From NCBI RefSeq assembly GCF_001657485.1, contig NZ_LXFU01000025.1:62001-126000 (forward strand): a stretch of DNA of 64,000 nucleotides, given 5' to 3'. The position numbers and the translations under genes are program-made. The notes beneath the pieces were generated by a model, which did not search any database, was not told the origin of the DNA, and saw only the letters and a list, made by a program, of their open reading frames with translations. How positions within the stretch are numbered: the stretch's first letter is position 1; each line of letters begins with the position of its first letter. Shown piece after piece: positions 1-64,000 of the stretch. This DNA comes from Rhizobium sp. WYCCWR10014 (GTDB lineage Bacteria > Pseudomonadota > Alphaproteobacteria > Rhizobiales > Rhizobiaceae).

Positions 1-79
1 TGTTGATCGAATGCCTTAATATGCCGCTTGTCGCTTAAGGGACAAGGATTTTCGCAACAAGGACATCGGCATCAACAGT

Positions 80-991
80 TCATGCAGCTACGGGGGCTGA
101 GCGAGGCATGAGATCGGCGAGCCTTTGGCTCAGGTGATCGGCATCGATAGGCGCGCGCAGCTTCACATCGGTATTGTCGAAATATAGATAGACGTCGCGG
201 CCCTTGTTGCGCACCGGCACGGGCGCCAGCACCCGCGTCGCATTCTCAGGTTCTCCGCCCGTTGCCCAGGCGCGGATACGTTGCGCCCAGATGTCGAGTG
301 CTTCTTCCTCGTAGCCGCTGACATAGAGCTTTTCGGAGCCATGCAGGCGGCAATAGATGAAATCGGCGGTGACATCCATCAGCAGCGGCCATTTCACCGT
401 ATCGGCGCAGACGAGAGCGACCTTGTGACGCCTCAGCATCTCGATGAAGGCGGGTGAGCGGAAGCTCTCGTGGCGAATCTCCAGCGCATGCCGGATCGGC
501 TGGTGCCCGTCGCATTTAAGCCAGGCCGGTCCTTTGATATGCCAGTCGTGACGCTTCGCAAGCGCTATCGCTGCGTCGCGGTCGTGCGGCAGCAGCGACA
601 AAAAGTTTTCGAAAAGGGATGGGTCGAAGACCATGTTCGGCGGGAATTGCCAGAGGATCGGCCCGAGTTTGGGACCAAGCCGCAAAACGCCGCAGGCGAG
701 GAAATTGGCGAGCGCCGTCTCGATATTCTGCAGCCGCAGCATATGGGTGATGAAGCGCGGTCCCTTGACCGCGAAGACGAAATCATCCGGCGTCTCGTCG
801 CGCCAGCGGCCGAAGCTTTCAGGCCGCTGCAATCCGTAGAAGGTGCCGTTGATTTCGATCGACCGGAAGTGCCGGGCGGCATAGGAAAGTTCCTGCTTCT
901 GCGGCAGGTCCTTCGGGTAGAATTGGCCGCGCCAGGGCGCATAGGTCCAGCCGGATATGCCGATGCGCACCGTCCCCGTCTTTTTGGTCAT
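80..991 (-). CDS. DUF72 family protein (YecE-like)
   Basis: A 303-residue protein of the DUF72/YecE family, a TIM-barrel-like family without an established biochemical role. The N-terminus reads VRIGISGWTYAPWRGQFYP, the usual opening of the family, followed by SIEINGTFYGLQ, the second conserved block. The length is normal. The ATG at 991 has GGAGG seven bases upstream. The gene lies 54 bases downstream of dnaN on the same strand and could be co-transcribed with it, but nothing suggests a functional link. The family call is firm; the function is unknown. Confidence 0.9.
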   Translation of the reverse strand: MTKKTGTVRIGISGWTYAPWRGQFYPKDLPQKQELSYAARHFRSIEINGTFYGLQRPESFGRWRDETPDDFVFAVKGPRFITHMLRLQNIETALANFLACGVLRLGPKLGPILWQFPPNMVFDPSLFENFLSLLPHDRDAAIALAKRHDWHIKGPAWLKCDGHQPIRHALEIRHESFRSPAFIEMLRRHKVALVCADTVKWPLLMDVTADFIYCRLHGSEKLYVSGYEEEALDIWAQRIRAWATGGEPENATRVLAPVPVRNKGRDVYLYFDNTDVKLRAPIDADHLSQRLADLMPRSAPVAA

Positions 992-1045
992 GGGATCCTC
1001 CGTTTTGACAGGAGGAAAAACGGCAAGCGGCAGCCTTCGTTCCGG

Positions 1046-2164
1046 TCAGACGCGCATCGGCATCAGCACGTAGAGCGCGTCGTCGCCCGCCGTGTCGCGG
1101 ATCAGCGTCGGCGAGCCGGCATCGGCAAGCAGGAAGATCGCTTCCTCGCCGGAAAGCTGGGCGGTGATGTCGAGCAGGTATTTGGCGTTGAAGCCGATTT
1201 CCATCGCATCCGTGTCGTAGCCGACGGCGACTTCTTCCGTCGCGCTGCCGGAATCGGGATTGTTGACGGTCAGCATCAGCTGCCCTTCGGAAAGCGCCAG
1301 CTTGACGGCACGGCCACGCTCGGACGAGATGGTCGAGACACGGTCGACGGCCTGTGCGAAGCTCGTGCAGTCGACGCGCATTTCCTTGTCGTTGCCTGTC
1401 GGGATGACGCGCTGATAATCCGGGAAGGTGCCGTCGATCAGTTTCGAGGTCATGACGATCGAGCCGATCGTCAGCCGGATCTTGGCGTCGGAGACCTCGA
1501 CGGTCACCGTCGTTTCGGGATTGTCGACCAGCTTCTGCAACTCGCCGACCGTCTTGCGCGGAATGATGATGCCTGGCATGCCCTCGGAGCCGGAGGGCGC
1601 ATCGACATCGGCGCGCGCCAGCCGGTGACCGTCGGTCGCAACCGCTCTGAGTTTCAGCTCGCCATTGCTCTCGATCGTGTGGAAGAAGATGCCGTTGAGA
1701 TAATAACGCGTCTCTTCCGTCGAAATCGCGAACTGGGTGCGGTCGATCAGCATTTTCAGATCGGTCGCCTTCAGCTTGAAGGAATGCGTGAAGGTGCCGG
1801 CTGTGAGATCAGGGAAGTCCGATTCCGGCAGGCACTGCAGCGAGAATTTCGAGCGGCCGGACTGCACGGTCATCGCGCCGCCATCGGGGCTGGTGGCAAG
1901 CAGCACTTCCGAGCCGTCGGAAAGCTTGCGCACGATATCGTAGAGAAGATGCGCGGGAACCGTAGTGGCGCCGGGCTGCTCGACGCTAGCAGGTGTCGCC
2001 TCGGTGATTTCGAGGTCGAGGTCGGTCGCCTTCATGTCGAGCTTCTGGCCGTCGGCCTTGAGCAATACGTTGGACAGGATCGGGATCGTGTTGCGACGTT
2101 CGACCACGCGGTGGACGTGGTTCAGCGATTTCAACAGGTTTGACCGCTCAATAGTAATACGCAT
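1046..2164 (-). CDS. dnaN: DNA polymerase III beta subunit (sliding clamp)
   Basis: The 372-residue beta clamp forms a ring around DNA and tethers the replicative polymerase. The N-terminus MRITIERSNLLKSL and the block HVHRVVERRNTIPILSNVLL are diagnostic, and the C-terminus ends DALYVLMPMRV, as expected for the family. Length matches three clamp domains of about 120 residues each. In many bacteria dnaN directly follows dnaA; here dnaA is about 42 kb away (44646), the usual arrangement in Rhizobiales. The gene is divergent from rsmI across a 260-base spacer that must hold both promoters. Confidence 0.98.
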   Translation of the reverse strand: MRITIERSNLLKSLNHVHRVVERRNTIPILSNVLLKADGQKLDMKATDLDLEITEATPASVEQPGATTVPAHLLYDIVRKLSDGSEVLLATSPDGGAMTVQSGRSKFSLQCLPESDFPDLTAGTFTHSFKLKATDLKMLIDRTQFAISTEETRYYLNGIFFHTIESNGELKLRAVATDGHRLARADVDAPSGSEGMPGIIIPRKTVGELQKLVDNPETTVTVEVSDAKIRLTIGSIVMTSKLIDGTFPDYQRVIPTGNDKEMRVDCTSFAQAVDRVSTISSERGRAVKLALSEGQLMLTVNNPDSGSATEEVAVGYDTDAMEIGFNAKYLLDITAQLSGEEAIFLLADAGSPTLIRDTAGDDALYVLMPMRV

Positions 2165-2424
2165 GGGATGCTACCGCTTTCGACCGTGACTGTCCGGGCG
2201 CGTCGAGCACCCGAGGAATGCTGTCCCGGCTTGAGGCCGGGGGAGTGGACGGGCAAAATGGCAGACTTCAGCATTGCTTTGCAAGAGGCATGGACGTCGG
2301 CACCCCTGCATTTGCGGTTTTCCGGAGCAATGCTCACAGAAATCCGAACCCTTGCCGAAGCGGTGCGGCTCGCCCATAAAGGCTTCGATGCTGGCGACGA
2401 GCCGGCGGGACGAAAGCAAATGGC

Positions 2425-3331
<907 letters not shown>

Positions 3332-3342
<11 letters not shown>

Positions 3343-3700
3343 CGATCTCACCGCCATCAGAAGGAAGGCGCTGCGCCGGGGCCGCATGTCGGAATATCTC
3401 GCGGCCGCCTTCCTGATGCTGAAGGGCTATCGCATCCTGGCTCTGCGCCACCGCACCCGGCTCGGCGAGATCGATATCATCGCCCGCAAGGGCGATCTCG
3501 CTGTCTTCGTCGAGGTCAAGGCCCGCCATGGCGAGACAGCGGCGGTCGACGCCGTCTCCATCGCCGCGCAGAAGCGCATACGGGCGGCAAGCGATCTCTG
3601 GCTCGCCCGCCAGGCGGATCAGGCCCGCCTTTCCCAGCGCTATGATATCGTGGCGATCATGCCGGGCCGGCTGCCGCGGCATTTTCCGGATGCCTTCTGA
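3332..3700 (+). CDS. YraN family endonuclease-like protein (UPF0102)
   Basis: A small 122-residue protein of the UPF0102/YraN family, which has a Holliday-junction-resolvase-like restriction-endonuclease fold. The motif GEIDIIARKGDLAVFVEVKAR shows the conserved E/D-ExK-type residues. The frame is open further upstream, but the start chosen at 3332 (MGDSDLT) overlaps the rsmI stop by 11 bases, the arrangement seen in relatives; upstream codons would run deep into rsmI. The true substrate is not established for the family. Confidence 0.9.
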
Positions 3701-3817
3701 CATCTTTCGACCCATCGGATTTCCGGATCGTTAAACTTTTAGTTCCCGCGTGAACGAGGTTCTTACGACTTTCTGCTACCCCAAATCTCGGTAGGGATAA
3801 CAATTGGGGATTGTTTC

Positions 3818-4321
3818 ATGGCCTGGAAGCTGATGCTTGCAAGTGCGGTCGCCATGGCCGCGCGCTCGGTGCCGTATGCCGTGGTGAAGCCGGCCGGGAA
3901 ATCCTTCATCGCGCATGCGAGCGATCTGCTGCCGCTGAAGTCCACACCGATCAATCCGGACTGGGTTATCAACGGCAATCCGCAGGCCCGCACCGCCGAA
4001 CATTCGCGCGGCCATGACGAGGCCTCGCTGACGGCGATCTGGGATTGCACGGCGGGCGAGTTCCGCTGGCGCTTCGGTTGGGACGAGACGGTGATGATCC
4101 TCGAAGGCGAGGTCCATATCACCGCCGAGGACGGCACCGAACGAACCTTGCGCGCCGGCGACGTCGCCTTTTTCGCCGGTGGAACCTGGGCGAGCTGGCG
4201 GGTCGACAATTATGTCCGCAAGGTTGCCTTCCTGCGCAAGCCTTTCCCGAAGCCCTTGGCGATTGCCTACCGTCTCCGCAACATGCTGCGCAACAACGGC
4301 AACCAGGGCATCGCCGCCTGA
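3818..4321 (+). CDS. cupin domain protein
   Basis: A 167-residue protein with one cupin barrel of the EutQ/DUF861 type, around residues 60-140: DETVMILEGEVHITAEDG is the first cupin block and LRAGDVAFFAGGTWASW the second. No signal peptide is clear; the first 20 residues are mildly hydrophobic (LMLASAVAMAA) but not followed by a convincing cleavage site. The substrate cannot be read from the sequence. It stands alone between yraN and gshB on the same strand with spacers of about 120 and 95 bases. Confidence 0.8.
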   Translation: MAWKLMLASAVAMAARSVPYAVVKPAGKSFIAHASDLLPLKSTPINPDWVINGNPQARTAEHSRGHDEASLTAIWDCTAGEFRWRFGWDETVMILEGEVHITAEDGTERTLRAGDVAFFAGGTWASWRVDNYVRKVAFLRKPFPKPLAIAYRLRNMLRNNGNQGIAA

Positions 4322-4415
4322 AGATCGCCAATGGCAGCCGCCGAAGCCCTTGATTGACCGTTGCGTTTGATATCTGGCCGACCTACATCTGTCCGGCATT
4401 CAGCGAGGGATGGAA

Positions 4416-5363
4416 ATGGCCAAGATCACCAATGTAGCGGTCCAGATGGACCATGTCGCAGGCATCAATATCGCAGGTGATTCCACCTTCGCCATGAGCC
4501 TGGAAGCGCAGGCGCGCGGCTACAGGCTCTTCCATTACACCCCCGACCGCCTGAGCTTCCGTGACGGCAAGCTCTATGCCAGCGTCGAGCCGATGGTGCT
4601 GCGCGACGTCAAGGGCGATCACTACGAGCTTGGCGCGCCGGAGCGCGTCGATCTTTCGACCATGGATGTCGTGCTGCTGCGCCAGGATCCGCCCTTCGAC
4701 ATGGCCTATATCACCTCGACGCATCTGCTCGAGCGCATCCACCCGAAGACGCTCGTCGTCAACGATCCGGCCTGGGTGCGCAATTCGCCGGAGAAGATCT
4801 TCGTCACCGAATTCTCCGATCTGATGCCGAAGACGCTGATCACCAAGGATGCCGCCGAGATCCGCCGCTTCCGCGACGAGATGGGCGACATCATCCTGAA
4901 GCCGCTTTACGGCAATGGCGGCGCCGGCGTCTTCCATTCGACCCGCGACGACCGCAACCTCTCTTCGCTGCTGGAAATGTTCGGCCAGCTTTTCCGCGAG
5001 CCCTTCATCGCCCAGCAATATTTGCCTGACGTGCGCAAGGGCGACAAACGCATCATCCTGGTCGACGGCGAATTCGCAGGCGCCATCAACCGCGTTCCGG
5101 CCGAACACGACAGCCGCTCCAACATGCATGTCGGCGGCCGCGCCGAGGCGACCGAGCTGACGCCGCGCGAACAGGAAATCTGCGCCCGCATCGGCCCGGC
5201 GCTCAGGGAGCGCGGTTTCCTGCTCGTCGGTATCGATGTGATCGGCGATTATATGACCGAGATCAACGTCACGTCGCCCACAGGCATTCGCGAGGTGAAG
5301 AAGTTCGGCGGCGCTGATATCGCGAGCCTGCTTTGGGATGCGATCGAGCGCAAGCGCGGCTGA
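4416..5363 (+). CDS. gshB: glutathione synthetase
   Basis: GshB joins gamma-glutamylcysteine and glycine with ATP to make glutathione. The 315-residue product has the prokaryotic GSH synthetase layout: an N-terminal domain beginning [13 protein letters not shown], then the ATP-grasp domain with [16 protein letters not shown], and the C-terminal [19 protein letters not shown] metal/ATP site. An ATG two codons earlier (4410) exists, but GAGGG at 4405-4409 gives correct spacing only to 4416. Glutathione is the major thiol of rhizobia and needed for stress tolerance and symbiosis. Confidence 0.96.
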
Positions 5364-5492
5364 GCCAGCCGCCCATGATCGTTCTGGTCCCGCGACCGAG
5401 CACAACCAAGGTCACAGCGAATGCCTGACTACGTTCTTTGATTGTTCTTGTTTTATTCCTGCTTCTATGCCAGATTGCAACCGCTGGCCTTA

Positions 5493-5541
5493 ATGCATGT
5501 CGCCCAAAAGTGTGCAGCGGTTTTGGGAACACGACATGCAT
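5493..5541. repeat. RIME-like palindromic intergenic repeat, copy A1
   Basis: A 49-base element with perfect 10-base terminal inverted repeats (ATGCATGTCG and CGACATGCAT) and a nested CCCAAAA/TTTTGGG pair. Its core GTGTGCAGCGGTTTTG recurs at 28268-28369 and 56276-56379, with a decayed copy at 19265-19320. It occupies the spacer between gshB and comM; the rest of that spacer holds nothing recognisable. Confidence 0.8.
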
Positions 5542-5594
5542 CGAATAAAGGCAGCAGGGCGGTATGGTAGAGTTTGCGGCAAGGGGATGGGTTG

Positions 5595-7127
5595 ATGGTC
5601 GCGCGAGTCAGTACGGTTGCCTTTCAGGGTATTGAGGGTGTGCCGGTCGAGGTCCAGGTCATGGTCGCTCCCGGCAAGGTCGGGATGCAAATCGTCGGCC
5701 TGCCTGACAAGGCGGTTGCCGAAAGCCGCGAGCGCGTGCAGGCGGCCCTCCACGCCTCCGGCCTGGCGCTGCCGGCCAAGCGCGTCACGGTCAATCTAGC
5801 GCCTGCTGACCTGCCGAAAGAGGGCTCGCATTTCGATCTGCCGATCGCCCTTGCCCTGATGGCCGCCCTCGGCGCCATTCCCGCCGATGCACTGTCCGAT
5901 TTTGTCGTCGTCGGCGAGCTCAACCTCGACGGCACGATCGCCGCCATATCAGGCGCGCTGCCGGCAGCGATCGGCGCTAATGCGCTCGGCAAGGGGCTGA
6001 TCTGCCCGGCCGAAAGCGGCGCCGAAGCCGCCTGGGCGGGTTCGGACGTCGATATCCTTGCACCCCGCAGCCTGATTGCCCTTGCCAATCATTTCCGTGG
6101 CACGCAGGTACTCTCCAGGCCGGAAGCGTCGATCCGTGCTAATGCCGCAAACCTGCCGGATCTCGCCGAAATCAAGGGCCAGGAAAGTGCCAAGCGTGCG
6201 CTCGAGGTGGCAGCGGCCGGCGGTCATAATCTGCTGATGGTCGGCCCTCCCGGCTCCGGCAAGTCGATGCTGGCGGCCAGGCTGCCGTCGATCCTGCCGC
6301 CGCTTTCCGCTGCCGAGCTGCTGGAGGTGTCGATGGTTCATTCGATCGCCGGCCAGCTCTCCGGCGGCAAGCTTTCCGATCGAAGGCCCTTCCGCACCCC
6401 GCATCACTCCGCCACCATGGCGGCCCTCGTCGGCGGCGGTCTGCGCGCCCGTCCGGGCGAAGCCTCGCTTGCCCATCATGGCGTGCTCTTTCTCGACGAG
6501 TTTCCCGAATTCACGCCGCAGGCGCTCGATGCGCTGCGCCAGCCGCTCGAAGGCGGCGAATGCGTCATTGCGCGCGCCAATCACCGTGTTTCCTATCCGG
6601 CCAAATTCCAGCTGATCGCGGCGATGAACCCCTGCCGCTGCGGCATGGCCGGCGAACCGGGCCATACCTGCGCCCGCGGCCCGCGCTGCATGAGCGATTA
6701 CCAGGCCCGCATCTCCGGCCCGCTGATGGATCGCATCGATATCCGCATCGATGTGCCGGCCGTCTCCGCTGCCGATCTCATCCGGCCGATGGCGGCCGAA
6801 ACCAGCGCCGACGTCGCCCGCCGCGTCGCCCGCGCCCGCGCGATCCAGCAAGAGCGCTTCGAAAGCACCGGCGCAAAAGGCATCGGCACCAATGCCCGCT
6901 GCTCCACCGCGATGATCGAGAAATTGGCCGAGCCTGACGCTGCTGGCCTGCAGCTGCTGCGCGATGCCGCCGAGAAAATGAAATTCTCCGCCCGCGGTTA
7001 CCACCGCGTGCTGAAGGTCGCCCGCACGCTGGCCGACCTCGACGGCAAGCCTACAGTCGGCCGCATCCATCTCGCCGAAGCGATCTCCTACAGGATCGCG
7101 GGTGAGAGGCTAACGGCTGCGGCGTAG
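5595..7127 (+). CDS. comM: YifB/ComM family Mg-chelatase-like AAA+ ATPase
   Basis: A 510-residue member of the YifB/ComM family. In Vibrio and Haemophilus ComM is a hexameric helicase that aids branch migration during integration of transformed DNA. The N-terminal ChlI-type domain starts MVARVSTVAFQGIEG; the AAA+ domain has Walker A GPPGSGKSML, Walker B-type HHGVLFLDEFPEF and the Mg-chelatase motif FQLIAAMNPCRCG. The start at 5595 agrees with the family; a start at 5574 is possible but less good. The gene appears intact, and a SEFIR gene plus a broken second comM 3' end follow it, so this locus has taken up foreign DNA. Confidence 0.93.
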   Translation: MVARVSTVAFQGIEGVPVEVQVMVAPGKVGMQIVGLPDKAVAESRERVQAALHASGLALPAKRVTVNLAPADLPKEGSHFDLPIALALMAALGAIPADALSDFVVVGELNLDGTIAAISGALPAAIGANALGKGLICPAESGAEAAWAGSDVDILAPRSLIALANHFRGTQVLSRPEASIRANAANLPDLAEIKGQESAKRALEVAAAGGHNLLMVGPPGSGKSMLAARLPSILPPLSAAELLEVSMVHSIAGQLSGGKLSDRRPFRTPHHSATMAALVGGGLRARPGEASLAHHGVLFLDEFPEFTPQALDALRQPLEGGECVIARANHRVSYPAKFQLIAAMNPCRCGMAGEPGHTCARGPRCMSDYQARISGPLMDRIDIRIDVPAVSAADLIRPMAAETSADVARRVARARAIQQERFESTGAKGIGTNARCSTAMIEKLAEPDAAGLQLLRDAAEKMKFSARGYHRVLKVARTLADLDGKPTVGRIHLAEAISYRIAGERLTAAA

Positions 7128-7293
7128 GAAGAACGCGCGCCGAAGCGCCCCGATACTCAGCGAAGATAGAAAACCGGAGACGAAAGCGCTGCGGCAGTTG
7201 GGGAAAACGGGCGCCTCCTTCTAACTGAGCATTCAGCTTGCTCGGTATACTGGTATAGATAGAGCTTAGTTTTAAAGATTGTGAGATTCGAAC

Positions 7294-8745
7294 ATGACTG
7301 GCGAGTATGAAACCGCGCCGAGGCTCTTCATTTCTTATTCATGGAGCAGTGCCGATCATCAGGCCTGGGTCGTTGAGTTTGCCGGTCAACTGCGACATCA
7401 GGGAATCGATGTTATCCTTGATAAATGGCATCTTAAGCCCGGACACGACGCAAACGCGTTTATGGAGAAGATGGTGACTGACAAGACGGTCACCAAGGTT
7501 ATCCTTATATGCGACGAAGTTTATGCGAAAAAATCAGATGGACGAAAAGGCGGTGCTGGGACAGAGGCACAGATCATCACGCCTGAACTCTACGCTGAGC
7601 GCGAACAAGACAAGTTTGTGGCGGTGGTCCGTGAGAATGACGAACATGGTAAGGCCTATCTGCCAACGTACTATGGGAGCCGCATCTATATTGATCTCAG
7701 CAGCCCAGCTACGTATGCTCAGGAATTCGAGCGCGTGGTTCGCTGGGCCTGGGACGCGCCTTGGGACGTTCCGCCGGAGATCGGCGCCAAGCCCGCTTTT
7801 CTTAACTCCAAAAGTTTGGCTGGAAAGCCGGCCGATCTCGGAAGTCGGCGGATTATCGAGGCTATGCGCAACGGCTCCGCACATGCCGCAGCTGCAGCCG
7901 GCGAATTTTTAGGGTCCCCCGATACAATTTTCGAAAAGTTTCGTCTAGCCTCCGCACAGGTTATTGGCGAGAATTACGACGATGTCGTAGTCGATAACGT
8001 TGATAAATTCGTTCCCTACAGGAACGAATTTATCTCCTTATTCACTGCGATAGCGCAGTATCAGCCAACACCTGAATTGGTGGGAATTGTCCATCGGTTT
8101 TTCGAACGTCTGATCCCCTACCTCCATCCACCGACGAACGCTAGTTCATACTCCGATGTTGACCAGGACAACTACCAGTTCATTGTGCATGAGCTGTTTT
8201 TGTATTGGATGGCTACGCTCTTGAAATATGAGCGATTTGACGCGGCCTCTACAGTGATCGACGACCAATACTATTGGAATTCGCGCCGTAGACCTGATGA
8301 GACCATGCATAATTTTACTATTTTTCGGGAATACGCTAAGAGCTTCGATATAAGAAGTGAGCGCCTTAAGTTGAAGCGAACATCAATTCGGGCCGACATG
8401 TTAAAGGAACGGAATGAAGGCACAGGCATCGATTTTGCGTATGTTTTATGTGCCGACTTTATATTCTATTTTAGGGCTACGAAATTCAATGATTACAACA
8501 GCTGGTGGCCGGAAACCCTGTTGTATGTCGATCGTCATGGTGGACCATTTGAGATGTTTGCACGAGCGAAGTCGGCCCGTTACTTTGAGCGCATCAAGCA
8601 TCTAGTGGGTGTGAAGAACGTGCAGGAGCTGTCTGCATATATTTCAGGCCTTCTTGCAGATGCAAACTCAATTCCCCGGTGGCAGTTTGACAGGCTCAAC
8701 ATAAAGCGCCTCATGGCGTCGGATAATATTGCTTCAACCCCCTAG
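7294..8745 (+). CDS. SEFIR (TIR-like) domain protein, putative defence effector
   Basis: A 483-residue protein. Residues about 10-150 form a SEFIR domain, the TIR-related fold: RLFISYSWSSADHQAWV, then DVILDKWHLKPGHDANAFM and TKVILICDEVYAKK, with the run AGTEAQIITPELY typical of bacterial SEFIR proteins. Residues 150-483 match nothing I recognise and show no membrane segment. Bacterial SEFIR and TIR proteins are often nucleotide-consuming effectors of anti-phage systems; that role here is inference. Codon use is clearly more AT-rich than the neighbours, with many tta, ata, aat and ttt codons. It sits between intact comM and a decayed comM 3' fragment, so it was probably acquired horizontally. 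A -10-like TATACT and TATAGAT lie about 50 bases upstream. Confidence 0.85.
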   Translation: MTGEYETAPRLFISYSWSSADHQAWVVEFAGQLRHQGIDVILDKWHLKPGHDANAFMEKMVTDKTVTKVILICDEVYAKKSDGRKGGAGTEAQIITPELYAEREQDKFVAVVRENDEHGKAYLPTYYGSRIYIDLSSPATYAQEFERVVRWAWDAPWDVPPEIGAKPAFLNSKSLAGKPADLGSRRIIEAMRNGSAHAAAAAGEFLGSPDTIFEKFRLASAQVIGENYDDVVVDNVDKFVPYRNEFISLFTAIAQYQPTPELVGIVHRFFERLIPYLHPPTNASSYSDVDQDNYQFIVHELFLYWMATLLKYERFDAASTVIDDQYYWNSRRRPDETMHNFTIFREYAKSFDIRSERLKLKRTSIRADMLKERNEGTGIDFAYVLCADFIFYFRATKFNDYNSWWPETLLYVDRHGGPFEMFARAKSARYFERIKHLVGVKNVQELSAYISGLLADANSIPRWQFDRLNIKRLMASDNIASTP

Positions 8746-8749
8746 ACGA

Positions 8750-8945
8750 GCACAAGTGCGCCCGTCCCGGCGAGGCCTCGTTTGTCCATCACTGTGCGCT
8801 CGTTCGGCGCGGTAACCATCGCGTGCCGAAGTTTGACCGCCCGCTCGCCCATCTTGGCGGCAAGCCGACGGCCGGCCGCATTCATCTCGCCGAAGCGATC
8901 TGCTACCCGCATCGCCGGCGAAAGGCTGACGGCTGCTGTGCAAAA
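8750..8945 (+). pseudogene. decayed 3' fragment of a second comM copy
   Basis: Three short blocks resemble parts of comM in order, with the intervening parts deleted. 8758-8802 corresponds to comM near 6442-6490 (PGEASFVHHC against PGEASLAHHG), 8808-8845 to comM near 6571-6610 (NHRV), and 8846-8943 to the comM end near 7019-7127 (GGKPTAGRIHLAEAICY against DGKPTVGRIHLAEAISY). The reading frame is lost after that. Similarity continues past the comM stop codon for roughly 40 bases (CGAAGCG near 8957). This is a divergent duplicate that brackets the SEFIR gene. Confidence 0.85.
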
Positions 8946-9013
8946 AAAGGGGCATCGAAGCGTCCCGAAATCTCCGAAATGAATGACGGGGAAAGCCCCG
9001 GCCAAAGCCAGCC

Positions 9014-9976
<963 letters not shown>

Positions 9977-10122
9977 GGGTGCTCTCCCTTTGAAATCCTG
10001 CTCCTGAAATCGAGGGGGGAGAATAGGGTCAAAGGCCCGTCTAGGCCAGACCGCGTTCGACCTGGAGAGGCGATCAGGAGAGAAAAAAACCTTTGAAAAC
10101 CGTTTCTTGCCGAATGTTTATT

Positions 10123-10740
10123 TCAGGCTGCGCGCGTGGCGATGAAGGCGGCCGTGCCGGCGAGGATGCCGGCCGCAACCCGGTTCAGCGCCTGCAAGGC
10201 GCGCGGCTGCTTCAGCATCGTGCGGGCCCGCGAGGCAAGCAGCATATAGGGCACGAGCACGACGATCAGCACGACGAAGGTGGTGGTGAGCAGGAGCGCA
10301 TAGTCGCGTAGCCCGATATTGCCGATATCGATCAGCGTCGGCACCAGGGCGACATAGAACAGCATGGTCTTCGGATTGCCGAGCGTCACCAGCAGGCCGG
10401 AGACGAAAGACATGCCGATGTTGGTGGATTTGCGGGCCGCGATATCCTGCGGCAGCAGCCCCGCCGTCCAGAGTTTCCAGGCGATGTAGCCGAGATAGAG
10501 GACGCCGGCGATCTTGATTGTTATGAACACCTCGGTAAAGGTCTGCGCCACGAAGGCAAGGCCGAGAATGACCGCTGTGAGATAAGTCATGTCGCCGAGC
10601 ACCAGGCCGAGGCCCATGAAGAAGGTTTCGCGGAAATTCGAGCCGAGCGCACGCGCGACGATTGCAGTAATCCCGGGTCCCGGAATGGCCGCGGCGATGA
10701 ACAGCGCTCCGGCATAGGTCAGCAAGGCGGCAAGGCTCAT
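10123..10740 (-). CDS. LysE family amino acid exporter
   Basis: A 205-residue inner-membrane exporter of the LysE/RhtB family. The N-terminus LAALLTYAGALFIAAAIPGPG contains the family's P-G-P motif in the first membrane helix, and five or six hydrophobic segments follow. The ATG at 10740 is preferred over a GTG at 10764 because it matches the family N-terminus. It is divergent from dps. The substrate cannot be inferred; an efflux role for an amino acid or derivative is likely. Confidence 0.85.
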   Translation of the reverse strand: MSLAALLTYAGALFIAAAIPGPGITAIVARALGSNFRETFFMGLGLVLGDMTYLTAVILGLAFVAQTFTEVFITIKIAGVLYLGYIAWKLWTAGLLPQDIAARKSTNIGMSFVSGLLVTLGNPKTMLFYVALVPTLIDIGNIGLRDYALLLTTTFVVLIVVLVPYMLLASRARTMLKQPRALQALNRVAAGILAGTAAFIATRAA

Positions 10741-10973
10741 CTTCTTAACCCTCAGGGCTTCCACGGCCCCTCTATAGGCAAGCGCCGCTTCCTCATCAAT
10801 GCATTGGCGCTGATCGGTCCATAACCATAAGGAATAGGTCTGCTAGACCATGATCCACTTGGAAAGCGACCCGGCCTTGCTATTTCTCTCTCTGCAAATG
10901 CGCGATCAGCGCGGCCCGCCGCGGTTGTCCCGGCCGGTGGCGCTAGAGATTTTCATCACCAAGGAGAGATTAA

Positions 10974-11492
10974 ATGTCCCATACGCCAGCCGAAACCCGC
11001 AGGCTTTCGCCACTCAAGACGCCGTCCAGCCTGCCGACCAATGCCATTACCGATATTTCGGCGGCGCTGACCGCACTGCTCGCCGATGTCTTTACGCTTT
11101 ATGTGAAGACCAAGAATTTCCATTGGCACATGTCCGGCCCGCATTTTCGCGACTATCATCTGCTGCTCGACGAACAGGCGGAACAGATCTTCGCGATGAC
11201 CGACGACATTGCCGAGCGTGCCCGCAAGATCGGCGGCACGACGCTCCGCTCCATCGGCCAGATCGCACGTCAGCAGCGCCTTTCGGACAATGACGCGGAT
11301 TTCGTCACGCCCGAAGACATGTTGTCGGAACTGCGCGAGGATAACGCTCAACTCGTTTCGCTGCTGCGCGAGGTGCATGGCCTCTGCGACGAGCACAATG
11401 ATGTCGCAACCGCCAGCCTGATCGAGAACTGGATCGACGAGGGCGAGCGCCGTACCTGGTTCCTGTTCGAAACGACGCGCCCGCAGAGGTAA
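10974..11492 (+). CDS. dps: Dps family DNA-protecting ferritin-like protein
   Basis: A 172-residue Dps-type mini-ferritin that stores iron and protects DNA under starvation and peroxide stress. The four-helix bundle carries the ferroxidase signature KNFHWHMSGPHFRDYHLLL followed by DEQAEQIFAMTDDIAERARKIGG. The N-terminal 30 residues are polar and basic, as in DNA-binding family members. AAGGAGAG lies six bases before the ATG. It is convergent with an EamA exporter gene; the two share the hairpin at 11502-11524. Confidence 0.92.
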   Translation: MSHTPAETRRLSPLKTPSSLPTNAITDISAALTALLADVFTLYVKTKNFHWHMSGPHFRDYHLLLDEQAEQIFAMTDDIAERARKIGGTTLRSIGQIARQQRLSDNDADFVTPEDMLSELREDNAQLVSLLREVHGLCDEHNDVATASLIENWIDEGERRTWFLFETTRPQR

Positions 11493-11501
11493 CATTGGCA
11501 A

Positions 11502-11524
11502 CCGGGCATGTCTGTCATGCCCGG
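11502..11524. terminator. hairpin between convergent dps and EamA genes
   Basis: A perfect 9-base stem, CCGGGCATG and CATGCCCGG, with a 5-base loop in the 44-base gap between two convergent genes. There is no T-tract on either side, so it may act as a weak bidirectional terminator or simply protect 3' ends. Confidence 0.5.
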
Positions 11525-11536
11525 ACTGCCCGGTTC

Positions 11537-12439
11537 TCAGCTCTCCACCGCCCGCGGCCGCAGCCAGCGCGGCGTCCAGCCGAGATTCATGCCGGCGGCG
11601 GCAAGGAGAATGATCGCCGCGCCTGCGATCTGCATCGGCTGCAGCGCATGGCCGAAGGCCAGCCGGTCGACGGCAATCGCCGCGATCGGATAGATGAAGG
11701 ACAGGGCGCCTGTCAGATGCGTCGGCAGCCTCTGGATCGCGCCGTAGAGCAGCACATACATCAGCCCGGTATGGACGACGCCGACGGTCACCAGGATCGC
11801 CCAGGACCCAACATCGCCCGGCGGATGAGAAAAATCGGTCATCGGTGCCAGCATCAGCATGCCGGTTGCGACCTGGATGAGCGCGATCAGATGCGGCGGC
11901 GTGCCCTTCAGCCATTTCGCGGCAAGGGCTGCGAGCGCGTAGAAAAAGGCCGCACCGAGCGCCATCAGGATGCCGAGGCCGTAACCGTCGGATGTCGCCC
12001 CTCCAGTCTCCGGTTTTGCCTCGACGATGGCAATCATGCCGGCGAAGGCGAGTGTCAGCCAGAACAGCTTGGTGGCGGTGATCTTCTCGCCGAGAAAGAG
12101 CGCGCCGAGCACCAGCAGCATGAAAGGCTGGGTGTTGTAGACGGTCGTCGCGATCGAGATCGTCGCATGCGAGTAGGAGGCAAACAGCAGCAGCCAGTTC
12201 AAGACGATGGCGACGCCGCCGAAAATAGCGATGCCGAAGGCGCGCAGCGTGATGATGCCTGGCCGCAGCAGCCCGAGAGCGCCGCAGATGACCAGCAAGG
12301 TGAGCGCGCCGAACAGGCAGCGCCAGAAGACCACGCCGCTGACCGGTTGTCCCGACATGACGACGAACCAGCCGATCGTCCCCGAGATCAGCATCGCTGC
12401 CGTCATTTCCGCCGTGCCCCGTCTGATGTCGCTGCCCAT
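11537..12439 (-). CDS. DMT superfamily transporter (EamA domains)
   Basis: An inner-membrane protein of about 300 residues with two EamA repeats and about ten hydrophobic segments, for example AAMLISGTIGWFVVMSG near the start and AGAAIILLAAAGMNLG near the end. The ATG at 12439 is chosen because GGAGG lies six bases upstream; an ATG four codons earlier (12451) is also possible. It is divergent from an Lrp-type regulator (12551), a common pairing in which the regulator controls a metabolite exporter. The substrate is unknown. Confidence 0.85.
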   Translation of the reverse strand: MGSDIRRGTAEMTAAMLISGTIGWFVVMSGQPVSGVVFWRCLFGALTLLVICGALGLLRPGIITLRAFGIAIFGGVAIVLNWLLLFASYSHATISIATTVYNTQPFMLLVLGALFLGEKITATKLFWLTLAFAGMIAIVEAKPETGGATSDGYGLGILMALGAAFFYALAALAAKWLKGTPPHLIALIQVATGMLMLAPMTDFSHPPGDVGSWAILVTVGVVHTGLMYVLLYGAIQRLPTHLTGALSFIYPIAAIAVDRLAFGHALQPMQIAGAAIILLAAAGMNLGWTPRWLRPRAVES

Positions 12440-12550
12440 GGTCGCCTCCATTTCGGTGGCATAAGATTATTGCGGCGGAAGGCGGTTTTATATAAGGATA
12501 AGAAGGAAAATGATCGATATCGCCTAATCATACGAGGAGAATATCTCGCC

Positions 12551-13015
12551 GTGGCTAATGATGTGCAATCGCTTGACGAAATCGATCAGGCCATTCTGGA
12601 GGCGCTGGCCGGCAATGCGCGGATCTCGCTGAAGGAACTGGCCCAGCAGGTCGGCCTCTCCTCGCCCAGTGCCGCCGAGCGCCTGCGGCGGCTGGAGGAG
12701 CGTGGCGTCATCAAGGCCTTCACCATTGATCTCGATCCCGCCGCCGTCGGCTATCCCCTGCAGGCGATCGTGCGCGTGCGTCCGCTGCCAGGGCAGTTGC
12801 ACATCGTCGAGCGGATCATCCAGGAAATTCCCGAAATCATCGAATGCGATAAGGTGACGGGTGATGATTGCTTCATCGCCCGCCTGGTCATCCGCTCGAT
12901 GGCGGACCTCGACGGGATCCTCGACCGGGTCGCCGAAAGGGCGGAGACCAACACGGCGATGATCAAAGCCTCGCCCGTCAAGCGCCGCCTGCCGCCGCTT
13001 TCACGCCGGAAATAG
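12551..13015 (+). CDS. Lrp/AsnC family transcriptional regulator
   Basis: A 154-residue regulator with an N-terminal winged helix (LDEIDQAILEALAGNARISLKELAQQVGLS, residues 8-40) and a C-terminal RAM/AsnC ligand domain (AIVRVRPLPGQLHIVERIIQ onward). The frame is open far upstream, but a GTG at 12551 fits the family N-terminus and has AGGAG at 12534-12538. Such proteins sense amino acids; the divergent EamA exporter gene is the probable target. Confidence 0.9.
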   Translation: MANDVQSLDEIDQAILEALAGNARISLKELAQQVGLSSPSAAERLRRLEERGVIKAFTIDLDPAAVGYPLQAIVRVRPLPGQLHIVERIIQEIPEIIECDKVTGDDCFIARLVIRSMADLDGILDRVAERAETNTAMIKASPVKRRLPPLSRRK

Positions 13016-13021
13016 AGGGAT

Positions 13022-13921
13022 CTAGAATTCCGCCATCGGCGACAACATCGCCGGAAAATCCGGGGTGGCATCGCCGAGCCCGCGCAGCATCAACCTCGTG
13101 CCGCTTTCCAAGGGTTGCGGGACACCGTCCCAGCCGAGCTTGTCGGGACGGAATAACACCTCGACGGAAGCTGGCGCGATCTCCAGCCCGCCGAGGATTA
13201 CTGCAAGCGACGGTATCTCCGCCGCCACGACGTCGAGGAGGCTGAAGCGGCCAGCCTCATCCATCTTCCAGGCGATCACCGCCTGCCGCTCAGCCAGCAA
13301 GCTGATCCGGACATCGGGATCGAGCTGGGTGTTGATCAGAAACATCGCCGCATTGACCGTGACCGCCAGCGAGGTCGAAACCGGGCCGCGTCCTTTCAAC
13401 TGCGATTGCAGCAGGGCAAGATCATCCGCGTTTGTCGGCAAAAGCGGCCGAGCGCGGGCGGCGGAAGACGAAGGGTCGGGAGCCGCTCCCTCATATCGGT
13501 GCAGCGGTATCGCGCGGAAACCGTAGGCTTCGTAGAGCGACGGTTTGTCGGTATAGAGGATGACGGCTTCAAAACCCTGTTTCTCGCACCAGTCGAGCGC
13601 TTTCACCGTGACGTCGCGATAGAGCCCGCGGCCGCGCCATGCTGGCCGCACGGCACCGGATTGCAGCCCGGCGGCATGGACGATCCTGCCGTTGAGGACG
13701 AAAGGCAGCGCAAAGGCCGAGATATTCGCCGCAAGTTCCCCTTCGGCATTAAACCAGCCGAAGGGCATGCTCGTCGGATCGGGTCCGCCGAGCTGTTGCA
13801 GCGGTCCGATATCGATGCCGAAAATATCCTGAAGCAGGCAGACTAAGGCCGCCCAGCCGGCGGGGTCGCCGAAATAGTCCTGCCGGAAGGTCAGGCCAGC
13901 GCTGTCGAGGCGCTGTGCCAT
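13022..13921 (-). CDS. GNAT family N-acetyltransferase
   Basis: A 299-residue protein with a GNAT fold in the N-terminal half: the acetyl-CoA loop region GAVRPAWRGRGLYRDVTVKAL near residue 90 and the following AVILYTDKPSLYEAYGFRAIPLHRYEG are typical. The C-terminal 140 residues probably form a second, sterol-carrier-like domain, as in Eis-like acetyltransferases, but this is tentative. The gene starts with the ATG at 13921, which overlaps the dut stop by one base, so the two are likely co-transcribed. The acceptor is unknown. Confidence 0.82.
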   Translation of the reverse strand: MAQRLDSAGLTFRQDYFGDPAGWAALVCLLQDIFGIDIGPLQQLGGPDPTSMPFGWFNAEGELAANISAFALPFVLNGRIVHAAGLQSGAVRPAWRGRGLYRDVTVKALDWCEKQGFEAVILYTDKPSLYEAYGFRAIPLHRYEGAAPDPSSSAARARPLLPTNADDLALLQSQLKGRGPVSTSLAVTVNAAMFLINTQLDPDVRISLLAERQAVIAWKMDEAGRFSLLDVVAAEIPSLAVILGGLEIAPASVEVLFRPDKLGWDGVPQPLESGTRLMLRGLGDATPDFPAMLSPMAEF

Positions 13922-14391
13922 CAGAGGCCGGTGGAGCCGAAGCCGCCTGCGCCGCGCATCGTTTCGCTGGCCTCGGTAATCTCCGCCACCCGCGCCTGGG
14001 TCACCGGCGCGATCACCATCTGGGCGATGCGCATGCCGCGCGAAATGACGAAGGCTTCCTCGCCGAGATTGACGAGCAGCACCTTCACCTCGCCGCGATA
14101 GTCGCTGTCGACGGTACCAGGCGTATTCAGGCAGGTGATGCCGTTTTTGAAGGCGAGGCCGGAACGCGGCCGCACCTGTCCCTCGAAATGCTCGGGGATC
14201 TCGAAGATGAAGCCGGTCGGCACCAGCGCCCGCTTGCCGGGCAGAAGCGTCAGCGGTGCTGCCTCGTCGACGGCGGCACGCAGGTCCATGCCGGCCGCCC
14301 CCTTGCTTTCATAGGCGGGCAGATCGAGGCCTTCGCCATTGGCCAAGCGGATGAGGTTCAGCGTCGGGCGCGTATCGTGATGAATGGTCAT
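13921..14391 (-). CDS. dut: dUTP diphosphatase
   Basis: Trimeric dUTPase hydrolyses dUTP to dUMP, keeping uracil out of DNA and feeding thymidylate synthesis. All five motifs are visible in 156 residues: [20 protein letters not shown], the catalytic [15 protein letters not shown], a motif 4 in [10 protein letters not shown], and the glycine-rich C-terminus [11 protein letters not shown]. In relatives dut commonly lies next to coaBC; here about 10 kb separates the two genes. Confidence 0.97.
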
Positions 14392-14482
14392 GGCCCATTA
14401 CTTTGCGCCCGAAGGCCCGAGGTCAATTGCAATGCCGGGCTTTAATCGCTAGATACGCGGCAATTCCACAGGATTCACAAGC

Positions 14483-16066
14483 ATGGCCGAAAGTCTCGCC
14501 GAGGCGGTCTCCCGCCGCCGCACATTCGCTATTATCGCCCACCCGGACGCGGGCAAGACGACGCTCACCGAAAAGCTGCTGCTGTTCGGCGGCGCCATTC
14601 AGCTTGCCGGCGAAGTCAAGGCGAAGAAGGATCGCATGCAGACGCGCTCCGACTGGATGAAGATCGAGCGCGAACGCGGCATTTCCGTCGTCACCTCGGT
14701 GATGACCTTCGAATATAACGATAATGTCTTCAACATCCTCGATACGCCGGGTCACGAGGACTTCGCCGACGATACCTATCGCACGCTGACGGCCGTCGAC
14801 GCCGCGGTCATGGTGATCGATGCAGCCAAGGGTATCGAGCCGCGCACGCTGAAGCTTTTCGAAGTCTGCCGCATGCGCGATATCCCGATCATCACCTTCA
14901 TCAACAAGATGGACCGCGAAAGCCGCGATCCCTTCGAGATCCTCGATGAGGTGGAAGAGAAGCTGGCGCTGGATACCGCGCCGATCACCTGGCCGATCGG
15001 CCGCTCCAAGACCTTTTGCGGCTCCTACAATATCGCCGCCAACACGGTGCGCGGTTCGGATACCGAAATCGAGGGGACGCCGGTCAATGGCCCGCAAAGC
15101 GTGGCCGGCAGGCTGCCGGAAAACGAGCGCCAGGTCTTCATCGAGGAGACGGAGCTGGCGATCGAGGCCTGCCGTCCGTTCGACCGCGAAGCCTTCCTCG
15201 AAGGCCATATGACGCCGGTCTTTTTCGGCTCGGCGCTGCGCAATTACGGCGTTCGCGATCTCATCAACGCGCTCGGCGATTTTGCGCCGCCGCCGCGTGA
15301 CCAGGTCGCCGATACCAGGACCGTGCATGCGACCGACGACAAGATGACCGCCTTCGTCTTCAAGATCCAGGCGAACATGGATCCCAACCACCGCGACCGC
15401 ATCGCCTTTGCCCGCATCTGCTCCGGCAAGCTCGAACGCGGCATGAAGGCAAGGCTCGCCCGCACCGGCAAACAGCTTGGCCTGACGGCGCCGCAATTCT
15501 TCTTCGCCTCGCAGCGCCAGCTCGCCGACACCGCCTATGCCGGCGACGTCGTCGGCATTCCCAACCACGGGACGCTCCGGATCGGCGATACGCTGACCGA
15601 AGGTGAATCGCTGGTCTTCCAGGGCGTGCCGAACTTCTCGCCGGAGATCCTGCGCCGCGTGCGCCTGGAAGACGCGATGAAGGCGAAGAAGCTCAAGGAA
15701 GCCCTACAGCAGATGGCCGAAGAAGGCGTCGTCCAGCTGTTCTCGCCGGAAGACGGCTCGCCGGCGATCGTCGGCGTCGTCGGCGCCCTGCAGCTCGACG
15801 TCTTGAAGGAGCGGCTGATGGCCGAATACGGCTTGCCGGTCTCCTTCGAAATGTCGCGTTTCTCCGTCTGCCGCTGGATCTCTGCCGAGCAGCCGGCCGA
15901 TCTCGAGAAATTCCTCACCGTCAAACGCGGCGATATCGCCCGCGATCTCGACGGCGACCCGGTCTTCCTCGCCCAGGACGGTTTCTCGCTGCGTTACGAG
16001 TCCGAGCGCCATCCGGCGATCAAGATGGTCGCGATCAAGGAATATCACGCCGCCAAGGCGGCGTGA
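14483..16066 (+). CDS. prfC: peptide chain release factor 3
   Basis: RF3 is the GTPase that recycles RF1 and RF2 after peptide release. The 527-residue protein has the G domain at the N-terminus (AIIAHPDAGKTTLTEKLLLFGG, then DTPGHEDFADDTYR and TFINKMDRE), followed by domains II and III. Length is normal. The ATG at 14483 follows ACAGGATTCACAAGC, a weak ribosome binding site. Its 3' end overlaps the convergent LysR gene by 32 bases. Confidence 0.96.
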   Translation: MAESLAEAVSRRRTFAIIAHPDAGKTTLTEKLLLFGGAIQLAGEVKAKKDRMQTRSDWMKIERERGISVVTSVMTFEYNDNVFNILDTPGHEDFADDTYRTLTAVDAAVMVIDAAKGIEPRTLKLFEVCRMRDIPIITFINKMDRESRDPFEILDEVEEKLALDTAPITWPIGRSKTFCGSYNIAANTVRGSDTEIEGTPVNGPQSVAGRLPENERQVFIEETELAIEACRPFDREAFLEGHMTPVFFGSALRNYGVRDLINALGDFAPPPRDQVADTRTVHATDDKMTAFVFKIQANMDPNHRDRIAFARICSGKLERGMKARLARTGKQLGLTAPQFFFASQRQLADTAYAGDVVGIPNHGTLRIGDTLTEGESLVFQGVPNFSPEILRRVRLEDAMKAKKLKEALQQMAEEGVVQLFSPEDGSPAIVGVVGALQLDVLKERLMAEYGLPVSFEMSRFSVCRWISAEQPADLEKFLTVKRGDIARDLDGDPVFLAQDGFSLRYESERHPAIKMVAIKEYHAAKAA

Positions 16067-16961
16067 TAGCTAATCGCCAAAGCCGTTCCGCCAGGAAATC
16101 GACGACGGCGCGCACTGCCGGCAGTTGGCCACGCCGATGCGGCATCAGGATCGTCGTCTCGATGCTGCCTGCCGTCCATTCCGGCAGCACCCGCACCAGC
16201 CGCCCGTCTGCCAGCGCCTTCCGGCACACGGATGTCGGCAGGCAGGTAATGCCGAGCCCTGACATGGCCATTTCCATCAGGACATAGGGCTCATCCGCCG
16301 CCATGACGGAATGCAGCGTGACGAGAACCTCGTCGCCGCGCGAATATAGCCGCCACTGATCCTCTGTCAGGCTGGTCATGATCGTCGCATGCTGTGCCAG
16401 CTCCTCCGGCCGGCGCGGTTCGCCATGGGCGCAGATATAATCCGGCGAGGCGAGGATGAAGAAAGGGTGGCTGGCGAGCTTCCGCTGTACCAGTGCGGAA
16501 TCCGGCAGCGGCCCGCGATGGCTGCGCAGCGCGATGTCGAAGCCTTCCTGCACGATGTCGACGAAGCGGTCCGTCACTTGCACGGAAAGCCGGAGCTTCG
16601 GATAACGTGCTGCCAGCGCCGGCAGATGCTCAGTCAAGGTAAACTGCGCCGTCGGCACCGAGGCGGTCAGGCGAACGCTGCCGGCGGGTTCAGCCAGATG
16701 CCGCCGCACAATGCCTTCGGCCATCTCCGCCTCGATGATCGAGGCCTGGGCATGCTGAAAGAATTCCCGGCCGAGTTCGGTTAGCGCGAAGCTTCGCGAC
16801 GTGCGCTGGATCAGCCGGACGCCGAGCCGGGCCTCCAGCTCCGCAACCCGTTTGCTCACGGTCGATTTCGGAATGCCGAGATGCCTGGCGGCGGCGGTAA
16901 AACTGCCGCTGTCGACGGCCTGCACGAAAAGATGGAGGTCGTTGAGGTTGAAGAGCGTCAT
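16035..16961 (-). CDS. LysR family transcriptional regulator
   Basis: A 308-residue LysR-type regulator. The winged helix-turn-helix covers residues 1-60 (DLHLFVQAVDSGSFTAAARHLGIPKSTVSKRVAELE), followed by the periplasmic-binding-protein-like effector domain. The start at 16961 (MTLFNLNDL) matches the family, although the frame stays open to 17057. It is divergent from a GST gene (17076), its likely target. The effector is unknown. The last 32 bases overlap the end of prfC on the other strand. Confidence 0.93.
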   Translation of the reverse strand: MTLFNLNDLHLFVQAVDSGSFTAAARHLGIPKSTVSKRVAELEARLGVRLIQRTSRSFALTELGREFFQHAQASIIEAEMAEGIVRRHLAEPAGSVRLTASVPTAQFTLTEHLPALAARYPKLRLSVQVTDRFVDIVQEGFDIALRSHRGPLPDSALVQRKLASHPFFILASPDYICAHGEPRRPEELAQHATIMTSLTEDQWRLYSRGDEVLVTLHSVMAADEPYVLMEMAMSGLGITCLPTSVCRKALADGRLVRVLPEWTAGSIETTILMPHRRGQLPAVRAVVDFLAERLWRLAITPPWRRDIP

Positions 16962-17075
16962 CGTCAGCTTCCAGCTATGTAGACATTGCGATGCATTTAC
17001 AGCCTCTACCGCGGGATCGTCCACATCTGCACATTCAACGTGTCCAAACGGGTTCAATTCTGAAAGGAACGATTG

Positions 17076-17783
17076 ATGTCACCCATATTGTTTTACGGCG
17101 TGCCGGAGGGCTGCTCCTTCGGCTCGATCGTCGCGCTGGAATGGTCCGGCCTGCCTTATCGGCTCTGCCGCGTCGAGATGCCGGACATGGTCTCCGGCGA
17201 AGAATACCAGCGGATCAACATGGTCGGCGAAACGCCGTCGCTGCTGCTCGAGGATGGCAGGACGATCAGCGAAAGCATGGCGATCCTCCACCATATCGGC
17301 GCCCGCACGATCGGCAACGGTCTGGGCTTTGCGCAGGGGTCGGCGGATTTCGATCGGCTGAACCAGATGCTCGCCTTTCTCAACACCAGTTTCTTCCAGG
17401 CCTTCGGCCCGCTCTGGTATGCGATCGAGCATCCGCTGGAGCCGCAGCAGAAGCAGGCCCTCACGGCCTATGGCATTGCCGCGGTCGAAAAGGCGCATCA
17501 GACGCTGGAGCGTCTGCTCGATGGCCGTGAATGGCTTCTCGGCAATGGGCCAAGCCTGGCGGATGCCTATTTCGTCGGGATCGCCCGCTGGAACGATTTC
17601 CACAAGGTCGTCGACCGCCGGCAGTTTCCCGGCCTGCATCGCCTCTATGAGCGCATGCAGCAGGAGCCGGCCGTGCGTTTCGCCCATGCGATCGAGCATC
17701 GGCAGGAGGCGAAAAGCAGCGGCGGTTTCCGCGGCGAGGTCGATCTGGCCGAAGCGCTCGGCCTGTTGAAACAGGCGGCCTGA
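17076..17783 (+). CDS. glutathione S-transferase family protein
   Basis: A 235-residue GST-like protein: an N-terminal thioredoxin-fold domain (ILFYGVPEGCSFGSIVALEWSGLPY, then NMVGETPSLLLEDGRTISESMAILHHI) and an all-helical C-terminal domain from about residue 90. The glutathione-site block ETPSLLLEDG..SES is intact; the first-strand motif has Ser-Phe-Gly-Ser in place of a classic Cys-Pro. The ATG at 17076 has GAAAGGA 8 bases upstream. Divergent from a LysR gene. The electrophile handled is unknown. Confidence 0.88.
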   Translation: MSPILFYGVPEGCSFGSIVALEWSGLPYRLCRVEMPDMVSGEEYQRINMVGETPSLLLEDGRTISESMAILHHIGARTIGNGLGFAQGSADFDRLNQMLAFLNTSFFQAFGPLWYAIEHPLEPQQKQALTAYGIAAVEKAHQTLERLLDGREWLLGNGPSLADAYFVGIARWNDFHKVVDRRQFPGLHRLYERMQQEPAVRFAHAIEHRQEAKSSGGFRGEVDLAEALGLLKQAA

Positions 17784-17792
17784 TCGCCGCCG

Positions 17793-17819
17793 CCGTCGCA
17801 CCCCTGCGGTGCGACGGCC
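17793..17819. terminator. hairpin between convergent GST and ridA genes
   Basis: A perfect 11-base stem (GCCGTCGCACC and GGTGCGACGGC) with a 5-base loop occupies the 44-base gap between two convergent genes. No T-tract follows, so termination is likely but not certain. Confidence 0.55.
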
Positions 17820-17827
17820 AATGTGGC

Positions 17828-18214
17828 TTAGCCGGCAGCGATGATCTCGATCTCGACGAGCCAGTCGTCGCGCAGCGTTTCGACAATGATCGCCGTGGTC
17901 GGCACGGCGCGGCCGCCAAGTGCCCGAAGGCGGGCATTCTGGTTCGCCTCCATAAAGGCGCCGTCGCTGAGATAGCTCGTCAGCCGCACGATATTGTCCA
18001 CGGTCATATCAGCAGAAGTGAGGATGGCGCGCAGATTGGACCAGATCAGCTCCAGCTGTCCTTCCAGATCGGCCGCCGCCATTCCCTGTTGATCGAGACC
18101 CATGGTGCCGCTGACGAAGAGCAGCCGCGACGGATGCCTGACCTCCAGCGCATGGATGTAATCAGGGCTCGCTGCATAGATCCCGTTTGCTGGATTGTGC
18201 GCGATCATCTCCAT
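17828..18214 (-). CDS. RidA family protein (reactive imine/enamine deaminase-like)
   Basis: A 128-residue RidA/YjgF-family protein. These trimers hydrolyse reactive enamine/imine intermediates formed by PLP enzymes. Visible blocks include RLLFVSGTMGLDQQG and NIVRLTSYLSDGAFM; the canonical C-terminal arginine-containing CVA motif is not clear, so it may belong to a Rid subfamily with another substrate. AGGAGG lies six bases upstream of the ATG at 18214. It is divergent from an Lrp-type regulator, a frequent partner of RidA genes. Confidence 0.88.
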   Translation of the reverse strand: MEMIAHNPANGIYAASPDYIHALEVRHPSRLLFVSGTMGLDQQGMAAADLEGQLELIWSNLRAILTSADMTVDNIVRLTSYLSDGAFMEANQNARLRALGGRAVPTTAIIVETLRDDWLVEIEIIAAG

Positions 18215-18295
18215 GAGGTTCCTCCTCTTCCGAATATCCTATTGAAGAACGGCAGTATCGGCGATTATTCTTCGGCAGAAAGGGGAGTTTGCGGA

Positions 18296-18823
18296 ATGGC
18301 GAAAAATACAGACGATCTTCGGCAGGGACGCAGGCAGCAGGCTGTCGTCGATGCATTCGACCGAAGAATATTAGCCGCGCTCGCCGCCGACAGCAGCCAG
18401 AGCTACGCCAGGCTTGGCGAAGCGGTCGGCCTGTCAGCGCCGGCCGTGCATGAGCGGGTGCGCCGCCTGAGACAATCCGGCGCCATCAAGGGCGTGCATG
18501 CCGCGCTGGATGGCGCAGCCCTCGGCAAGCCGCTGCTTGCTTTCGTGCATGTGGAAGCGGCCGGCTGGGGCAAGAGCGAGCGGCTGATGCAGGTCCTGCA
18601 GTTTCCCGAGGTCGAGGAGATGCATTCGGTCGCCGGCGACGCCAGCGTTCTCTTCAAGGTCCGCACTGCCAGCCCGCAGGCCTTGGAGGCTTTTCTCGCC
18701 CAGATCCATGCCGTTCCCGGTGTCACCGGCACCCGCAGCTATATCGCGCTTTCCACCTATCTAGAGCGCCCGGTCCAGGCCGGCGTCACCGATAGCTGGC
18801 CGGACATGCCTCTGCCGGAATAA
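18296..18823 (+). CDS. Lrp/AsnC family transcriptional regulator
   Basis: A 175-residue regulator. After a basic leader of about 20 residues comes the winged helix (AFDRRILAALAADSSQSYARLGEAVGLSAPAVHERVRRL) and then the RAM/AsnC domain (LLAFVHVEAAGWGKSERLM onward). The ATG at 18296 is preceded by AGGGGAG at a good distance, although the frame is open to 18089. Divergent from the ridA-type gene, which it probably controls in response to an amino acid. Confidence 0.9.
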   Translation: MAKNTDDLRQGRRQQAVVDAFDRRILAALAADSSQSYARLGEAVGLSAPAVHERVRRLRQSGAIKGVHAALDGAALGKPLLAFVHVEAAGWGKSERLMQVLQFPEVEEMHSVAGDASVLFKVRTASPQALEAFLAQIHAVPGVTGTRSYIALSTYLERPVQAGVTDSWPDMPLPE

Positions 18824-18849
18824 AGGCGGGATGTTAAGCCGAGGCCAGC

Positions 18850-19251
18850 CTAATCCTCGCCCTCGAAGCGCGGCAGCGTTTCGATATTCTCCACCCCGGG
18901 CAGGGCCGAGCGGCACCATATCTGCTTCTTCGGCGCCAGTTCCCGCCGCTGGTCGATGCTGCCGATGCGGATGCCGAACCCTCCGCCGTCGCCATCCGTG
19001 CGGTAAAGCGGCGATCCGCAATTCGGGCAGAAGAATTGCCGGCTGAGACCACCGCTGTCGCCATATTTTGCGTAGCCTCTCGGCTCGCCTGACGTGAGCG
19101 TGAAGCTTCCCGGCCGCGCTGGTGCTGTGATGCGATAGGCCGAGCCCGTCAACCGCTGGCAATCGGTGCAATGACAGATCGAGATCCGCTCCGGATCGAG
19201 ATCCGCCTGATAGCGGATCGCGCCGCAGTGGCATCCTCCGGTAATATGCAT
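18850..19251 (-). CDS. GFA/CENP-V family zinc protein
   Basis: A 133-residue protein of the glutathione-dependent formaldehyde-activating (GFA/CENP-V) superfamily. The zinc-binding cysteines are visible: GGCHCGAIRYQ at the start, SICHCTDCQRLTGSAYR, and FFCPNCGSPLYRT. The ATG at 19251 is preferred to a TTG two codons upstream. The family is broad; some members bind glutathione adducts, most have no known substrate. The gene stands alone, with a decayed copy of the palindromic repeat in front of it. Confidence 0.88.
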   Translation of the reverse strand: MHITGGCHCGAIRYQADLDPERISICHCTDCQRLTGSAYRITAPARPGSFTLTSGEPRGYAKYGDSGGLSRQFFCPNCGSPLYRTDGDGGGFGIRIGSIDQRRELAPKKQIWCRSALPGVENIETLPRFEGED

Positions 19252-19264
19252 CGGCAAGTCCCCA

Positions 19265-19320
19265 AAGCATGTCGTGCAAAACTGTACAACGGTTTAGCGA
19301 CAAGACATCACCACGCTTTA
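19265..19320. repeat. RIME-like palindromic repeat, decayed copy A2
   Basis: A diverged copy of the element at 28268-28369. AAGCATGTCGTGCAAAACTG, then CAACGGTTT, then ACAAGACAT and a terminal CGCTTTA are recognisable. The final TTA is the complement of the stop codon of the S10 peptidase gene, so the element abuts or supplies that stop. Confidence 0.65.
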
Positions 19321-20850
19321 GTCCGCCGGCTGAGCGGCCGGGTGTGTGGCGTAGAAGGCCTTTGCATCCGCCGTGAAGACGGCCCGCTGTTCAGCTCTTG
19401 TATAGAACATATGGCCGCCGCGATAAAGCTTCAGTCCGACACGGCCACTGGCGAGCGAGGGCGGCAGATGGTCGACCACGTAGCGGCTGACGCCATAAGG
19501 CGTCACCAGATCGCTGTAGCCATGTGCGATCAGCAGATGGAAGGCCGGGTTTGAGGCGAGCAGCTGCCTGATGTCGTCGGTGGCACTGGCCTGGAAGCGC
19601 GATCCGCCGCCGCGCCCGCCGCCCCATTCCCAGCGCCGGCTGATATCGCGGTCGAGCAGCGAATAGGTCATCTCGGTCCTGAAACCGAGTTCGTTGCGGG
19701 CGTAGTCGGCGAAAGCCCCGCCATAGGCGCGGGTGAAACCGTCAAGGATGGCGTCGTCGCCGCGATCGTAATCCGATTCCGGATAGGGATCAGGCGCTGC
19801 AAAGGAGGCGTCGTACGAGCTCACCACCTCGCCGCTGCCTCCATCTGAATGTTTGACGAAGGAACTGCCGAGGAAGCCGCGGTTGCGGGTGACGATATCC
19901 TCGGGAATGCCGGTCAATGCGGCGATCCTGCCATAGAAGGCGGCGGCGTCGGCACCCGTCGGCGGCGGCCCGGCGAGCGTCGTCAGATAGTCCCCCAGCG
20001 CGAAGGTCTCGGCCGCCTTCTGCTTTTCTTCGTCAAAGGCGTTATGCCGGTCGAGTTCGGCGGCGGCCAGCGACGGCAGCTCTAGTGCTGCACCGAGCGG
20101 GAACTGGTCGGCATTGAACATCAGCTGACCCTCGAGCAAGGGGGAAAGCATCACCGCTCCGGCGACGATGATGCCCTGGCTCTCCTGAAGCGCCGAGGCG
20201 ACCTTGGCGGCGCGAAAGCCGCCATAACTTTCGCCGAGAAGATACTTTGGCGAGTTGGAACGGTTGTTGTGCGCGACATAGAGCGCGATCGCCTTGGCGA
20301 TGCTCTCAGCATCGGCACCGACGTTGTAATAGTTGGAGGCGTCGTCTGCCTTTGCCGTCCGGCTCCAGCCGGTGCCGATCGGATCGATCAGCACGAGATC
20401 GGTGAAATCGAGCCAGCTTTGCGGGTTGTCGACGAGTTTCGCATTGGCGCCGTCGCGTCCGTCCGGCCCGAAATCGAGCACCTTCGGCCCGACCAGCCCG
20501 AGATGCAGGAAGGCGGAAGCCGCACCCGGCCCGCCGTTAAAGGCAAAGGTCAGAGGCCGGTTCGCCCCGCCATCCCTTGCGACATAGGCGGTGTAGAAGA
20601 TCGCGCCGGTCTGTGCGCCGTCCTGGCCGAAGAGATCCAGCGTGCCGGCAGTGGCGGTATAGGCGAGCTTCTGGCCACCGATCGTCAGCGCGTGCTCTGT
20701 GACGGAATCGGCCGGCAGCAGTTTCAGCATGCCGTCGCGCGCACCCCTCTGGACATTCGCCCTCGGTGGATCGCTTTCCTGCGCATGGGAAAGGGCAGGT
20801 GCCAGCGACGCCATAAATGCGGCGAGCAGAAACAGGGTTCGTATGCGCAA
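19318..20850 (-). CDS. secreted S10 family serine peptidase (carboxypeptidase)
   Basis: A 510-residue protein with an N-terminal signal peptide (RIRTLFLLAAFMASLAPALSHAQ, cleavage probably after SHA), so it acts in the periplasm. The alpha/beta-hydrolase serine carboxypeptidase fold shows the nucleophile motif LLGESYGGFRAAKVAS, a late acid in HGYSDLVTPYG, and the catalytic histidine region YRGGHMFYTR. The start codon is TTG at 20850, supported by GGAGG seven bases upstream and the signal peptide that begins right there. It is a single-gene unit. Substrate unknown. Confidence 0.9.
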   Translation of the reverse strand: MRIRTLFLLAAFMASLAPALSHAQESDPPRANVQRGARDGMLKLLPADSVTEHALTIGGQKLAYTATAGTLDLFGQDGAQTGAIFYTAYVARDGGANRPLTFAFNGGPGAASAFLHLGLVGPKVLDFGPDGRDGANAKLVDNPQSWLDFTDLVLIDPIGTGWSRTAKADDASNYYNVGADAESIAKAIALYVAHNNRSNSPKYLLGESYGGFRAAKVASALQESQGIIVAGAVMLSPLLEGQLMFNADQFPLGAALELPSLAAAELDRHNAFDEEKQKAAETFALGDYLTTLAGPPPTGADAAAFYGRIAALTGIPEDIVTRNRGFLGSSFVKHSDGGSGEVVSSYDASFAAPDPYPESDYDRGDDAILDGFTRAYGGAFADYARNELGFRTEMTYSLLDRDISRRWEWGGGRGGGSRFQASATDDIRQLLASNPAFHLLIAHGYSDLVTPYGVSRYVVDHLPPSLASGRVGLKLYRGGHMFYTRAEQRAVFTADAKAFYATHPAAQPAD

Positions 20851-20950
20851 GATGTTTCCTCCGGCGGTCGGGATGAGAGGCTGAGATAGCGTAACATCCG
20901 CGGCCGACGACCGGCATCAAGAGATGGTGATGGATAGGTGAGCGAAGGGC

Positions 20951-22243
20951 TCAGCCGTCCTTTTCGACCGCATGGACATTGATCTCCACCGCCCGGCCGG
21001 CCTTCCAGCCATTGATTGCCGCGCCCAGTCCGAGCGCGACGAAGAGGGCTGCGCACCAGGAAAAGCTGCCGGTCCAGCCGCGGATGAGGCCGACGATGAG
21101 CGGGCCGATGGCGGCGAGCAGATAACCGACGCATTGCGCCATGCCGGAAAGATGGGCGGCGACATCGGGATCGCGCGAGCGCAACACGATCGTCGTCATG
21201 GCTGCCGCGATCAGCCCGCCCTGGCCGATGCCCTGCAGCACCGCCCATAGCCAGACCGTCGAAAGCGGCGCGAAGAGCAGGCCGAGCAGGGCGATGACGG
21301 CAACGCCGCAGAGGCTCGCATTGATCAGCCGCTGGTCGCGGCCGCGCACGGCGATATGCGGCACGACCAGGCAGGACGCCGCCTGTACCATGACCGACAG
21401 GGAAACGATCGCCCCTGATGTGACGCCGTCGAGCCCGCGTTCGCGCAAGATCGGAACCAGCCAGCCGAAGACGCAATAGGCAAGGGCCGATTGCAAACCC
21501 ATGAATAGCGTCACCTGCCAGGCGAGCCGGTCGCGCCAGAGGCCTTTGACGTGGAAGCCATTTCGTCTTGCCTGCCGGCCGCTGCGAAGAACCTCGGGCA
21601 GCCAGAGCAGGCCGACGATCAGGGCGGGCAGGGCCCAGATGGCGAGCGCGCCTTCGAGGGAGCCGCCCAATCCGTGCTCGATCGGCAACGTCAGCCCGGC
21701 GGCACTTGCCGCACCGGCGCAAAGCGCCATCGTGTAGAAGCCGGTCATCAGCGCGGCGCGCCCGGCGAAATCCCGCTTCACCAGCCCCGGCAGCAGCACA
21801 TTGCCGACGGCGATGCAGGCGCCGGCAAGGGCGGTGCCGATGAAGAGCAGCGGCACGGAGGAAAGCCCGCGCAAACCCGTGCCGAGCGCCAGAAGCAGGA
21901 GAACGCCGAGCAGCGTACGTTCGGTACCGAAGCGCTGGGCAAGGCGAGGCGCAAGCGGCGAGAAGGCGCCGAGGCAAACAACAGGCAGCGTCGTCAGCAG
22001 GCTGGCGCCCAGCGCGCTGAGGCCGAGTTCCGAGCGGATTTCCGGCAGAAGCGCCGAGGCGCTCGAGAAGACCGGGCGCAGGTTGAAGGCGATCAGCACC
22101 AGGCTCGCGCCGAGCAGGAAACGCCCCGCAGCTCCCCGCACCGGCATTGCCTGCGGCAGCAGAAGGCTGCCTGCCTCCGCATCGATCAGCAATTCGTCGG
22201 CGGAGTCGACCGCGCTGACGGCATTGTTGGAAGGCGTGTTCAT
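20951..22243 (-). CDS. MFS transporter, CynX/NimT type
   Basis: A 430-residue major facilitator with about 12 membrane segments. The signature ASLVLIAFNLRPVFSSASALLPEI near residue 50 is characteristic of the CynX/NimT branch (cyanate, 2-nitroimidazole and related small molecules). The first 40 residues are hydrophilic. The start ATG overlaps the stop of the upstream GntR gene by four bases (ATGA), so the two form one operon under the palindromic operator at 22916-22962. The transported compound is not known. Confidence 0.88.
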   Translation of the reverse strand: MNTPSNNAVSAVDSADELLIDAEAGSLLLPQAMPVRGAAGRFLLGASLVLIAFNLRPVFSSASALLPEIRSELGLSALGASLLTTLPVVCLGAFSPLAPRLAQRFGTERTLLGVLLLLALGTGLRGLSSVPLLFIGTALAGACIAVGNVLLPGLVKRDFAGRAALMTGFYTMALCAGAASAAGLTLPIEHGLGGSLEGALAIWALPALIVGLLWLPEVLRSGRQARRNGFHVKGLWRDRLAWQVTLFMGLQSALAYCVFGWLVPILRERGLDGVTSGAIVSLSVMVQAASCLVVPHIAVRGRDQRLINASLCGVAVIALLGLLFAPLSTVWLWAVLQGIGQGGLIAAAMTTIVLRSRDPDVAAHLSGMAQCVGYLLAAIGPLIVGLIRGWTGSFSWCAALFVALGLGAAINGWKAGRAVEINVHAVEKDG

Positions 22244-22929
22244 GACAGGATCATCCGGTCGAGTGCGGCAAGAACCGGCGCCATGAAACGGCGCACCGCC
22301 GCATCCGCCTTGTCGGGATCGCCGGTCTCGATGGCATCGACGATATCGGCATGCGCCTGCATGTCCGGTTCGGGAATATCCTTGCCGAGCGTCGCCGCGA
22401 TGGTATCGGCGATCGAGGCCGAGAAGAAATCGTAGATCTCGATCATCGCCCGGTTGCCCGAAGCGGCGATGACAGCCTTGTGGAAGGCTAGGTCGCCTTC
22501 GACGAAGGCGGCCTGATCGCCGCCGTCGTAATTGCCACGTTCGGCAAGCAGCCTGCGAAGCCCGGCAACAGTCTCCGGCGTCTTGCGGATCGCCGTCAGC
22601 CGGGCGGCCTCGACGTCGAGCGCCAAGCGCGCCTCGAACTGGTCGCGCAGGCTGGCGCGGCGCGCCATCGTCAGCGGCCGGCCGGCATCGGTCGTCGAGC
22701 GGACATAGGTGCCCGAACCCTGCCTTGTCTCGAGATAACCCTGGGAGACGAGAACGCGAACCGCCTCTCGTACCGTGCCGCGGCTGACGGAAAGCATCGC
22801 CGACAGCGAGGCTTCATTCGGCAATTTCTCGCCGACCGCCCAGCGTTTGCCGAGAATGTCGCCGCGGATTGCCTCGATCGCCTCATCCGCGAGATTGGTC
22901 TTGTTGAGCGCTCGCATCTCACTACTCAT
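22240..22929 (-). CDS. GntR family transcriptional regulator, FadR subfamily
   Basis: A 229-residue regulator: winged helix in residues 10-75 (AIEAIRGDILGKRWAVGEKLPNEASLSAMLSVSRGTVREAVRVL) and an all-helical FCD ligand domain (residues 90-220, with the metal-binding-type FVEGDLAFHKAVIAASGN). It heads an operon with the MFS exporter. The annotated ATG (22929) lies inside a 47-base perfect palindrome; an alternative ATG at 22917 would put the start at the palindrome edge. The palindrome strongly suggests autoregulation. Confidence 0.92.
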   Translation of the reverse strand: MSSEMRALNKTNLADEAIEAIRGDILGKRWAVGEKLPNEASLSAMLSVSRGTVREAVRVLVSQGYLETRQGSGTYVRSTTDAGRPLTMARRASLRDQFEARLALDVEAARLTAIRKTPETVAGLRRLLAERGNYDGGDQAAFVEGDLAFHKAVIAASGNRAMIEIYDFFSASIADTIAATLGKDIPEPDMQAHADIVDAIETGDPDKADAAVRRFMAPVLAALDRMILS

Positions 22930-22962
22930 AAAGTCATCAGATGACTTTATGAGTAGTGAGAT
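22916..22962. promoter_or_regulatory. 47-base perfect palindrome at the GntR gene start (probable operator)
   Basis: Two perfect 23-base arms around a single A at 22939; the inner part reads AAGTCATCAGATGACTT. It overlaps the first four codons of the GntR gene and extends into the leader. FadR-type proteins bind short palindromes near their own promoter, so the centre is a good operator candidate, but the full length far exceeds a normal site and could also form an RNA cruciform or hairpin that hides the start codon. Confidence 0.75.
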
Positions 22963-23014
22963 TTCGATCTTTCGTCAACGCCGGACATCAAGACGATAAA
23001 GCCATCAAGACAAT

Positions 23015-23045
23015 AAAAAAGGGCCGCCTCGGCGACCCTTTTCCA
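23015..23045 (-). terminator. Rho-independent terminator of the 23-codon micro-ORF unit
   Basis: On the minus strand AAGGGTCGCC and GGCGGCCCTT form a ten-pair stem with one mismatch and a tight GA loop, followed by six T residues. It lies about 55 bases beyond the stop of the micro-ORF at 23101-23172 and points away from it, so it most likely ends that transcript. Confidence 0.75.
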
Positions 23046-23100
23046 TGAGTTTGGCCTCAAACTGGCCTGGACTGTCTATGCAGCCCTAGGAAGGCGGGGA

Positions 23101-23172
23101 TTAGAGCGAGGGCTGCCTCGCCTTCGTCACCTCTTCCATGCCCGTTACGAGGTCCGAAATCTCATTAGACAT
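23101..23172 (-). CDS. 23-codon micro-ORF of unknown function
   Basis: A very short reading frame beginning MSNEISDLVTGMEEV and ending in QPSL. It has a strong ribosome binding site (GGAAGG on the minus strand at 23180-23185, seven bases before the ATG), and a terminator follows. The peptide is acidic, without a hydrophobic stretch, so not a membrane peptide or toxin of the usual type. It sits in the 480-base gap between the GntR gene and the glutamine amidotransferase gene, the rest of which is otherwise empty apart from a small inverted repeat GTGTTC-N6-GAACAC at 23277-23294. It could be a leader peptide, a micro-protein or part of a small RNA. Not recognised. Confidence 0.5.
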   Translation of the reverse strand: MSNEISDLVTGMEEVTKARQPSL

Positions 23173-23445
23173 TGGATCACCTTCCTTTCGTTCTGTTGCT
23201 GATGGCTTAAAGTTAGGCTGATTCTTCTGAGATGCAAGCAGAAATGCACGCATGCGCTGCTTTGACAGAACCGGGGGTGTTCACAAAAGAACACGGCTTT
23301 TCGCCGAATGTGAAGGTGCCAGGCGCCACGAAACTGTCATGTTGCGCTTGCAAACCGGCAACGCGTTAAGCTGTTATTAGCCGTGACATCAGACAATTTA
23401 GAGCATTCCCGCCGATGCGGCGGCGGGTTCCGGAGCAAGAAAGCC

Positions 23446-24255
23446 ATGTGTCGCTGGGCAGCCTATCGTGGAGATCCTCTCTATCTCGAGGAGCTGGTAT
23501 CCTCGCCCGCCCATTCGCTGATCGAGCAGTCCCATTGCGCCACCCGCGCCAAGACGGCGACGAATGGCGATGGCTTCGGCATCGCCTGGTATGGCGACAG
23601 GCCCGAGCCCGGCCGCTACCGCGATATCCTGCCGGCCTGGTCGGATTGCAATCTGAAGAGCCTGGCGCGGCAGATCCGTTCGCCGCTCTTCCTCGCCCAT
23701 GTCCGCGCTGCCACCGGCGGCGGCACGCGCCGCGACAACTGCCACCCGTTCACCCATGGCACCTGGTCCTTCATGCACAATGGCCAGATCTCCGGCTTCG
23801 AGCGCCTGCGCCGGCCGATGGAGGCGATGCTCGACGACGAGCTGTTCAATGCCCGCAGCGGCACGACCGATTCCGAGCTGATGTTCCTGCTGGCGCTGCA
23901 GTTCGGTCTGCGCGAGGCGCCGGTCGCCGCGATGGCTCACATGATCGGTGTCGTCGAGGATCTGGCCGACAGCGTCATCGGCTCGATCCTGCTGCGCTTT
24001 ACCGCTGCCTTCTCCGATGGCGACACCCTCTATGCTGTTCGCTATGCGACCGATCGCAAGGCGCCGACGCTCTATGCCTCGCCTGTGGGTGCGGGCTATT
24101 GCCTTGTCTCCGAGCCGCTGAACGACGATGGCGATGCCTGGGCGGAAATTCCGGATGGCAGCGCCGTCACCGTCGGTAAAGACGGCATCGACGTCGTCGA
24201 CTTCCGGCCGGAGAAGCGGAGTGCCTCCAAGCCGCGCGTGGCTATTCCTGCCTGA
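23446..24255 (+). CDS. class II glutamine amidotransferase (YafJ-like)
   Basis: A 269-residue stand-alone class II (Ntn) glutamine amidotransferase domain. The family needs a cysteine directly after the initiator methionine as the nucleophile, which fixes the start at 23446 (MCRWAAYRG); the open frame extends upstream to 23383 but would bury that cysteine. Other conserved blocks are NGDGFGIAWYG, FLAHVRAATGG, NCHPFTHGTWSFMHNGQI and SGTTDSELMF. No synthetase domain is attached, so the acceptor is unknown. Confidence 0.9.
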   Translation: MCRWAAYRGDPLYLEELVSSPAHSLIEQSHCATRAKTATNGDGFGIAWYGDRPEPGRYRDILPAWSDCNLKSLARQIRSPLFLAHVRAATGGGTRRDNCHPFTHGTWSFMHNGQISGFERLRRPMEAMLDDELFNARSGTTDSELMFLLALQFGLREAPVAAMAHMIGVVEDLADSVIGSILLRFTAAFSDGDTLYAVRYATDRKAPTLYASPVGAGYCLVSEPLNDDGDAWAEIPDGSAVTVGKDGIDVVDFRPEKRSASKPRVAIPA

Positions 24256-24266
24256 GCCGCTGGCGA

Positions 24267-25472
24267 TTAGCTGAGCTGCTTGGCGATCAGCGCCGCGAGT
24301 CGTTCGGCGACCTCTTCCTTCGCCAGGTCAGGCCATTGCTCGACGCCATCGCGGCGAACGAGTTTGACGCGGTTGCGGCTGCCGCCCATGATGCCGGTCG
24401 CAGGAGAAACGTCATTGGCGACGATCATGTCGGCGCCTTTCCTTTCGAGTTTTGCCTTTGCGTTGCTTTCGACATCCTGCGTCTCGGCGGCAAAGCCGAT
24501 CACCAGCTTCGGCCGCATCGTATGATGGCCGACGGTTTTCAGGATGTCAGGGTTCTCGGTCAGCGCCAGCGTCGGGATGGATTCGCCCGGATGTTTCTTC
24601 AGCTTCTGGTCGGCGGCCGAGGCGACGCGCCAGTCCGCCACCGCTGCGACCATCACGGCGATGTCGGCCGGCAGCGCCGCGAGCACGGCATCACGCATTT
24701 CTTCCGCCCGCTCGACATGCACAACGGTCACGCCGACGGGGTCGGCGATTGTCACCGGCCCCGATACGAGCGTCACCTCCGCTCCGAGCTTTGCAAGGGC
24801 TGCGGCGATCGCATGGCCCTGCCGGCCGGAGGAGCGGTTGGCGATATAGCGCACCGGATCAATCGGCTCATGCGTCGGTCCTGAGGTGACGATCGCCTTG
24901 CGTCCCTTGAGCGGCTTTTCTCCGTCGTCGAGCATGGTTTCGGCCGCAGCGACGATCTCCAGCGGCTCCGCCATCCGGCCAAGCCCGGCCTCCCGGCTTT
25001 CCGCCATCTCGCCGGCCATCGGCCCGACGAAGCGGATGCCGTCGGCTCTGAGCATCGCCGCATTCCGCCGCGTCGCCGGATGCGCCCACATGGCGGGATT
25101 CATCGCCGGTGCGGCAAGCACCGGCCTGTTGGTCGCAAGTAGCACGGTCGAGGCGAGATCGTCGGCAAGCCCGTTCGCCATCTTTGCCATCAGGTCGGCC
25201 GTGGCAGGGGCGATCAGCACGAGGTCGCAGTCGCGCGCCAGGCGGATATGGCCGATATCCTGTTCGTCCTGTCGCGAAAACAGATCGAGAAAGACATGGT
25301 CCGCCGCCAGTGCACCGACCGCTAGCGGCGTGACGAATTCCTGCGCACCCTTGGTCATCACAGGGCGCACGCTCGCGCCGCGCTCACGCAGCCGGCGGAT
25401 CAGATCGAGGCTCTTATAGGCCGCGATGCCGCCGGAGATGATGAGGAGGATGCGTTTGCCGCTGAGAGCCAT
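24267..25472 (-). CDS. coaBC: bifunctional phosphopantothenoylcysteine decarboxylase/synthetase
   Basis: CoaBC carries out two steps of coenzyme A synthesis: CTP-dependent coupling of cysteine to phosphopantothenate (CoaB) and FMN-dependent decarboxylation (CoaC). The CoaC half (residues 1-185) has LLIISGGIAAYKSLDLIRRL and the flavin/substrate motif APAMNPAMWAHPATRRN. The CoaB half begins VTSGPTHEPIDPVRYIANRSSG and contains the KLKKHPGE lysine motif. Length 401 is normal. It is convergent with the amidotransferase gene, with an 11-base gap. Confidence 0.97.
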   Translation of the reverse strand: MALSGKRILLIISGGIAAYKSLDLIRRLRERGASVRPVMTKGAQEFVTPLAVGALAADHVFLDLFSRQDEQDIGHIRLARDCDLVLIAPATADLMAKMANGLADDLASTVLLATNRPVLAAPAMNPAMWAHPATRRNAAMLRADGIRFVGPMAGEMAESREAGLGRMAEPLEIVAAAETMLDDGEKPLKGRKAIVTSGPTHEPIDPVRYIANRSSGRQGHAIAAALAKLGAEVTLVSGPVTIADPVGVTVVHVERAEEMRDAVLAALPADIAVMVAAVADWRVASAADQKLKKHPGESIPTLALTENPDILKTVGHHTMRPKLVIGFAAETQDVESNAKAKLERKGADMIVANDVSPATGIMGGSRNRVKLVRRDGVEQWPDLAKEEVAERLAALIAKQLS

Positions 25473-25589
25473 GGCCTTCTACCCGTTGCCTTTTCTGACC
25501 GCCCTCGACCCTAAGCCTTTGGTGGAGAACATGCAATCGCGCGGGCGACAGGCATCGGAGCTACTCTGGTCTCCGCCGCGCTCGTGGGG

Positions 25590-26339
25590 TCAGAGGTTGC
25601 TCATCCCGCCGTCGATGATGAGTTCGCTGCCGACGATATAGGCCGCCTCATCGGAGGCGAGGAAGACGATCGTCTTGGCGACTTCGCTGGGATTTCCGAA
25701 GCGGCCGACGGGGATCTGAGCCTGGATCTGCGCAGTCATCGCCTTGGAATCGGCTTCCGATGCCCCGAGCTTGCTGTAGAGCGGCGTGGCGATCGGCCCC
25801 GGGCTGACGGCGTTGACGCGGATGCCGCGGCCGATGAGTTCGCCCGACAATGTCTTGGCAAGCGTCAGCAGCGCGCCCTTCGTCAGCGAATAGACGCTGG
25901 AGTTCGGCATGCCGATATGGGCGTTGATCGAGGTGTTGAGCACGATCGCGGCCTGCTTCGAAAAAATTGGCAGCAGCGACTGAATCAGGAAGAACGGGCC
26001 CTTGACGTTGATATCAACCGACTTGTCGAAGGCGGCTTCGCTCCACTGTTCCAGCGGCCCGAATTCGGCGACCCCGGCGTTGATGAAGAGGATGTCGAGC
26101 GTGCCGAAAGCCTCCCTCACGCTCTCGGCGACGGCTTTCTGGCCGACCGCATTGCCGGCATCGGCCTGGATGACGGTGGCTTTGCCGCCAAGTTCGGCGC
26201 GGGCCGCCTCGACGCTTGCCGCGCTGCTGCCGGTAACGACGACGCGGGCGCCCTCGGCGATGAACTGGCGGGCGGTCTCGAGACCGATGCCGCTGGTGCC
26301 GCCGGTGATGAGGGCTGTCTTGTTTTGCAGGCGTGACAT
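25590..26339 (-). CDS. SDR family oxidoreductase
   Basis: A 249-residue classical short-chain dehydrogenase. The NAD(P)-binding TGGTSGIGLETA lies at residues 12-23, NAG at about 90, the catalytic Ser-Tyr-Lys in the region NTSINAHIGMPNSSVYSLTKGAL, and the C-terminus ends IIDGGMSNL. It lies downstream of a second SDR gene on the same strand (spacer 135 bases). Both are near a LysR gene that probably controls them. The substrate is not evident. Confidence 0.9.
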   Translation of the reverse strand: MSRLQNKTALITGGTSGIGLETARQFIAEGARVVVTGSSAASVEAARAELGGKATVIQADAGNAVGQKAVAESVREAFGTLDILFINAGVAEFGPLEQWSEAAFDKSVDINVKGPFFLIQSLLPIFSKQAAIVLNTSINAHIGMPNSSVYSLTKGALLTLAKTLSGELIGRGIRVNAVSPGPIATPLYSKLGASEADSKAMTAQIQAQIPVGRFGNPSEVAKTIVFLASDEAAYIVGSELIIDGGMSNL

Positions 26340-26474
26340 GATGACGTTCCTTTGATCGAATTTTGGGCCGCGGCCCGTTGTTATTCAATGGGAGAATGCT
26401 CTGAAAAAAGCGGCGCGATAAGCCGGCGTGTTGAAGGATCGTCAACCCGCAGCGGATAATCGTGCCGCGCCATT

Positions 26475-27239
26475 TCAGGTGCGGGTGATCGAAGCGCCAC
26501 CGTCGACCAGCGAGGCCGTGCCGGTGACGAAGCTCGCATCGTCGGAGGCGAGATAGAGAACCGAGCGGGCGAGTTCTTCGGGTGTCGCGACACGCTTCAG
26601 CGCATGCAGATTGGTGACGAAGGCCTGCTTCTCAGGCGTATCGTTCATGTCCCGATACATGTCGGTATCGACTGCACCCGGCAGGATGGCATTGATGCGC
26701 ACGCCCTGCTGACCGAATTCGGCGGCAAGCGCCTGTGTCAGGCCGATCAGGCCGGATTTACTGGCGGCATAGGCGGCAACGCCCGGAAAGGCGAAGCTGT
26801 AGCCGACAAAGGTTGAGGTGAAGATCACCGAGCCGCCGCCATTCTCCACCATTGCCCCGATCTGGTGCTTGGCGGCGAGGAAGGAGGCCGTCAGATTGAT
26901 TGCCAGCGCCTCGCTGAAGCCCGCTTCGGAAACGGCGGTGCTCGCACCGGCTTCGCCGAGCGTGCCGGCATTGTTGAAGGCGACGTCGAGCTTGCCGTAA
27001 TTTCTCACGGCGGCGGCGACCAGCGCCTTGTGATAATCTTCCGAGCGCACGTCGCCGGCAATGGCGATGGCATCGCCGCTCTCTGCCTTGATCTCCGCAA
27101 CGAGGCTGTCGAGTTCTCCTTGACGGCGGGCGCCGACGACGACCTTGGCGCCTTCGGCGGCGAAGAGTTTTGCCGTGGCGCGGCCGATGCCGGAGCTTGC
27201 GCCGGTGACGATCGCGACCTTGTTGTTCAAGCGGTTCAT
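26475..27239 (-). CDS. SDR family oxidoreductase
   Basis: A 254-residue short-chain dehydrogenase with TGASSGIGRATA at residues 12-23, FNNAGTLGEAG, the catalytic serine/tyrosine/lysine region ending VAAYAASKSGLIG, and the closing block VTGTASLVDGGASITRT. The ATG at 27239 has AGGAGAT at a good distance; the frame is open to 27305. It is divergent from a LysR gene (27365), a standard target arrangement, and probably co-transcribed with the SDR gene at 25590. Function unknown; the level of similarity between the two SDRs is only that of the family. Confidence 0.9.
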   Translation of the reverse strand: MNRLNNKVAIVTGASSGIGRATAKLFAAEGAKVVVGARRQGELDSLVAEIKAESGDAIAIAGDVRSEDYHKALVAAAVRNYGKLDVAFNNAGTLGEAGASTAVSEAGFSEALAINLTASFLAAKHQIGAMVENGGGSVIFTSTFVGYSFAFPGVAAYAASKSGLIGLTQALAAEFGQQGVRINAILPGAVDTDMYRDMNDTPEKQAFVTNLHALKRVATPEELARSVLYLASDDASFVTGTASLVDGGASITRT

Positions 27240-27364
27240 GGTTCCATCTCCTGTGTTGAGGCGAGGCGGCCCTTGCCGTCCCTTCCGTTGAATGGAAGAT
27301 GGCATTTTCCTTTCGTTCGGATTAGTCTCCAGATCGGGGAACTCGTATTCGGAAAAGCCGAACG

Positions 27365-28270
27365 ATGATCAGGATAGAAGGCATTGCGGCTTTCGTCGCC
27401 GTGGTCGAGGCGGGCTCGGTCAGCGAGGCGGCCAGGCGCCTGCGGCTGTCCAAATCCGTCGTCAGCGAAAGGTTGGCCGAGCTGGAGAAATCGCTCGGCG
27501 GCATGCTGCTGCACCGAACGACCCGCAAGCTCACATTGACGGAGGATGGCACGGTCTTCCTCGAGCGCGCCGCGCGCATCGTGCGCGAGATCGAGGAAGC
27601 CGCGGCCGATATGGCCGAGCGGCGCGGAACACTGTCAGGCCCGATCCGCATCGCCGCCCCCGTCACCTTCGGCCGCATGCATCTCGGCCCGGCGCTCTAT
27701 CCCTTTCTCGCCGAGCATCCCGAGATCGAATTGACCCTCGATATTGATGACCGGCGGGTCGATGCCGCCTCGGACGGCTATGACGCCATTATCCGCAATG
27801 GTCCGATCGCCGATAACAGGCTGGTCGCCTGGAAGCTCACGCGAAGCCGCCGTCTTCTCTGTGCCTCACCGGATTATCTCGCCCGCCAGGGAATTCCGTC
27901 GTCGCTGGCTGATCTCAACAGCCATCGCGGAATTTTCTACACCAACCGCGGCGTTGCCGACTGGCGCTTCCAGACGCCGGAGGGTGCGATCGTCGTCCGT
28001 GCGAAACTGGCGCTCGGCATCAACAATGGCGACATGCTCCGCGATGCCGCGATTGCCGGGCTCGGCATTGCGCTGCTGCCCGCCTTCATAGCCGGCCCGG
28101 CCATCCGCGAGGGCCGGCTTGCCGAAATCGATGTCGGCCATAGGCCGGAGGCCGAATTCATCTATATGGCCCATCCCGAGGGCCGAAATCCCTCCGCCAA
28201 GCTCCGCGCCATCGCCGATCATCTGAAGCAGAGTTTTGGTGATCCGCCCTATTGGGATCTGGTGGGCTAA
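27365..28270 (+). CDS. LysR family transcriptional regulator
   Basis: A 301-residue LysR regulator: helix-turn-helix at residues 1-60 (GIAAFVAVVEAGSVSEAARRLRLSKSVVSERLAELE) and effector-binding domain beginning GPIRIAAPVTFGRMHLGP. It belongs to the CrgA/DmlR-like branch. Divergent from the SDR pair across 125 bases, so it most likely controls those genes. Its stop codon TAA is the first base triplet of a palindromic repeat (28268-28369). Confidence 0.92.
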   Translation: MIRIEGIAAFVAVVEAGSVSEAARRLRLSKSVVSERLAELEKSLGGMLLHRTTRKLTLTEDGTVFLERAARIVREIEEAAADMAERRGTLSGPIRIAAPVTFGRMHLGPALYPFLAEHPEIELTLDIDDRRVDAASDGYDAIIRNGPIADNRLVAWKLTRSRRLLCASPDYLARQGIPSSLADLNSHRGIFYTNRGVADWRFQTPEGAIVVRAKLALGINNGDMLRDAAIAGLGIALLPAFIAGPAIREGRLAEIDVGHRPEAEFIYMAHPEGRNPSAKLRAIADHLKQSFGDPPYWDLVG

Positions 28271-28369
28271 AGCATGTCGCGCAAAAGTGTGCAGCGGTTT
28301 TGCGAAAACGACATGTGCAAAAACAAAGACCTAAAGCGCGAAGATCTGAAAGATCGCGACGCGCTTTAG
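28268..28369. repeat. RIME-like palindromic repeat, full copy A3
   Basis: A 102-base element filling the entire gap between two convergent LysR genes. It opens TAAAGCATGTCGCGCAAAAG and contains GTGTGCAGCGGTTTTGCG, ACGACATGTGC, CAAAGACCTAAAGCGCG, and closes with GATCGCGACGCGCTTTAG. The two halves each form hairpins. The stop codons of both flanking genes are made by its ends. Confidence 0.85.
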
Positions 28370-29241
28370 TTCAGCAGGCTGATCAGGTTCTCGGTGACCG
28401 GCGAGCGATGTGTTTTCAGGATTGCCAGAGCCAGGCGCGCCACGGCCGGCGGCCCTTCGATCGGCCGGTAGGCCACACCTTCGAGCTTGATCTGCGAAAT
28501 CGAGGCCGGCACGATCGAGACGCCGAGATCGGCCGCCACCAGATTGACGACCGAGGAAATCTGCGGCGCCTCCTGTGCCACGGTCAGCTCGAATCCCGCC
28601 TTGCGGCAGGCAAGCACGACATCGTCGTAAAGGCTCAAGCCCACGAGCCGGGGAAAGAGGATGAAGGGTTCGTCCACGAGCGCCGCAAGCGGTAGCTCGC
28701 TGCGCCGTGCCAGGGGATGGCTGGCGGGCAGGGCAATCACCATCGGCTCGTCCGGCAGCCGCCGCAGCCGGATGCCCGTGGGATCGTCGAGGCTGGGGCG
28801 CATGAAGGTGGCGTCGAGCTCGCCGCGTTCCAGCTTCTGCATCAGCGCCAGCGTGTTCATTTCCGTCAACGACAGCTGCACCTCCGGCCAGCGCGCGCGA
28901 AACCGGCGGATCGTCGTGCTGACCACGGGGTTGAAGGCGGAGGAGGCGGTGAAACCGAGCGACAGCCGGCCGGTCTCGCCGCGATTGGCGCTTTGCGCCG
29001 CAAGCTTCGCCTTTTCCGCGGCCGCCAGCGAAGCCTTTGCCTCGCCGAGGAATGCTGCGCCCGCCGCCGTCAATTCGGCGCCGTGCGGCACGCGGTGAAA
29101 CAGCGCCGCACCCACTTCCCTCTCCAGGTCGCGGATCTGCTGACTGAGCGGCGGCTGCCCGATACCGAGCTTGGCGGCGGCGCGGGTGAAATTGCCTTCT
29201 TCCGCCACTGCCAGGAAATACCTGAGATGCCGCAGCTCCAT
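28366..29241 (-). CDS. LysR family transcriptional regulator
   Basis: A 291-residue LysR regulator of the BenM/CatM/CbbR branch (MELRHLRYFLAVAEEGNFTRAAAKLGIGQPPLSQQIRDLE). The ATG at 29241 has GGAG seven bases upstream; a TTG four codons earlier is not needed. It is divergent from an MFS transporter gene (29333) with a 91-base spacer holding the likely operator, so it probably controls the transporter and the following VOC gene. Its TAA stop lies in the end of a palindromic repeat. Confidence 0.92.
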   Translation of the reverse strand: MELRHLRYFLAVAEEGNFTRAAAKLGIGQPPLSQQIRDLEREVGAALFHRVPHGAELTAAGAAFLGEAKASLAAAEKAKLAAQSANRGETGRLSLGFTASSAFNPVVSTTIRRFRARWPEVQLSLTEMNTLALMQKLERGELDATFMRPSLDDPTGIRLRRLPDEPMVIALPASHPLARRSELPLAALVDEPFILFPRLVGLSLYDDVVLACRKAGFELTVAQEAPQISSVVNLVAADLGVSIVPASISQIKLEGVAYRPIEGPPAVARLALAILKTHRSPVTENLISLLN

Positions 29242-29332
29242 CGCTATCTCCAAAACCTATCGGAATCGACGGTCTCATATATTGGACAAATGGAGGCGCT
29301 TTGACTAGATCGGAGGTCGGAAGGATGAAGAT

Positions 29333-30966
<1,634 letters not shown>

Positions 30967-31086
30967 CGCGCTGCTCCGGCTCCAGCCGACCCGTCGAAGA
31001 CTTACGGGTGTTTGCCCTGTTCCGCGACGAGGTGCTCGCTGCCCTTCATCACGGCACTGACGCGGCATTCGCATCGGCCAGACATT

Positions 31087-31329
31087 TCATTTGAAGAAGG
31101 CGAGTTCGGATCGCTCCTGCCCGACAGGCTGTTCTTCCACCGCCGTCGCAAAATCGGGATCGACTGGACTGGTCACGTTGACAAGCCAGTCCCAATTATC
31201 GGAAATCGGCTCGAGAATGATCGCACGCCCCTGCCGTCGAATGGTGACGCTATCGCCGTCGAAACGGAATTCCTTGGGCAGCAGGACGGCTTGAGAGCGC
31301 CCCGACCAGAAGATCTTTGCTGTTTCCAT
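31087..31329 (-). CDS. orphan VapB-type antitoxin
   Basis: An 80-residue protein with an AbrB/MazE swapped-hairpin N-terminus (AKIFWSGRSQAVLLPKEFRF), typical of VapB antitoxins, and an acidic C-terminal tail for toxin binding. The start at 31329 (METAKIF) matches the family. A vapC toxin should follow immediately on the minus strand, but only about 120 bases separate the stop from the VOC gene and no PIN-domain frame is present in them, so this is an antitoxin without its partner. Confidence 0.85.
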   Translation of the reverse strand: METAKIFWSGRSQAVLLPKEFRFDGDSVTIRRQGRAIILEPISDNWDWLVNVTSPVDPDFATAVEEQPVGQERSELAFFK

Positions 31330-31376
31330 GTCATGGCTCCCGATGAGATGTGACAATGATACATAGCAATTTTTGA

Positions 31377-33038
31377 TCAACCAAGCCGGATGTAGGGCAC
31401 GTCCTTCTTCGCCACCTCATCAAGCGCCTCCTCGTAACCGGCATCGGCGTAACGCATGACGCCGAGCGCCGTATCGTTGGTCAGCGCATGGTCGAGCCGT
31501 TCGTCGGCGGCGTCCGTGCCGTCGGCGACGACGGTGACGCCACAGCTCGTCATGTAGCCGGCATAGCCGCCGCCGCCGGAATGGATGACGACCAGATCGG
31601 CCATCGACGAGCAGAGCATCATCGCATCGATCAGCGGCCAGTCGGCAATCGCGTCGGAGCCGTCTTTCATCCCCTCGGTCATGATATTCGGATGCGCCAT
31701 GGCGCCGGCGTCGAGATGATCGCGGGAGAAGGCGACCGGGCCTTTGAGTTCGCCGCTCGCAACCAGCGTGTTGACGCGCCTTGCGAGTGCGGTGCGTTCG
31801 CCGTGGCCGAGCCAGGCGATGCGGGCCGGCAGTCCCTCGAAGGGCACATGCTCGCGCGCCAGCCGGATCCAGTTGGTGATGATCTTGTTATCGGGAAACA
31901 TTTCCAGCAGCACGTCGTCGATCCGGGCGATATCGCTCTCCTCGCCCGATAGCGCCATCCAGCGGAACGGGCCGATCGCCCGGGCAAACAGCGGCCTGAG
32001 ATAGGCTTCGGTGAAGATCGGGATGTCAAAGGCATTGGCGACGCCGCCCTCTTTGGCCTGCGTGCGGATCAGATTGCCGTTGTCGAAGACTTCCGAGCCG
32101 CGCTTCTGGAATTCCAGCATCGCCGTCACATGGTCGACGATCGAGGCGCGGCTTGCCGCCATCAATTGCCCCTGGCCGTCGTCACGCAGGCCCTTGACCT
32201 GCTCGAGGCTCATGCCCTTCGGCACGTAACCGTAGACGAGGTCATGCGCCGAGGTCTGGTCGGTGACGATGTCGGGCACGATGCCGCGCCGGGCGATCTC
32301 GGGATAGACCTCCGCCGCATTGCCGACGAGGCCGACGGACAGCGCCCGCTTGTCCTTCACCGCCGCATCGATCATCTGAAGGGCGGTATCGAGATCGGGC
32401 GCGATTTCCTGGAGATAACCGATCTGCTGGCGCTTGCGGGCCCGCTCCGGGTCGATGTCGATGCAGAGGATCGCAGCCCCCGCCATGCGGCCGGCAAGCG
32501 GCTGCGCCCCGCCCATGCCGCCGAGGCCGGCCGTCAGCACGAACCGGCCGAGGAGATCGCCGCCGAAGCGCCGCTCGGCAATGCGCATGAAGATCTCGTA
32601 GGTACCCTGGATGACGCCCTGGCTGCCGATATATTGCCAGGCGCCGGCCGTCAGCCCGCCCCAGCAGATCAGTCCCTTGCGCTGCAGCTCGTAGAACACT
32701 TCGGCCTTTGCCCATTGCCCGACGATATTGCAGTTCGCCATGATGACCAGCGGCGCCTTGGCATGCGTTCGAACGAGGCCGATCGGCTTGCCGGACTGGA
32801 CGAGCAGCGTCTGGTCCTCTTCCATCTCGGTCAGCGCCTTGACGATGCCTCTATGCGCCGCCCAGTTGCGGGCCGCCTTGCCGAGCGCGGCATAGACGAC
32901 CAGATTGTCGGGATCCTCGCCGACGGAGAGCACGTTTTCGAGCAGCCGCAGCAGCGCCTCCTGCCGCCAGCCCTTGGCCCGCAGTTCCGGCCCGCCGGGA
33001 ATCGGAAATTTCGGATGACGTGGATTGGCCTTCGGCAT
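31377..33038 (-). CDS. urocanase-family hydratase, probable (S-methyl-)thiourocanate hydratase
   Basis: A 553-residue relative of urocanate hydratase, an NAD-dependent enzyme that adds water to the imidazole-acrylate system. The overall family is clear (YIGSQGVIQGTYEIF, CIDIDPERARKRQQIGYL, GPFRWMALSGEE). Two regions depart from classical HutU as I know it: WGGL (residues 126-129) in place of YGQM, and SGGGGYAGYMTSCG (487-500) in place of the GGGVGMGYSQHAG block. Together with the MIO-less lyase, the DUF917 protein, the hydantoinase and the carbamoylase of the same cluster, this points to thiourocanate or its S-methyl derivative as substrate. Classical urocanase in histidine breakdown is the alternative. 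Five bases are overlapped by no neighbour; it is the last gene of the cluster. Confidence 0.8.
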   Translation of the reverse strand: MPKANPRHPKFPIPGGPELRAKGWRQEALLRLLENVLSVGEDPDNLVVYAALGKAARNWAAHRGIVKALTEMEEDQTLLVQSGKPIGLVRTHAKAPLVIMANCNIVGQWAKAEVFYELQRKGLICWGGLTAGAWQYIGSQGVIQGTYEIFMRIAERRFGGDLLGRFVLTAGLGGMGGAQPLAGRMAGAAILCIDIDPERARKRQQIGYLQEIAPDLDTALQMIDAAVKDKRALSVGLVGNAAEVYPEIARRGIVPDIVTDQTSAHDLVYGYVPKGMSLEQVKGLRDDGQGQLMAASRASIVDHVTAMLEFQKRGSEVFDNGNLIRTQAKEGGVANAFDIPIFTEAYLRPLFARAIGPFRWMALSGEESDIARIDDVLLEMFPDNKIITNWIRLAREHVPFEGLPARIAWLGHGERTALARRVNTLVASGELKGPVAFSRDHLDAGAMAHPNIMTEGMKDGSDAIADWPLIDAMMLCSSMADLVVIHSGGGGYAGYMTSCGVTVVADGTDAADERLDHALTNDTALGVMRYADAGYEEALDEVAKKDVPYIRLG

Positions 33039-33071
33039 CGTGGGTTCCTCGTTTTGCTCTGCCTTCGTTCG

Positions 33072-33401
33072 TTATTTCCTGGGCAGCGATTCCACATAGG
33101 CGAGCGCCGCATCGAGCAAACGCCGTCTCAGGGTATCGTCGCCATAAACTTCGGCACCGCCTCGCACCCAGCCATGCATCACACGCTCGCCCGACAGCAT
33201 CTGGATCACGTCCGGCAGTGCCAGCGCCCAGCCGTCATTGCCCTTGCCGAGACGGATCAGCATGCCGTCATGGCGCGCGCAGCAGAGAAGATTGCCGTTC
33301 AGCATGAAGGCCCAGCCGCCGAACATGGATTTTTCGGCAAGGCCGGGTCGATCGCCGAGTTCCTCACGCATCAGTTCTTCGAGACCCCGATCGCGCGCCA
33401 T
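33072..33401 (-). CDS. TfoX/Sxy N-terminal domain protein
   Basis: A 109-residue protein of the TfoX N-terminal family: AEKSMFGGWAFMLNGNLLCCARHDGMLIRLG carries the MFGG signature. Stand-alone domains of this kind are common in rhizobia and their function is unknown; full-length TfoX is a competence regulator in other bacteria. The start follows the DUF917 stop by three bases and a 33-base gap leads to the hydratase gene, so it is a true operon member. A role in the pathway is not established. Confidence 0.85.
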   Translation of the reverse strand: MARDRGLEELMREELGDRPGLAEKSMFGGWAFMLNGNLLCCARHDGMLIRLGKGNDGWALALPDVIQMLSGERVMHGWVRGGAEVYGDDTLRRRLLDAALAYVESLPRK

Positions 33402-33404
33402 GGC

Positions 33405-34502
33405 TCAGGCCTTCGTCGCCAGTGCGTAGCGTGCGATCTCGATCCCCATTGCCTTTTCGACGACGGGATAGACGGTCGGATCGAGCACGCTTGCCGACAG
33501 CGGAATGATATCCATCGGTACATGCAGGATGAACACCCGCATCCCCTCCTTGAGCTGGCCGACGCTGAGCGGCTCGCCCTCTGGTGAAAGCGTGGTGATG
33601 ACGGCAGGAAAGGTGGCAAGCCGCCCGCCATCCGCGTCGTCCACCGCCATATATTCGTTCATCACATGCAGCGTCACCGACTTTTCGCCCGCGCCGACGG
33701 TGATCGTGCCGATGTCGAAGGCTTCCTTGGTGTAGACGACGTCCTTGCGGGTAATGACGCCCTCGGCAAGGATATGTCCGCCCGTCGTCTTGCAGATCGC
33801 GTCGATGACGGCAGATCCGCCGCGCTTCTCCGCCGCGATGATTGCCTCGCCGAGCGCAAGCGCCATCGAGATGCCGCCGAGTGCTGCATGGCTGCGGACA
33901 TAGGAGGCTCTCAGCGGATTGCGGCAACTGGCGATGAAGCCGCCGGATTGATCGGCGGCAGCGCGCAGCACCGGCGAGATCTTCGCCGTCGCGCCCTTCA
34001 CCACCAACTCGATATAACGGTTCTCGGCGCGATTGCCGCCGACGGCGGTCTGGATCATTTGCTCGGGCGAACCGGCCATGCCGATCGAGCCCATGTCGCC
34101 TGTGGGATGTGCGCGGATATCCCCGACCGCGTCGACCACCTTGGTACCGAGGATCGCTGACGGCAGCCAGCCGTTCAGCGTCGAGGATTTGCCGTTCTGG
34201 CCGATGATCAGCCCGGAAAGCTTTTCGCCCAGCGCCTCCTGCAGCAATTGCACTGATTTCACATAGTCGATGCCCTGCATTTCCCAGGGGGTGGTGGAGG
34301 CCGGTGCGCCGATCGCGGCCGCAGTCGCAATCCACTCCTCGTCCTTCAACTCGTCGATCGAGACCAGCTCCGGCTTGCCGACATTGACGGCGGCATAACC
34401 GAGCATCCGCCCGTGATCGGCCCAGCCGCCGCCCCCGGCGGCATAGACGGAGCCGCCCTTGACGGCAGCTTCCACGTCCTTCTCAACGAGTATGCGTCCC
34501 AT
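33405..34502 (-). CDS. DUF917 family protein, probable thiohydantoin desulfurase
   Basis: A 365-residue protein of the DUF917 family, now associated with desulfuration of (S-methyl) thiohydantoins. The N-terminal domain includes ALGEAIIAAEKRGG and GASTTPWEMQGIDYVKS-like blocks; the C-terminal beta domain ends in DPTVYPVVEKAMGIEIARYAL. In the proposed pathway it converts 3-(5-oxo-2-thioxoimidazolidin-4-yl)propionate (or its S-methyl form) to hydantoin-5-propionate with release of sulfur. The start overlaps the upstream carbamoylase gene by 20 bases. The family call is firm; the substrate is inferred from context. Confidence 0.85.
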   Translation of the reverse strand: MGRILVEKDVEAAVKGGSVYAAGGGGWADHGRMLGYAAVNVGKPELVSIDELKDEEWIATAAAIGAPASTTPWEMQGIDYVKSVQLLQEALGEKLSGLIIGQNGKSSTLNGWLPSAILGTKVVDAVGDIRAHPTGDMGSIGMAGSPEQMIQTAVGGNRAENRYIELVVKGATAKISPVLRAAADQSGGFIASCRNPLRASYVRSHAALGGISMALALGEAIIAAEKRGGSAVIDAICKTTGGHILAEGVITRKDVVYTKEAFDIGTITVGAGEKSVTLHVMNEYMAVDDADGGRLATFPAVITTLSPEGEPLSVGQLKEGMRVFILHVPMDIIPLSASVLDPTVYPVVEKAMGIEIARYALATKA

Positions 34503-35763
34503 CGGTCCTCTCCTGATTCAAGCTCTTGTCCATTTCGCGCACCGCTTCGAAAAGCACGGCGGTGCCGAGCGCGATATCGTCGTTTTCAGCCCACTCGTCG
34601 GCCGAATGGCTGCGGCCTTCCCGGCAGGGCACGAAGATCATCGCCGCCGGCGCCACCTTGGCGATCCAGGCCGTGTCGTGTCCTGCGCCAGAGGCCATAC
34701 GCCGATGTTTTGCGCCGACACGTTCGCAGGCGGCCTCCAAGGTCGACAGCAGCCCGGCATCAGCAGGCGTCGGCAGATTGTCGGAAACCCGGTTCGGGGT
34801 CGTGATCGTCACGCTGTAGGCCCCCGCCAGCTTTTCGACATGGCCGTCGAGCCAGCGGCAGAACGCCTCCATGTCGGCACGGATTTCGGCACGGCCGTCG
34901 ATCAGCAGCACTACTTTCGACGGCACGACATTGGCGGCATTCGGCTCGATGCGGAATTCGCCGACCGTCGCTGCAAAGTGACCCGGCGTTTTGGCAAGCT
35001 CGGCAGCGGCATTGCGGATGTCGAGCACCAGCTGCGATGCCGCGACCAGTGCATCCGCCCGCCGGTCCATCGGCGTCGTGCCGGCATGGTCGGCCCGCCC
35101 TTCGACGATGATCTCGATGCGGGTGATGCCTGATATCGCAGTGACGATGCCGACATCCTCCTTTTCGGCTTCGAGCACCGGGCCCTGTTCGATATGGAGC
35201 TCGAGAAAGCCGGCTATATCGGGTCTGTTCTGCTGCATCAGCACATCAGGTCTGCCGCCGACCTCGGCGATGCCGGCAGCCAGGTCACGCCCGTCGCTGA
35301 CGCGCGAAAGCCAGGCCTCCGGCAATTGGCCGGTCATGCCGCGGCTGCCGATGCAGGACACGCCGAAGATGCTGACCTCCTCGGCGAGAAAGTCGACGAT
35401 TTCGAGATCGTGATCGAGCTCGATATTCTGGTCACCAAGCGCGCGCGCCACCTCCAGCGCCGAGATCACGCCGGCAATACCGTCGAAGCGGCCGCCGTCC
35501 GGCACCGTGTCGGAATGCGAGCCGACCATGATCGTGCCGAGCCACGGCTTTCGGCCTGTCCGCCGTCCGACCAGATTGCCGGCGGCATCAATCCGCGTTT
35601 CCAGTCCTGCTGCCTTCATCCGCGCGTCGATATAGGCTCGGCCGTCGAGAAAGAGCGGCGAGAAGGCCCGCCGCGTCCACGGATGCCCCGGCTCGGTAAT
35701 CTCGGCCAGCGTCTCGATATCTTCAGCGATCCGGCTGGCATTGACGGGAAGATTGCGGCTCAT
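34483..35763 (-). CDS. M20 family N-carbamoyl amino acid hydrolase
   Basis: A 426-residue Zn-dependent amidase/hydantoinase/carbamoylase of the M20 family. The metal site shows GSHSDTVPDGGRFDG, LAEEVSIFG, and HIEQGPVLE; the dimerisation domain has DHAGTTPMDRRADAL, typical of L-carbamoylases and allantoate amidohydrolases. In the proposed route it cleaves N-carbamoyl-L-glutamate to glutamate, ammonia and CO2. It overlaps the amidohydrolase gene by four bases and the DUF917 gene by 20. Confidence 0.88.
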   Translation of the reverse strand: MSRNLPVNASRIAEDIETLAEITEPGHPWTRRAFSPLFLDGRAYIDARMKAAGLETRIDAAGNLVGRRTGRKPWLGTIMVGSHSDTVPDGGRFDGIAGVISALEVARALGDQNIELDHDLEIVDFLAEEVSIFGVSCIGSRGMTGQLPEAWLSRVSDGRDLAAGIAEVGGRPDVLMQQNRPDIAGFLELHIEQGPVLEAEKEDVGIVTAISGITRIEIIVEGRADHAGTTPMDRRADALVAASQLVLDIRNAAAELAKTPGHFAATVGEFRIEPNAANVVPSKVVLLIDGRAEIRADMEAFCRWLDGHVEKLAGAYSVTITTPNRVSDNLPTPADAGLLSTLEAACERVGAKHRRMASGAGHDTAWIAKVAPAAMIFVPCREGRSHSADEWAENDDIALGTAVLFEAVREMDKSLNQERTDGTHTR

Positions 35764-37139
35764 GCTTCAGCTCCCGCAATGACCTGGCGCGGCAGCGGCC
35801 GTACGAAGTGCCCGGTGCCGGGCTTGGCCAGCACCTTCGCGCCCTCGGCGATCTCTTCGCCCCTGAGGTAGGTGGCGGAAACGGTCCAGGGCAGGCGGAT
35901 GCCGTTATAGGGGCTCCAGCCGACGACATTGTTGCCGCTCGCGGCGGCATCATAGACACTGTCGCGCGGCTCCAGCACGACGATATCGGCGTCCTTGCCC
36001 GGCGTCAGCGCGCCCTTGATATGGTCGAGCCGGAAATGCTTCGCCGGGTTCTCCGCCATCAGCCTGGCTGCCCATGTCAGCGGTATGCCGCGTTCGATGG
36101 CCCCTTTGACGAAAAGCGGCACCATCACCTCGAGGCCGGGAACGCCGGAGGCGTTGGCGAGCATGTCGGGATTGGTCTTGCGGTTTTCCGACCAGCTGAC
36201 GTGATCGGTCGAGACCAGCCAGACATCGCCCTCCGCCACCTTCCGCCAGAGCCTCTCCACCTCGGCGCGCGGCCGCACCGGCGGATTGATCTTCGCCTTG
36301 CCGCCGAGCCGCTTCACGTCGTTTTCCTCGTCGAGCGTCAGGTAGTGGATGCAGCATTCCACCGTCGCCGCATAACCGTCGCGGCGATAGGCGCGCGCGA
36401 TATCATAGCCGCGCCCGAGCGAGCAGTGCACCACATGCGCCGGGCAGCCGGTATTGGCGCCGGTCTCGAAGATCGTGTGCATCGCCAGCAGCTCGGTGAT
36501 CGGCGGCCGTGACAGGCCATGCGCCCGCCAGTCGGTGATGCCGCTCGCCTTCACCTGCTCCATATAGGTGCGCACCGCCTCGTCGTCCTCATTGTGCACG
36601 CCGGCTGTCAGCCCCGTCGGAGCGATCGCCGCGAAGCAGGCGTCGAGCAGTGCCGGCGGAATGCGCGGAAAGCGCTTGGGGTCGGTGCCGAAGGTCGAGA
36701 ATTTGAAGGCTGCAACGCCTGCCTCCACCATCTCGCGGATCCGCGCCGGGCCTTCTTCCGGATCGACGGTGCCGTAAAGCGCGAAATCGACGCGCGCCTG
36801 CGGTCCGGCATGGTCGACTTTCCGCTTCACCGCCGCTGCCGAACAGACGAGATTGCCTTCGTCATAGGGCATGTCGACGATTGTAGTCACGCCGCCTGCC
36901 GCCGCCGAGCGCGTCGACCAGATGAAATCCTCCTGGTCCTTCTGCGAAAGCGAATGCACCTGCGCATCGATCGCGCCGGGCAGGATCAGCGCTTTTCCGA
37001 GCAGATGCCGTTCGCGGCCCGCAGGCGGCACGCCGAGGCCGACCTCGGCGATTTTGCCGTCGCGCACGGCGACATAGCCCTCTTCGACAATGCGATCCGG
37101 CAGCACCACCGTGCCCTGCAAAACGAGATCGAAGTCCAT
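35760..37139 (-). CDS. cyclic amidohydrolase (hydantoinase/allantoinase family)
   Basis: A 459-residue amidohydrolase of the dihydropyrimidinase/allantoinase type. Visible are the carboxylated-lysine region AAFKFSTFGTDP, the metal ligands VHNEDDEAV and HVVHCSLG, and STDHVSW. The first metal motif normally written D-x-H-x-H reads DAQVHS, so its first histidine is a glutamine (residue 60). In the proposed pathway it opens hydantoin-5-propionate to N-carbamoylglutamate. Translation is coupled to the carbamoylase gene (ATGA overlap). A palindromic repeat lies between it and the upstream lyase gene. Confidence 0.85.
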   Translation of the reverse strand: MDFDLVLQGTVVLPDRIVEEGYVAVRDGKIAEVGLGVPPAGRERHLLGKALILPGAIDAQVHSLSQKDQEDFIWSTRSAAAGGVTTIVDMPYDEGNLVCSAAAVKRKVDHAGPQARVDFALYGTVDPEEGPARIREMVEAGVAAFKFSTFGTDPKRFPRIPPALLDACFAAIAPTGLTAGVHNEDDEAVRTYMEQVKASGITDWRAHGLSRPPITELLAMHTIFETGANTGCPAHVVHCSLGRGYDIARAYRRDGYAATVECCIHYLTLDEENDVKRLGGKAKINPPVRPRAEVERLWRKVAEGDVWLVSTDHVSWSENRKTNPDMLANASGVPGLEVMVPLFVKGAIERGIPLTWAARLMAENPAKHFRLDHIKGALTPGKDADIVVLEPRDSVYDAAASGNNVVGWSPYNGIRLPWTVSATYLRGEEIAEGAKVLAKPGTGHFVRPLPRQVIAGAEA

Positions 37140-37179
37140 GTTGCTTCCTCCCTGCAGCGCCGCGCGTCTTTCTAGATGC

Positions 37180-37257
37180 GCAAAGGACGCTGTAACACTT
37201 TGAATTGCTGCATAATCCCTTAAGTCGATCTCGATTTAAGGAATTATGCAGCAAACT
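37180..37257. repeat. palindromic intergenic repeat, family C
   Basis: Lies in the 123-base gap between the lyase and the amidohydrolase gene. TTGCTGCATAATCCCTTAA (37206-37224) and its inverted copy ending ATTATGCAGCAA (to 37256) form a 19-base stem with one mismatch and an 11-base loop; the preceding bases include GATGCGCAAAGGACGCTG. I recognise this type as a dispersed rhizobial repeat, but see only one copy here. Inside an operon it could attenuate transcription or stabilise one part of the message. Confidence 0.75.
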
Positions 37258-37262
37258 GGAAA

Positions 37263-38840
37263 TCAGACTGCTGCCGGCTCTAGCCGTTCCTCGATGCGCT
37301 CCAGCGAGCCGAGGGCGAAGAAATCGTCGAAGGAGGCGATCGGAACCTGTTCGGTCAGCTTCGTAACGAAGTCGTCCGAACCAAGTTCCTCCTCGATCGC
37401 CTCCACTTCAGCCGAAAGCGGCCGGTCGACCGTATAGAAATCCGCATGCTTGCGGACGACCGCGTAGAGCATGGCGGCAACACCCTTCGGTTCATCGCCG
37501 AGAATGTCGATCGCCTGGGCCGACAGCAGCGCCTCAAGGGCCGCGAGACGCTTCAGCGCCCGCATCTGCCGGTCGAAACGCTCGATGACGAGCGGCAGGA
37601 AGGCAGCCTCGTCCTCCAGTCCGGCCGCAACCACCAGCGACTGGGCCGACACGGGATTGGACATCGACAGCACGCGCGAGAAGATCTCGCCGGCAAGTTT
37701 GATGATCGGCCCGAAACCGGTGGCTATCCGCCCCGGCGGCACGAGATTGACCGGCAGGTCGCGCCGCTGGCCGTTGCCGAGAATGACGCAGCGGTTGAAG
37801 GCGTTGCGCGCCGCATGCGCCATGCAGAGTGCTGCCGATTCGAGCAGGATCGTTACGTCGAGCGGAAGAGAACCGCCCGATGTCATCACCCGGCCTTCGA
37901 CGACGACGGGATTGTCGTCCGAGCGCCCGGTGGCGGCAAGGATCTTGTGGCCGGTCGATAAAAGGTTTTCGATCACCGCGCCGAACACCTGGGCGATCAT
38001 GCGCAGGCTGAGCGGATCCTGTACATGCGTTGCGACAGGCCAGTTCCATTCGTCGGAGGCATTGCAGAGCCAGGCGCCGATCAGCGCCTCGCGCGCCGTG
38101 CCGACATGCCGGACCGCCTTCCAGGGATCGCGGGAAGCGCCCAGCGCGCCGGCCGCCATCATGGCGGTTGCCAGCAGGACGCGGATCGAGGCCGCGGCGT
38201 TGCGCGTCGTTTCCGCTGCCGAGGCAAAGCTCACCGCATTAATGCTGAGCGAAGCGAGGCTGTCGCGCGGCGCCATCCGCATCGGTTCCAGCCCGGCCGC
38301 CTGGAAAGCCTCGGCCGCCTGCATCCGGTTTCCGCGATAGATTGCTTCGCCGACGCCGGTCAGCACCGCGCCGATCTGTCCCATCAGGCCGATATCCGCA
38401 CAGCCGATCGAGCCGGTACGGCGCACGACCGGGATGAGATCGGCCTCGAGCATCCGGATATAGGCCTGGATCAGCTCCGGCGTGCAGCCGACCTGGCCGG
38501 TCAGCGCCGTGTTGATACGGATCGCCATGGCATTACGCACGATATTGCAGGAAAAGGGTGTGCCGGTGCCGAAATGATGGGCGCGCACCAGGCCGAGATT
38601 GAAGGTGTCGAGTTCGTCGGCCGACCACTCCACATCCTTCATGGCGCCGACGCCTGTCGTCGAGCCGTAGACGGGCATGCCGGAGGCAATGGCATCCTCG
38701 ACGATCTCGCGGGCGATCGCGATGCGGGCCATGCCTGTCGCCGAAGCCGAAATCTTAGCCTTGCCCGCACCAATCGTCACCATCTCGGCAAAACCGAGCG
38801 GTCGTCCGGAAAGTTCGATGCCAAGGCGTTCGTGCTTCAT
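37263..38840 (-). CDS. MIO-less histidine ammonia-lyase relative, probable ergothionase
   Basis: A 525-residue member of the aromatic amino acid lyase (HAL/PAL) fold: PVYGSTTGVGAMK with the catalytic-type tyrosine (residue 58), NIVRNAMAIRIN, and the core GSIG block at residues 143-146. Lyases that act on histidine build the MIO cofactor from an Ala-Ser-Gly triad after GS(V/I)G; here the triad is Cys-Ala-Asp (residues 147-149), so MIO cannot form. Ergothionase, which eliminates trimethylamine from ergothioneine to give thiourocanate, is a lyase of this fold that works without MIO. With the downstream genes, ergothionase is the best call; another amine lyase is possible. ATG at 38840 follows AGGGAGATAGGCAC. 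Confidence 0.82.
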   Translation of the reverse strand: MKHERLGIELSGRPLGFAEMVTIGAGKAKISASATGMARIAIAREIVEDAIASGMPVYGSTTGVGAMKDVEWSADELDTFNLGLVRAHHFGTGTPFSCNIVRNAMAIRINTALTGQVGCTPELIQAYIRMLEADLIPVVRRTGSIGCADIGLMGQIGAVLTGVGEAIYRGNRMQAAEAFQAAGLEPMRMAPRDSLASLSINAVSFASAAETTRNAAASIRVLLATAMMAAGALGASRDPWKAVRHVGTAREALIGAWLCNASDEWNWPVATHVQDPLSLRMIAQVFGAVIENLLSTGHKILAATGRSDDNPVVVEGRVMTSGGSLPLDVTILLESAALCMAHAARNAFNRCVILGNGQRRDLPVNLVPPGRIATGFGPIIKLAGEIFSRVLSMSNPVSAQSLVVAAGLEDEAAFLPLVIERFDRQMRALKRLAALEALLSAQAIDILGDEPKGVAAMLYAVVRKHADFYTVDRPLSAEVEAIEEELGSDDFVTKLTEQVPIASFDDFFALGSLERIEERLEPAAV

Positions 38841-38853
38841 GTGCCTATCTCCC

Positions 38854-38962
38854 TAGAACAGGATGATTTTAGGCCGGATCGGCCTAAAATCTGAATCCCG
38901 TTCTGAATTAAAGAGTCAGAGCATGATGTCGAAAACTGCTCACACTTTCGGCATCATGCTTT
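38854..38962. repeat. palindromic intergenic repeats, family B (two adjoining units)
   Basis: The first unit (38854-38906) has outer arms AGAACAGGAT and ATCCCGTTCT with one mismatch and a perfect inner 11-base pair GATTTTAGGCC and GGCCTAAAATC. The second unit (38920-38961) has AGCATGATG and CATCATGCT around TCGAAAACTGC. They fill most of the 198-base spacer between the ubiB end and the lyase start. A degenerate copy of the second unit is at 40636-40678 and one related to the first at 55682-55732. Confidence 0.8.
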
Positions 38963-39038
38963 GAAGACGAGACTAAGCGAGCCCTCCGTCACATGGGATA
39001 TCCCAAATGCCGAACACAGCATGTTTTTGGCAGGCGGA

Positions 39039-40613
39039 TCAGCTCAGCATCCAGGCAATATAGACAAGCGTCAATGCGATGATCCACAGCGCAATCTTGG
39101 CCGAGCGGTTGTGCCGCGCTTCGGCCTTGCCGATCGCCTCCGCCGTCTCAGCGTCGAAACGTAAGCCGTGCTCGCTCATATGCAGCAGCTGATGGTGGAA
39201 TTTTTCGGTCTTCGCCGCGATTTCCGGCACGGCTTCCGCGAGCTTGACTGCCGCCTTCAGCCCGTCCTTGAGATCGGTGGCGATCCGCTTCGGACCGAGA
39301 TTGGTACGGATCCAGTCGCCGACGACAGGCTCGGAGGCCTTCCACATGTTGAAGCGCGGATTGAGCATGCGCGACACACCCTCGACCACGACCATGGTCT
39401 TCTGCAGCATCACCAGCTCCGGCCGCGTCGCCATGTCGAAGAGTTCGGTCACTTCGAACAGCAGCGTCAGCAGCTTGCCCATCGAGATCGTCTCGGCCGG
39501 CTGCCCATGGATCGGCTCGCCGATCGCCCGGATCGCCTGGGCGAAGCTCTCGACATTGTGGTGGCCGGGCACATAGCCGGCCTCGAAATGCACCTCGGCG
39601 ACGCGGATATAGTCGCGGGTGATGAAGCCATAGAGGATTTCGGCGAGGAACCGCCGCTCCTTCTTGCCCAGCCGCCCGACGATGCCCATGTCGACGGCGA
39701 CGATCATCCCGTCAGCGTCGACGAAGAGATTGCCCGGATGCATGTCGGCATGGAAGAAGCCGTCGCGTAGCGTGTGGCGCAGGAAAGACTGGATCAGCGT
39801 ATCGGCAAGCAGGTTGAGATCGTGGCCCGCCGCGCGCAGGCCGTCGACATCGGACATCCTGGTGCCGTCGATCCACTCCATGGTGATGACGTCGCGCCCG
39901 GTGCGTTCCCAGTCGACCTTCGGCACGCGGAAACCCGGGTCCTTTTCGGTATTCTCGGCGATCTCGGAGAGGGCTGCCGCCTCCAGGCGAAGATCCATCT
40001 CCACCTTGGTGGTCTGTTCCAGCGTCTTCGTGACCTCGACCGGCCGCAACCGCCGGCTGGACGGCATGAAACGCTCCTGCATATGGGCAACGAGATACAT
40101 CGCCTCGATGTCATGGGCAAAACGCTGGCGCACACCGGGCCGGACGATCTTGACGGCGACCTTTTTCCGGCCCTCGGCACTATCGACCTCGGCCGGATGC
40201 ACCTGCGCGATCGAGGCGGCGGCGATCGGATCGCCGAAGCTTGCATAGAGTTCGCCGATCGGCCGCCCGAGCGAGCCTTCGATATTGGCCTTGGCGGCCG
40301 CCGAGGGAAAGAAGGCCATGCGGTCCTGAAGCTGCGACAGGTCATTGGCGAATTCGACGCCGACGACATCCGGCCGCGTCGCCAGGAACTGCCCGATCTT
40401 CACATAGGAGGGACCGAGCCGCTCGACCGCCTGGGCCAACCGGTCGCTGCGCTTCTGATGCCGCGCCTTGCTTCGCTCGAAAATCGTGACGAAGGATTTG
40501 GCGAGTGCGACCGGAGGCGGCAGCCCTTCGGAAGGGAGAGCTGACACGACACCCTCACGCACGAGCACCCAGCCGACGCGCCAAAGGCGGAAATATGCGC
40601 CGAAAGTACTCAT
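39039..40613 (-). CDS. ubiB: UbiB family atypical kinase for ubiquinone synthesis
   Basis: UbiB is an ABC1/ADCK-type atypical kinase or ATPase needed for aerobic ubiquinone synthesis; it associates with the membrane. The 524-residue protein has YVKIGQFLATRPDVVG (the KxGQ motif), the lysine in KKVAVKIVRPGV, MEWIDGTRMSDVDG, and the catalytic loop FFHADMHPGNLFVDADG followed by VDMGIVGRL. The C-terminus has a membrane segment (IALWIIALTLVYIAWML). It forms an operon with ubiE (spacer 62 bases, with a small repeat). Confidence 0.95.
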   Translation of the reverse strand: MSTFGAYFRLWRVGWVLVREGVVSALPSEGLPPPVALAKSFVTIFERSKARHQKRSDRLAQAVERLGPSYVKIGQFLATRPDVVGVEFANDLSQLQDRMAFFPSAAAKANIEGSLGRPIGELYASFGDPIAAASIAQVHPAEVDSAEGRKKVAVKIVRPGVRQRFAHDIEAMYLVAHMQERFMPSSRRLRPVEVTKTLEQTTKVEMDLRLEAAALSEIAENTEKDPGFRVPKVDWERTGRDVITMEWIDGTRMSDVDGLRAAGHDLNLLADTLIQSFLRHTLRDGFFHADMHPGNLFVDADGMIVAVDMGIVGRLGKKERRFLAEILYGFITRDYIRVAEVHFEAGYVPGHHNVESFAQAIRAIGEPIHGQPAETISMGKLLTLLFEVTELFDMATRPELVMLQKTMVVVEGVSRMLNPRFNMWKASEPVVGDWIRTNLGPKRIATDLKDGLKAAVKLAEAVPEIAAKTEKFHHQLLHMSEHGLRFDAETAEAIGKAEARHNRSAKIALWIIALTLVYIAWMLS

Positions 40614-40635
40614 GTTCTGTTTGATTCTCGCGCGA

Positions 40636-40678
40636 CGCTATTCGAAAACCGCTCTACACTTTTCGGCGTCATGCGTCA
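40636..40678. repeat. degenerate family B repeat between ubiE and ubiB
   Basis: The stretch ATTCGAAAACCGCTCTACAC and TTTTCGGCGTCATGC resembles the second unit at 38920-38961 with the ends altered. It ends at the complement of the ubiE stop codon (40676-40678), so the element abuts that stop and lies in the ubiE-ubiB message. Confidence 0.6.
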
Positions 40679-41452
40679 GAGCTTCCAGCCGGAATGGAGT
40701 GCGGCGATGCCGCCGGTATAATTGGTGAAGGTGACGCGCGAAAAGCCGGCCTGGCGGATCATTGCCGCGAAATTCTCCTGGTTCGGGAACTTGCGGATCG
40801 ATTCCACCAGATATTGGTAGGGTTCCGCATCGCCGGTAATCGCCTTGCCGAATTGCGGAATGGCGTTGAACGACCAGGCGTCATAGATCTTGTCGAGAAG
40901 CGGCATATCGACTTCGGAAAATTCCAGCACCAGCAGCCGTCCGCCGCGCTTCAACACGCGATAGGCCTCCGACAGCGCTACGTCGATCCTCGGCACGTTG
41001 CGGATACCGAAGGCGATCGTATAGGCATCGAAGCTGCCTGCCTCGAAAGGCAGTTCCTCGGCATTCGCCTCGACGAAGGTGAGATTGCCGGAAAGCTTCT
41101 TCTTTTCCGCCCGCTCGGCACCGACGCCGAGCATCGAGCCGTTGATGTCGAGCACGGTGGCATGGGCCTGTCTGCTTGACGCCTCGACGATGCGGAAGGC
41201 GATATCGCCCGTGCCGCCGGCGACGTCGAGCACCTTGTAGCCCGGCTCCTTGCGCGGATTGAGCGCCGAGATCATCGCATCCTTCCAGGCGCGGTGCATG
41301 CCCATCGACATGACGTCGTTCATGATGTCGTAGCGCTTGGCGACCTTGTGGAACACCTGGTTGACCAGGCTCTGCTTCTCACCATCAGGCACCTCGCGGA
41401 AGCCGTAGGAGGTCTCCATGCCGCCATCGGCGGAAGTGCGGCTTTCTGACAT
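40676..41452 (-). CDS. ubiE: ubiquinone/menaquinone C-methyltransferase UbiE
   Basis: UbiE is the SAM-dependent C-methyltransferase of ubiquinone synthesis. The 258-residue protein starts [11 protein letters not shown] and contains [27 protein letters not shown], motif [17 protein letters not shown], and the family block [20 protein letters not shown]. The frame runs upstream to 41560, but the ATG at 41452 matches the known N-terminus. It precedes ubiB in one operon and is divergent from mutM, with a 149-base spacer. Confidence 0.96.
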
Positions 41453-41601
41453 CAGACTGCTCCGTTCCTGAAGATTCGGGCGCGACGGCCATAGCGAAAG
41501 ACCGCGCGCGACGTTATCTATGGGCCGCGTTTTCCGCGGCACACTGGCGCTATAGCGCACATCGTCGTCGGTTGAAACACGTTACAGATAGATGGGTTAA
41601 G

Positions 41602-42507
41602 ATGCCGGAATTGCCAGAAGTCGAAACGGTGAAACGCGGCCTGACGCCGGCGATGGAGGGCACGCGCATCACCAGGCTGGAGCTGCGCCGCGGCGATCTG
41701 CGCTTCCCCTTTCCAGACGCTTTCGCGGACAGGGTTTCCGGTCGCACCATCGTCAGCCTTGGCCGCCGCGCCAAATATCTGCTGGTCGATCTCGACGACG
41801 GCAACACGCTTATCTCCCATCTCGGCATGTCCGGTTCGTTTCGCATCGAGGAGGGCCGCATCGAGGAGGGTGCCGCCTCCGGCGTGCCGGGCGAATTCCA
41901 CCATGCCCGCTCGAAGGACGAGAAGCACGATCACGTCGTCTTCCATCTGCAAGCCGCAAGCGGCCCACGCCGCGTCGTCTACAATGATCCGCGCCGTTTC
42001 GGCTTCATGGATATGGTGGGACGTGCCGATCTCGCCGCCCATCCCTTCTTCCGCGATCTCGGCCCGGAGCCGACGGGCAACGAGCTTGGCGCCGCCTATC
42101 TGGCCGAACGCTTTCGGGACAAGGCGCAGCCGCTGAAGAGCGCGCTGCTCGACCAGAAGAACATTGCCGGCCTTGGCAATATATATGTCTGCGAGGCGCT
42201 GTGGCGCGCGCATCTTTCGCCGATCCGCGCCGCCGGTACGCTAGTAACGGCGACTGGCCGGCCGAAAGCGCAGCTCGGTCTGCTCGTCGCCTCGATCCGC
42301 GACGTCATCGCCGATGCGATCGCCGCCGGCGGATCGTCGCTGCGCGACCATATCCAGACCGACGGATCGCTCGGCTATTTCCAGCATTCCTTCTCCGTCT
42401 ATGATCGTGAAAGTCAGGCTTGCCGCACGCCCGGCTGCGGCGGTACGGTCGCCCGCATCGTCCAGGCGGGTCGCTCCACCTTCTATTGTGCCACCTGCCA
42501 GAAGTAA
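41602..42507 (+). CDS. mutM: formamidopyrimidine-DNA glycosylase
   Basis: MutM (Fpg) removes 8-oxoguanine and other oxidised purines. The 301-residue protein begins [14 protein letters not shown], where the proline after Met is the Schiff-base nucleophile, which fixes the start at 41602; it ends with the zinc finger CRTPGCGG...[10 protein letters not shown]. Length is slightly above the usual 270-290, owing to a longer loop around residue 100. Its last 14 bases are duplicated in tandem just after the stop (42494-42523). Confidence 0.97.
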
Positions 42508-42523
42508 GCCTGCCAGAAGTAAG
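42494..42523. repeat. 15-base tandem duplication at the mutM stop
   Basis: CCTGCCAGAAGTAAG occurs twice back to back. The first copy covers the last codons and TAA stop of mutM; the second follows it directly. Confidence 0.9.
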
Positions 42524-42545
42524 AGTGAGAAACCGGGAGAACAGC

Positions 42546-43319
42546 ATGGCCTATGAGACCTTGATCGTCGAAACCCGAGGCAATGTCGGCCTCGTCACGC
42601 TGAACCGCCCGCAGGCACTGAACGCGCTGAACTCCACCGTCCTGAAGGAGCTGAAAGAGGCCTATGCCGCCTTCCACGCCGACGAGACGGTCGGGGCGAT
42701 CGTGCTGACCGGTTCCGAGCGCGCCTTTGCTGCCGGCGCCGATATCAAGGAGATGCAGCCGCTCCAGTTCGCCGATATCTATAAGAGTGATTTCATCAGC
42801 GGCTGGGATGAGGTCGCCAAGGCGCGCAAGCCGGTGATCGCCGCCGTCAGCGGCTTTGCGCTCGGCGGCGGCTGCGAACTCGCCATGATGTGCGATTTCA
42901 TCATTGCCTCGGAGACGGCGAAGTTCGGCCAGCCGGAAATCACCCTGGGCGTCATTCCCGGCATGGGCGGCTCGCAGCGGCTGACGCGCGCCGTCGGCAA
43001 GGCGAAGGCGATGGATCTCATTCTGACCGGCCGCATGATGGATGCGGCGGAAGCCGAACGATCGGGACTCGTTTCGCGTGTGGTGGCGCCCGAACGTCTG
43101 CTCGACGAGGCTTTTGCCGCGGCCGAAAAGATCGCTTCGCTTTCGCGTCCCTCGGTGATGATGGCCAAGGAGGCGGTCAACCGCGCATTCGAGACGACGT
43201 TGGAGGAGGGCTTGCGTTTCGAGCGCCGCCTGTTTCACAGTCTCTTTGCCACAGACGACCAGAAAGAAGGCATGGCGGCCTTCGTCGAGAAGCGCAAACC
43301 GGCTTTTACGCACCGTTGA
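42546..43319 (+). CDS. enoyl-CoA hydratase
   Basis: A 257-residue crotonase-fold enoyl-CoA hydratase acting in fatty acid beta-oxidation. [21 protein letters not shown] and [25 protein letters not shown] form the oxyanion hole and contain the first catalytic glutamate; [16 protein letters not shown] carries the second. It starts 38 bases after mutM on the same strand and may be read from the mutM promoter. The ATG at 42546 follows GGGAGAACAGC. Whether it prefers short-chain substrates cannot be read. Confidence 0.92.
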
Positions 43320-43511
43320 ATGCTTTTAGGCGCTTGCCGGTGGTAAAGCTTGAAAATCCGCGTTGACGTGGGCCGGCTTTAGAGTTATATGCCCGCCCAC
43401 GGTTCGGAAAGCCGGTTTGGTTTTCCGCGATTGCTCCCGCATTGCTGGATTTTGTGGCCGCAGGGCCCGCGGTAATGGCGGAGTTTGTTCGAATTCTTGA
43501 GAGAGGCATCC

Positions 43512-43790
43512 ATGGCCAATACAACTTCGGCGAAAAAAGCGACCCGCAAGATCGCCCGCCGTACCGACGTCAATAAGGCTCGTCGCTCGCGCGTTCGCAC
43601 TTTCGTTCGCCAGGTCGAAGAGGCCATCGCATCCGGTGACGCCGCCAAGGCGAAGGAAGCTTTCCTGGCTGCTCAGCCCGAGCTTGCCCGCGCCGCCAGC
43701 AAGGGCGTGCTGCATTCCAACACGGCATCGCGCAAGGTCTCGCGTCTGGCCGCTCGTGTGAAGGCTCTTTCGGTCACCACGACCGCGTAA
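43512..43790 (+). CDS. rpsT: 30S ribosomal protein S20
   Basis: S20 binds 16S rRNA early in assembly of the small subunit. The 92-residue, strongly basic protein begins [18 protein letters not shown] and ends in a lysine/arginine-rich helix plus VTTTA; length fits the family. GAGAGG lies seven bases upstream of the ATG. A strong terminator follows at 43821. The rpsT-dnaA order is conserved in Rhizobiales. Confidence 0.97.
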
Positions 43791-43820
43791 TCTTCCATTA
43801 ACGACTTCTTCTTTATGATT

Positions 43821-43847
43821 AGCCCGGTAATTTTACCGGGCTTTTTC
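43821..43847 (+). terminator. Rho-independent terminator of rpsT
   Basis: A perfect ten-base stem, AGCCCGGTAA and TTACCGGGCT, with a TT centre (effectively a four-base loop) followed by TTTTC on the plus strand. Confidence 0.9.
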
Positions 43848-44119
43848 GATTCCATCGATCAGCCCCTGCATGGTTAATCCGACGACTGTTTCGTGTCAGC
43901 GCCATGACAGGAAAAATCGTTAAAAAACAATAGCTTGCGCAAGGATGCTTTCACGCCGCGCGACTCTGCCCCGAGCTTCCGGGACCACAGGCGAGTCAAG
44001 AGGATTTTATTTTTTTTCTTTCAATGCGTGTCAAAATAGCCCGAACGGGGGAATCTCTTTGATTCAACTGCGATTCTTTTTTGACGCTGGTGTGACGCCC
44101 GAAAAGGGCAGGCGGAGTC
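43848..44119. promoter_or_regulatory. cluster of seven GANTC (CcrM) sites upstream of dnaA
   Basis: GATTC at 43848 and 44061 and 44072, GACTC at 43962, GAGTC at 43993 and 44115, GAATC at 44051: seven GANTC sites, six of them within 158 bases. CcrM methylates this sequence once per cell cycle in Rhizobiales, and in Caulobacter dnaA expression responds to methylation of promoter sites. Confidence 0.7.
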
Positions 44120-44645
44120 AATGCCCGCTTCTTAATTTTGCGTAAAATTCATCGTTGATATTGCCTTTTGATCCTGCCTAAATGGCTTTCAACAAAGGGC
44201 GCGGACATCACCTGCAGAGGCTCGGTCTTAACTGCCACGTCGGCAGGGCGATAAGTTTGTGCCGTTTGTTACGGAGCATTGCGCTTCCGTTTTTTCAAGC
44301 ACTCGACGGATTTGAACCGTAACGTGGCTGTTACGGAGCGGGGATGTTTTGTGCCTTCAGTGGCTACACGTTTAAGGCGAGGCCACCGGAGAAGGTAAAG
44401 TAATATTGCGTTCGGGCTGGTCGGCCGAAAACGAGGTTCGACCGCCAGCTTGGCACGGAAAGCCGATGAAGGTTGCCGCATGAACACGGCACCGGCAACG
44501 GAATTCTGTGCCGGTCCCTTCGGGGGCAGTGTTTGAGTGAACCGGCAGGCGAGCGGCTCATGAGGATCCGTCAGCCCGCCAAAGCGGGGAATGATCGGGC
44601 GGCCGTTTTAGCGGATGCCGCCCGGTGGAATTGAAAGGCGGCATT
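44120..44645 (+). other. long non-coding dnaA leader region
   Basis: About 530 bases without a credible gene, giving an 855-base gap between rpsT and dnaA. It holds T-rich stretches, a GTTACGGAGC motif that occurs twice (near 44268 and 44329), and a hairpin with arms GGGCGGC and GCCGCCC (44597-44623) just before the dnaA ribosome binding site. No DnaA box of the TTATCCACA type was seen. Confidence 0.6.
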
Positions 44646-46196
44646 ATGCAGATGAATACGATGACGACGGGCGGGCTCGACAATGGGGATGCGGCACCGC
44701 AGGCGTTCGGCTCAATTCGCCTGGAATCGGCGGAAGTAAAGGCGGATATGAAGCAGAACGTATTGTTTGAGCGCGTCAGTGCGCGCTTGAAGGCTCAGGT
44801 CGGTCAGGATGTCTACGCCAGCTGGTTCGCCAGGCTGAAGCTGCATTCGGTATCGAAGAGCGTCGTTCGCCTTTCGGTCCCCACGACCTTCCTGAAGTCT
44901 TGGATCAACAATCGTTATCTCGATCTCATCACCGGTCTGTTCCAGGCCGAAGATCCTGAAATTCTGAAAATCGAAGTCCTGGTGCGTACGGCGACGCGCC
45001 ACGGCACGAAGGCGCTCGATGAGGCGGTCGCGCCGGAACCAGCCGCCCCCACGCAGATGCGCCGCCCGACAAGCGCGCAGCCGGCCGGTCAGGCCGTCCA
45101 GCAGGCGGTTTCGGCTGTTGCCGCCGCAAGGCCCGCCAGCTTTGGCTCGCCGCTCTTCGGTTCGCCGCTTGACTCCCGCTTTACCTTCGACACCTTCGTC
45201 GAAGGTAGCTCGAACCGGGTCGCGCTTGCGGCTGCGAAGACGATCGCGGAAGCTGGTCAGGGCGCCGTGCGCTTCAATCCGCTCTTCATTCATTCGACCG
45301 TCGGTCTCGGCAAGACCCACCTGCTGCAGGCGGTCGCCAATGCGGCGGTGCAAAATCCACGGGCTCTGCGCGTCGTCTATCTGACGGCCGAATATTTCAT
45401 GTGGCGCTTCGCCACCGCGATCCGCGACAATGATGCGCTGACGCTGAAGGATTCGCTGCGCAACATCGATCTCTTGATCATCGACGACATGCAGTTCCTG
45501 CAGGGCAAGATGATCCAGCATGAATTCTGCCATCTCCTGAACATGCTGCTCGACAGTGCCAAGCAGGTCGTCGTTGCCGCCGACCGTGCGCCTTGGGAGC
45601 TGGAGTCGCTCGATCCCCGCGTTCGCTCGCGCCTGCAGGGCGGTGTGGCGATCGAACTCGATGCGCCGGATTACGAGATGCGTCTCGAAATCCTCAAGCG
45701 TCGCCTTGCTGTCGCCCGGCTCGAGGATCCGTCGCTTGAAATTCCGGCCGAACTGCTCCAGCACGTTGCTCGCAACGTCACGGCCAGCGGCCGCGAACTC
45801 GAGGGCGCCTTCAACCAGCTGGTCTTCCGCCGCTCCTTCGAGCCGAACCTGTCGATCGAACGCGTCGACGAACTGCTCGCCCATCTGGTCGGCTCCGGCG
45901 AGCCCCGCCGTGTGCGCATCGAGGATATCCAGCGCATCGTCGCAAGGCACTACAACGTCTCGCGTCAGGAACTTGTGTCGAACCGCCGCACTCGCGTCAT
46001 CGTCAAGCCGCGCCAGATCGCCATGTATCTGTCGAAGACGCTGACGCCGCGCTCCTTCCCGGAGATCGGCCGCCGTTTCGGCGGGCGCGATCACACGACC
46101 GTGCTGCACGCCGTGCGCAAGATCGAGGAGCTGATTTCGGGAGACACCAAGCTTTCGCACGAAGTCGAGCTTCTGAAGCGCCTGATCAACGAATAA
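44646..46196 (+). CDS. dnaA: chromosomal replication initiator DnaA
   Basis: DnaA binds oriC, opens it with ATP and loads the helicase; it also regulates genes. The 516-residue product has domain I ([21 protein letters not shown]), a long Ala/Pro/Gln-rich domain II (about residues 120-175), the AAA+ domain with Walker [12 protein letters not shown] and Walker [11 protein letters not shown], and domain IV with the signature [14 protein letters not shown]. The ATG at 44646 has AAAGG seven bases upstream; a GTG at 44625 and ATGs at 44652 and later are alternatives. The leader is long with GANTC sites. Confidence 0.98.
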
Positions 46197-46220
46197 TCGA
46201 CTAGTTTTCCCGAAAAATCG

Positions 46221-46250
46221 ACGGCCGGAAGCGATTCCGGCCGTTTTCTT
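46221..46250 (+). terminator. Rho-independent terminator of dnaA
   Basis: A perfect ten-base stem ACGGCCGGAA and TTCCGGCCGT with loop GCGA, then TTTCTTTT, 25 bases after the dnaA stop. Confidence 0.9.
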
Positions 46251-46333
46251 TTATAAGTTTTTTATTCTATACCTCCCGCGCATGACGTGCATGTCAAAGA
46301 CTGAAGCGCCAAAACGGCGCGTGGGAGGAATGA

Positions 46334-47416
46334 ATGAGTTTCGAAAAGATCGCCGTTCTCGGCCTGGGTAAGGTCGGACGGCTGGCGGCGACGCTGTTGC
46401 ATGAAGGCGGCTTCGAGGTCATCGGCGTCGACGCGCAATTGCCGCTGAGCGACGTCCCCTTCAAGTGCCGCACCGGCGATATCTCCGACCCCCAGGTGAT
46501 CGGCGAACTGCTCTCGAATGTCGAGGCTGTGCTCTCCTGCCTGCCCTATCATTTGAACATCGAGCTGGCGCGCGCCGCCCATCTCGCCGGCATCCATTAT
46601 TTCGATCTGACCGAAGACGTTCCGACCACCAATTTCATCATCGAACTGTCGAAGACGGCCCGCGGCCTGATGGCGCCGCAATGTGGCCTGGCGCCGGGTT
46701 TCGTCGGCATCGTCGGCGCAAGCCTGGCCGACGGCTTCGATCGCTGCCGTTCGATCCGCATGCGCGTCGGCGCCCTGCCGCAGCATCCGACCGGACTGCT
46801 CGGCTACGCCTTCAACTGGTCGCCCGAGGGCGTCGTCAACGAATATCTGAACGACTGCGAGGTCATCGAGGGCGGTGTGCGCAAGCTCGTCTCCCCGATG
46901 GAATGGCACGAGACCGTCTATGTCGGCGGCGTCAAGCTCGAAGCCTTCACGACGTCGGGCGGCCTTGGCACCATGTGCGACACCATGCTCGGCAAGATCG
47001 ACAATCTCGATTACAAGACCATGCGTTATCCCGGCCATATGGAGCTGATGAACTTCTTCTTCCACGAGCTGTTGATGCGCGACAAGCGCAAGCTCGCCGG
47101 CGAGATCCTGACCAATGCCAAGCCGCCGGTTGAAGACGATGTCGTCTATGTCCATGTCGCCGCCGAAGGCACCGAGAATGGCGGCCTGCGCCGCAAGGAG
47201 TTCGTGCGCGCCTATTACCCGATCGAGATTGCCGGGGCGCGCCGCACGGCGATCGCCTGGACGACGTCAGCTTCCGTCGTCGCCGTCATCGAGATGGTCC
47301 GCGACGGCCTGCTGCCGGCAACCGGCTTCCTGCACCAGGAGCATATTCCGCTGGAGATGTTTTTGAAGACACCGACCGGCAGCCTCTTCAAGGCGGGTGC
47401 CACCAGCCACGGCTGA
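46334..47416 (+). CDS. saccharopine dehydrogenase family protein
   Basis: A 360-residue NAD(P)-dependent enzyme with a Rossmann domain (KIAVLGLGKVGRLAATLLHEGG at the N-terminus) and the saccharopine/homospermidine-type C-terminal domain (CGLAPGFVGIVGASLADGF, then TSGGLGTMCDTMLGK). Members include L-lysine 6-dehydrogenase, carboxynorspermidine synthase and saccharopine reductase; the substrate here is not certain. GGGAGG lies just before the ATG. It is a single gene between dnaA and the convergent hemW. Confidence 0.85.
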   Translation: MSFEKIAVLGLGKVGRLAATLLHEGGFEVIGVDAQLPLSDVPFKCRTGDISDPQVIGELLSNVEAVLSCLPYHLNIELARAAHLAGIHYFDLTEDVPTTNFIIELSKTARGLMAPQCGLAPGFVGIVGASLADGFDRCRSIRMRVGALPQHPTGLLGYAFNWSPEGVVNEYLNDCEVIEGGVRKLVSPMEWHETVYVGGVKLEAFTTSGGLGTMCDTMLGKIDNLDYKTMRYPGHMELMNFFFHELLMRDKRKLAGEILTNAKPPVEDDVVYVHVAAEGTENGGLRRKEFVRAYYPIEIAGARRTAIAWTTSASVVAVIEMVRDGLLPATGFLHQEHIPLEMFLKTPTGSLFKAGATSHG

Positions 47417-47481
47417 GACATGCCTTCTTGCGCGGCGGTGATGTCAATGCCGCCGCTGCAAATCCACGCACCGTATGGGTG

Positions 47482-48684
47482 TCAGCAGGCGAGATCGGCG
47501 ACGACGGAATCGAGAATCAGCATGCCTGATGGCGTGCAGCGCAGGCGTGAATTGCCGATCCGCTCGATGAATTTGTGTTCGAGCAGGAATTCCTCGCGTT
47601 TCGGGTCGAGGTCACGGCCCGAAAGCTGCTGCCAGCGGGCGAGATCGACGCCTTCTCTCAGCCGCAGTCCCATCAGCAGCAGTTCGTCGGACTGCTCCTC
47701 GAAGCCGAGCCGCTCCTCGTCGAGAATGCCGTGCCCGTCACGCTCGACCATATCGAGCCAGGTTTCCGGCTTGCGCTCGGTCGCCGTCGCGAGCTTCTCC
47801 GGGCCACGCGTCAGCCGGCCGTGGGCGCCCGGGCCGATGCCGGCATAATCGCCGTAGCGCCAGTAGGTCAGGTTATGCCGGCTTTCGGCCCCCGGCCGGG
47901 CATGATTGGAAACCTCATAGGCCGGCATGCCCTCGCGCGCCGTGATCTCCTGCGTCGCCTCGTAGAGCAATGCCGATTGCTCGCCGTCAGGCACGATCAG
48001 CTTGCCGGCCTTGTGCAGGCCGTAGAAGGGCGTGCCTTCTTCGATGGTCAGCTGATAGAGCGAAAGATGGTCGACCGCATAGGAGATCGCCTCCTTCAGT
48101 TCCTTTTCCCATTCCTCGACCGTCTGGTCGGGCCGGGCATAGATCAGGTCGAAGGACATGCGCGGAAAGATGTCGCGCGCCAGCCTTATCGCCTTCAGCG
48201 CGTCGGCGACATCATGCAGCCGGCCGAGGAATTTCAGATCCCGGTCATTCAGCGCCTGCACGCCGAGCGAGACGCGATTGACGCCGGCCGCGCGGTAGCC
48301 GCGGAAGCGTTCGGCCTCGACGCTCGAAGGATTGGCCTCCATGGTGATCTCGATGCCATCAGGCACATGCCAGTGCCGCGCAATGCCATCGAGAATGGCC
48401 GAGACCGTTTCCGGCTTCATCAGCGAGGGCGTGCCGCCGCCGAGGAAGATGCTCGTCACCGTCTTCGGCCCGCTCATCGTCCGGACCGTCGCCATCTCCT
48501 TCAGGAAGGCCGATGTAAAGCGCTCCTGATCCACCGGCTGGTGGCGCACATGGCTGTTGAAGTCGCAATAGGGACACTTCGCCGCGCAGAAGGGCCAATG
48601 CACATAGACGCCGAAGCCCGGCTCGCCGGTATCGGGCAGCAGAGCCGCGTCGCGCGAGGTGCTTGGCGTGTCGAGATTGTCCAC
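47482..48684 (-). CDS. hemW: radical SAM protein HemW (HemN-like)
   Basis: A 400-residue radical SAM protein of the HemW type, a heme chaperone related to oxygen-independent coproporphyrinogen oxidase. The [4Fe-4S] motif WPFCAAKCPYCDFNSH (CxxxCxxC) is near residue 30, followed by SIFLGGGTPSLM and EITMEANPSS, and a C-terminal winged-helix-like region. The extra N-terminal cysteine of true HemN is absent. It is the distal gene of the block rph-VOC-rdgB-hemW, with nine bases to rdgB; that order is common in Rhizobiales. Confidence 0.94.
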   Translation of the reverse strand: MDNLDTPSTSRDAALLPDTGEPGFGVYVHWPFCAAKCPYCDFNSHVRHQPVDQERFTSAFLKEMATVRTMSGPKTVTSIFLGGGTPSLMKPETVSAILDGIARHWHVPDGIEITMEANPSSVEAERFRGYRAAGVNRVSLGVQALNDRDLKFLGRLHDVADALKAIRLARDIFPRMSFDLIYARPDQTVEEWEKELKEAISYAVDHLSLYQLTIEEGTPFYGLHKAGKLIVPDGEQSALLYEATQEITAREGMPAYEVSNHARPGAESRHNLTYWRYGDYAGIGPGAHGRLTRGPEKLATATERKPETWLDMVERDGHGILDEERLGFEEQSDELLLMGLRLREGVDLARWQQLSGRDLDPKREEFLLEHKFIERIGNSRLRCTPSGMLILDSVVADLAC

Positions 48685-48693
48685 GGACCGACC

Positions 48694-49338
48694 TTATGCC
48701 TCCAGGCAGGTTTCGACAAAGAGTTTGAAGGCGCGGGCCCGGTGCGACAGCGCTTGCGGCTTGCCGACGTTCCAGCCGTGTTTTTCCTCGCCGCTCATTT
48801 CGCCGAAGGTGATGTCGTAGCCCTCGGGCTGGAAGACCGGATCGTAGCCGAAGCCCTGCGTGCCGCGTGGCGGCCAGACGACGCTGCCTTCGACCTCGCC
48901 GCGGAACAGCTCCGTGTGCCCATCCGGCCAGGCAAGGCAGAGCACGCTGATGAACCGCGCCGTGCGCTGCTCCGGCTTTGTCGCGCCCGCATCCTGCAGA
49001 GCCTTTTCCACCTTGGCCATCGCCATGTCGAAATCGCGCGTGCCGTCGGCCCTTTCCGCCCAATTGGCGGTGTAGACACCGGGATCGCCACCAAGCGCGT
49101 CGACCACCAGCCCGGAATCGTCCGACAGCGCCGGCATGCCGGCGGCATTGGCCGAGGCGATTGCCTTGATCGTCGCATTCTCCTCGAAACTCGTGCCGGT
49201 CTCATCCGGTTCGACGAAGTTCAGCTCGGCGGCCGATTTGGCGGTGAAGCCGAGCGGCCCGATCAATTCCTGGATCTCGCGGATCTTGCCGGCATTGTGG
49301 CTGGCGACGACGATGGTCTTCGTTTCAAGCTTGCGCAT
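48694..49338 (-). CDS. rdgB: XTP/dITP diphosphatase (non-canonical purine NTPase)
   Basis: RdgB hydrolyses ITP, dITP and XTP to keep deaminated purines out of nucleic acids. The 214-residue protein has [17 protein letters not shown] at the start, [22 protein letters not shown], and the C-terminal STGF-like SHRARAF block. The start codon abuts the stop of the VOC gene upstream, and hemW follows after nine bases, so it lies in the middle of an operon. Confidence 0.95.
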
Positions 49339-49764
49339 TCAGATGTCCTGTTCGATGCCCCAGATTTTAGCCTCCGCGCATTCCAGGCTGTTGCCATCAG
49401 GATCGCGGAAATAGATCGAGCGGCCGCCGTTCGGCCAGCGCACCTCGGATTCGATCGCGACACCCGCCGCCGTCAGCCGTTCGGCCATGGCATCGATATT
49501 GCGTCCGGACACCCGGAAACAGGCATGGCCTTGGCCGCTCGTGCCATGCGGCGGCACCTGCAGTGCTTCAGGCGCCGGCGGCTTTACCGTTTCCTCGGGA
49601 TTGAAGATCAACAGAACGCCCGGCCCGCAGCGGAAGAAGACATGCCGGTTGGCGGCGCGGGCGATCTTTTCAAGTCCGAGAACGTCTTCGTAGAACGTCT
49701 CGGCCTTATCGAGATCCCGCGCATAGAGCGCCGTTTCCAACATGCCTTCCAGCATGGGGTTCAT
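49339..49764 (-). CDS. VOC family protein (glyoxalase-like)
   Basis: A 141-residue vicinal-oxygen-chelate protein: [23 protein letters not shown] opens module 1 and [17 protein letters not shown] closes module 2. The starting ATG at 49764 overlaps the rph stop (ATGA), although the frame is open to 50082. The His/Glu metal ligands are not all typical of glyoxalase I, so the reaction is unknown. It is sandwiched between rph and rdgB, a conserved position in rhizobia. Confidence 0.85.
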
Positions 49765-50480
49765 CCTTCGACGGCTTGCTTCTGAAGCGCCACGAGTTCG
49801 CCGATGCCGTTTCTGGCAAGCTGCATCAGCGAGGTGAATTCGCCTTCGCTGAACGGCGTGCCTTCGGCCGTGCCCTGGATCTCGACGATCCCGCCGGTGC
49901 CCGTCATGACGAAGTTTGCATCGGTCTCGGCCGAGGAATCCTCGAGGTAATCGAGATCGATTACCGGCTGGCTGGCGAAGATGCCGCAGGAGATGGCGGC
50001 GACATGATCCTTCAGGACCCGGTCGACCTTGATCATGTTGCGGCTTTCCATCCATTTCAGGCAGTCGTAAAGCGCGATCCAACCGCCGGTGATCGAGGCT
50101 GTCCGCGTGCCGCCATCGGCCTGGATGACGTCACAATCGAGCGTGATCTGCCGTTCGCCGAGCGCCTGCAGGTCGACGACGGCGCGCAGCGACCGGCCGA
50201 TCAGCCGTTGGATTTCCTGAGTGCGGCCGCCCTGCTTGCCGGCGGCGGCCTCGCGCTTCATGCGTTCGCCGGTCGCCCGCGGCAGCATGCCGTATTCGGC
50301 CGTGACCCAGCCCTTGCCGGTATTGCGCAGCCATGGCGGCGTCTTTTCTTCGAGGCTCGCCGTGCAGAGCACGTGCGTATCGCCGAACTTCACCAGGCAG
50401 GAGCCTTCCGCATGCTTGGAAAAATTGCGCTCGAACGAGACCTTGCGCATCTGGTCGATTTTTCTGCCTGAAGGCCGCAT
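49761..50480 (-). CDS. rph: ribonuclease PH
   Basis: RNase PH trims the 3' end of tRNA precursors with phosphate. The 239-residue protein matches the family: [28 protein letters not shown] at the start, [30 protein letters not shown] and the [19 protein letters not shown] active-site region. It is the first gene of the rph-VOC-rdgB-hemW operon and is divergent from hrcA (128-base spacer). Confidence 0.97.
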
Positions 50481-50608
50481 TCTTATCTCCTGGGGTTTAT
50501 TTGACCGCTTCTACGATTGGCGGCGCCCATTTGCAAATTCCCTTTTGCCACGGGGGTTAGTTTGACTTACTTTTCGGGAAGTATCATCAGCGCGGGTTCG
50601 AAAGCTTC

Positions 50609-51697
50609 ATGGGCATCAGGTCGACGTCGGTTTCGGATGCCGTAGCTGCGCTGGACGAGCGCTCCAGGGAAATTTTTCGTCGCATCGTCGAAGGTTACCT
50701 GGAAAGCGGCGAGCCGCTCGGTTCGCGCAACCTGTCCCGTATCCTGCCGATGTCGCTGTCGCCGGCCTCGGTGCGCAACGTCATGAGCGATCTCGAAGAG
50801 CTCGGCCTGATCTATTCGCCGCATGTCAGCGCCGGCAGGCTGCCGACCCAGATCGGCCTGCGCTTCTTCGTCGATGCCTTCATGCAGGTCGGCGATCTCT
50901 CCGCCGAGGAGCGCGCCAACATCGATCGCCAGGTGCGGGCCGAAAGCGGCGGCAATCCTGTCGAATCGATGATGAACGAGGCAAGCCGCATGCTCTCCGG
51001 CATTTCGCGCGGCGCCGGCCTCGTCATCACCTCGAAAAGCGATCCGGTGCTGAAACATGTCGAATTCATCCGGCTCGAACCGACAAAGGCGCTGGCCGTG
51101 CTCGTCGGCGATCATGATCAGGTGGAAAACCGCATCATCGAGCTGCCGGCTGGCGTCACTTCCTCGCAGCTGACCGAGGCGGCAAATTTCCTCAATGCCC
51201 ATATGTCCGGCCAGACCCTGCCGGAGCTTCGCAAGCAATTAAGCCGGTTGAAGGACGACGTCCGTCACGAACTCGATGCCCTGTCGCGCGATCTGGTCGA
51301 GCGCGGCATCGCTGTCTGGGCCGGCAGCCCGGACGAGGGAAAGCCGACGCAGCTGATCATCCGCGGCCGCGCCAACCTGCTCGAGGGCCTGGCCGGCGCC
51401 GAGGATCTCGACCGGTTGCGCCTGCTGTTCGACGATCTCGAGAAGAAGGACAGCCTGATCGAGATCCTCAATCTCGCCGAAAGCGGTTCGGGCGTGCGTA
51501 TATTCATCGGTTCGGAAAACAAGCTCTTCTCGCTATCTGGCTCGTCGCTCATCGTCGCGCCCTATCGTGACGACGACGATCGCATCGTCGGTGCCGTCGG
51601 CGTCATCGGCCCGACGCGGCTCAATTATTCCCGCATTGTGCCGATGGTGGACTATACGGCCCAGCTCGTCTCCCGCCTTTCGCGTAATCAGCTTTGA
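50609..51697 (+). CDS. hrcA: heat-inducible transcription repressor HrcA
   Basis: HrcA represses heat-shock operons such as groESL by binding CIRCE sites. The 362-residue protein has an N-terminal winged helix (SREIFRRIVEGYLESGEPLGSRNLSRIL, then SPASVRNVMSDLEELG) and the GAF-like plus dimerisation domains with EHDRVE-type segments (GDHDQVENRIIELP). The gene lies upstream of grpE, the standard order. A weak sigma-32-like promoter (TTGACC at 50501, CCCATTT at 50526) may be present; no CIRCE sequence was seen in the leader. Confidence 0.95.
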   Translation: MGIRSTSVSDAVAALDERSREIFRRIVEGYLESGEPLGSRNLSRILPMSLSPASVRNVMSDLEELGLIYSPHVSAGRLPTQIGLRFFVDAFMQVGDLSAEERANIDRQVRAESGGNPVESMMNEASRMLSGISRGAGLVITSKSDPVLKHVEFIRLEPTKALAVLVGDHDQVENRIIELPAGVTSSQLTEAANFLNAHMSGQTLPELRKQLSRLKDDVRHELDALSRDLVERGIAVWAGSPDEGKPTQLIIRGRANLLEGLAGAEDLDRLRLLFDDLEKKDSLIEILNLAESGSGVRIFIGSENKLFSLSGSSLIVAPYRDDDDRIVGAVGVIGPTRLNYSRIVPMVDYTAQLVSRLSRNQL

Positions 51698-51808
51698 CGC
51701 AGCAGCTATCAGTCACGCGGAATTTTCGCTTCTTTGTCACGCAGACTTGATTTTTTTCGGTCAAACCTCGATATCGGGCGCATCTGAAGACACCAACCGG
51801 AGACCGTC

Positions 51809-52441
51809 ATGACCGATGACACGACGAAAAACGGACCTGACGCAACTGCGGCCGACGCCGCAGCCGACGCTGCCGCCTACGTCGAGAACGAAACTGCGCA
51901 GCAAGAGCCCGCCCAGCCGGACCCGATCGAGCTTCTGAAAGCCGAAAACGGCGAACTGCGCGACCGTTATCTGCGCCTTGCTGCCGAGATGGACAATCTG
52001 CGCCGACGCACCGAGCGCGAGGTGAAGGATGCCAAATCCTATTCCGTCGCGGGTTTCGCGCGCGACATGCTCGCCGTGTCCGATAATCTGCGCCGCGCGC
52101 TTGATGCCATCTCTCCGGAGACCAAGGCTGCGGCCGATGCCGGCCTGAGCACGCTGATCGAGGGTGTCGAAATGACCGAGCGCGCCATGCTGTCGGCTCT
52201 CGAGCGCCACGGCGTTCGCAAGCTGGAGCCGGTTGGCCAGAAGTTCGATCCGAATTTCCATCAGGCAATGTTCGAGGTGCCGAACCCGGACGTGCCGAAC
52301 AACACGGTCGTTCAGGTCGTGCAGGCAGGCTTCACCATTGGCGAGCGCGTGCTGCGCCCGGCCATGGTCGGCGTCGCCAAGGGCGGCCCGAAGCCGGCCG
52401 AAGCCGAAACCAACTCCGTCTTCGACGAGAAGGACGCCTGA
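51809..52441 (+). CDS. grpE: nucleotide exchange factor GrpE
   Basis: GrpE releases ADP from DnaK. The 210-residue protein has an Ala/Asp-rich N-terminus (residues 1-35), a long coiled coil (about 40-100, [29 protein letters not shown]) and the C-terminal beta domain with the signature [40 protein letters not shown]. It lies 111 bases after hrcA, probably in one heat-shock unit. Confidence 0.97.
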
Positions 52442-52482
52442 TATCCCTTCCTCCTGCCTGATGCAGAAGGAAAATTAAAGGA

Positions 52483-53427
52483 TCAGATGCGGGCGAAGCG
52501 TTCGATCAGTAGATCGAAGAAGCCGTCCGCATCGACATAGCGCATGACCTTGGCATTGCGCCTGCGCTCGGTCACGTGCCACCAGTCGACGACCGTCATG
52601 CCGACGGTAAGTTCGGACTCGACCTCGATCTCGACATTACAGTCCCGGCCCTTGAAAAGCTCCGGCTTCAGCAGGTAGGCGACAACGGTCGGGTCATGCA
52701 GCGGCCCGCCGTCGGAACCGTATTTCTCGATGTCGAAGCGCTCAAAGAATTCCAGCATCTCGACCATGGCCTTTGCCGGCGCCGAGCCGATCTCGGCCAT
52801 GCGCTTCACCCGGTCCTTGCGGGTCAGCAACTGGTGCGTCACGTCAAGCGGCATCATCACGATCGGAACGCCCGAGCGAAAGACGATATCGGCGGCCTCG
52901 GGATCGACATAGATGTTGAATTCGGCCGCCGGCGTGATGTTGCCGCCCTCGAAGAAGCCGCCGCCCATCATCACCAGTTCGCGGATGCGGGGGATAATGT
53001 CGGGCGCCTTCTGGAAGGCCATGCCGATATTGGTAAGCGGCCCGAGCGCACACAGCGTCACCGTGCCTTCCGGCTCGCGGCGCAGCGTCTCGATGATGAA
53101 GTCGACGGCATGGCCGGGCTGCAGCGCCATCGTCGGTTCGCTGAGTTCCGGACCGTCGAGCCCGGTTTTGCCATGCACATGTTCGGCGGTTACCAGCTTG
53201 CGGGCGATCGGCGCGTCGGCGCCGGCAAAAACCTTCGTCTCCGTCCGGCCGCAGAGCTCGCAGACGATGCGCGCATTGCGGCTGGTGAGCAAAAGCGGCA
53301 CATTGCCGGCGACCGTGGTGATCCCCAGCACCTCCAGCTCATCAGGGCTGCCGAAGGCAAGCATGATGGCGGCCGCGTCGTCCTGGCCGGGATCCGTGTC
53401 GATGATGATCTTTCTTGCGCTTGCCAT
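52483..53427 (-). CDS. nucleoside hydrolase (IunH family)
   Basis: A 314-residue inosine-uridine preferring nucleoside hydrolase family member. The calcium-binding aspartate cluster KIIIDTDPGQDDAAAIMLA and the block NIYVDPEAADIVFRSGVPIVMMPLDVTH are clear. The start MASARK at 53427 is preferred over 53466 because it puts the metal motif at the usual position. It splits ribonucleosides to base and ribose; the exact preference is unknown. Convergent with grpE with a 41-base gap. Confidence 0.93.
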   Translation of the reverse strand: MASARKIIIDTDPGQDDAAAIMLAFGSPDELEVLGITTVAGNVPLLLTSRNARIVCELCGRTETKVFAGADAPIARKLVTAEHVHGKTGLDGPELSEPTMALQPGHAVDFIIETLRREPEGTVTLCALGPLTNIGMAFQKAPDIIPRIRELVMMGGGFFEGGNITPAAEFNIYVDPEAADIVFRSGVPIVMMPLDVTHQLLTRKDRVKRMAEIGSAPAKAMVEMLEFFERFDIEKYGSDGGPLHDPTVVAYLLKPELFKGRDCNVEIEVESELTVGMTVVDWWHVTERRRNAKVMRYVDADGFFDLLIERFARI

Positions 53428-53614
53428 TCCGATCGTTCCATCCTCGCACTGCGTGTTATCGGGCATGCACCGATTTCTTCACGTCCCGTCACAAATCAGC
53501 ACAATCCGCGCCGGCACGTTTTGATGCGAGGCAGCCGCCGCTTTGTCAAGGAAAGAGCCGAGTGCCGCCACCTTTAAATTGAAAGGGTGACGCCGCCACG
53601 TCGCATCCCATGCC

Positions 53615-53707
53615 TTGCAGCGCCGGGCTGCTCTCCCCATATTAGCGGCATCCGGATGCTGCCGTTAAGGTCCGGGATGGTCGCTTGCATCAAGGACTTG
53701 AAACGAG
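53615..53707 (+). promoter_or_regulatory. ROSE-like RNA thermometer in the hsp20 leader
   Basis: The leader folds into hairpins: GCAGC-GCTGC at 53617-53631, CGGCA-TGCCG at 53646-53664, and a 3' hairpin 53680-53697 in which GTC-G-CTT pairs with AAGGAC, the ribosome binding site, leaving G53683 bulged. The sequence TCGCT (53681-53685) fits the conserved UYGCU anti-Shine-Dalgarno motif of rhizobial ROSE elements. Heat should melt it and expose the site. Confidence 0.8.
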
Positions 53708-54133
53708 ATGAGCCGCATTACCCCTTTCGCCAGCCCGCTGCTTCTGGGCTTCGATGCCATGGAAAAGACGCTGGAGCGCATTTCCAAGGCGAGCGACGGA
53801 TACCCGCCTTATAATATCGAACGCATTGCCGCCGACACCGGCGCGCCGGAACGTCTGCGCATCACCCTTGCCGTCGCCGGCTTCAGCGAGGAGGAACTCG
53901 ATGTCTCCATTGAGGAGAACCAGCTCGTGATCCGCGGCCGCCAGGTCGAACAGGGCGAGCGGGACTATCTTTATCGCGGCATCGCCGCCCGTCAGTTCCA
54001 GCGTACTTTCGTTCTTGCCGACGGCATGCAGGTGCTCGGCGCCGGCCTGAAAAACGGTCTGCTCTCCGTGGATCTAATTCGTCCGGAACCCGCGCGCATG
54101 GTCAAGAAAATTAACATTTCGGTCTCACAGTAG
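53708..54133 (+). CDS. small heat-shock protein, Hsp20/IbpA family
   Basis: A 141-residue alpha-crystallin-type chaperone that holds unfolded proteins. The alpha-crystallin domain spans about residues 38-130 (PPYNIERIAADTGAPERLRITLAVAGFSEEELDVSIEENQLVIRGRQ, with the GxL motif as AGLKNGLLSVDL). The C-terminal I-x-I is NISVSQ-like rather than a standard IEI, typical of rhizobial class A or B proteins. It lies under the ROSE-like leader and is followed after 47 bases by a DUF1150 gene. Confidence 0.95.
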   Translation: MSRITPFASPLLLGFDAMEKTLERISKASDGYPPYNIERIAADTGAPERLRITLAVAGFSEEELDVSIEENQLVIRGRQVEQGERDYLYRGIAARQFQRTFVLADGMQVLGAGLKNGLLSVDLIRPEPARMVKKINISVSQ

Positions 54134-54180
54134 CACAACGGTTTGTCGAACCGTTGGTCCCTTCTCCCGGAGGAACAGGA

Positions 54181-54438
54181 ATGTTGATGAAAGAAGCCAC
54201 GTCTCACTTGACCAAATCCGAGCTTGCCCACATCGGCAACGGCGAGGTCGCCTATATCAGAAAAATGCGCACCGATGAGGTCGCCAAGTGCTTTCCCGAG
54301 GCGCCGGATATTGATCCGACCGTCGATCTCTGGGCACTCTTCGGCGCCGACGGCACGCCGATCCTGCTGACGGACAACCGTTCCAGCACCTTCTTTAAGG
54401 CTGCCGAGGACGAATTGAAGACGGTCAGCCTGCACTGA
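54181..54438 (+). CDS. DUF1150 family protein
   Basis: An 85-residue protein of the DUF1150 family (SHLTKSELAHIGNGEVAYIRKM, then WALFGADGTPILLTDNRSS). These small proteins nearly always follow the hsp20 gene in Rhizobiales, which suggests a heat-shock role, but the function is unknown. GGAGG lies six bases before the ATG at 54181; the frame opens at 54154. Confidence 0.88.
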   Translation: MLMKEATSHLTKSELAHIGNGEVAYIRKMRTDEVAKCFPEAPDIDPTVDLWALFGADGTPILLTDNRSSTFFKAAEDELKTVSLH

Positions 54439-54655
54439 CCGTCAGGACCGTCTGTCGCACTTCACTGCTTGCGGTGTGCGGTCGTTCTATTTGATTTAGC
54501 TGCGGTCGGGACGGATGTCGCGACATATGCGCGTCGCCTTCTTTCGACGCCTTATGTGCGATGACGTTGAAAATTCCAGGATTTGGTAGCAACTGCACCA
54601 GCCTTATAGAGTTATGGCAACTATGCAGACTTTGCTGCCGTTGCATCCATTCTGC

Positions 54656-55144
54656 TTACCGCGTCGCCAGCATCGGTAAGATCAAACCCCATCCGGTCTC
54701 CTGGGGTGGTCCAGACGGTTCGAAACCCAACTTCTTATAGACGGCTATCGCCCGTTCATTGTCTGGATGCGGATCGGTCGCGATCACAGGTGCTCCCTCA
54801 TTGAAAAGAGCCTGCATCCTCATTCCGATAAACGCTGAGCCATGTCCAACGCCGACCATTTCGGGATCTCCGATATATTGATCAATTCCCCGCGACCCTT
54901 TGGGAAGGCCGGCAAAATGGTGATCTTCCCATCCGTGGACCGTGTAGTCCTGCAAGAACGCAAATGGCCGTTCGTCAATTGAAATGATCCAGCGAGCCAC
55001 CCGAGGATCGACCAGTTCTGATTCACCATACGGCTCACCAGAACCCCACCATTCCAGGACATGCGGGTTCGACCGCCACGCTTTCAGTAAAGGAAGATCA
55101 TCCAGGGTTGCTCTGCGAATCTCATACGGATTGGTCGCGAACAT
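54656..55144 (-). CDS. GNAT acetyltransferase, AAC(6')-like
   Basis: A 162-residue GNAT-fold acetyltransferase of the AAC(6')-Ib/RimJ-like branch: YEIRRATLDDLPLLKAWRSNPHVLEWWG, IDQYIGDPEMVGVGHGSAFI (acetyl-CoA loop) and VIATDPHPDNERAIAVYKKLGFE. Aminoglycoside acetyltransferases share these blocks, but environmental homologues often act on other amines, so resistance is not implied. It stands alone, with 217 bases of empty spacer downstream of it. Confidence 0.83.
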   Translation of the reverse strand: MFATNPYEIRRATLDDLPLLKAWRSNPHVLEWWGSGEPYGESELVDPRVARWIISIDERPFAFLQDYTVHGWEDHHFAGLPKGSRGIDQYIGDPEMVGVGHGSAFIGMRMQALFNEGAPVIATDPHPDNERAIAVYKKLGFEPSGPPQETGWGLILPMLATR

Positions 55145-55246
55145 TAGATCACTCTAGCAGATTGTGCGGCGGTGAGGATGGGCCGAAAGCCGTCAGGTAG
55201 GCCACTCGAAGGCTTGATTGAGATGTCCTGCGCGTGACGGGCTCTC

Positions 55247-55513
55247 TTACGCGAACCGGACCGCCGTTCTCGCGCGCGCCTTTGCCGCTACCTCTTCGCG
55301 ATCACGAGGAGGTTGAGACGTTTCCAACGAATCGAGCAGCTCGCGGGCGCATGCTGCGATCGAACTGACCGCGTGCTCGAATGCGAGCTCATTGCGCTTC
55401 GACGGTTTGGTCGCTCCGCTCACCTTGCGCACGAACTGGAGCGCGGCATCGTGGATCTCCTCATCCGTCGCTGGCGGATCGAAATTGAACAGGGGTTTTA
55501 TATTTCGGCACAT
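55247..55513 (-). CDS. DUF2277 family protein
   Basis: An 88-residue protein with the DUF2277 opening MCRNIKPLFNFDPPATDEEIHDAALQFVRKVSG. The family is small and conserved in actinobacteria and proteobacteria; no role is known. The ATG at 55513 lacks a strong ribosome binding site. It is next to an acetyltransferase gene on the same strand with a 100-base gap. Confidence 0.88.
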   Translation of the reverse strand: MCRNIKPLFNFDPPATDEEIHDAALQFVRKVSGATKPSKRNELAFEHAVSSIAACARELLDSLETSQPPRDREEVAAKARARTAVRFA

Positions 55514-55681
55514 GACTTGCTCCCGGTCATTGTCTCTCTTCCATTTGAGAGGAGGGCGGCCAGCACAGAAAATAGTCGCGTGAGCGCCAATGGCAACCGG
55601 TCAAACGGAGGAACTCTCCGCGCCACAAGTGAGGGCGCAGCTCCTTTGATTCGGTCTGTTGTCGTTGTCAGCTTTAAAGCC

Positions 55682-55732
55682 GGATGATTCAGATCGAATC
55701 GACCTGAAACCTGAATTCGTCTGTTGATCGGA
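55682..55732. repeat. degenerate family B palindromic repeat
   Basis: GATGATTCAGATCGAATCGA followed by CCTGAAACCTGAATTCGT resembles the first family B unit at 38854 with many changes. It lies in the 351-base gap between the DUF2277 gene and the C39-like gene; nothing else was recognised in that gap. Confidence 0.5.
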
Positions 55733-55864
55733 AAGCTGCCGTGGGGCGACGTCTCGCGCCGCCGACAGCGGCCATTTGTTCGAGACGGGTGTCTTTTCAT
55801 GCTACAGACGAGTGCGTGTATTCCGCGCTGGCTTGGTCATGGCCGGCGACGAAAGGAGCTTGCA

Positions 55865-56275
55865 TTGAACCAGTCGCAGCCAAATCGATTTCCATTTCAC
55901 ACACAGTGCCCGAGAGACGATGGATGCGGGGTCTTTGTCCTGCAGATGCTCACCGGCATGAGCTACGACGATGTGGCAGCCATGATCGATTGGGGCGACA
56001 AATCGGCGCATTATACCACCTGGAACGATCTTTGCGGCGTGTTGGCGGAGATCGGATGGTCGATCGAAGTCCCGATCAAAACCAGTCGATGGAGCGATAT
56101 CCAGGGGGTCGCCATCGTCCACGTTCAGGGGGATCACTTCATGCTTTACGACGCGGAAAACGGTCTGTTCTATGACCCAGCAGAGATGGAAGGCCCAGGG
56201 GTGGGCAGCGATCGCGTTCCAACCAGCTATCTGACCGTATACCCATCGGCGCTAACCGCCGCTAAACTTAGCTAG
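55865..56275 (+). CDS. C39-like cysteine-protease-fold protein
   Basis: A 136-residue protein with a papain/C39-like layout: the candidate nucleophile is the Cys of DDGCGVFVLQMLTGMSYDDVA, the histidine is in VHVQGDHFMLYDAENG, and an aspartate follows in LFYDPAEMEG. No ABC transporter or signal peptide is attached, so it is not a bacteriocin exporter. The start is a TTG at 55865, six bases after AAAGGAG; upstream in-frame ATGs (for instance 55799) have no such site. It could be a peptidase, a transglutaminase-like enzyme or an inactive relative. Not close to anything I can name. Confidence 0.6.
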   Translation: MNQSQPNRFPFHTQCPRDDGCGVFVLQMLTGMSYDDVAAMIDWGDKSAHYTTWNDLCGVLAEIGWSIEVPIKTSRWSDIQGVAIVHVQGDHFMLYDAENGLFYDPAEMEGPGVGSDRVPTSYLTVYPSALTAAKLS

Positions 56276-56379
56276 AGCATGTCGCCCAAAAGTGTGCAGC
56301 GGTTTTGCGGCAACGAGATGCGAGAAACCAAGGACCTAAAGCGTGGCAAGCGAATCTGAAAGATCGCGCCGCGCTTTAG
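56276..56379. repeat. RIME-like palindromic repeat, full copy A4
   Basis: Begins AGCATGTCGCCCAAAAGTG directly after the TAG stop of the C39-like gene, contains GCAGCGGTTTTGCGG and AACCAAGGACCTAAAGCG, and closes with GATCGCGCCGCGCTTTAG. It is a full-length relative of the copy at 28268-28369. Confidence 0.85.
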
Positions 56380-56475
56380 ACCATCCTTCGGCGCGGAAAT
56401 CCGTCAGGCCAGCGTCCCACGCGATTGCTCGCGCCGAGGAACATCATGGGCGCGTTCGCCGACTTGCCGGCAGCC

Positions 56476-57177
56476 TCAGATCTTCTTGAATGTCAGATAG
56501 GCCGAAGACCGGCCCTCGCGCCGCGCCTTGGCCTCGTAACGTGTGCTCGGCCAGCCCTCATAGGGGGTCAGCCAATCCGTTGCATTGTCGGCTATCCAGT
56601 CGAAACCGCCATGGCCGCGGCATTTGATCAGCGTCCAGTTCACATAGGTGTCGATGTCGGAGGCGAAGCAGAACAGGCCGCCGGGCTTCAGCACGCGATG
56701 AAAGCGGTCGAGATTGGTTTTCGAGACGAAACGCCGCTTCCAGTGTTTCCGTTTCGGCCAGGGATCGGGATAGAGCAGATCGATCTGATCGAGTGAGCGG
56801 TCCGGCAGCCAGTCGAGCAGCTGCGTCGCGTCGTCATTATAGACGCGGATATTGGAGGCACCGGTCTCGCCGATGCGCGACAGCAGCTTCTGCATGGAAT
56901 TGACGAAGGGTTCGACACCGATGAAGCCGGTCGACGGCGTCTCCAGCGCGCGGTGGATCAGATGCTCGCCGCCGCCGAAACCGATTTCCAGCCGTAATCT
57001 TTCGACCGGAACCGGGAGGAGGGAAGTCAGCGGCTCCGGGGGAGCCGCTGTAAGATCGATCAGGAATGCCGGCAGGAGACTGTTCAGCGTTTCGGCCTGC
57101 TGTTCGCGCAGGGCCTTGCCCTTGCGACGACCGAAGAAGGCTTCGGTCGCCCGGCCGCGGCGTTCCATATCCGTCAT
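56476..57177 (-). CDS. trmB: tRNA (guanine-N7-)-methyltransferase
   Basis: TrmB methylates G46 of tRNA with S-adenosylmethionine. The 233-residue protein has the SAM-binding [17 protein letters not shown] and the family signature [21 protein letters not shown]. An extended N-terminus of about 35 residues is rich in Arg and Lys. It follows metK by eight bases, so the two genes share a message; SAM made by MetK is its cofactor. Confidence 0.96.
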
Positions 57178-57185
57178 GCTTTATC

Positions 57186-58424
<1,239 letters not shown>

Positions 58425-58555
58425 TTCGGGATTCCCCTCAAAGAATAAAAGCCTGCTAGTAGGTACTCAGTTCGAGGGCCGATGACAAGCGCAGAAGGAC
58501 ATAAATATATCTTTATATCTGCGGCAAAGTGACAAATTTTGCCCCAAAAACGCAA

Positions 58556-58580
58556 AAAAGGCGGCCTTTCGACCGCCTTT
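58556..58580 (-). terminator. terminator of praR, minus strand
   Basis: AAGGCGG and CCGCCTT form a seven-pair stem (58559-58580) followed on the minus strand by six T residues, 23 bases after the praR stop. Confidence 0.8.
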
Positions 58581-58602
58581 CGAATTCTGTGATGGTCTTG
58601 GT

Positions 58603-59019
58603 TCAGTCGGCGTCGGCTTCAGCGGCGAGCGCCTTCACCAGCTCCACGACCTTGCGGCGAACCTTGGGATCGGAAATCTTGACGAAGGCGCGATTGAGCT
58701 GCAGTCCTTCCGAGGAGGAGAGGAAATCGACGACGTAATTCGAGCTGGAGGCTTCCATGCCGCCGCCGGCGGTGGAATGTTCGCCGGGCGCGTCCTCGAA
58801 GAAAAACGACACCGGAACATTGAGGATGTTCGAGATGTTCTGCAGGCGGCTTGCGCCGACGCGGTTGGTGCCCTTTTCGTATTTCTGGATCTGCTGGAAG
58901 GTGATGCCAAGGCTTTCGCCAAGCTTTTCCTGGCTCATGCCCAGCATCGTACGGCGGAGGCGAATACGGCTGCCAACATGGATGTCGATCGGATTCGGCT
59001 TCTTCTTGTTTTCAATCAT
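58603..59019 (-). CDS. praR: XRE family regulator PraR/PhrR
   Basis: A 138-residue helix-turn-helix protein: IHVGSRIRLRRTMLGMSQEKLGESLGITFQQIQKYEKGTNRVGASRLQNIS is the XRE-type DNA-binding domain (residues 12-70), followed by an acidic C-terminal part that includes YVVDFLSSSEGLQLNRAFVKI. Its place between lnt (actA) and metK matches praR of R. leguminosarum, which represses quorum-sensing and attachment genes, and phrR of Sinorhizobium, which is acid-induced. A terminator follows. The promoter region (59020-59171) is divergent from nothing; lnt lies upstream on the same strand. Confidence 0.88.
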   Translation of the reverse strand: MIENKKKPNPIDIHVGSRIRLRRTMLGMSQEKLGESLGITFQQIQKYEKGTNRVGASRLQNISNILNVPVSFFFEDAPGEHSTAGGGMEASSSNYVVDFLSSSEGLQLNRAFVKISDPKVRRKVVELVKALAAEADAD

Positions 59020-59171
59020 GGTCGTGCCCTAGCTAAGAATTTCAACCTGTTTCTAACCGGCATGCCCCTGATCCATCCCAAAACGCCACGTTGCAAGCGG
59101 TGAGGAACCCACCTTCAAACATACGTTAAGAACGCCGATTGACATCACTATGCAATTTTAGGGGTTTTTGG

Positions 59172-60776
59172 TCAATTCAACCCGGAAATAAAACCTCTGC
59201 GAGAAATTAGCGCAATCAAAATCAGCAGCGCCTCGGTCAACCAGAAGTATGTTTGCCGGGGGAATGTCGTTCCGACTCCATCGCCGTTGCTATCGAGCGT
59301 TGCATCGACGAAGCCGGTTTCTCCAAGATCGAGGCCCGCAATAATTTCCCCATGCGCATTCACCAGCGCTGAAATGCCGCTATTGGCGTCGCGAATCAGC
59401 GGCAGGCCGGTTTCAACAGCCCGTATCCGCGCCTGTTGGAAATGCTGGTAGGGGCCGGGCGTCGTGCCGAACCAGGCATCATTGGTGATATTGAGGATCG
59501 CGTTGGCGTCTTTTATGTCACCGGTCATTTCGCCGGGAAAAATGATCTCGTAGCAGATCAGCGGATAGAGATTGAGCCCGCTGGGCAGCGCCAGCAAGTG
59601 CCGGCTTGCCGCGGCCGAAAAGCCGCCCGGAATCTCGACGACGTTCTGGATGCCGAACTCGGTGAGCACGTCCTCGAAGGGCAGATATTCGCCGAAGGGC
59701 ACCAGATGCACCTTGTCGGACGCGGCGATGATCTGGCCGCGTCCGTCGATCACGTAGATGGAATTATAGTAGCGCGGCGGCGTGCCTGGTCCCATCTCCT
59801 CGGCGCGAACGGCGCCGGCGATCAGGATCTGATTGTCGTCGAGCGTATCGGCAATCCGCGTCAGCGCATCCTGATTGTCGGTCAGGATGAAGGGGATCGA
59901 CGTTTCCGGCCAGACGATGATATCGGGCTTGCGCCCGCCATTCTTCGGCGCTTCAGCCGAGAGTTTCAGATGCGTCTCGAAGATCGCGGCGCGGTCGACG
60001 TCGTTATCCATTTTCTCTGTCTGGTCGATCGCCGGCTGCACCAGCCGCACCACCGGCCGCTTGTCCTCAGGTAATGCGTCCGGCCGCGGCGCGAGATGGA
60101 GAGCGTAAGCGCCATAGCCGAGATGGGCGGCAAAGAGGAGGGCGGCGAGCGCGATGCCCGTCCGTGCCCCTTGCCGCGTCCCGGCAAGGGCAGGCGCGGA
60201 AAAGACGAAGACGGCAAGGGCCGTTACCCCCATCGCCCCGATCACATGCGCCGACTGCATCATCAGCGGAACCGGCATGATGCCGTAGCCGATGGCGTTC
60301 CAGGGAAAGCCGGTGAGGATGACGCTTCGAAGCCATTCCATCAGCCCGAAGCTTGCCGCAAGCGCGGCGATCCGCCCCATGCCATCAGACCAGACGATGC
60401 GGGCAAGGGCGGCTGCCAGGCCGTAGAAGATCGCAAGACAGGCCGGCAGCCCGAAGATTGCCAGCGGTAGCGCCCAGGCGAATTCCTCCTGATCGACCAG
60501 CAGCGCATGGCCGAGCCACCAGAGGCCGGCGACGAAATAGCCGAAGCCGAACAGCCAGCCGGTGGCAAACGCCGGCCACAGCCTGCCGATCAGGCCGCTT
60601 TCAGGCGAAGCCGCCGCCCCGTCGATCAGCCAGACGAGCAGCGTGAAGGAAACGAACATCGCCGCGAAAAAGCCGATAGGCGGCAGCGCCAGAACCGCGA
60701 ATGCCCCGGCGGCGATAGCCAGCAGCGACCGTTTGAAACCCCAGACGAGGATAACCCTGTCCGCAAGCCGCTCCAT
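59172..60776 (-). CDS. lnt: apolipoprotein N-acyltransferase
   Basis: Lnt adds the third acyl chain to lipoproteins in the inner membrane; in rhizobia it is known as actA, needed for acid tolerance. The 534-residue protein has six or so N-terminal membrane segments and a C-terminal nitrilase-like domain with the catalytic Glu (IVWPETSIPF), Lys (DKVHLVPFGEYLPFED) and Cys (LYPLICYEIIFPG). The start at 60776 (MERLADRVI) is preferred to 60803. Genes corC and ybeY, often upstream in relatives, were not seen here. Confidence 0.95.
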   Translation of the reverse strand: MERLADRVILVWGFKRSLLAIAAGAFAVLALPPIGFFAAMFVSFTLLVWLIDGAAASPESGLIGRLWPAFATGWLFGFGYFVAGLWWLGHALLVDQEEFAWALPLAIFGLPACLAIFYGLAAALARIVWSDGMGRIAALAASFGLMEWLRSVILTGFPWNAIGYGIMPVPLMMQSAHVIGAMGVTALAVFVFSAPALAGTRQGARTGIALAALLFAAHLGYGAYALHLAPRPDALPEDKRPVVRLVQPAIDQTEKMDNDVDRAAIFETHLKLSAEAPKNGGRKPDIIVWPETSIPFILTDNQDALTRIADTLDDNQILIAGAVRAEEMGPGTPPRYYNSIYVIDGRGQIIAASDKVHLVPFGEYLPFEDVLTEFGIQNVVEIPGGFSAAASRHLLALPSGLNLYPLICYEIIFPGEMTGDIKDANAILNITNDAWFGTTPGPYQHFQQARIRAVETGLPLIRDANSGISALVNAHGEIIAGLDLGETGFVDATLDSNGDGVGTTFPRQTYFWLTEALLILIALISRRGFISGLN

Positions 60777-61012
60777 GCGCACTCCCATCAAACCGCGAAT
60801 CAACCCATTCGCAGTCTTTCAAAAAAGCGGCTCTTTGTCCCGTCAGTTGGGTCGCCATTGCGCGCATGAGCGCAGGCTTTTGGCGCAAACATCAGCTTCG
60901 CGGAAGCCCGCCGACGCATAGCCATGGGCTGTGAGCGAATGCTGACGGCCGAGGGTGACAAGTGCGGGGCACACTTCCCATGTTGGGGTATGGTCTCACT
61001 GATGGAAGCTGG

Positions 61013-62107
61013 ATGATGACGGGTGAAGAGAGCCGTGAGCGGCCGCGCAAGATCGTGCATGTGGACATGGACGCCTTCTACGCATCGGTCGAGCAGCGTG
61101 ACAATCCGGAACTGCGTGGCTTGCCGGTTGCCGTCGGCAGTCCTGCTGCCCGCGGAGTGGTGGCGGCAGCCAGCTATGAGGCCAGAGAGTTCGGTGTGCA
61201 TTCCGCCATGCCTTCGGTGACTGCGCAGCGGAAATGCCCGGACCTAATCTTCGTCAAGCCGCGCTTCGATGTTTATAAGGCCGTCTCGCTGCAGATAAGG
61301 ACGGTCTTTGCCGAGTACACGCCGATGATCGAGCCATTGTCGCTCGACGAGGCCTATCTCGACGTCACTGAAAATCTCAAAGGCATGGAGATCGCCACCG
61401 AGATAGCCGCGGAAATCCGCGCCAAAATCAAAGCAACCACCGGGCTCACCGCCTCGGCCGGCATTTCCTACAACAAGTTCCTCGCCAAGATGGCATCCGA
61501 CCAGAACAAGCCGGACGGCCAGTTCGTCATCACGCCGAAGAACGGCCCGGCCTTCGTCGAGCGCCTGCCCGTCAAGAAGTTTCATGGCGTCGGGCCGGCG
61601 ACTGCCGAGAAGATGCAACGGCTCGGGATCGAGACCGGAGCGGACCTCAAGGCGAGAACGCTCGACTTCCTCGTCGAACATTTCGGGAAGTCAGGACCGT
61701 ATTTTTATGGCATCGCCCGCGGCATCGACAATCGTCTGGTCAGACCGAACCGGGTGCGGAAATCCGTCGGTGCGGAAGACACTTTCTCTACGGACATCCA
61801 TTCTTATGAACCCGCGCGCGAAGGGCTTCAGACGCTGATCGAAAAGGTATGGGGCTATTGCGAGGCCAATGAAATTGGCGCCAAGACGGTGACGCTCAAG
61901 GTCAAATATGCCGACTTCAGCCAGATCACCCGCAGCAAAACCCTTCCGGCACCTCTGCCGGCACTCACCGATCTTGAGGAGGTGGTCGACCTGCTTCTTG
62001 CGCCACTTTTCCCGCCGCGAAAAGGCATACGACTGCTTGGCGTGTCGCTGTCTTCGCTGGAACGGCAAAGGTCTGACACGACGCCGCAGTTGCGGCTGGC
62101 GCTCTAG
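61013..62107 (+). CDS. dinB: DNA polymerase IV (Y family)
   Basis: A translesion polymerase that copies past damaged bases. The 364-residue protein has the catalytic residues in KIVHVDMDAFYASVEQRDNPELRG and IEPLSLDEAYLDVT, the fingers/palm block SAGISYNKFLAKMASDQNKPDGQ, and a helix-hairpin-helix thumb (FHGVGPATAEKMQRLG). ATG at 61013 is followed by a second ATG. No C-terminal clamp-binding motif is obvious in the last ten residues. No SOS box (GTTC-N7-GTTC or GAAC-N7-GTTC) was seen upstream. Confidence 0.95.
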   Translation: MMTGEESRERPRKIVHVDMDAFYASVEQRDNPELRGLPVAVGSPAARGVVAAASYEAREFGVHSAMPSVTAQRKCPDLIFVKPRFDVYKAVSLQIRTVFAEYTPMIEPLSLDEAYLDVTENLKGMEIATEIAAEIRAKIKATTGLTASAGISYNKFLAKMASDQNKPDGQFVITPKNGPAFVERLPVKKFHGVGPATAEKMQRLGIETGADLKARTLDFLVEHFGKSGPYFYGIARGIDNRLVRPNRVRKSVGAEDTFSTDIHSYEPAREGLQTLIEKVWGYCEANEIGAKTVTLKVKYADFSQITRSKTLPAPLPALTDLEEVVDLLLAPLFPPRKGIRLLGVSLSSLERQRSDTTPQLRLAL

Positions 62108-62344
62108 ACGCCAAGCATTGGCTGGAAGGGAGCGCTCGACTGCCGCCTGTCCCGCGGGAGGGGCCGCAGGATTTCTTCCTCAGGTACCAACCTGTCGAGC
62201 CAGAGCCATGCGTTGCCGAGGCATCGGCGCGAGAGTCCCGGCAAGAGCCCTTTATGCCCTAACCGAAGACAAGGTTCTTGGCTCTTTCTGCTTGTGGCCA
62301 CTTGCAGCACGGTAGGCCGTCAGTTTCACAACAAGGACCGTAAC

Positions 62345-63748
62345 ATGCTTCTACCCGTGGAGAATAATACCGTTGCTGCTCGGGGCACGGACAAACTGGT
62401 GCATGGCGCCGAGGTCGCCTCGGCTTCGCCGATTATCGATTGGCTGGCCGGAGACGAATGCCATGCGCTGGATGAAGCAGGGGTCATTTCAGGACTGGGC
62501 TGCCGACTTCGAGCAATTGGAGTTCCAGTCGACCGATTGGCACTCTACCTTATAACGCTGCATCCGGAATATTTCGGTAGGAGCATTGCCTGGACGGAGG
62601 GAGAACCCGTCGATATCGAGGATCGCCAACACGGGACCATTAGCCTGGCGTTCATGGATAGTGCAATATCTCACGCAATGCGGACGAGAAGAACCGTCGT
62701 GGTCGGTCGTAGCGGCGTCGGAGCAAGCTGGCAGTGTCTGAGGACCTTCGCGGATCGCAACCTCGAGCAATTGATCGTCTCACCTCTCTGCAATTCCGAC
62801 GGCCCGGTTAGCACCGCCTCTTTTGCAACGCAAAAACCGACCGGCTTTACCGACATTGAGCGCCAAATCATTCAGCGCGTTTCGCCGGCGCTTCGTAACG
62901 TCTGTGAACTGCTGACGCTTCGAAAAGTGGGGAACACCATGCTTGATACGTACATCGGCCCCTACACGGCGCAACGTGTTCGGGCTGGCCACATACGGCA
63001 AGGCGAGGTTGAGTCCATCGACGCGGCGCTGCTGCTTTGCGACCTGCGGGGTTTCACCAAACTTTCCAACCGCCTGCTACCCCAGGAGGTCATGCAATTC
63101 GTCAATTGTTACTACGATAGGGTCGTACCGTCGATTACAGGCAACGGTGGTGAAGTCGCCAAGTTCATGGGAGATGCAGTTTTGGCCTTCTTCCCGGCGT
63201 ATAGCGCCGAATGGGCGGCAGCGTCCGCTTATAACGCCGCGATAGAAATCTCGACCCGAACGGCAGAAGCCACCGGTATCAAGATGGATGTTGGCATCGC
63301 GCTGCACTATGGCATCGTCAACTATGGAAACATCGGGTCCGGCGGCCGTCTTGATTTCACGTTGATCGGACCAGACGTCAATCTGGTGAACCGGATACAA
63401 CATGTTTGCAGCGAGGAAAGTCGCCAGTTGCTGATGTCGCGTTCATTTGTGGAAGCACACACTGGTTGTGAGCGCCTTCCCATCGGGCATCGCCAATTGA
63501 AGGGTTTCGAAAGACCCGTTGAGCTCTTTCAAGGCCCAGAGTTGGATCGCAAACTGACGATCGACGTGCCTCATTCCGGAAGGATGCGAATATGCTCGAT
63601 CCAAACCGGGGTGCGAACCACGCTAATTCCGCTGCTGTCGGTCATCGTGGTATCCTTTCATAAGCCGGCGGTGAGAGACTTCAACGATCAAGTTCCGAAG
63701 GTCGAAGCTGATGCAGCAATCAGACCAACGCAGGACCTCCTTCAGTGA
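62345..63748 (+). CDS. class III adenylate cyclase with N-terminal sensory-like domain
   Basis: A 467-residue cyclase. Residues about 30-200 resemble a GAF-type sensory domain of the kind found on rhizobial cyclases; residues about 220-390 form a class III catalytic domain with both metal aspartates ([14 protein letters not shown] and [12 protein letters not shown]), the adenine-specifying lysine before FMGD, and [16 protein letters not shown]. Product is therefore probably cAMP. The ATG at 62345 has AAGGA seven bases upstream. The last 75 residues look unlike the family and overlap the convergent nitrilase gene by 29 bases; a late frameshift would explain them. Codon use is more AT-rich than in the core genes. 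Confidence 0.82.
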
Positions 63749-64000
63749 CCTCGGCGGTATTCGTCGGCACGGACGGCGTGATGCGTTCATGCACGTGAAC
63801 TGTCGGCGTACGATCGATCAACAGACTGAGCAGTTCGGGCCGGCTATAATGTCCGCGTGAATCCATCAGCTGTTTGCGTTTGTCGATCAGGGTGAAGTCG
63901 AGATCAGCAATCACTATGCCTTCGCCTGAGCGCAATGGTTCCCCGATCAAGCTGCCGTCCGGTGCGACAATCGCGGTAAAGCAGCCGCTGGAAATCGGAC
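63720..64000 (-). CDS. nitrilase-family (C-N hydrolase) protein, 3' part only
   Basis: The gene enters from the right edge, so its start is missing. The 93 residues seen begin [20 protein letters not shown] and continue [39 protein letters not shown], the C-terminal part of nitrilases and related amidases (the PDG..IG.P..GEGI.IADLD pattern). The catalytic cysteine lies outside the window. The stop is at 63720 and overlaps the cyclase tail. Nitrile or amide hydrolysis cannot be told apart. Confidence 0.85.

Follow-up and report, generated by a model that had tools for sequence, protein, structure and literature searches.

PMC13405746, citing Maurer et al. 2019, describes ergothionase as an enzyme without MIO, gives Burkholderia, Cupriavidus, A. 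radiobacter and T. denticola as its sources, reports that BLAST with the Burkholderia enzyme yielded only ammonia-lyases, and judges the enzyme to be limited to a few genera, with a warning that divergent homologues might have escaped notice. According to two further papers, an ergothioneine-specific binding protein of other bacteria discriminates against hercynine (PMC9732360), and ergothioneine is made by fungi and actinobacteria and acquired by plants from soil (PMC7653990). A search for the pathway by name in the open-access literature, outside which most subscription papers lie, returned nothing.

We analyzed a stretch of 64,000 nucleotides from Rhizobium sp. WYCCWR10014 (positions 62,001 to 126,000 of contig NZ_LXFU01000025.1; hereafter, the window) that encodes a protein of the aromatic-amino-acid-lyase family. 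We propose, with a probability of about 0.87, that this protein is a divergent ergothionase that possesses the HAL fold, lacks MIO and converts ergothioneine to trimethylamine and thiourocanate, because the MIO triad is missing, the protein falls in one clade with the solved ergothionase, the gene shows signs of purifying selection and the operon encodes enzymes for the four later steps. Substrate, reaction and mechanism are each reached by inference. MIO-free ergothionase is already published, and the window enzyme is another member that represents a divergent subfamily.

The lyase gene starts with an ATG at position 38840 of the minus strand, and codon 147 begins at 38402. As an earlier note on this DNA had stated, positions 38402-38394 read TGT GCG GAT on this strand (codons 147-149, Cys-Ala-Asp), and the codon read-out places GGC TCG ATC GGC (GSIG, residues 143-146) directly 5' of them. 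The note took these three codons as the substitute for the Ala-Ser-Gly triad; the loss of the triad holds, but the assignment of the third residue does not. At the MIO site, the alignment reads GSVG-ASG-D for the HAL of P. putida, SSIG-EG-D for the T. denticola ergothionase and GSIG-CA-(gap)-D for the window enzyme. Because Asp149 corresponds to the invariant residue that follows the triad in HALs, the triad became two residues, Cys-Ala, with one residue deleted. With neither Ser nor Gly in place and a loop one residue shorter than in HAL, the MIO-forming residues are missing, as the note had claimed, and the window protein is predicted to lack MIO. An ASG elsewhere in the protein that could act as the source of MIO is ruled out: the sole ASG (residues 52-54) stands just before Tyr58, falls outside the MIO site in the alignment and lacks conservation (ASG in 28 and other residues in 52 of the best 80 of 279 loci found by a scan of genome contigs for relatives; the 80 loci kept are mostly named Rhizobium and show 73-99% identity). 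Tyr58 is kept, again in agreement with the note, and yet it does not discriminate between the enzymes because it is present in all rows compared, with or without MIO.

Table. Features of the lyase gene and its operon in the window, with the evidence for each (best 80 denotes the best 80 of the 279 related loci).
Feature	Positions	Strand	Evidence
Lyase, MIO-free, aromatic-amino-acid-lyase fold, proposed ergothionase (ergothioneine trimethylamine-lyase)	37263..38840	-	525 aa; PF00221; tree; 6S7J best solved match
Cys147-Ala148, the pair that substitutes for the Ala-Ser-Gly MIO triad	38397..38402	-	alignments; 81/81 (window and best 80)
Asp149, counterpart of HAL Asp145, the conserved position that follows the triad	38394..38396	-	alignments
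Tyr58 (HAL Tyr53, T. denticola Tyr53)	38667..38669	-	Tyr in 64/64 rows
Asn201 (T. denticola Asn196)	38238..38240	-	Asn in 24/24 window and T. denticola types, 4/6 L2-type, 1/28 ASG rows
Leu277, replaces HAL Tyr280	38010..38012	-	Leu in 36/36 MIO-free rows
Asp308	37917..37919	-	Asp in 24/24 window and T. denticola types, 0/40 others
Ser324, replaces HAL Phe329 (T. denticola type keeps Phe)	37869..37871	-	window-subfamily mark, 18/18
Lys381	37698..37700	-	29/30 one-residue-deletion rows, 0/34 others; exception S. meliloti pSymA
ErtD, hydantoin-5-propionate amidohydrolase	35760..37139	-	NF058538, 783.5 bits, cut-off 600
ErtE, N-carbamyl-L-glutamate amidohydrolase	34483..35763	-	NF058540, 629.9, cut-off 520
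Thiohydantoin desulfurase, S-Me-THD-like domains	33405..34502	-	NF058529, 601.2, cut-off 440
TfoX_N-domain protein, in operon	33072..33401	-	PF04993, 32.7, cut-off 30.1
Thiourocanate hydratase	31377..33038	-	NF058530, 1059.1, cut-off 930

The protein is recognized by PF00221 (280.7 bits, cut-off 27.3) and falls far short of the hutH model TIGR01225 (207.5 bits, cut-off 539.15) which, together with the missing triad, justifies the warning of the note against the name hutH. The lyase reached the cut-off of no NCBIfam 20.0 model, although the four other enzymes of the pathway have models; this counts against the proposal. Among the solved structures, the T. denticola ergothionase 6S7J is the best match both by phmmer (6.5e-49; the next, a HAL, 1.6e-38) and by profile search (1.2e-87; the next 2.6e-70), but its identity to the window enzyme is only 27% over 493 residues, a further point against the proposal. 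Foldseek placed 6S7J first and a HAL next, with a small difference between the two and with a poor predicted structure as the query (mean pLDDT 60, low near the active site); this ranking is given no weight, and the model is uninformative on the active site. We built a tree of 59 rows (the 64-row alignment minus five near-copies) with the loop columns removed and midpoint rooting, in which no PAL or TAL outgroup was deliberately included and the composition of 6S7J was flagged as unusual. In this tree, all 26 one-residue-deletion rows, including the window enzyme and 6S7J, are set apart by a 100/100 branch, and the window subfamily is joined, with 98/96 support, to the type found in T. denticola, Burkholderia and Paracoccus. 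The GxGY rows cluster on their own (100/100) and are nested among the ASG rows. The kinship with the T. denticola ergothionase that the note had pointed to is thus recovered by sequence, by profile and by phylogeny. A phylum-wide draw of 398 genomes with the subfamily profile (E up to 1e-90, a threshold that far members may escape) gave 7 positives, all from the same family as the window genome and two of them L2-type by identity, so the window subfamily looks narrow. The lyase of Rhizobium johnstonii 3841 (L047) is 98% identical to that of the window. To our knowledge, no lyase of this subfamily has been assayed.

Beyond the loop, the position of HAL Tyr280 is occupied by Tyr in 27 of the 28 ASG rows (only the engineered Y280F chain 1GKJ departs from this) and by Leu in the MIO-free rows (see the table). 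Four residues are reportedly essential in the T. denticola ergothionase; the candidates Tyr58, Lys381, Glu409, Arg280, Asp308 and Asn201 are all common to the window lyase and 6S7J. In the proposed reaction, the trimethylammonium group of ergothioneine would already be a leaving group, with no free amine to add to MIO, and the lyase would eliminate trimethylamine to give thiourocanate through acid-base catalysis by Tyr58 and some of the other five candidates. Against the proposal, the pocket is expected to differ from that of the T. denticola type because the Phe329 of HAL, kept in that type, is replaced by Ser324.

Downstream of the lyase, which heads the operon, follow on the same strand the genes for ErtD, ErtE, the thiohydantoin desulfurase, the TfoX_N protein (present in 67 of the best 80 of the 279 related loci) and the thiourocanate hydratase. 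ErtE also scores above the cut-off of the unspecific NF009531 (Zn-dependent hydrolase), and the hydratase above that of the general hutU model (696 vs 375). The products of this operon would take thiourocanate through hydration, desulfurization, ring opening and decarbamoylation to glutamate. Both the hydratase and the desulfurase fit the models for the plain thione compounds, whereas with the corresponding S-methyl models they stay below the cut-offs (737.5 against 880 and 283.5 against 450, respectively), and accordingly an S-methyl pathway was rejected for this operon. Against the plain thiourocanate hydratase model, with its cut-off of 930, the window protein scores 1059, that of B. arboris 1050 and that of a P. 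denitrificans plasmid 1046, and in the latter two cases T. denticola-type, one-residue-deletion lyases lie beside the hydratase. Because plain hydratases accompany lyases with the one-residue deletion, and the S-methyl operon of A. tumefaciens has a GxGY lyase, the context points to ergothioneine itself as the substrate of the window enzyme.

Several other genes of the window were considered. A VapB antitoxin gene (31087-31380, minus strand) overlaps the end of the hydratase gene; no VapC-like frame of at least 60 aa was seen after it, and such a frame (130-134 aa) directly follows VapB in three related loci (L044, L093, L118). The genes for a LysR regulator (28366-29253) and an MFS transporter (29333-30583) were considered as pathway genes. 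Several related loci, including some without ert genes, keep them close to the lyase, but the rest of the chromosomal neighborhood is equally kept, so no pathway role is claimed for them. A SEFIR/TIR-domain protein of 483 aa (7294-8745, plus strand), the gene for which has a third-position GC of 0.54, below most of the surrounding genes, was possibly acquired.

An alternative that we regard as improbable is that the enzyme is a trimethylamine-lyase of the same clade with a preference for a relative of ergothioneine (S-methyl-ergothioneine, hercynine or ergothioneine sulfonate). In favor of this are the diversity of the MIO-free clade and Ser324, the sign of a different pocket. In Paracoccus saliphilus, a MIO-free lyase of the T. 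denticola type (L139, 7911-9599) directly follows hutI-hutH-hutG-hutU, a context that would fit hercynine as its substrate, and other members are adjacent to a gene of the ornithine-cyclodeaminase family (Rhizobium sp. CC-CFT758, L144) or separated from one by a single gene (Polaromonas, L137). For the window operon, however, hercynine would make the desulfurase needless, and the S-methyl compound is disfavored both by the model scores given above and by the different, GxGY-type lyase of the S-methyl-type operon of Agrobacterium.

Far less probable still is an ammonia-lyase for histidine or another amino acid that needs no MIO or that uses another electrophile, derived from Cys147. Membership in PF00221, the annotation of a plasmid-borne relative in Rhizobium sp. 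SL42 (58% identity) as an aromatic amino acid ammonia-lyase, and the invariance of Cys147 in the window and the best 80 of the 279 loci could be read in this way. Nevertheless, the hutH model is missed by a wide margin, no hut genes are found among the identified genes of the window operon, and the genome carries a true hutH, with ASG, at a separate site within a hut operon. In the 18 rows of the wider subfamily, moreover, position 147 is Cys in 16, Thr in one and Ala in one, whereas Ala148 and Asp149 are invariant; because Thr or Ala can take its place, Cys147 is unlikely to be catalytic or required.

The reading of the lyase as a sequencing error or a decayed gene, for which no support was found, is refuted by the presence of GSIGCADI in the window and all of the best 80 of the 279 loci with silent codon variation (Cys147, TGT 25 and TGC 56; Ala148, GCG 17, GCA 2, GCC 60 and GCT 2; Asp149, GAT 73 and GAC 8) and by a whole-gene dN/dS of 0.05-0.22 in eight pairs, a pattern that indicates, among these near relatives, a conserved full-length gene under purifying selection.

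All four ert enzymes are encoded beside the lyase in 75 of the best 80 of the 279 loci; one locus of this set (L073) ends at a contig edge, and in four (L120-L123) the lyase has none of the other genes adjoining it, with a hydratase elsewhere in three of the four genomes. In the genome to which L123 belongs, that of Shinella sp. UYSO24, a thiourocanate-hydratase-like gene (G658 C8, 166053-167600) is in pieces, with an in-frame stop, and is decayed or misassembled. In an order-wide survey of 297 genomes (lyase at E up to 1e-60, hydratase over the NCBIfam cut-off), the lyase was detected in 16, the hydratase in 17 and both in 14 (hypergeometric 2e-19 for co-occurrence, uncorrected for kinship); in 13 of these 14 the two genes share a contig and lie no more than about 20 kb apart. 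Against the proposal, two genomes (G119, G182) have the lyase without a hydratase over the cut-off and without any other ert gene on the fetched stretch, and three (G207, G236, G294) have a hydratase without a window-type lyase. Among the 11 lyase genomes for which regions were fetched, the five genes are found together in 8 (in G288, over two adjacent stretches) and are split over two contigs in G282.

A gene for a betaine-type (OpuAC-like) binding protein lies between the lyase and ErtD genes in 7 of the 8 fetched five-gene clusters from other genera, and in the Ochrobactrum quorumnocens cluster it is located upstream on the other strand. No such gene was found near the lyase in any of the best 80 of the 279 related loci with two different queries. 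The contig that carries the lyase also holds, at a distance of about 150 kb, a four-gene betaine-type ABC set (L180, 5290-9138 and 9510-10781; C25). Its binding protein shares 63-73% identity with three binding proteins encoded beside subfamily lyases in other genera, and the divergent LysR gene at this set is related to the LysR genes of many other ert loci. Of 101 genomes of the family, however, 29 have the binding protein (E up to 1e-80), 8 have the lyase (E up to 1e-120) and 5 have both; the binding protein is the more widespread, and the link of this distant set to the lyase is only suggestive.

Against a simple rule for the lyase and its context, seven fetched ert-type clusters (L133-L136, L038-L040) contain no HAL-family gene on the fetched stretch. 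They carry the desulfurase and the hydratase, along with ErtD and ErtE in L133-L136 and ErtD in L040, and the clusters in L133-L136 have neighboring genes annotated as TRAP or amino-acid ABC transporters. Perhaps thiourocanate or another precursor is taken up in these cases.

The window genome encodes five PF00221 members, namely the window lyase (CA-D), L002 (AA-D), hutH (ASG), L004 (ASG) and L005 (GSAGY); besides the window lyase, two of them are MIO-free. The gene for the second MIO-free relative (GSIG-AA-D; L006, 7648-9297, C52) is followed by one for a betaine-type binding protein and then by an ornithine-cyclodeaminase-family gene. The third (GSAGY, with a larger deletion; L007, 16960-18447, C51) is separated from the true hutH by about 8 kb and adjoins ABC-transporter-like genes, of which one permease was tested. 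It is this GSAGY/GxGY type that sits in the S-methyl-ergothioneine-like operon of A. tumefaciens. MIO may have been lost twice rather than once, which is a preference of the best tree and not a result; a single common origin of all MIO-free rows is not rejected (AU test, p 0.229). We tentatively suggest, at somewhat less than even odds, that the HAL superfamily has seen two or more losses of MIO through distinct deletions (a single residue with Asp kept, and a larger deletion that left GxGY), each in enzymes that eliminate trimethylamine from an ergothioneine-type betaine. The window enzyme would then embody a distinct active-site style in the first lineage (Cys-Ala loop, Ser for Phe329), and the MIO-free "hutH" proteins of rhizobia and agrobacteria would constitute a family of betaine trimethylamine-lyases whose substrates are known only in part. 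Under this scenario, MIO would be dispensable because betaine substrates come with their leaving group in place and have no amine free to attack MIO.

These findings correct an annotation trap: MIO-free HAL relatives are named hutH in Rhizobium sp. CC-CFT758 and A. tumefaciens, and the relative in Rhizobium sp. SL42 bears the ammonia-lyase name mentioned above. If the proposed function is correct, ergothioneine can serve as a nutrient for many Rhizobium symbionts of legumes, which would release trimethylamine from it.

Compared with HutH, the window enzyme belongs to the same Pfam family and keeps the equivalents of Tyr53, His83, Arg283 and Glu414 but has neither the ASG triad nor Tyr280. With the T. 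denticola ergothionase (PDB 6S7J/6S7Q), it shares the HAL fold family, two residues before the conserved Asp in place of the MIO triad, the Tyr/His/Arg/Glu framework and, in addition, Asn, Leu, Asp and Lys residues that are mostly missing in HALs; unlike that enzyme, which has a Glu-Gly loop and Phe326, it has Cys-Ala and Ser324 and, at the low identity given above, falls in a separate subclade. The lyase of B. arboris (L131), used as a proxy for the Burkholderia-type HME13 enzyme, is likewise MIO-free, with a Glu-Ala loop and a thiourocanate hydratase and a desulfurase alongside, but it is 29% identical to the window enzyme and groups with the T. denticola type. The operon on pAtAF1_95 of A. 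tumefaciens (L142) resembles that of the window in combining a MIO-free lyase, a hydratase, a desulfurase, ErtD and a Zn-dependent hydrolase, along with a betaine ABC transporter. In contrast to the window operon, its hydratase (976.5, cut-off 880) and desulfurase (536.3, cut-off 450) pass the S-methyl models, a GST and a molybdopterin S/N-oxide reductase are encoded in addition, and the lyase, a GxGY-type protein, is 55% identical to the GSAGY protein L005 of the window genome.
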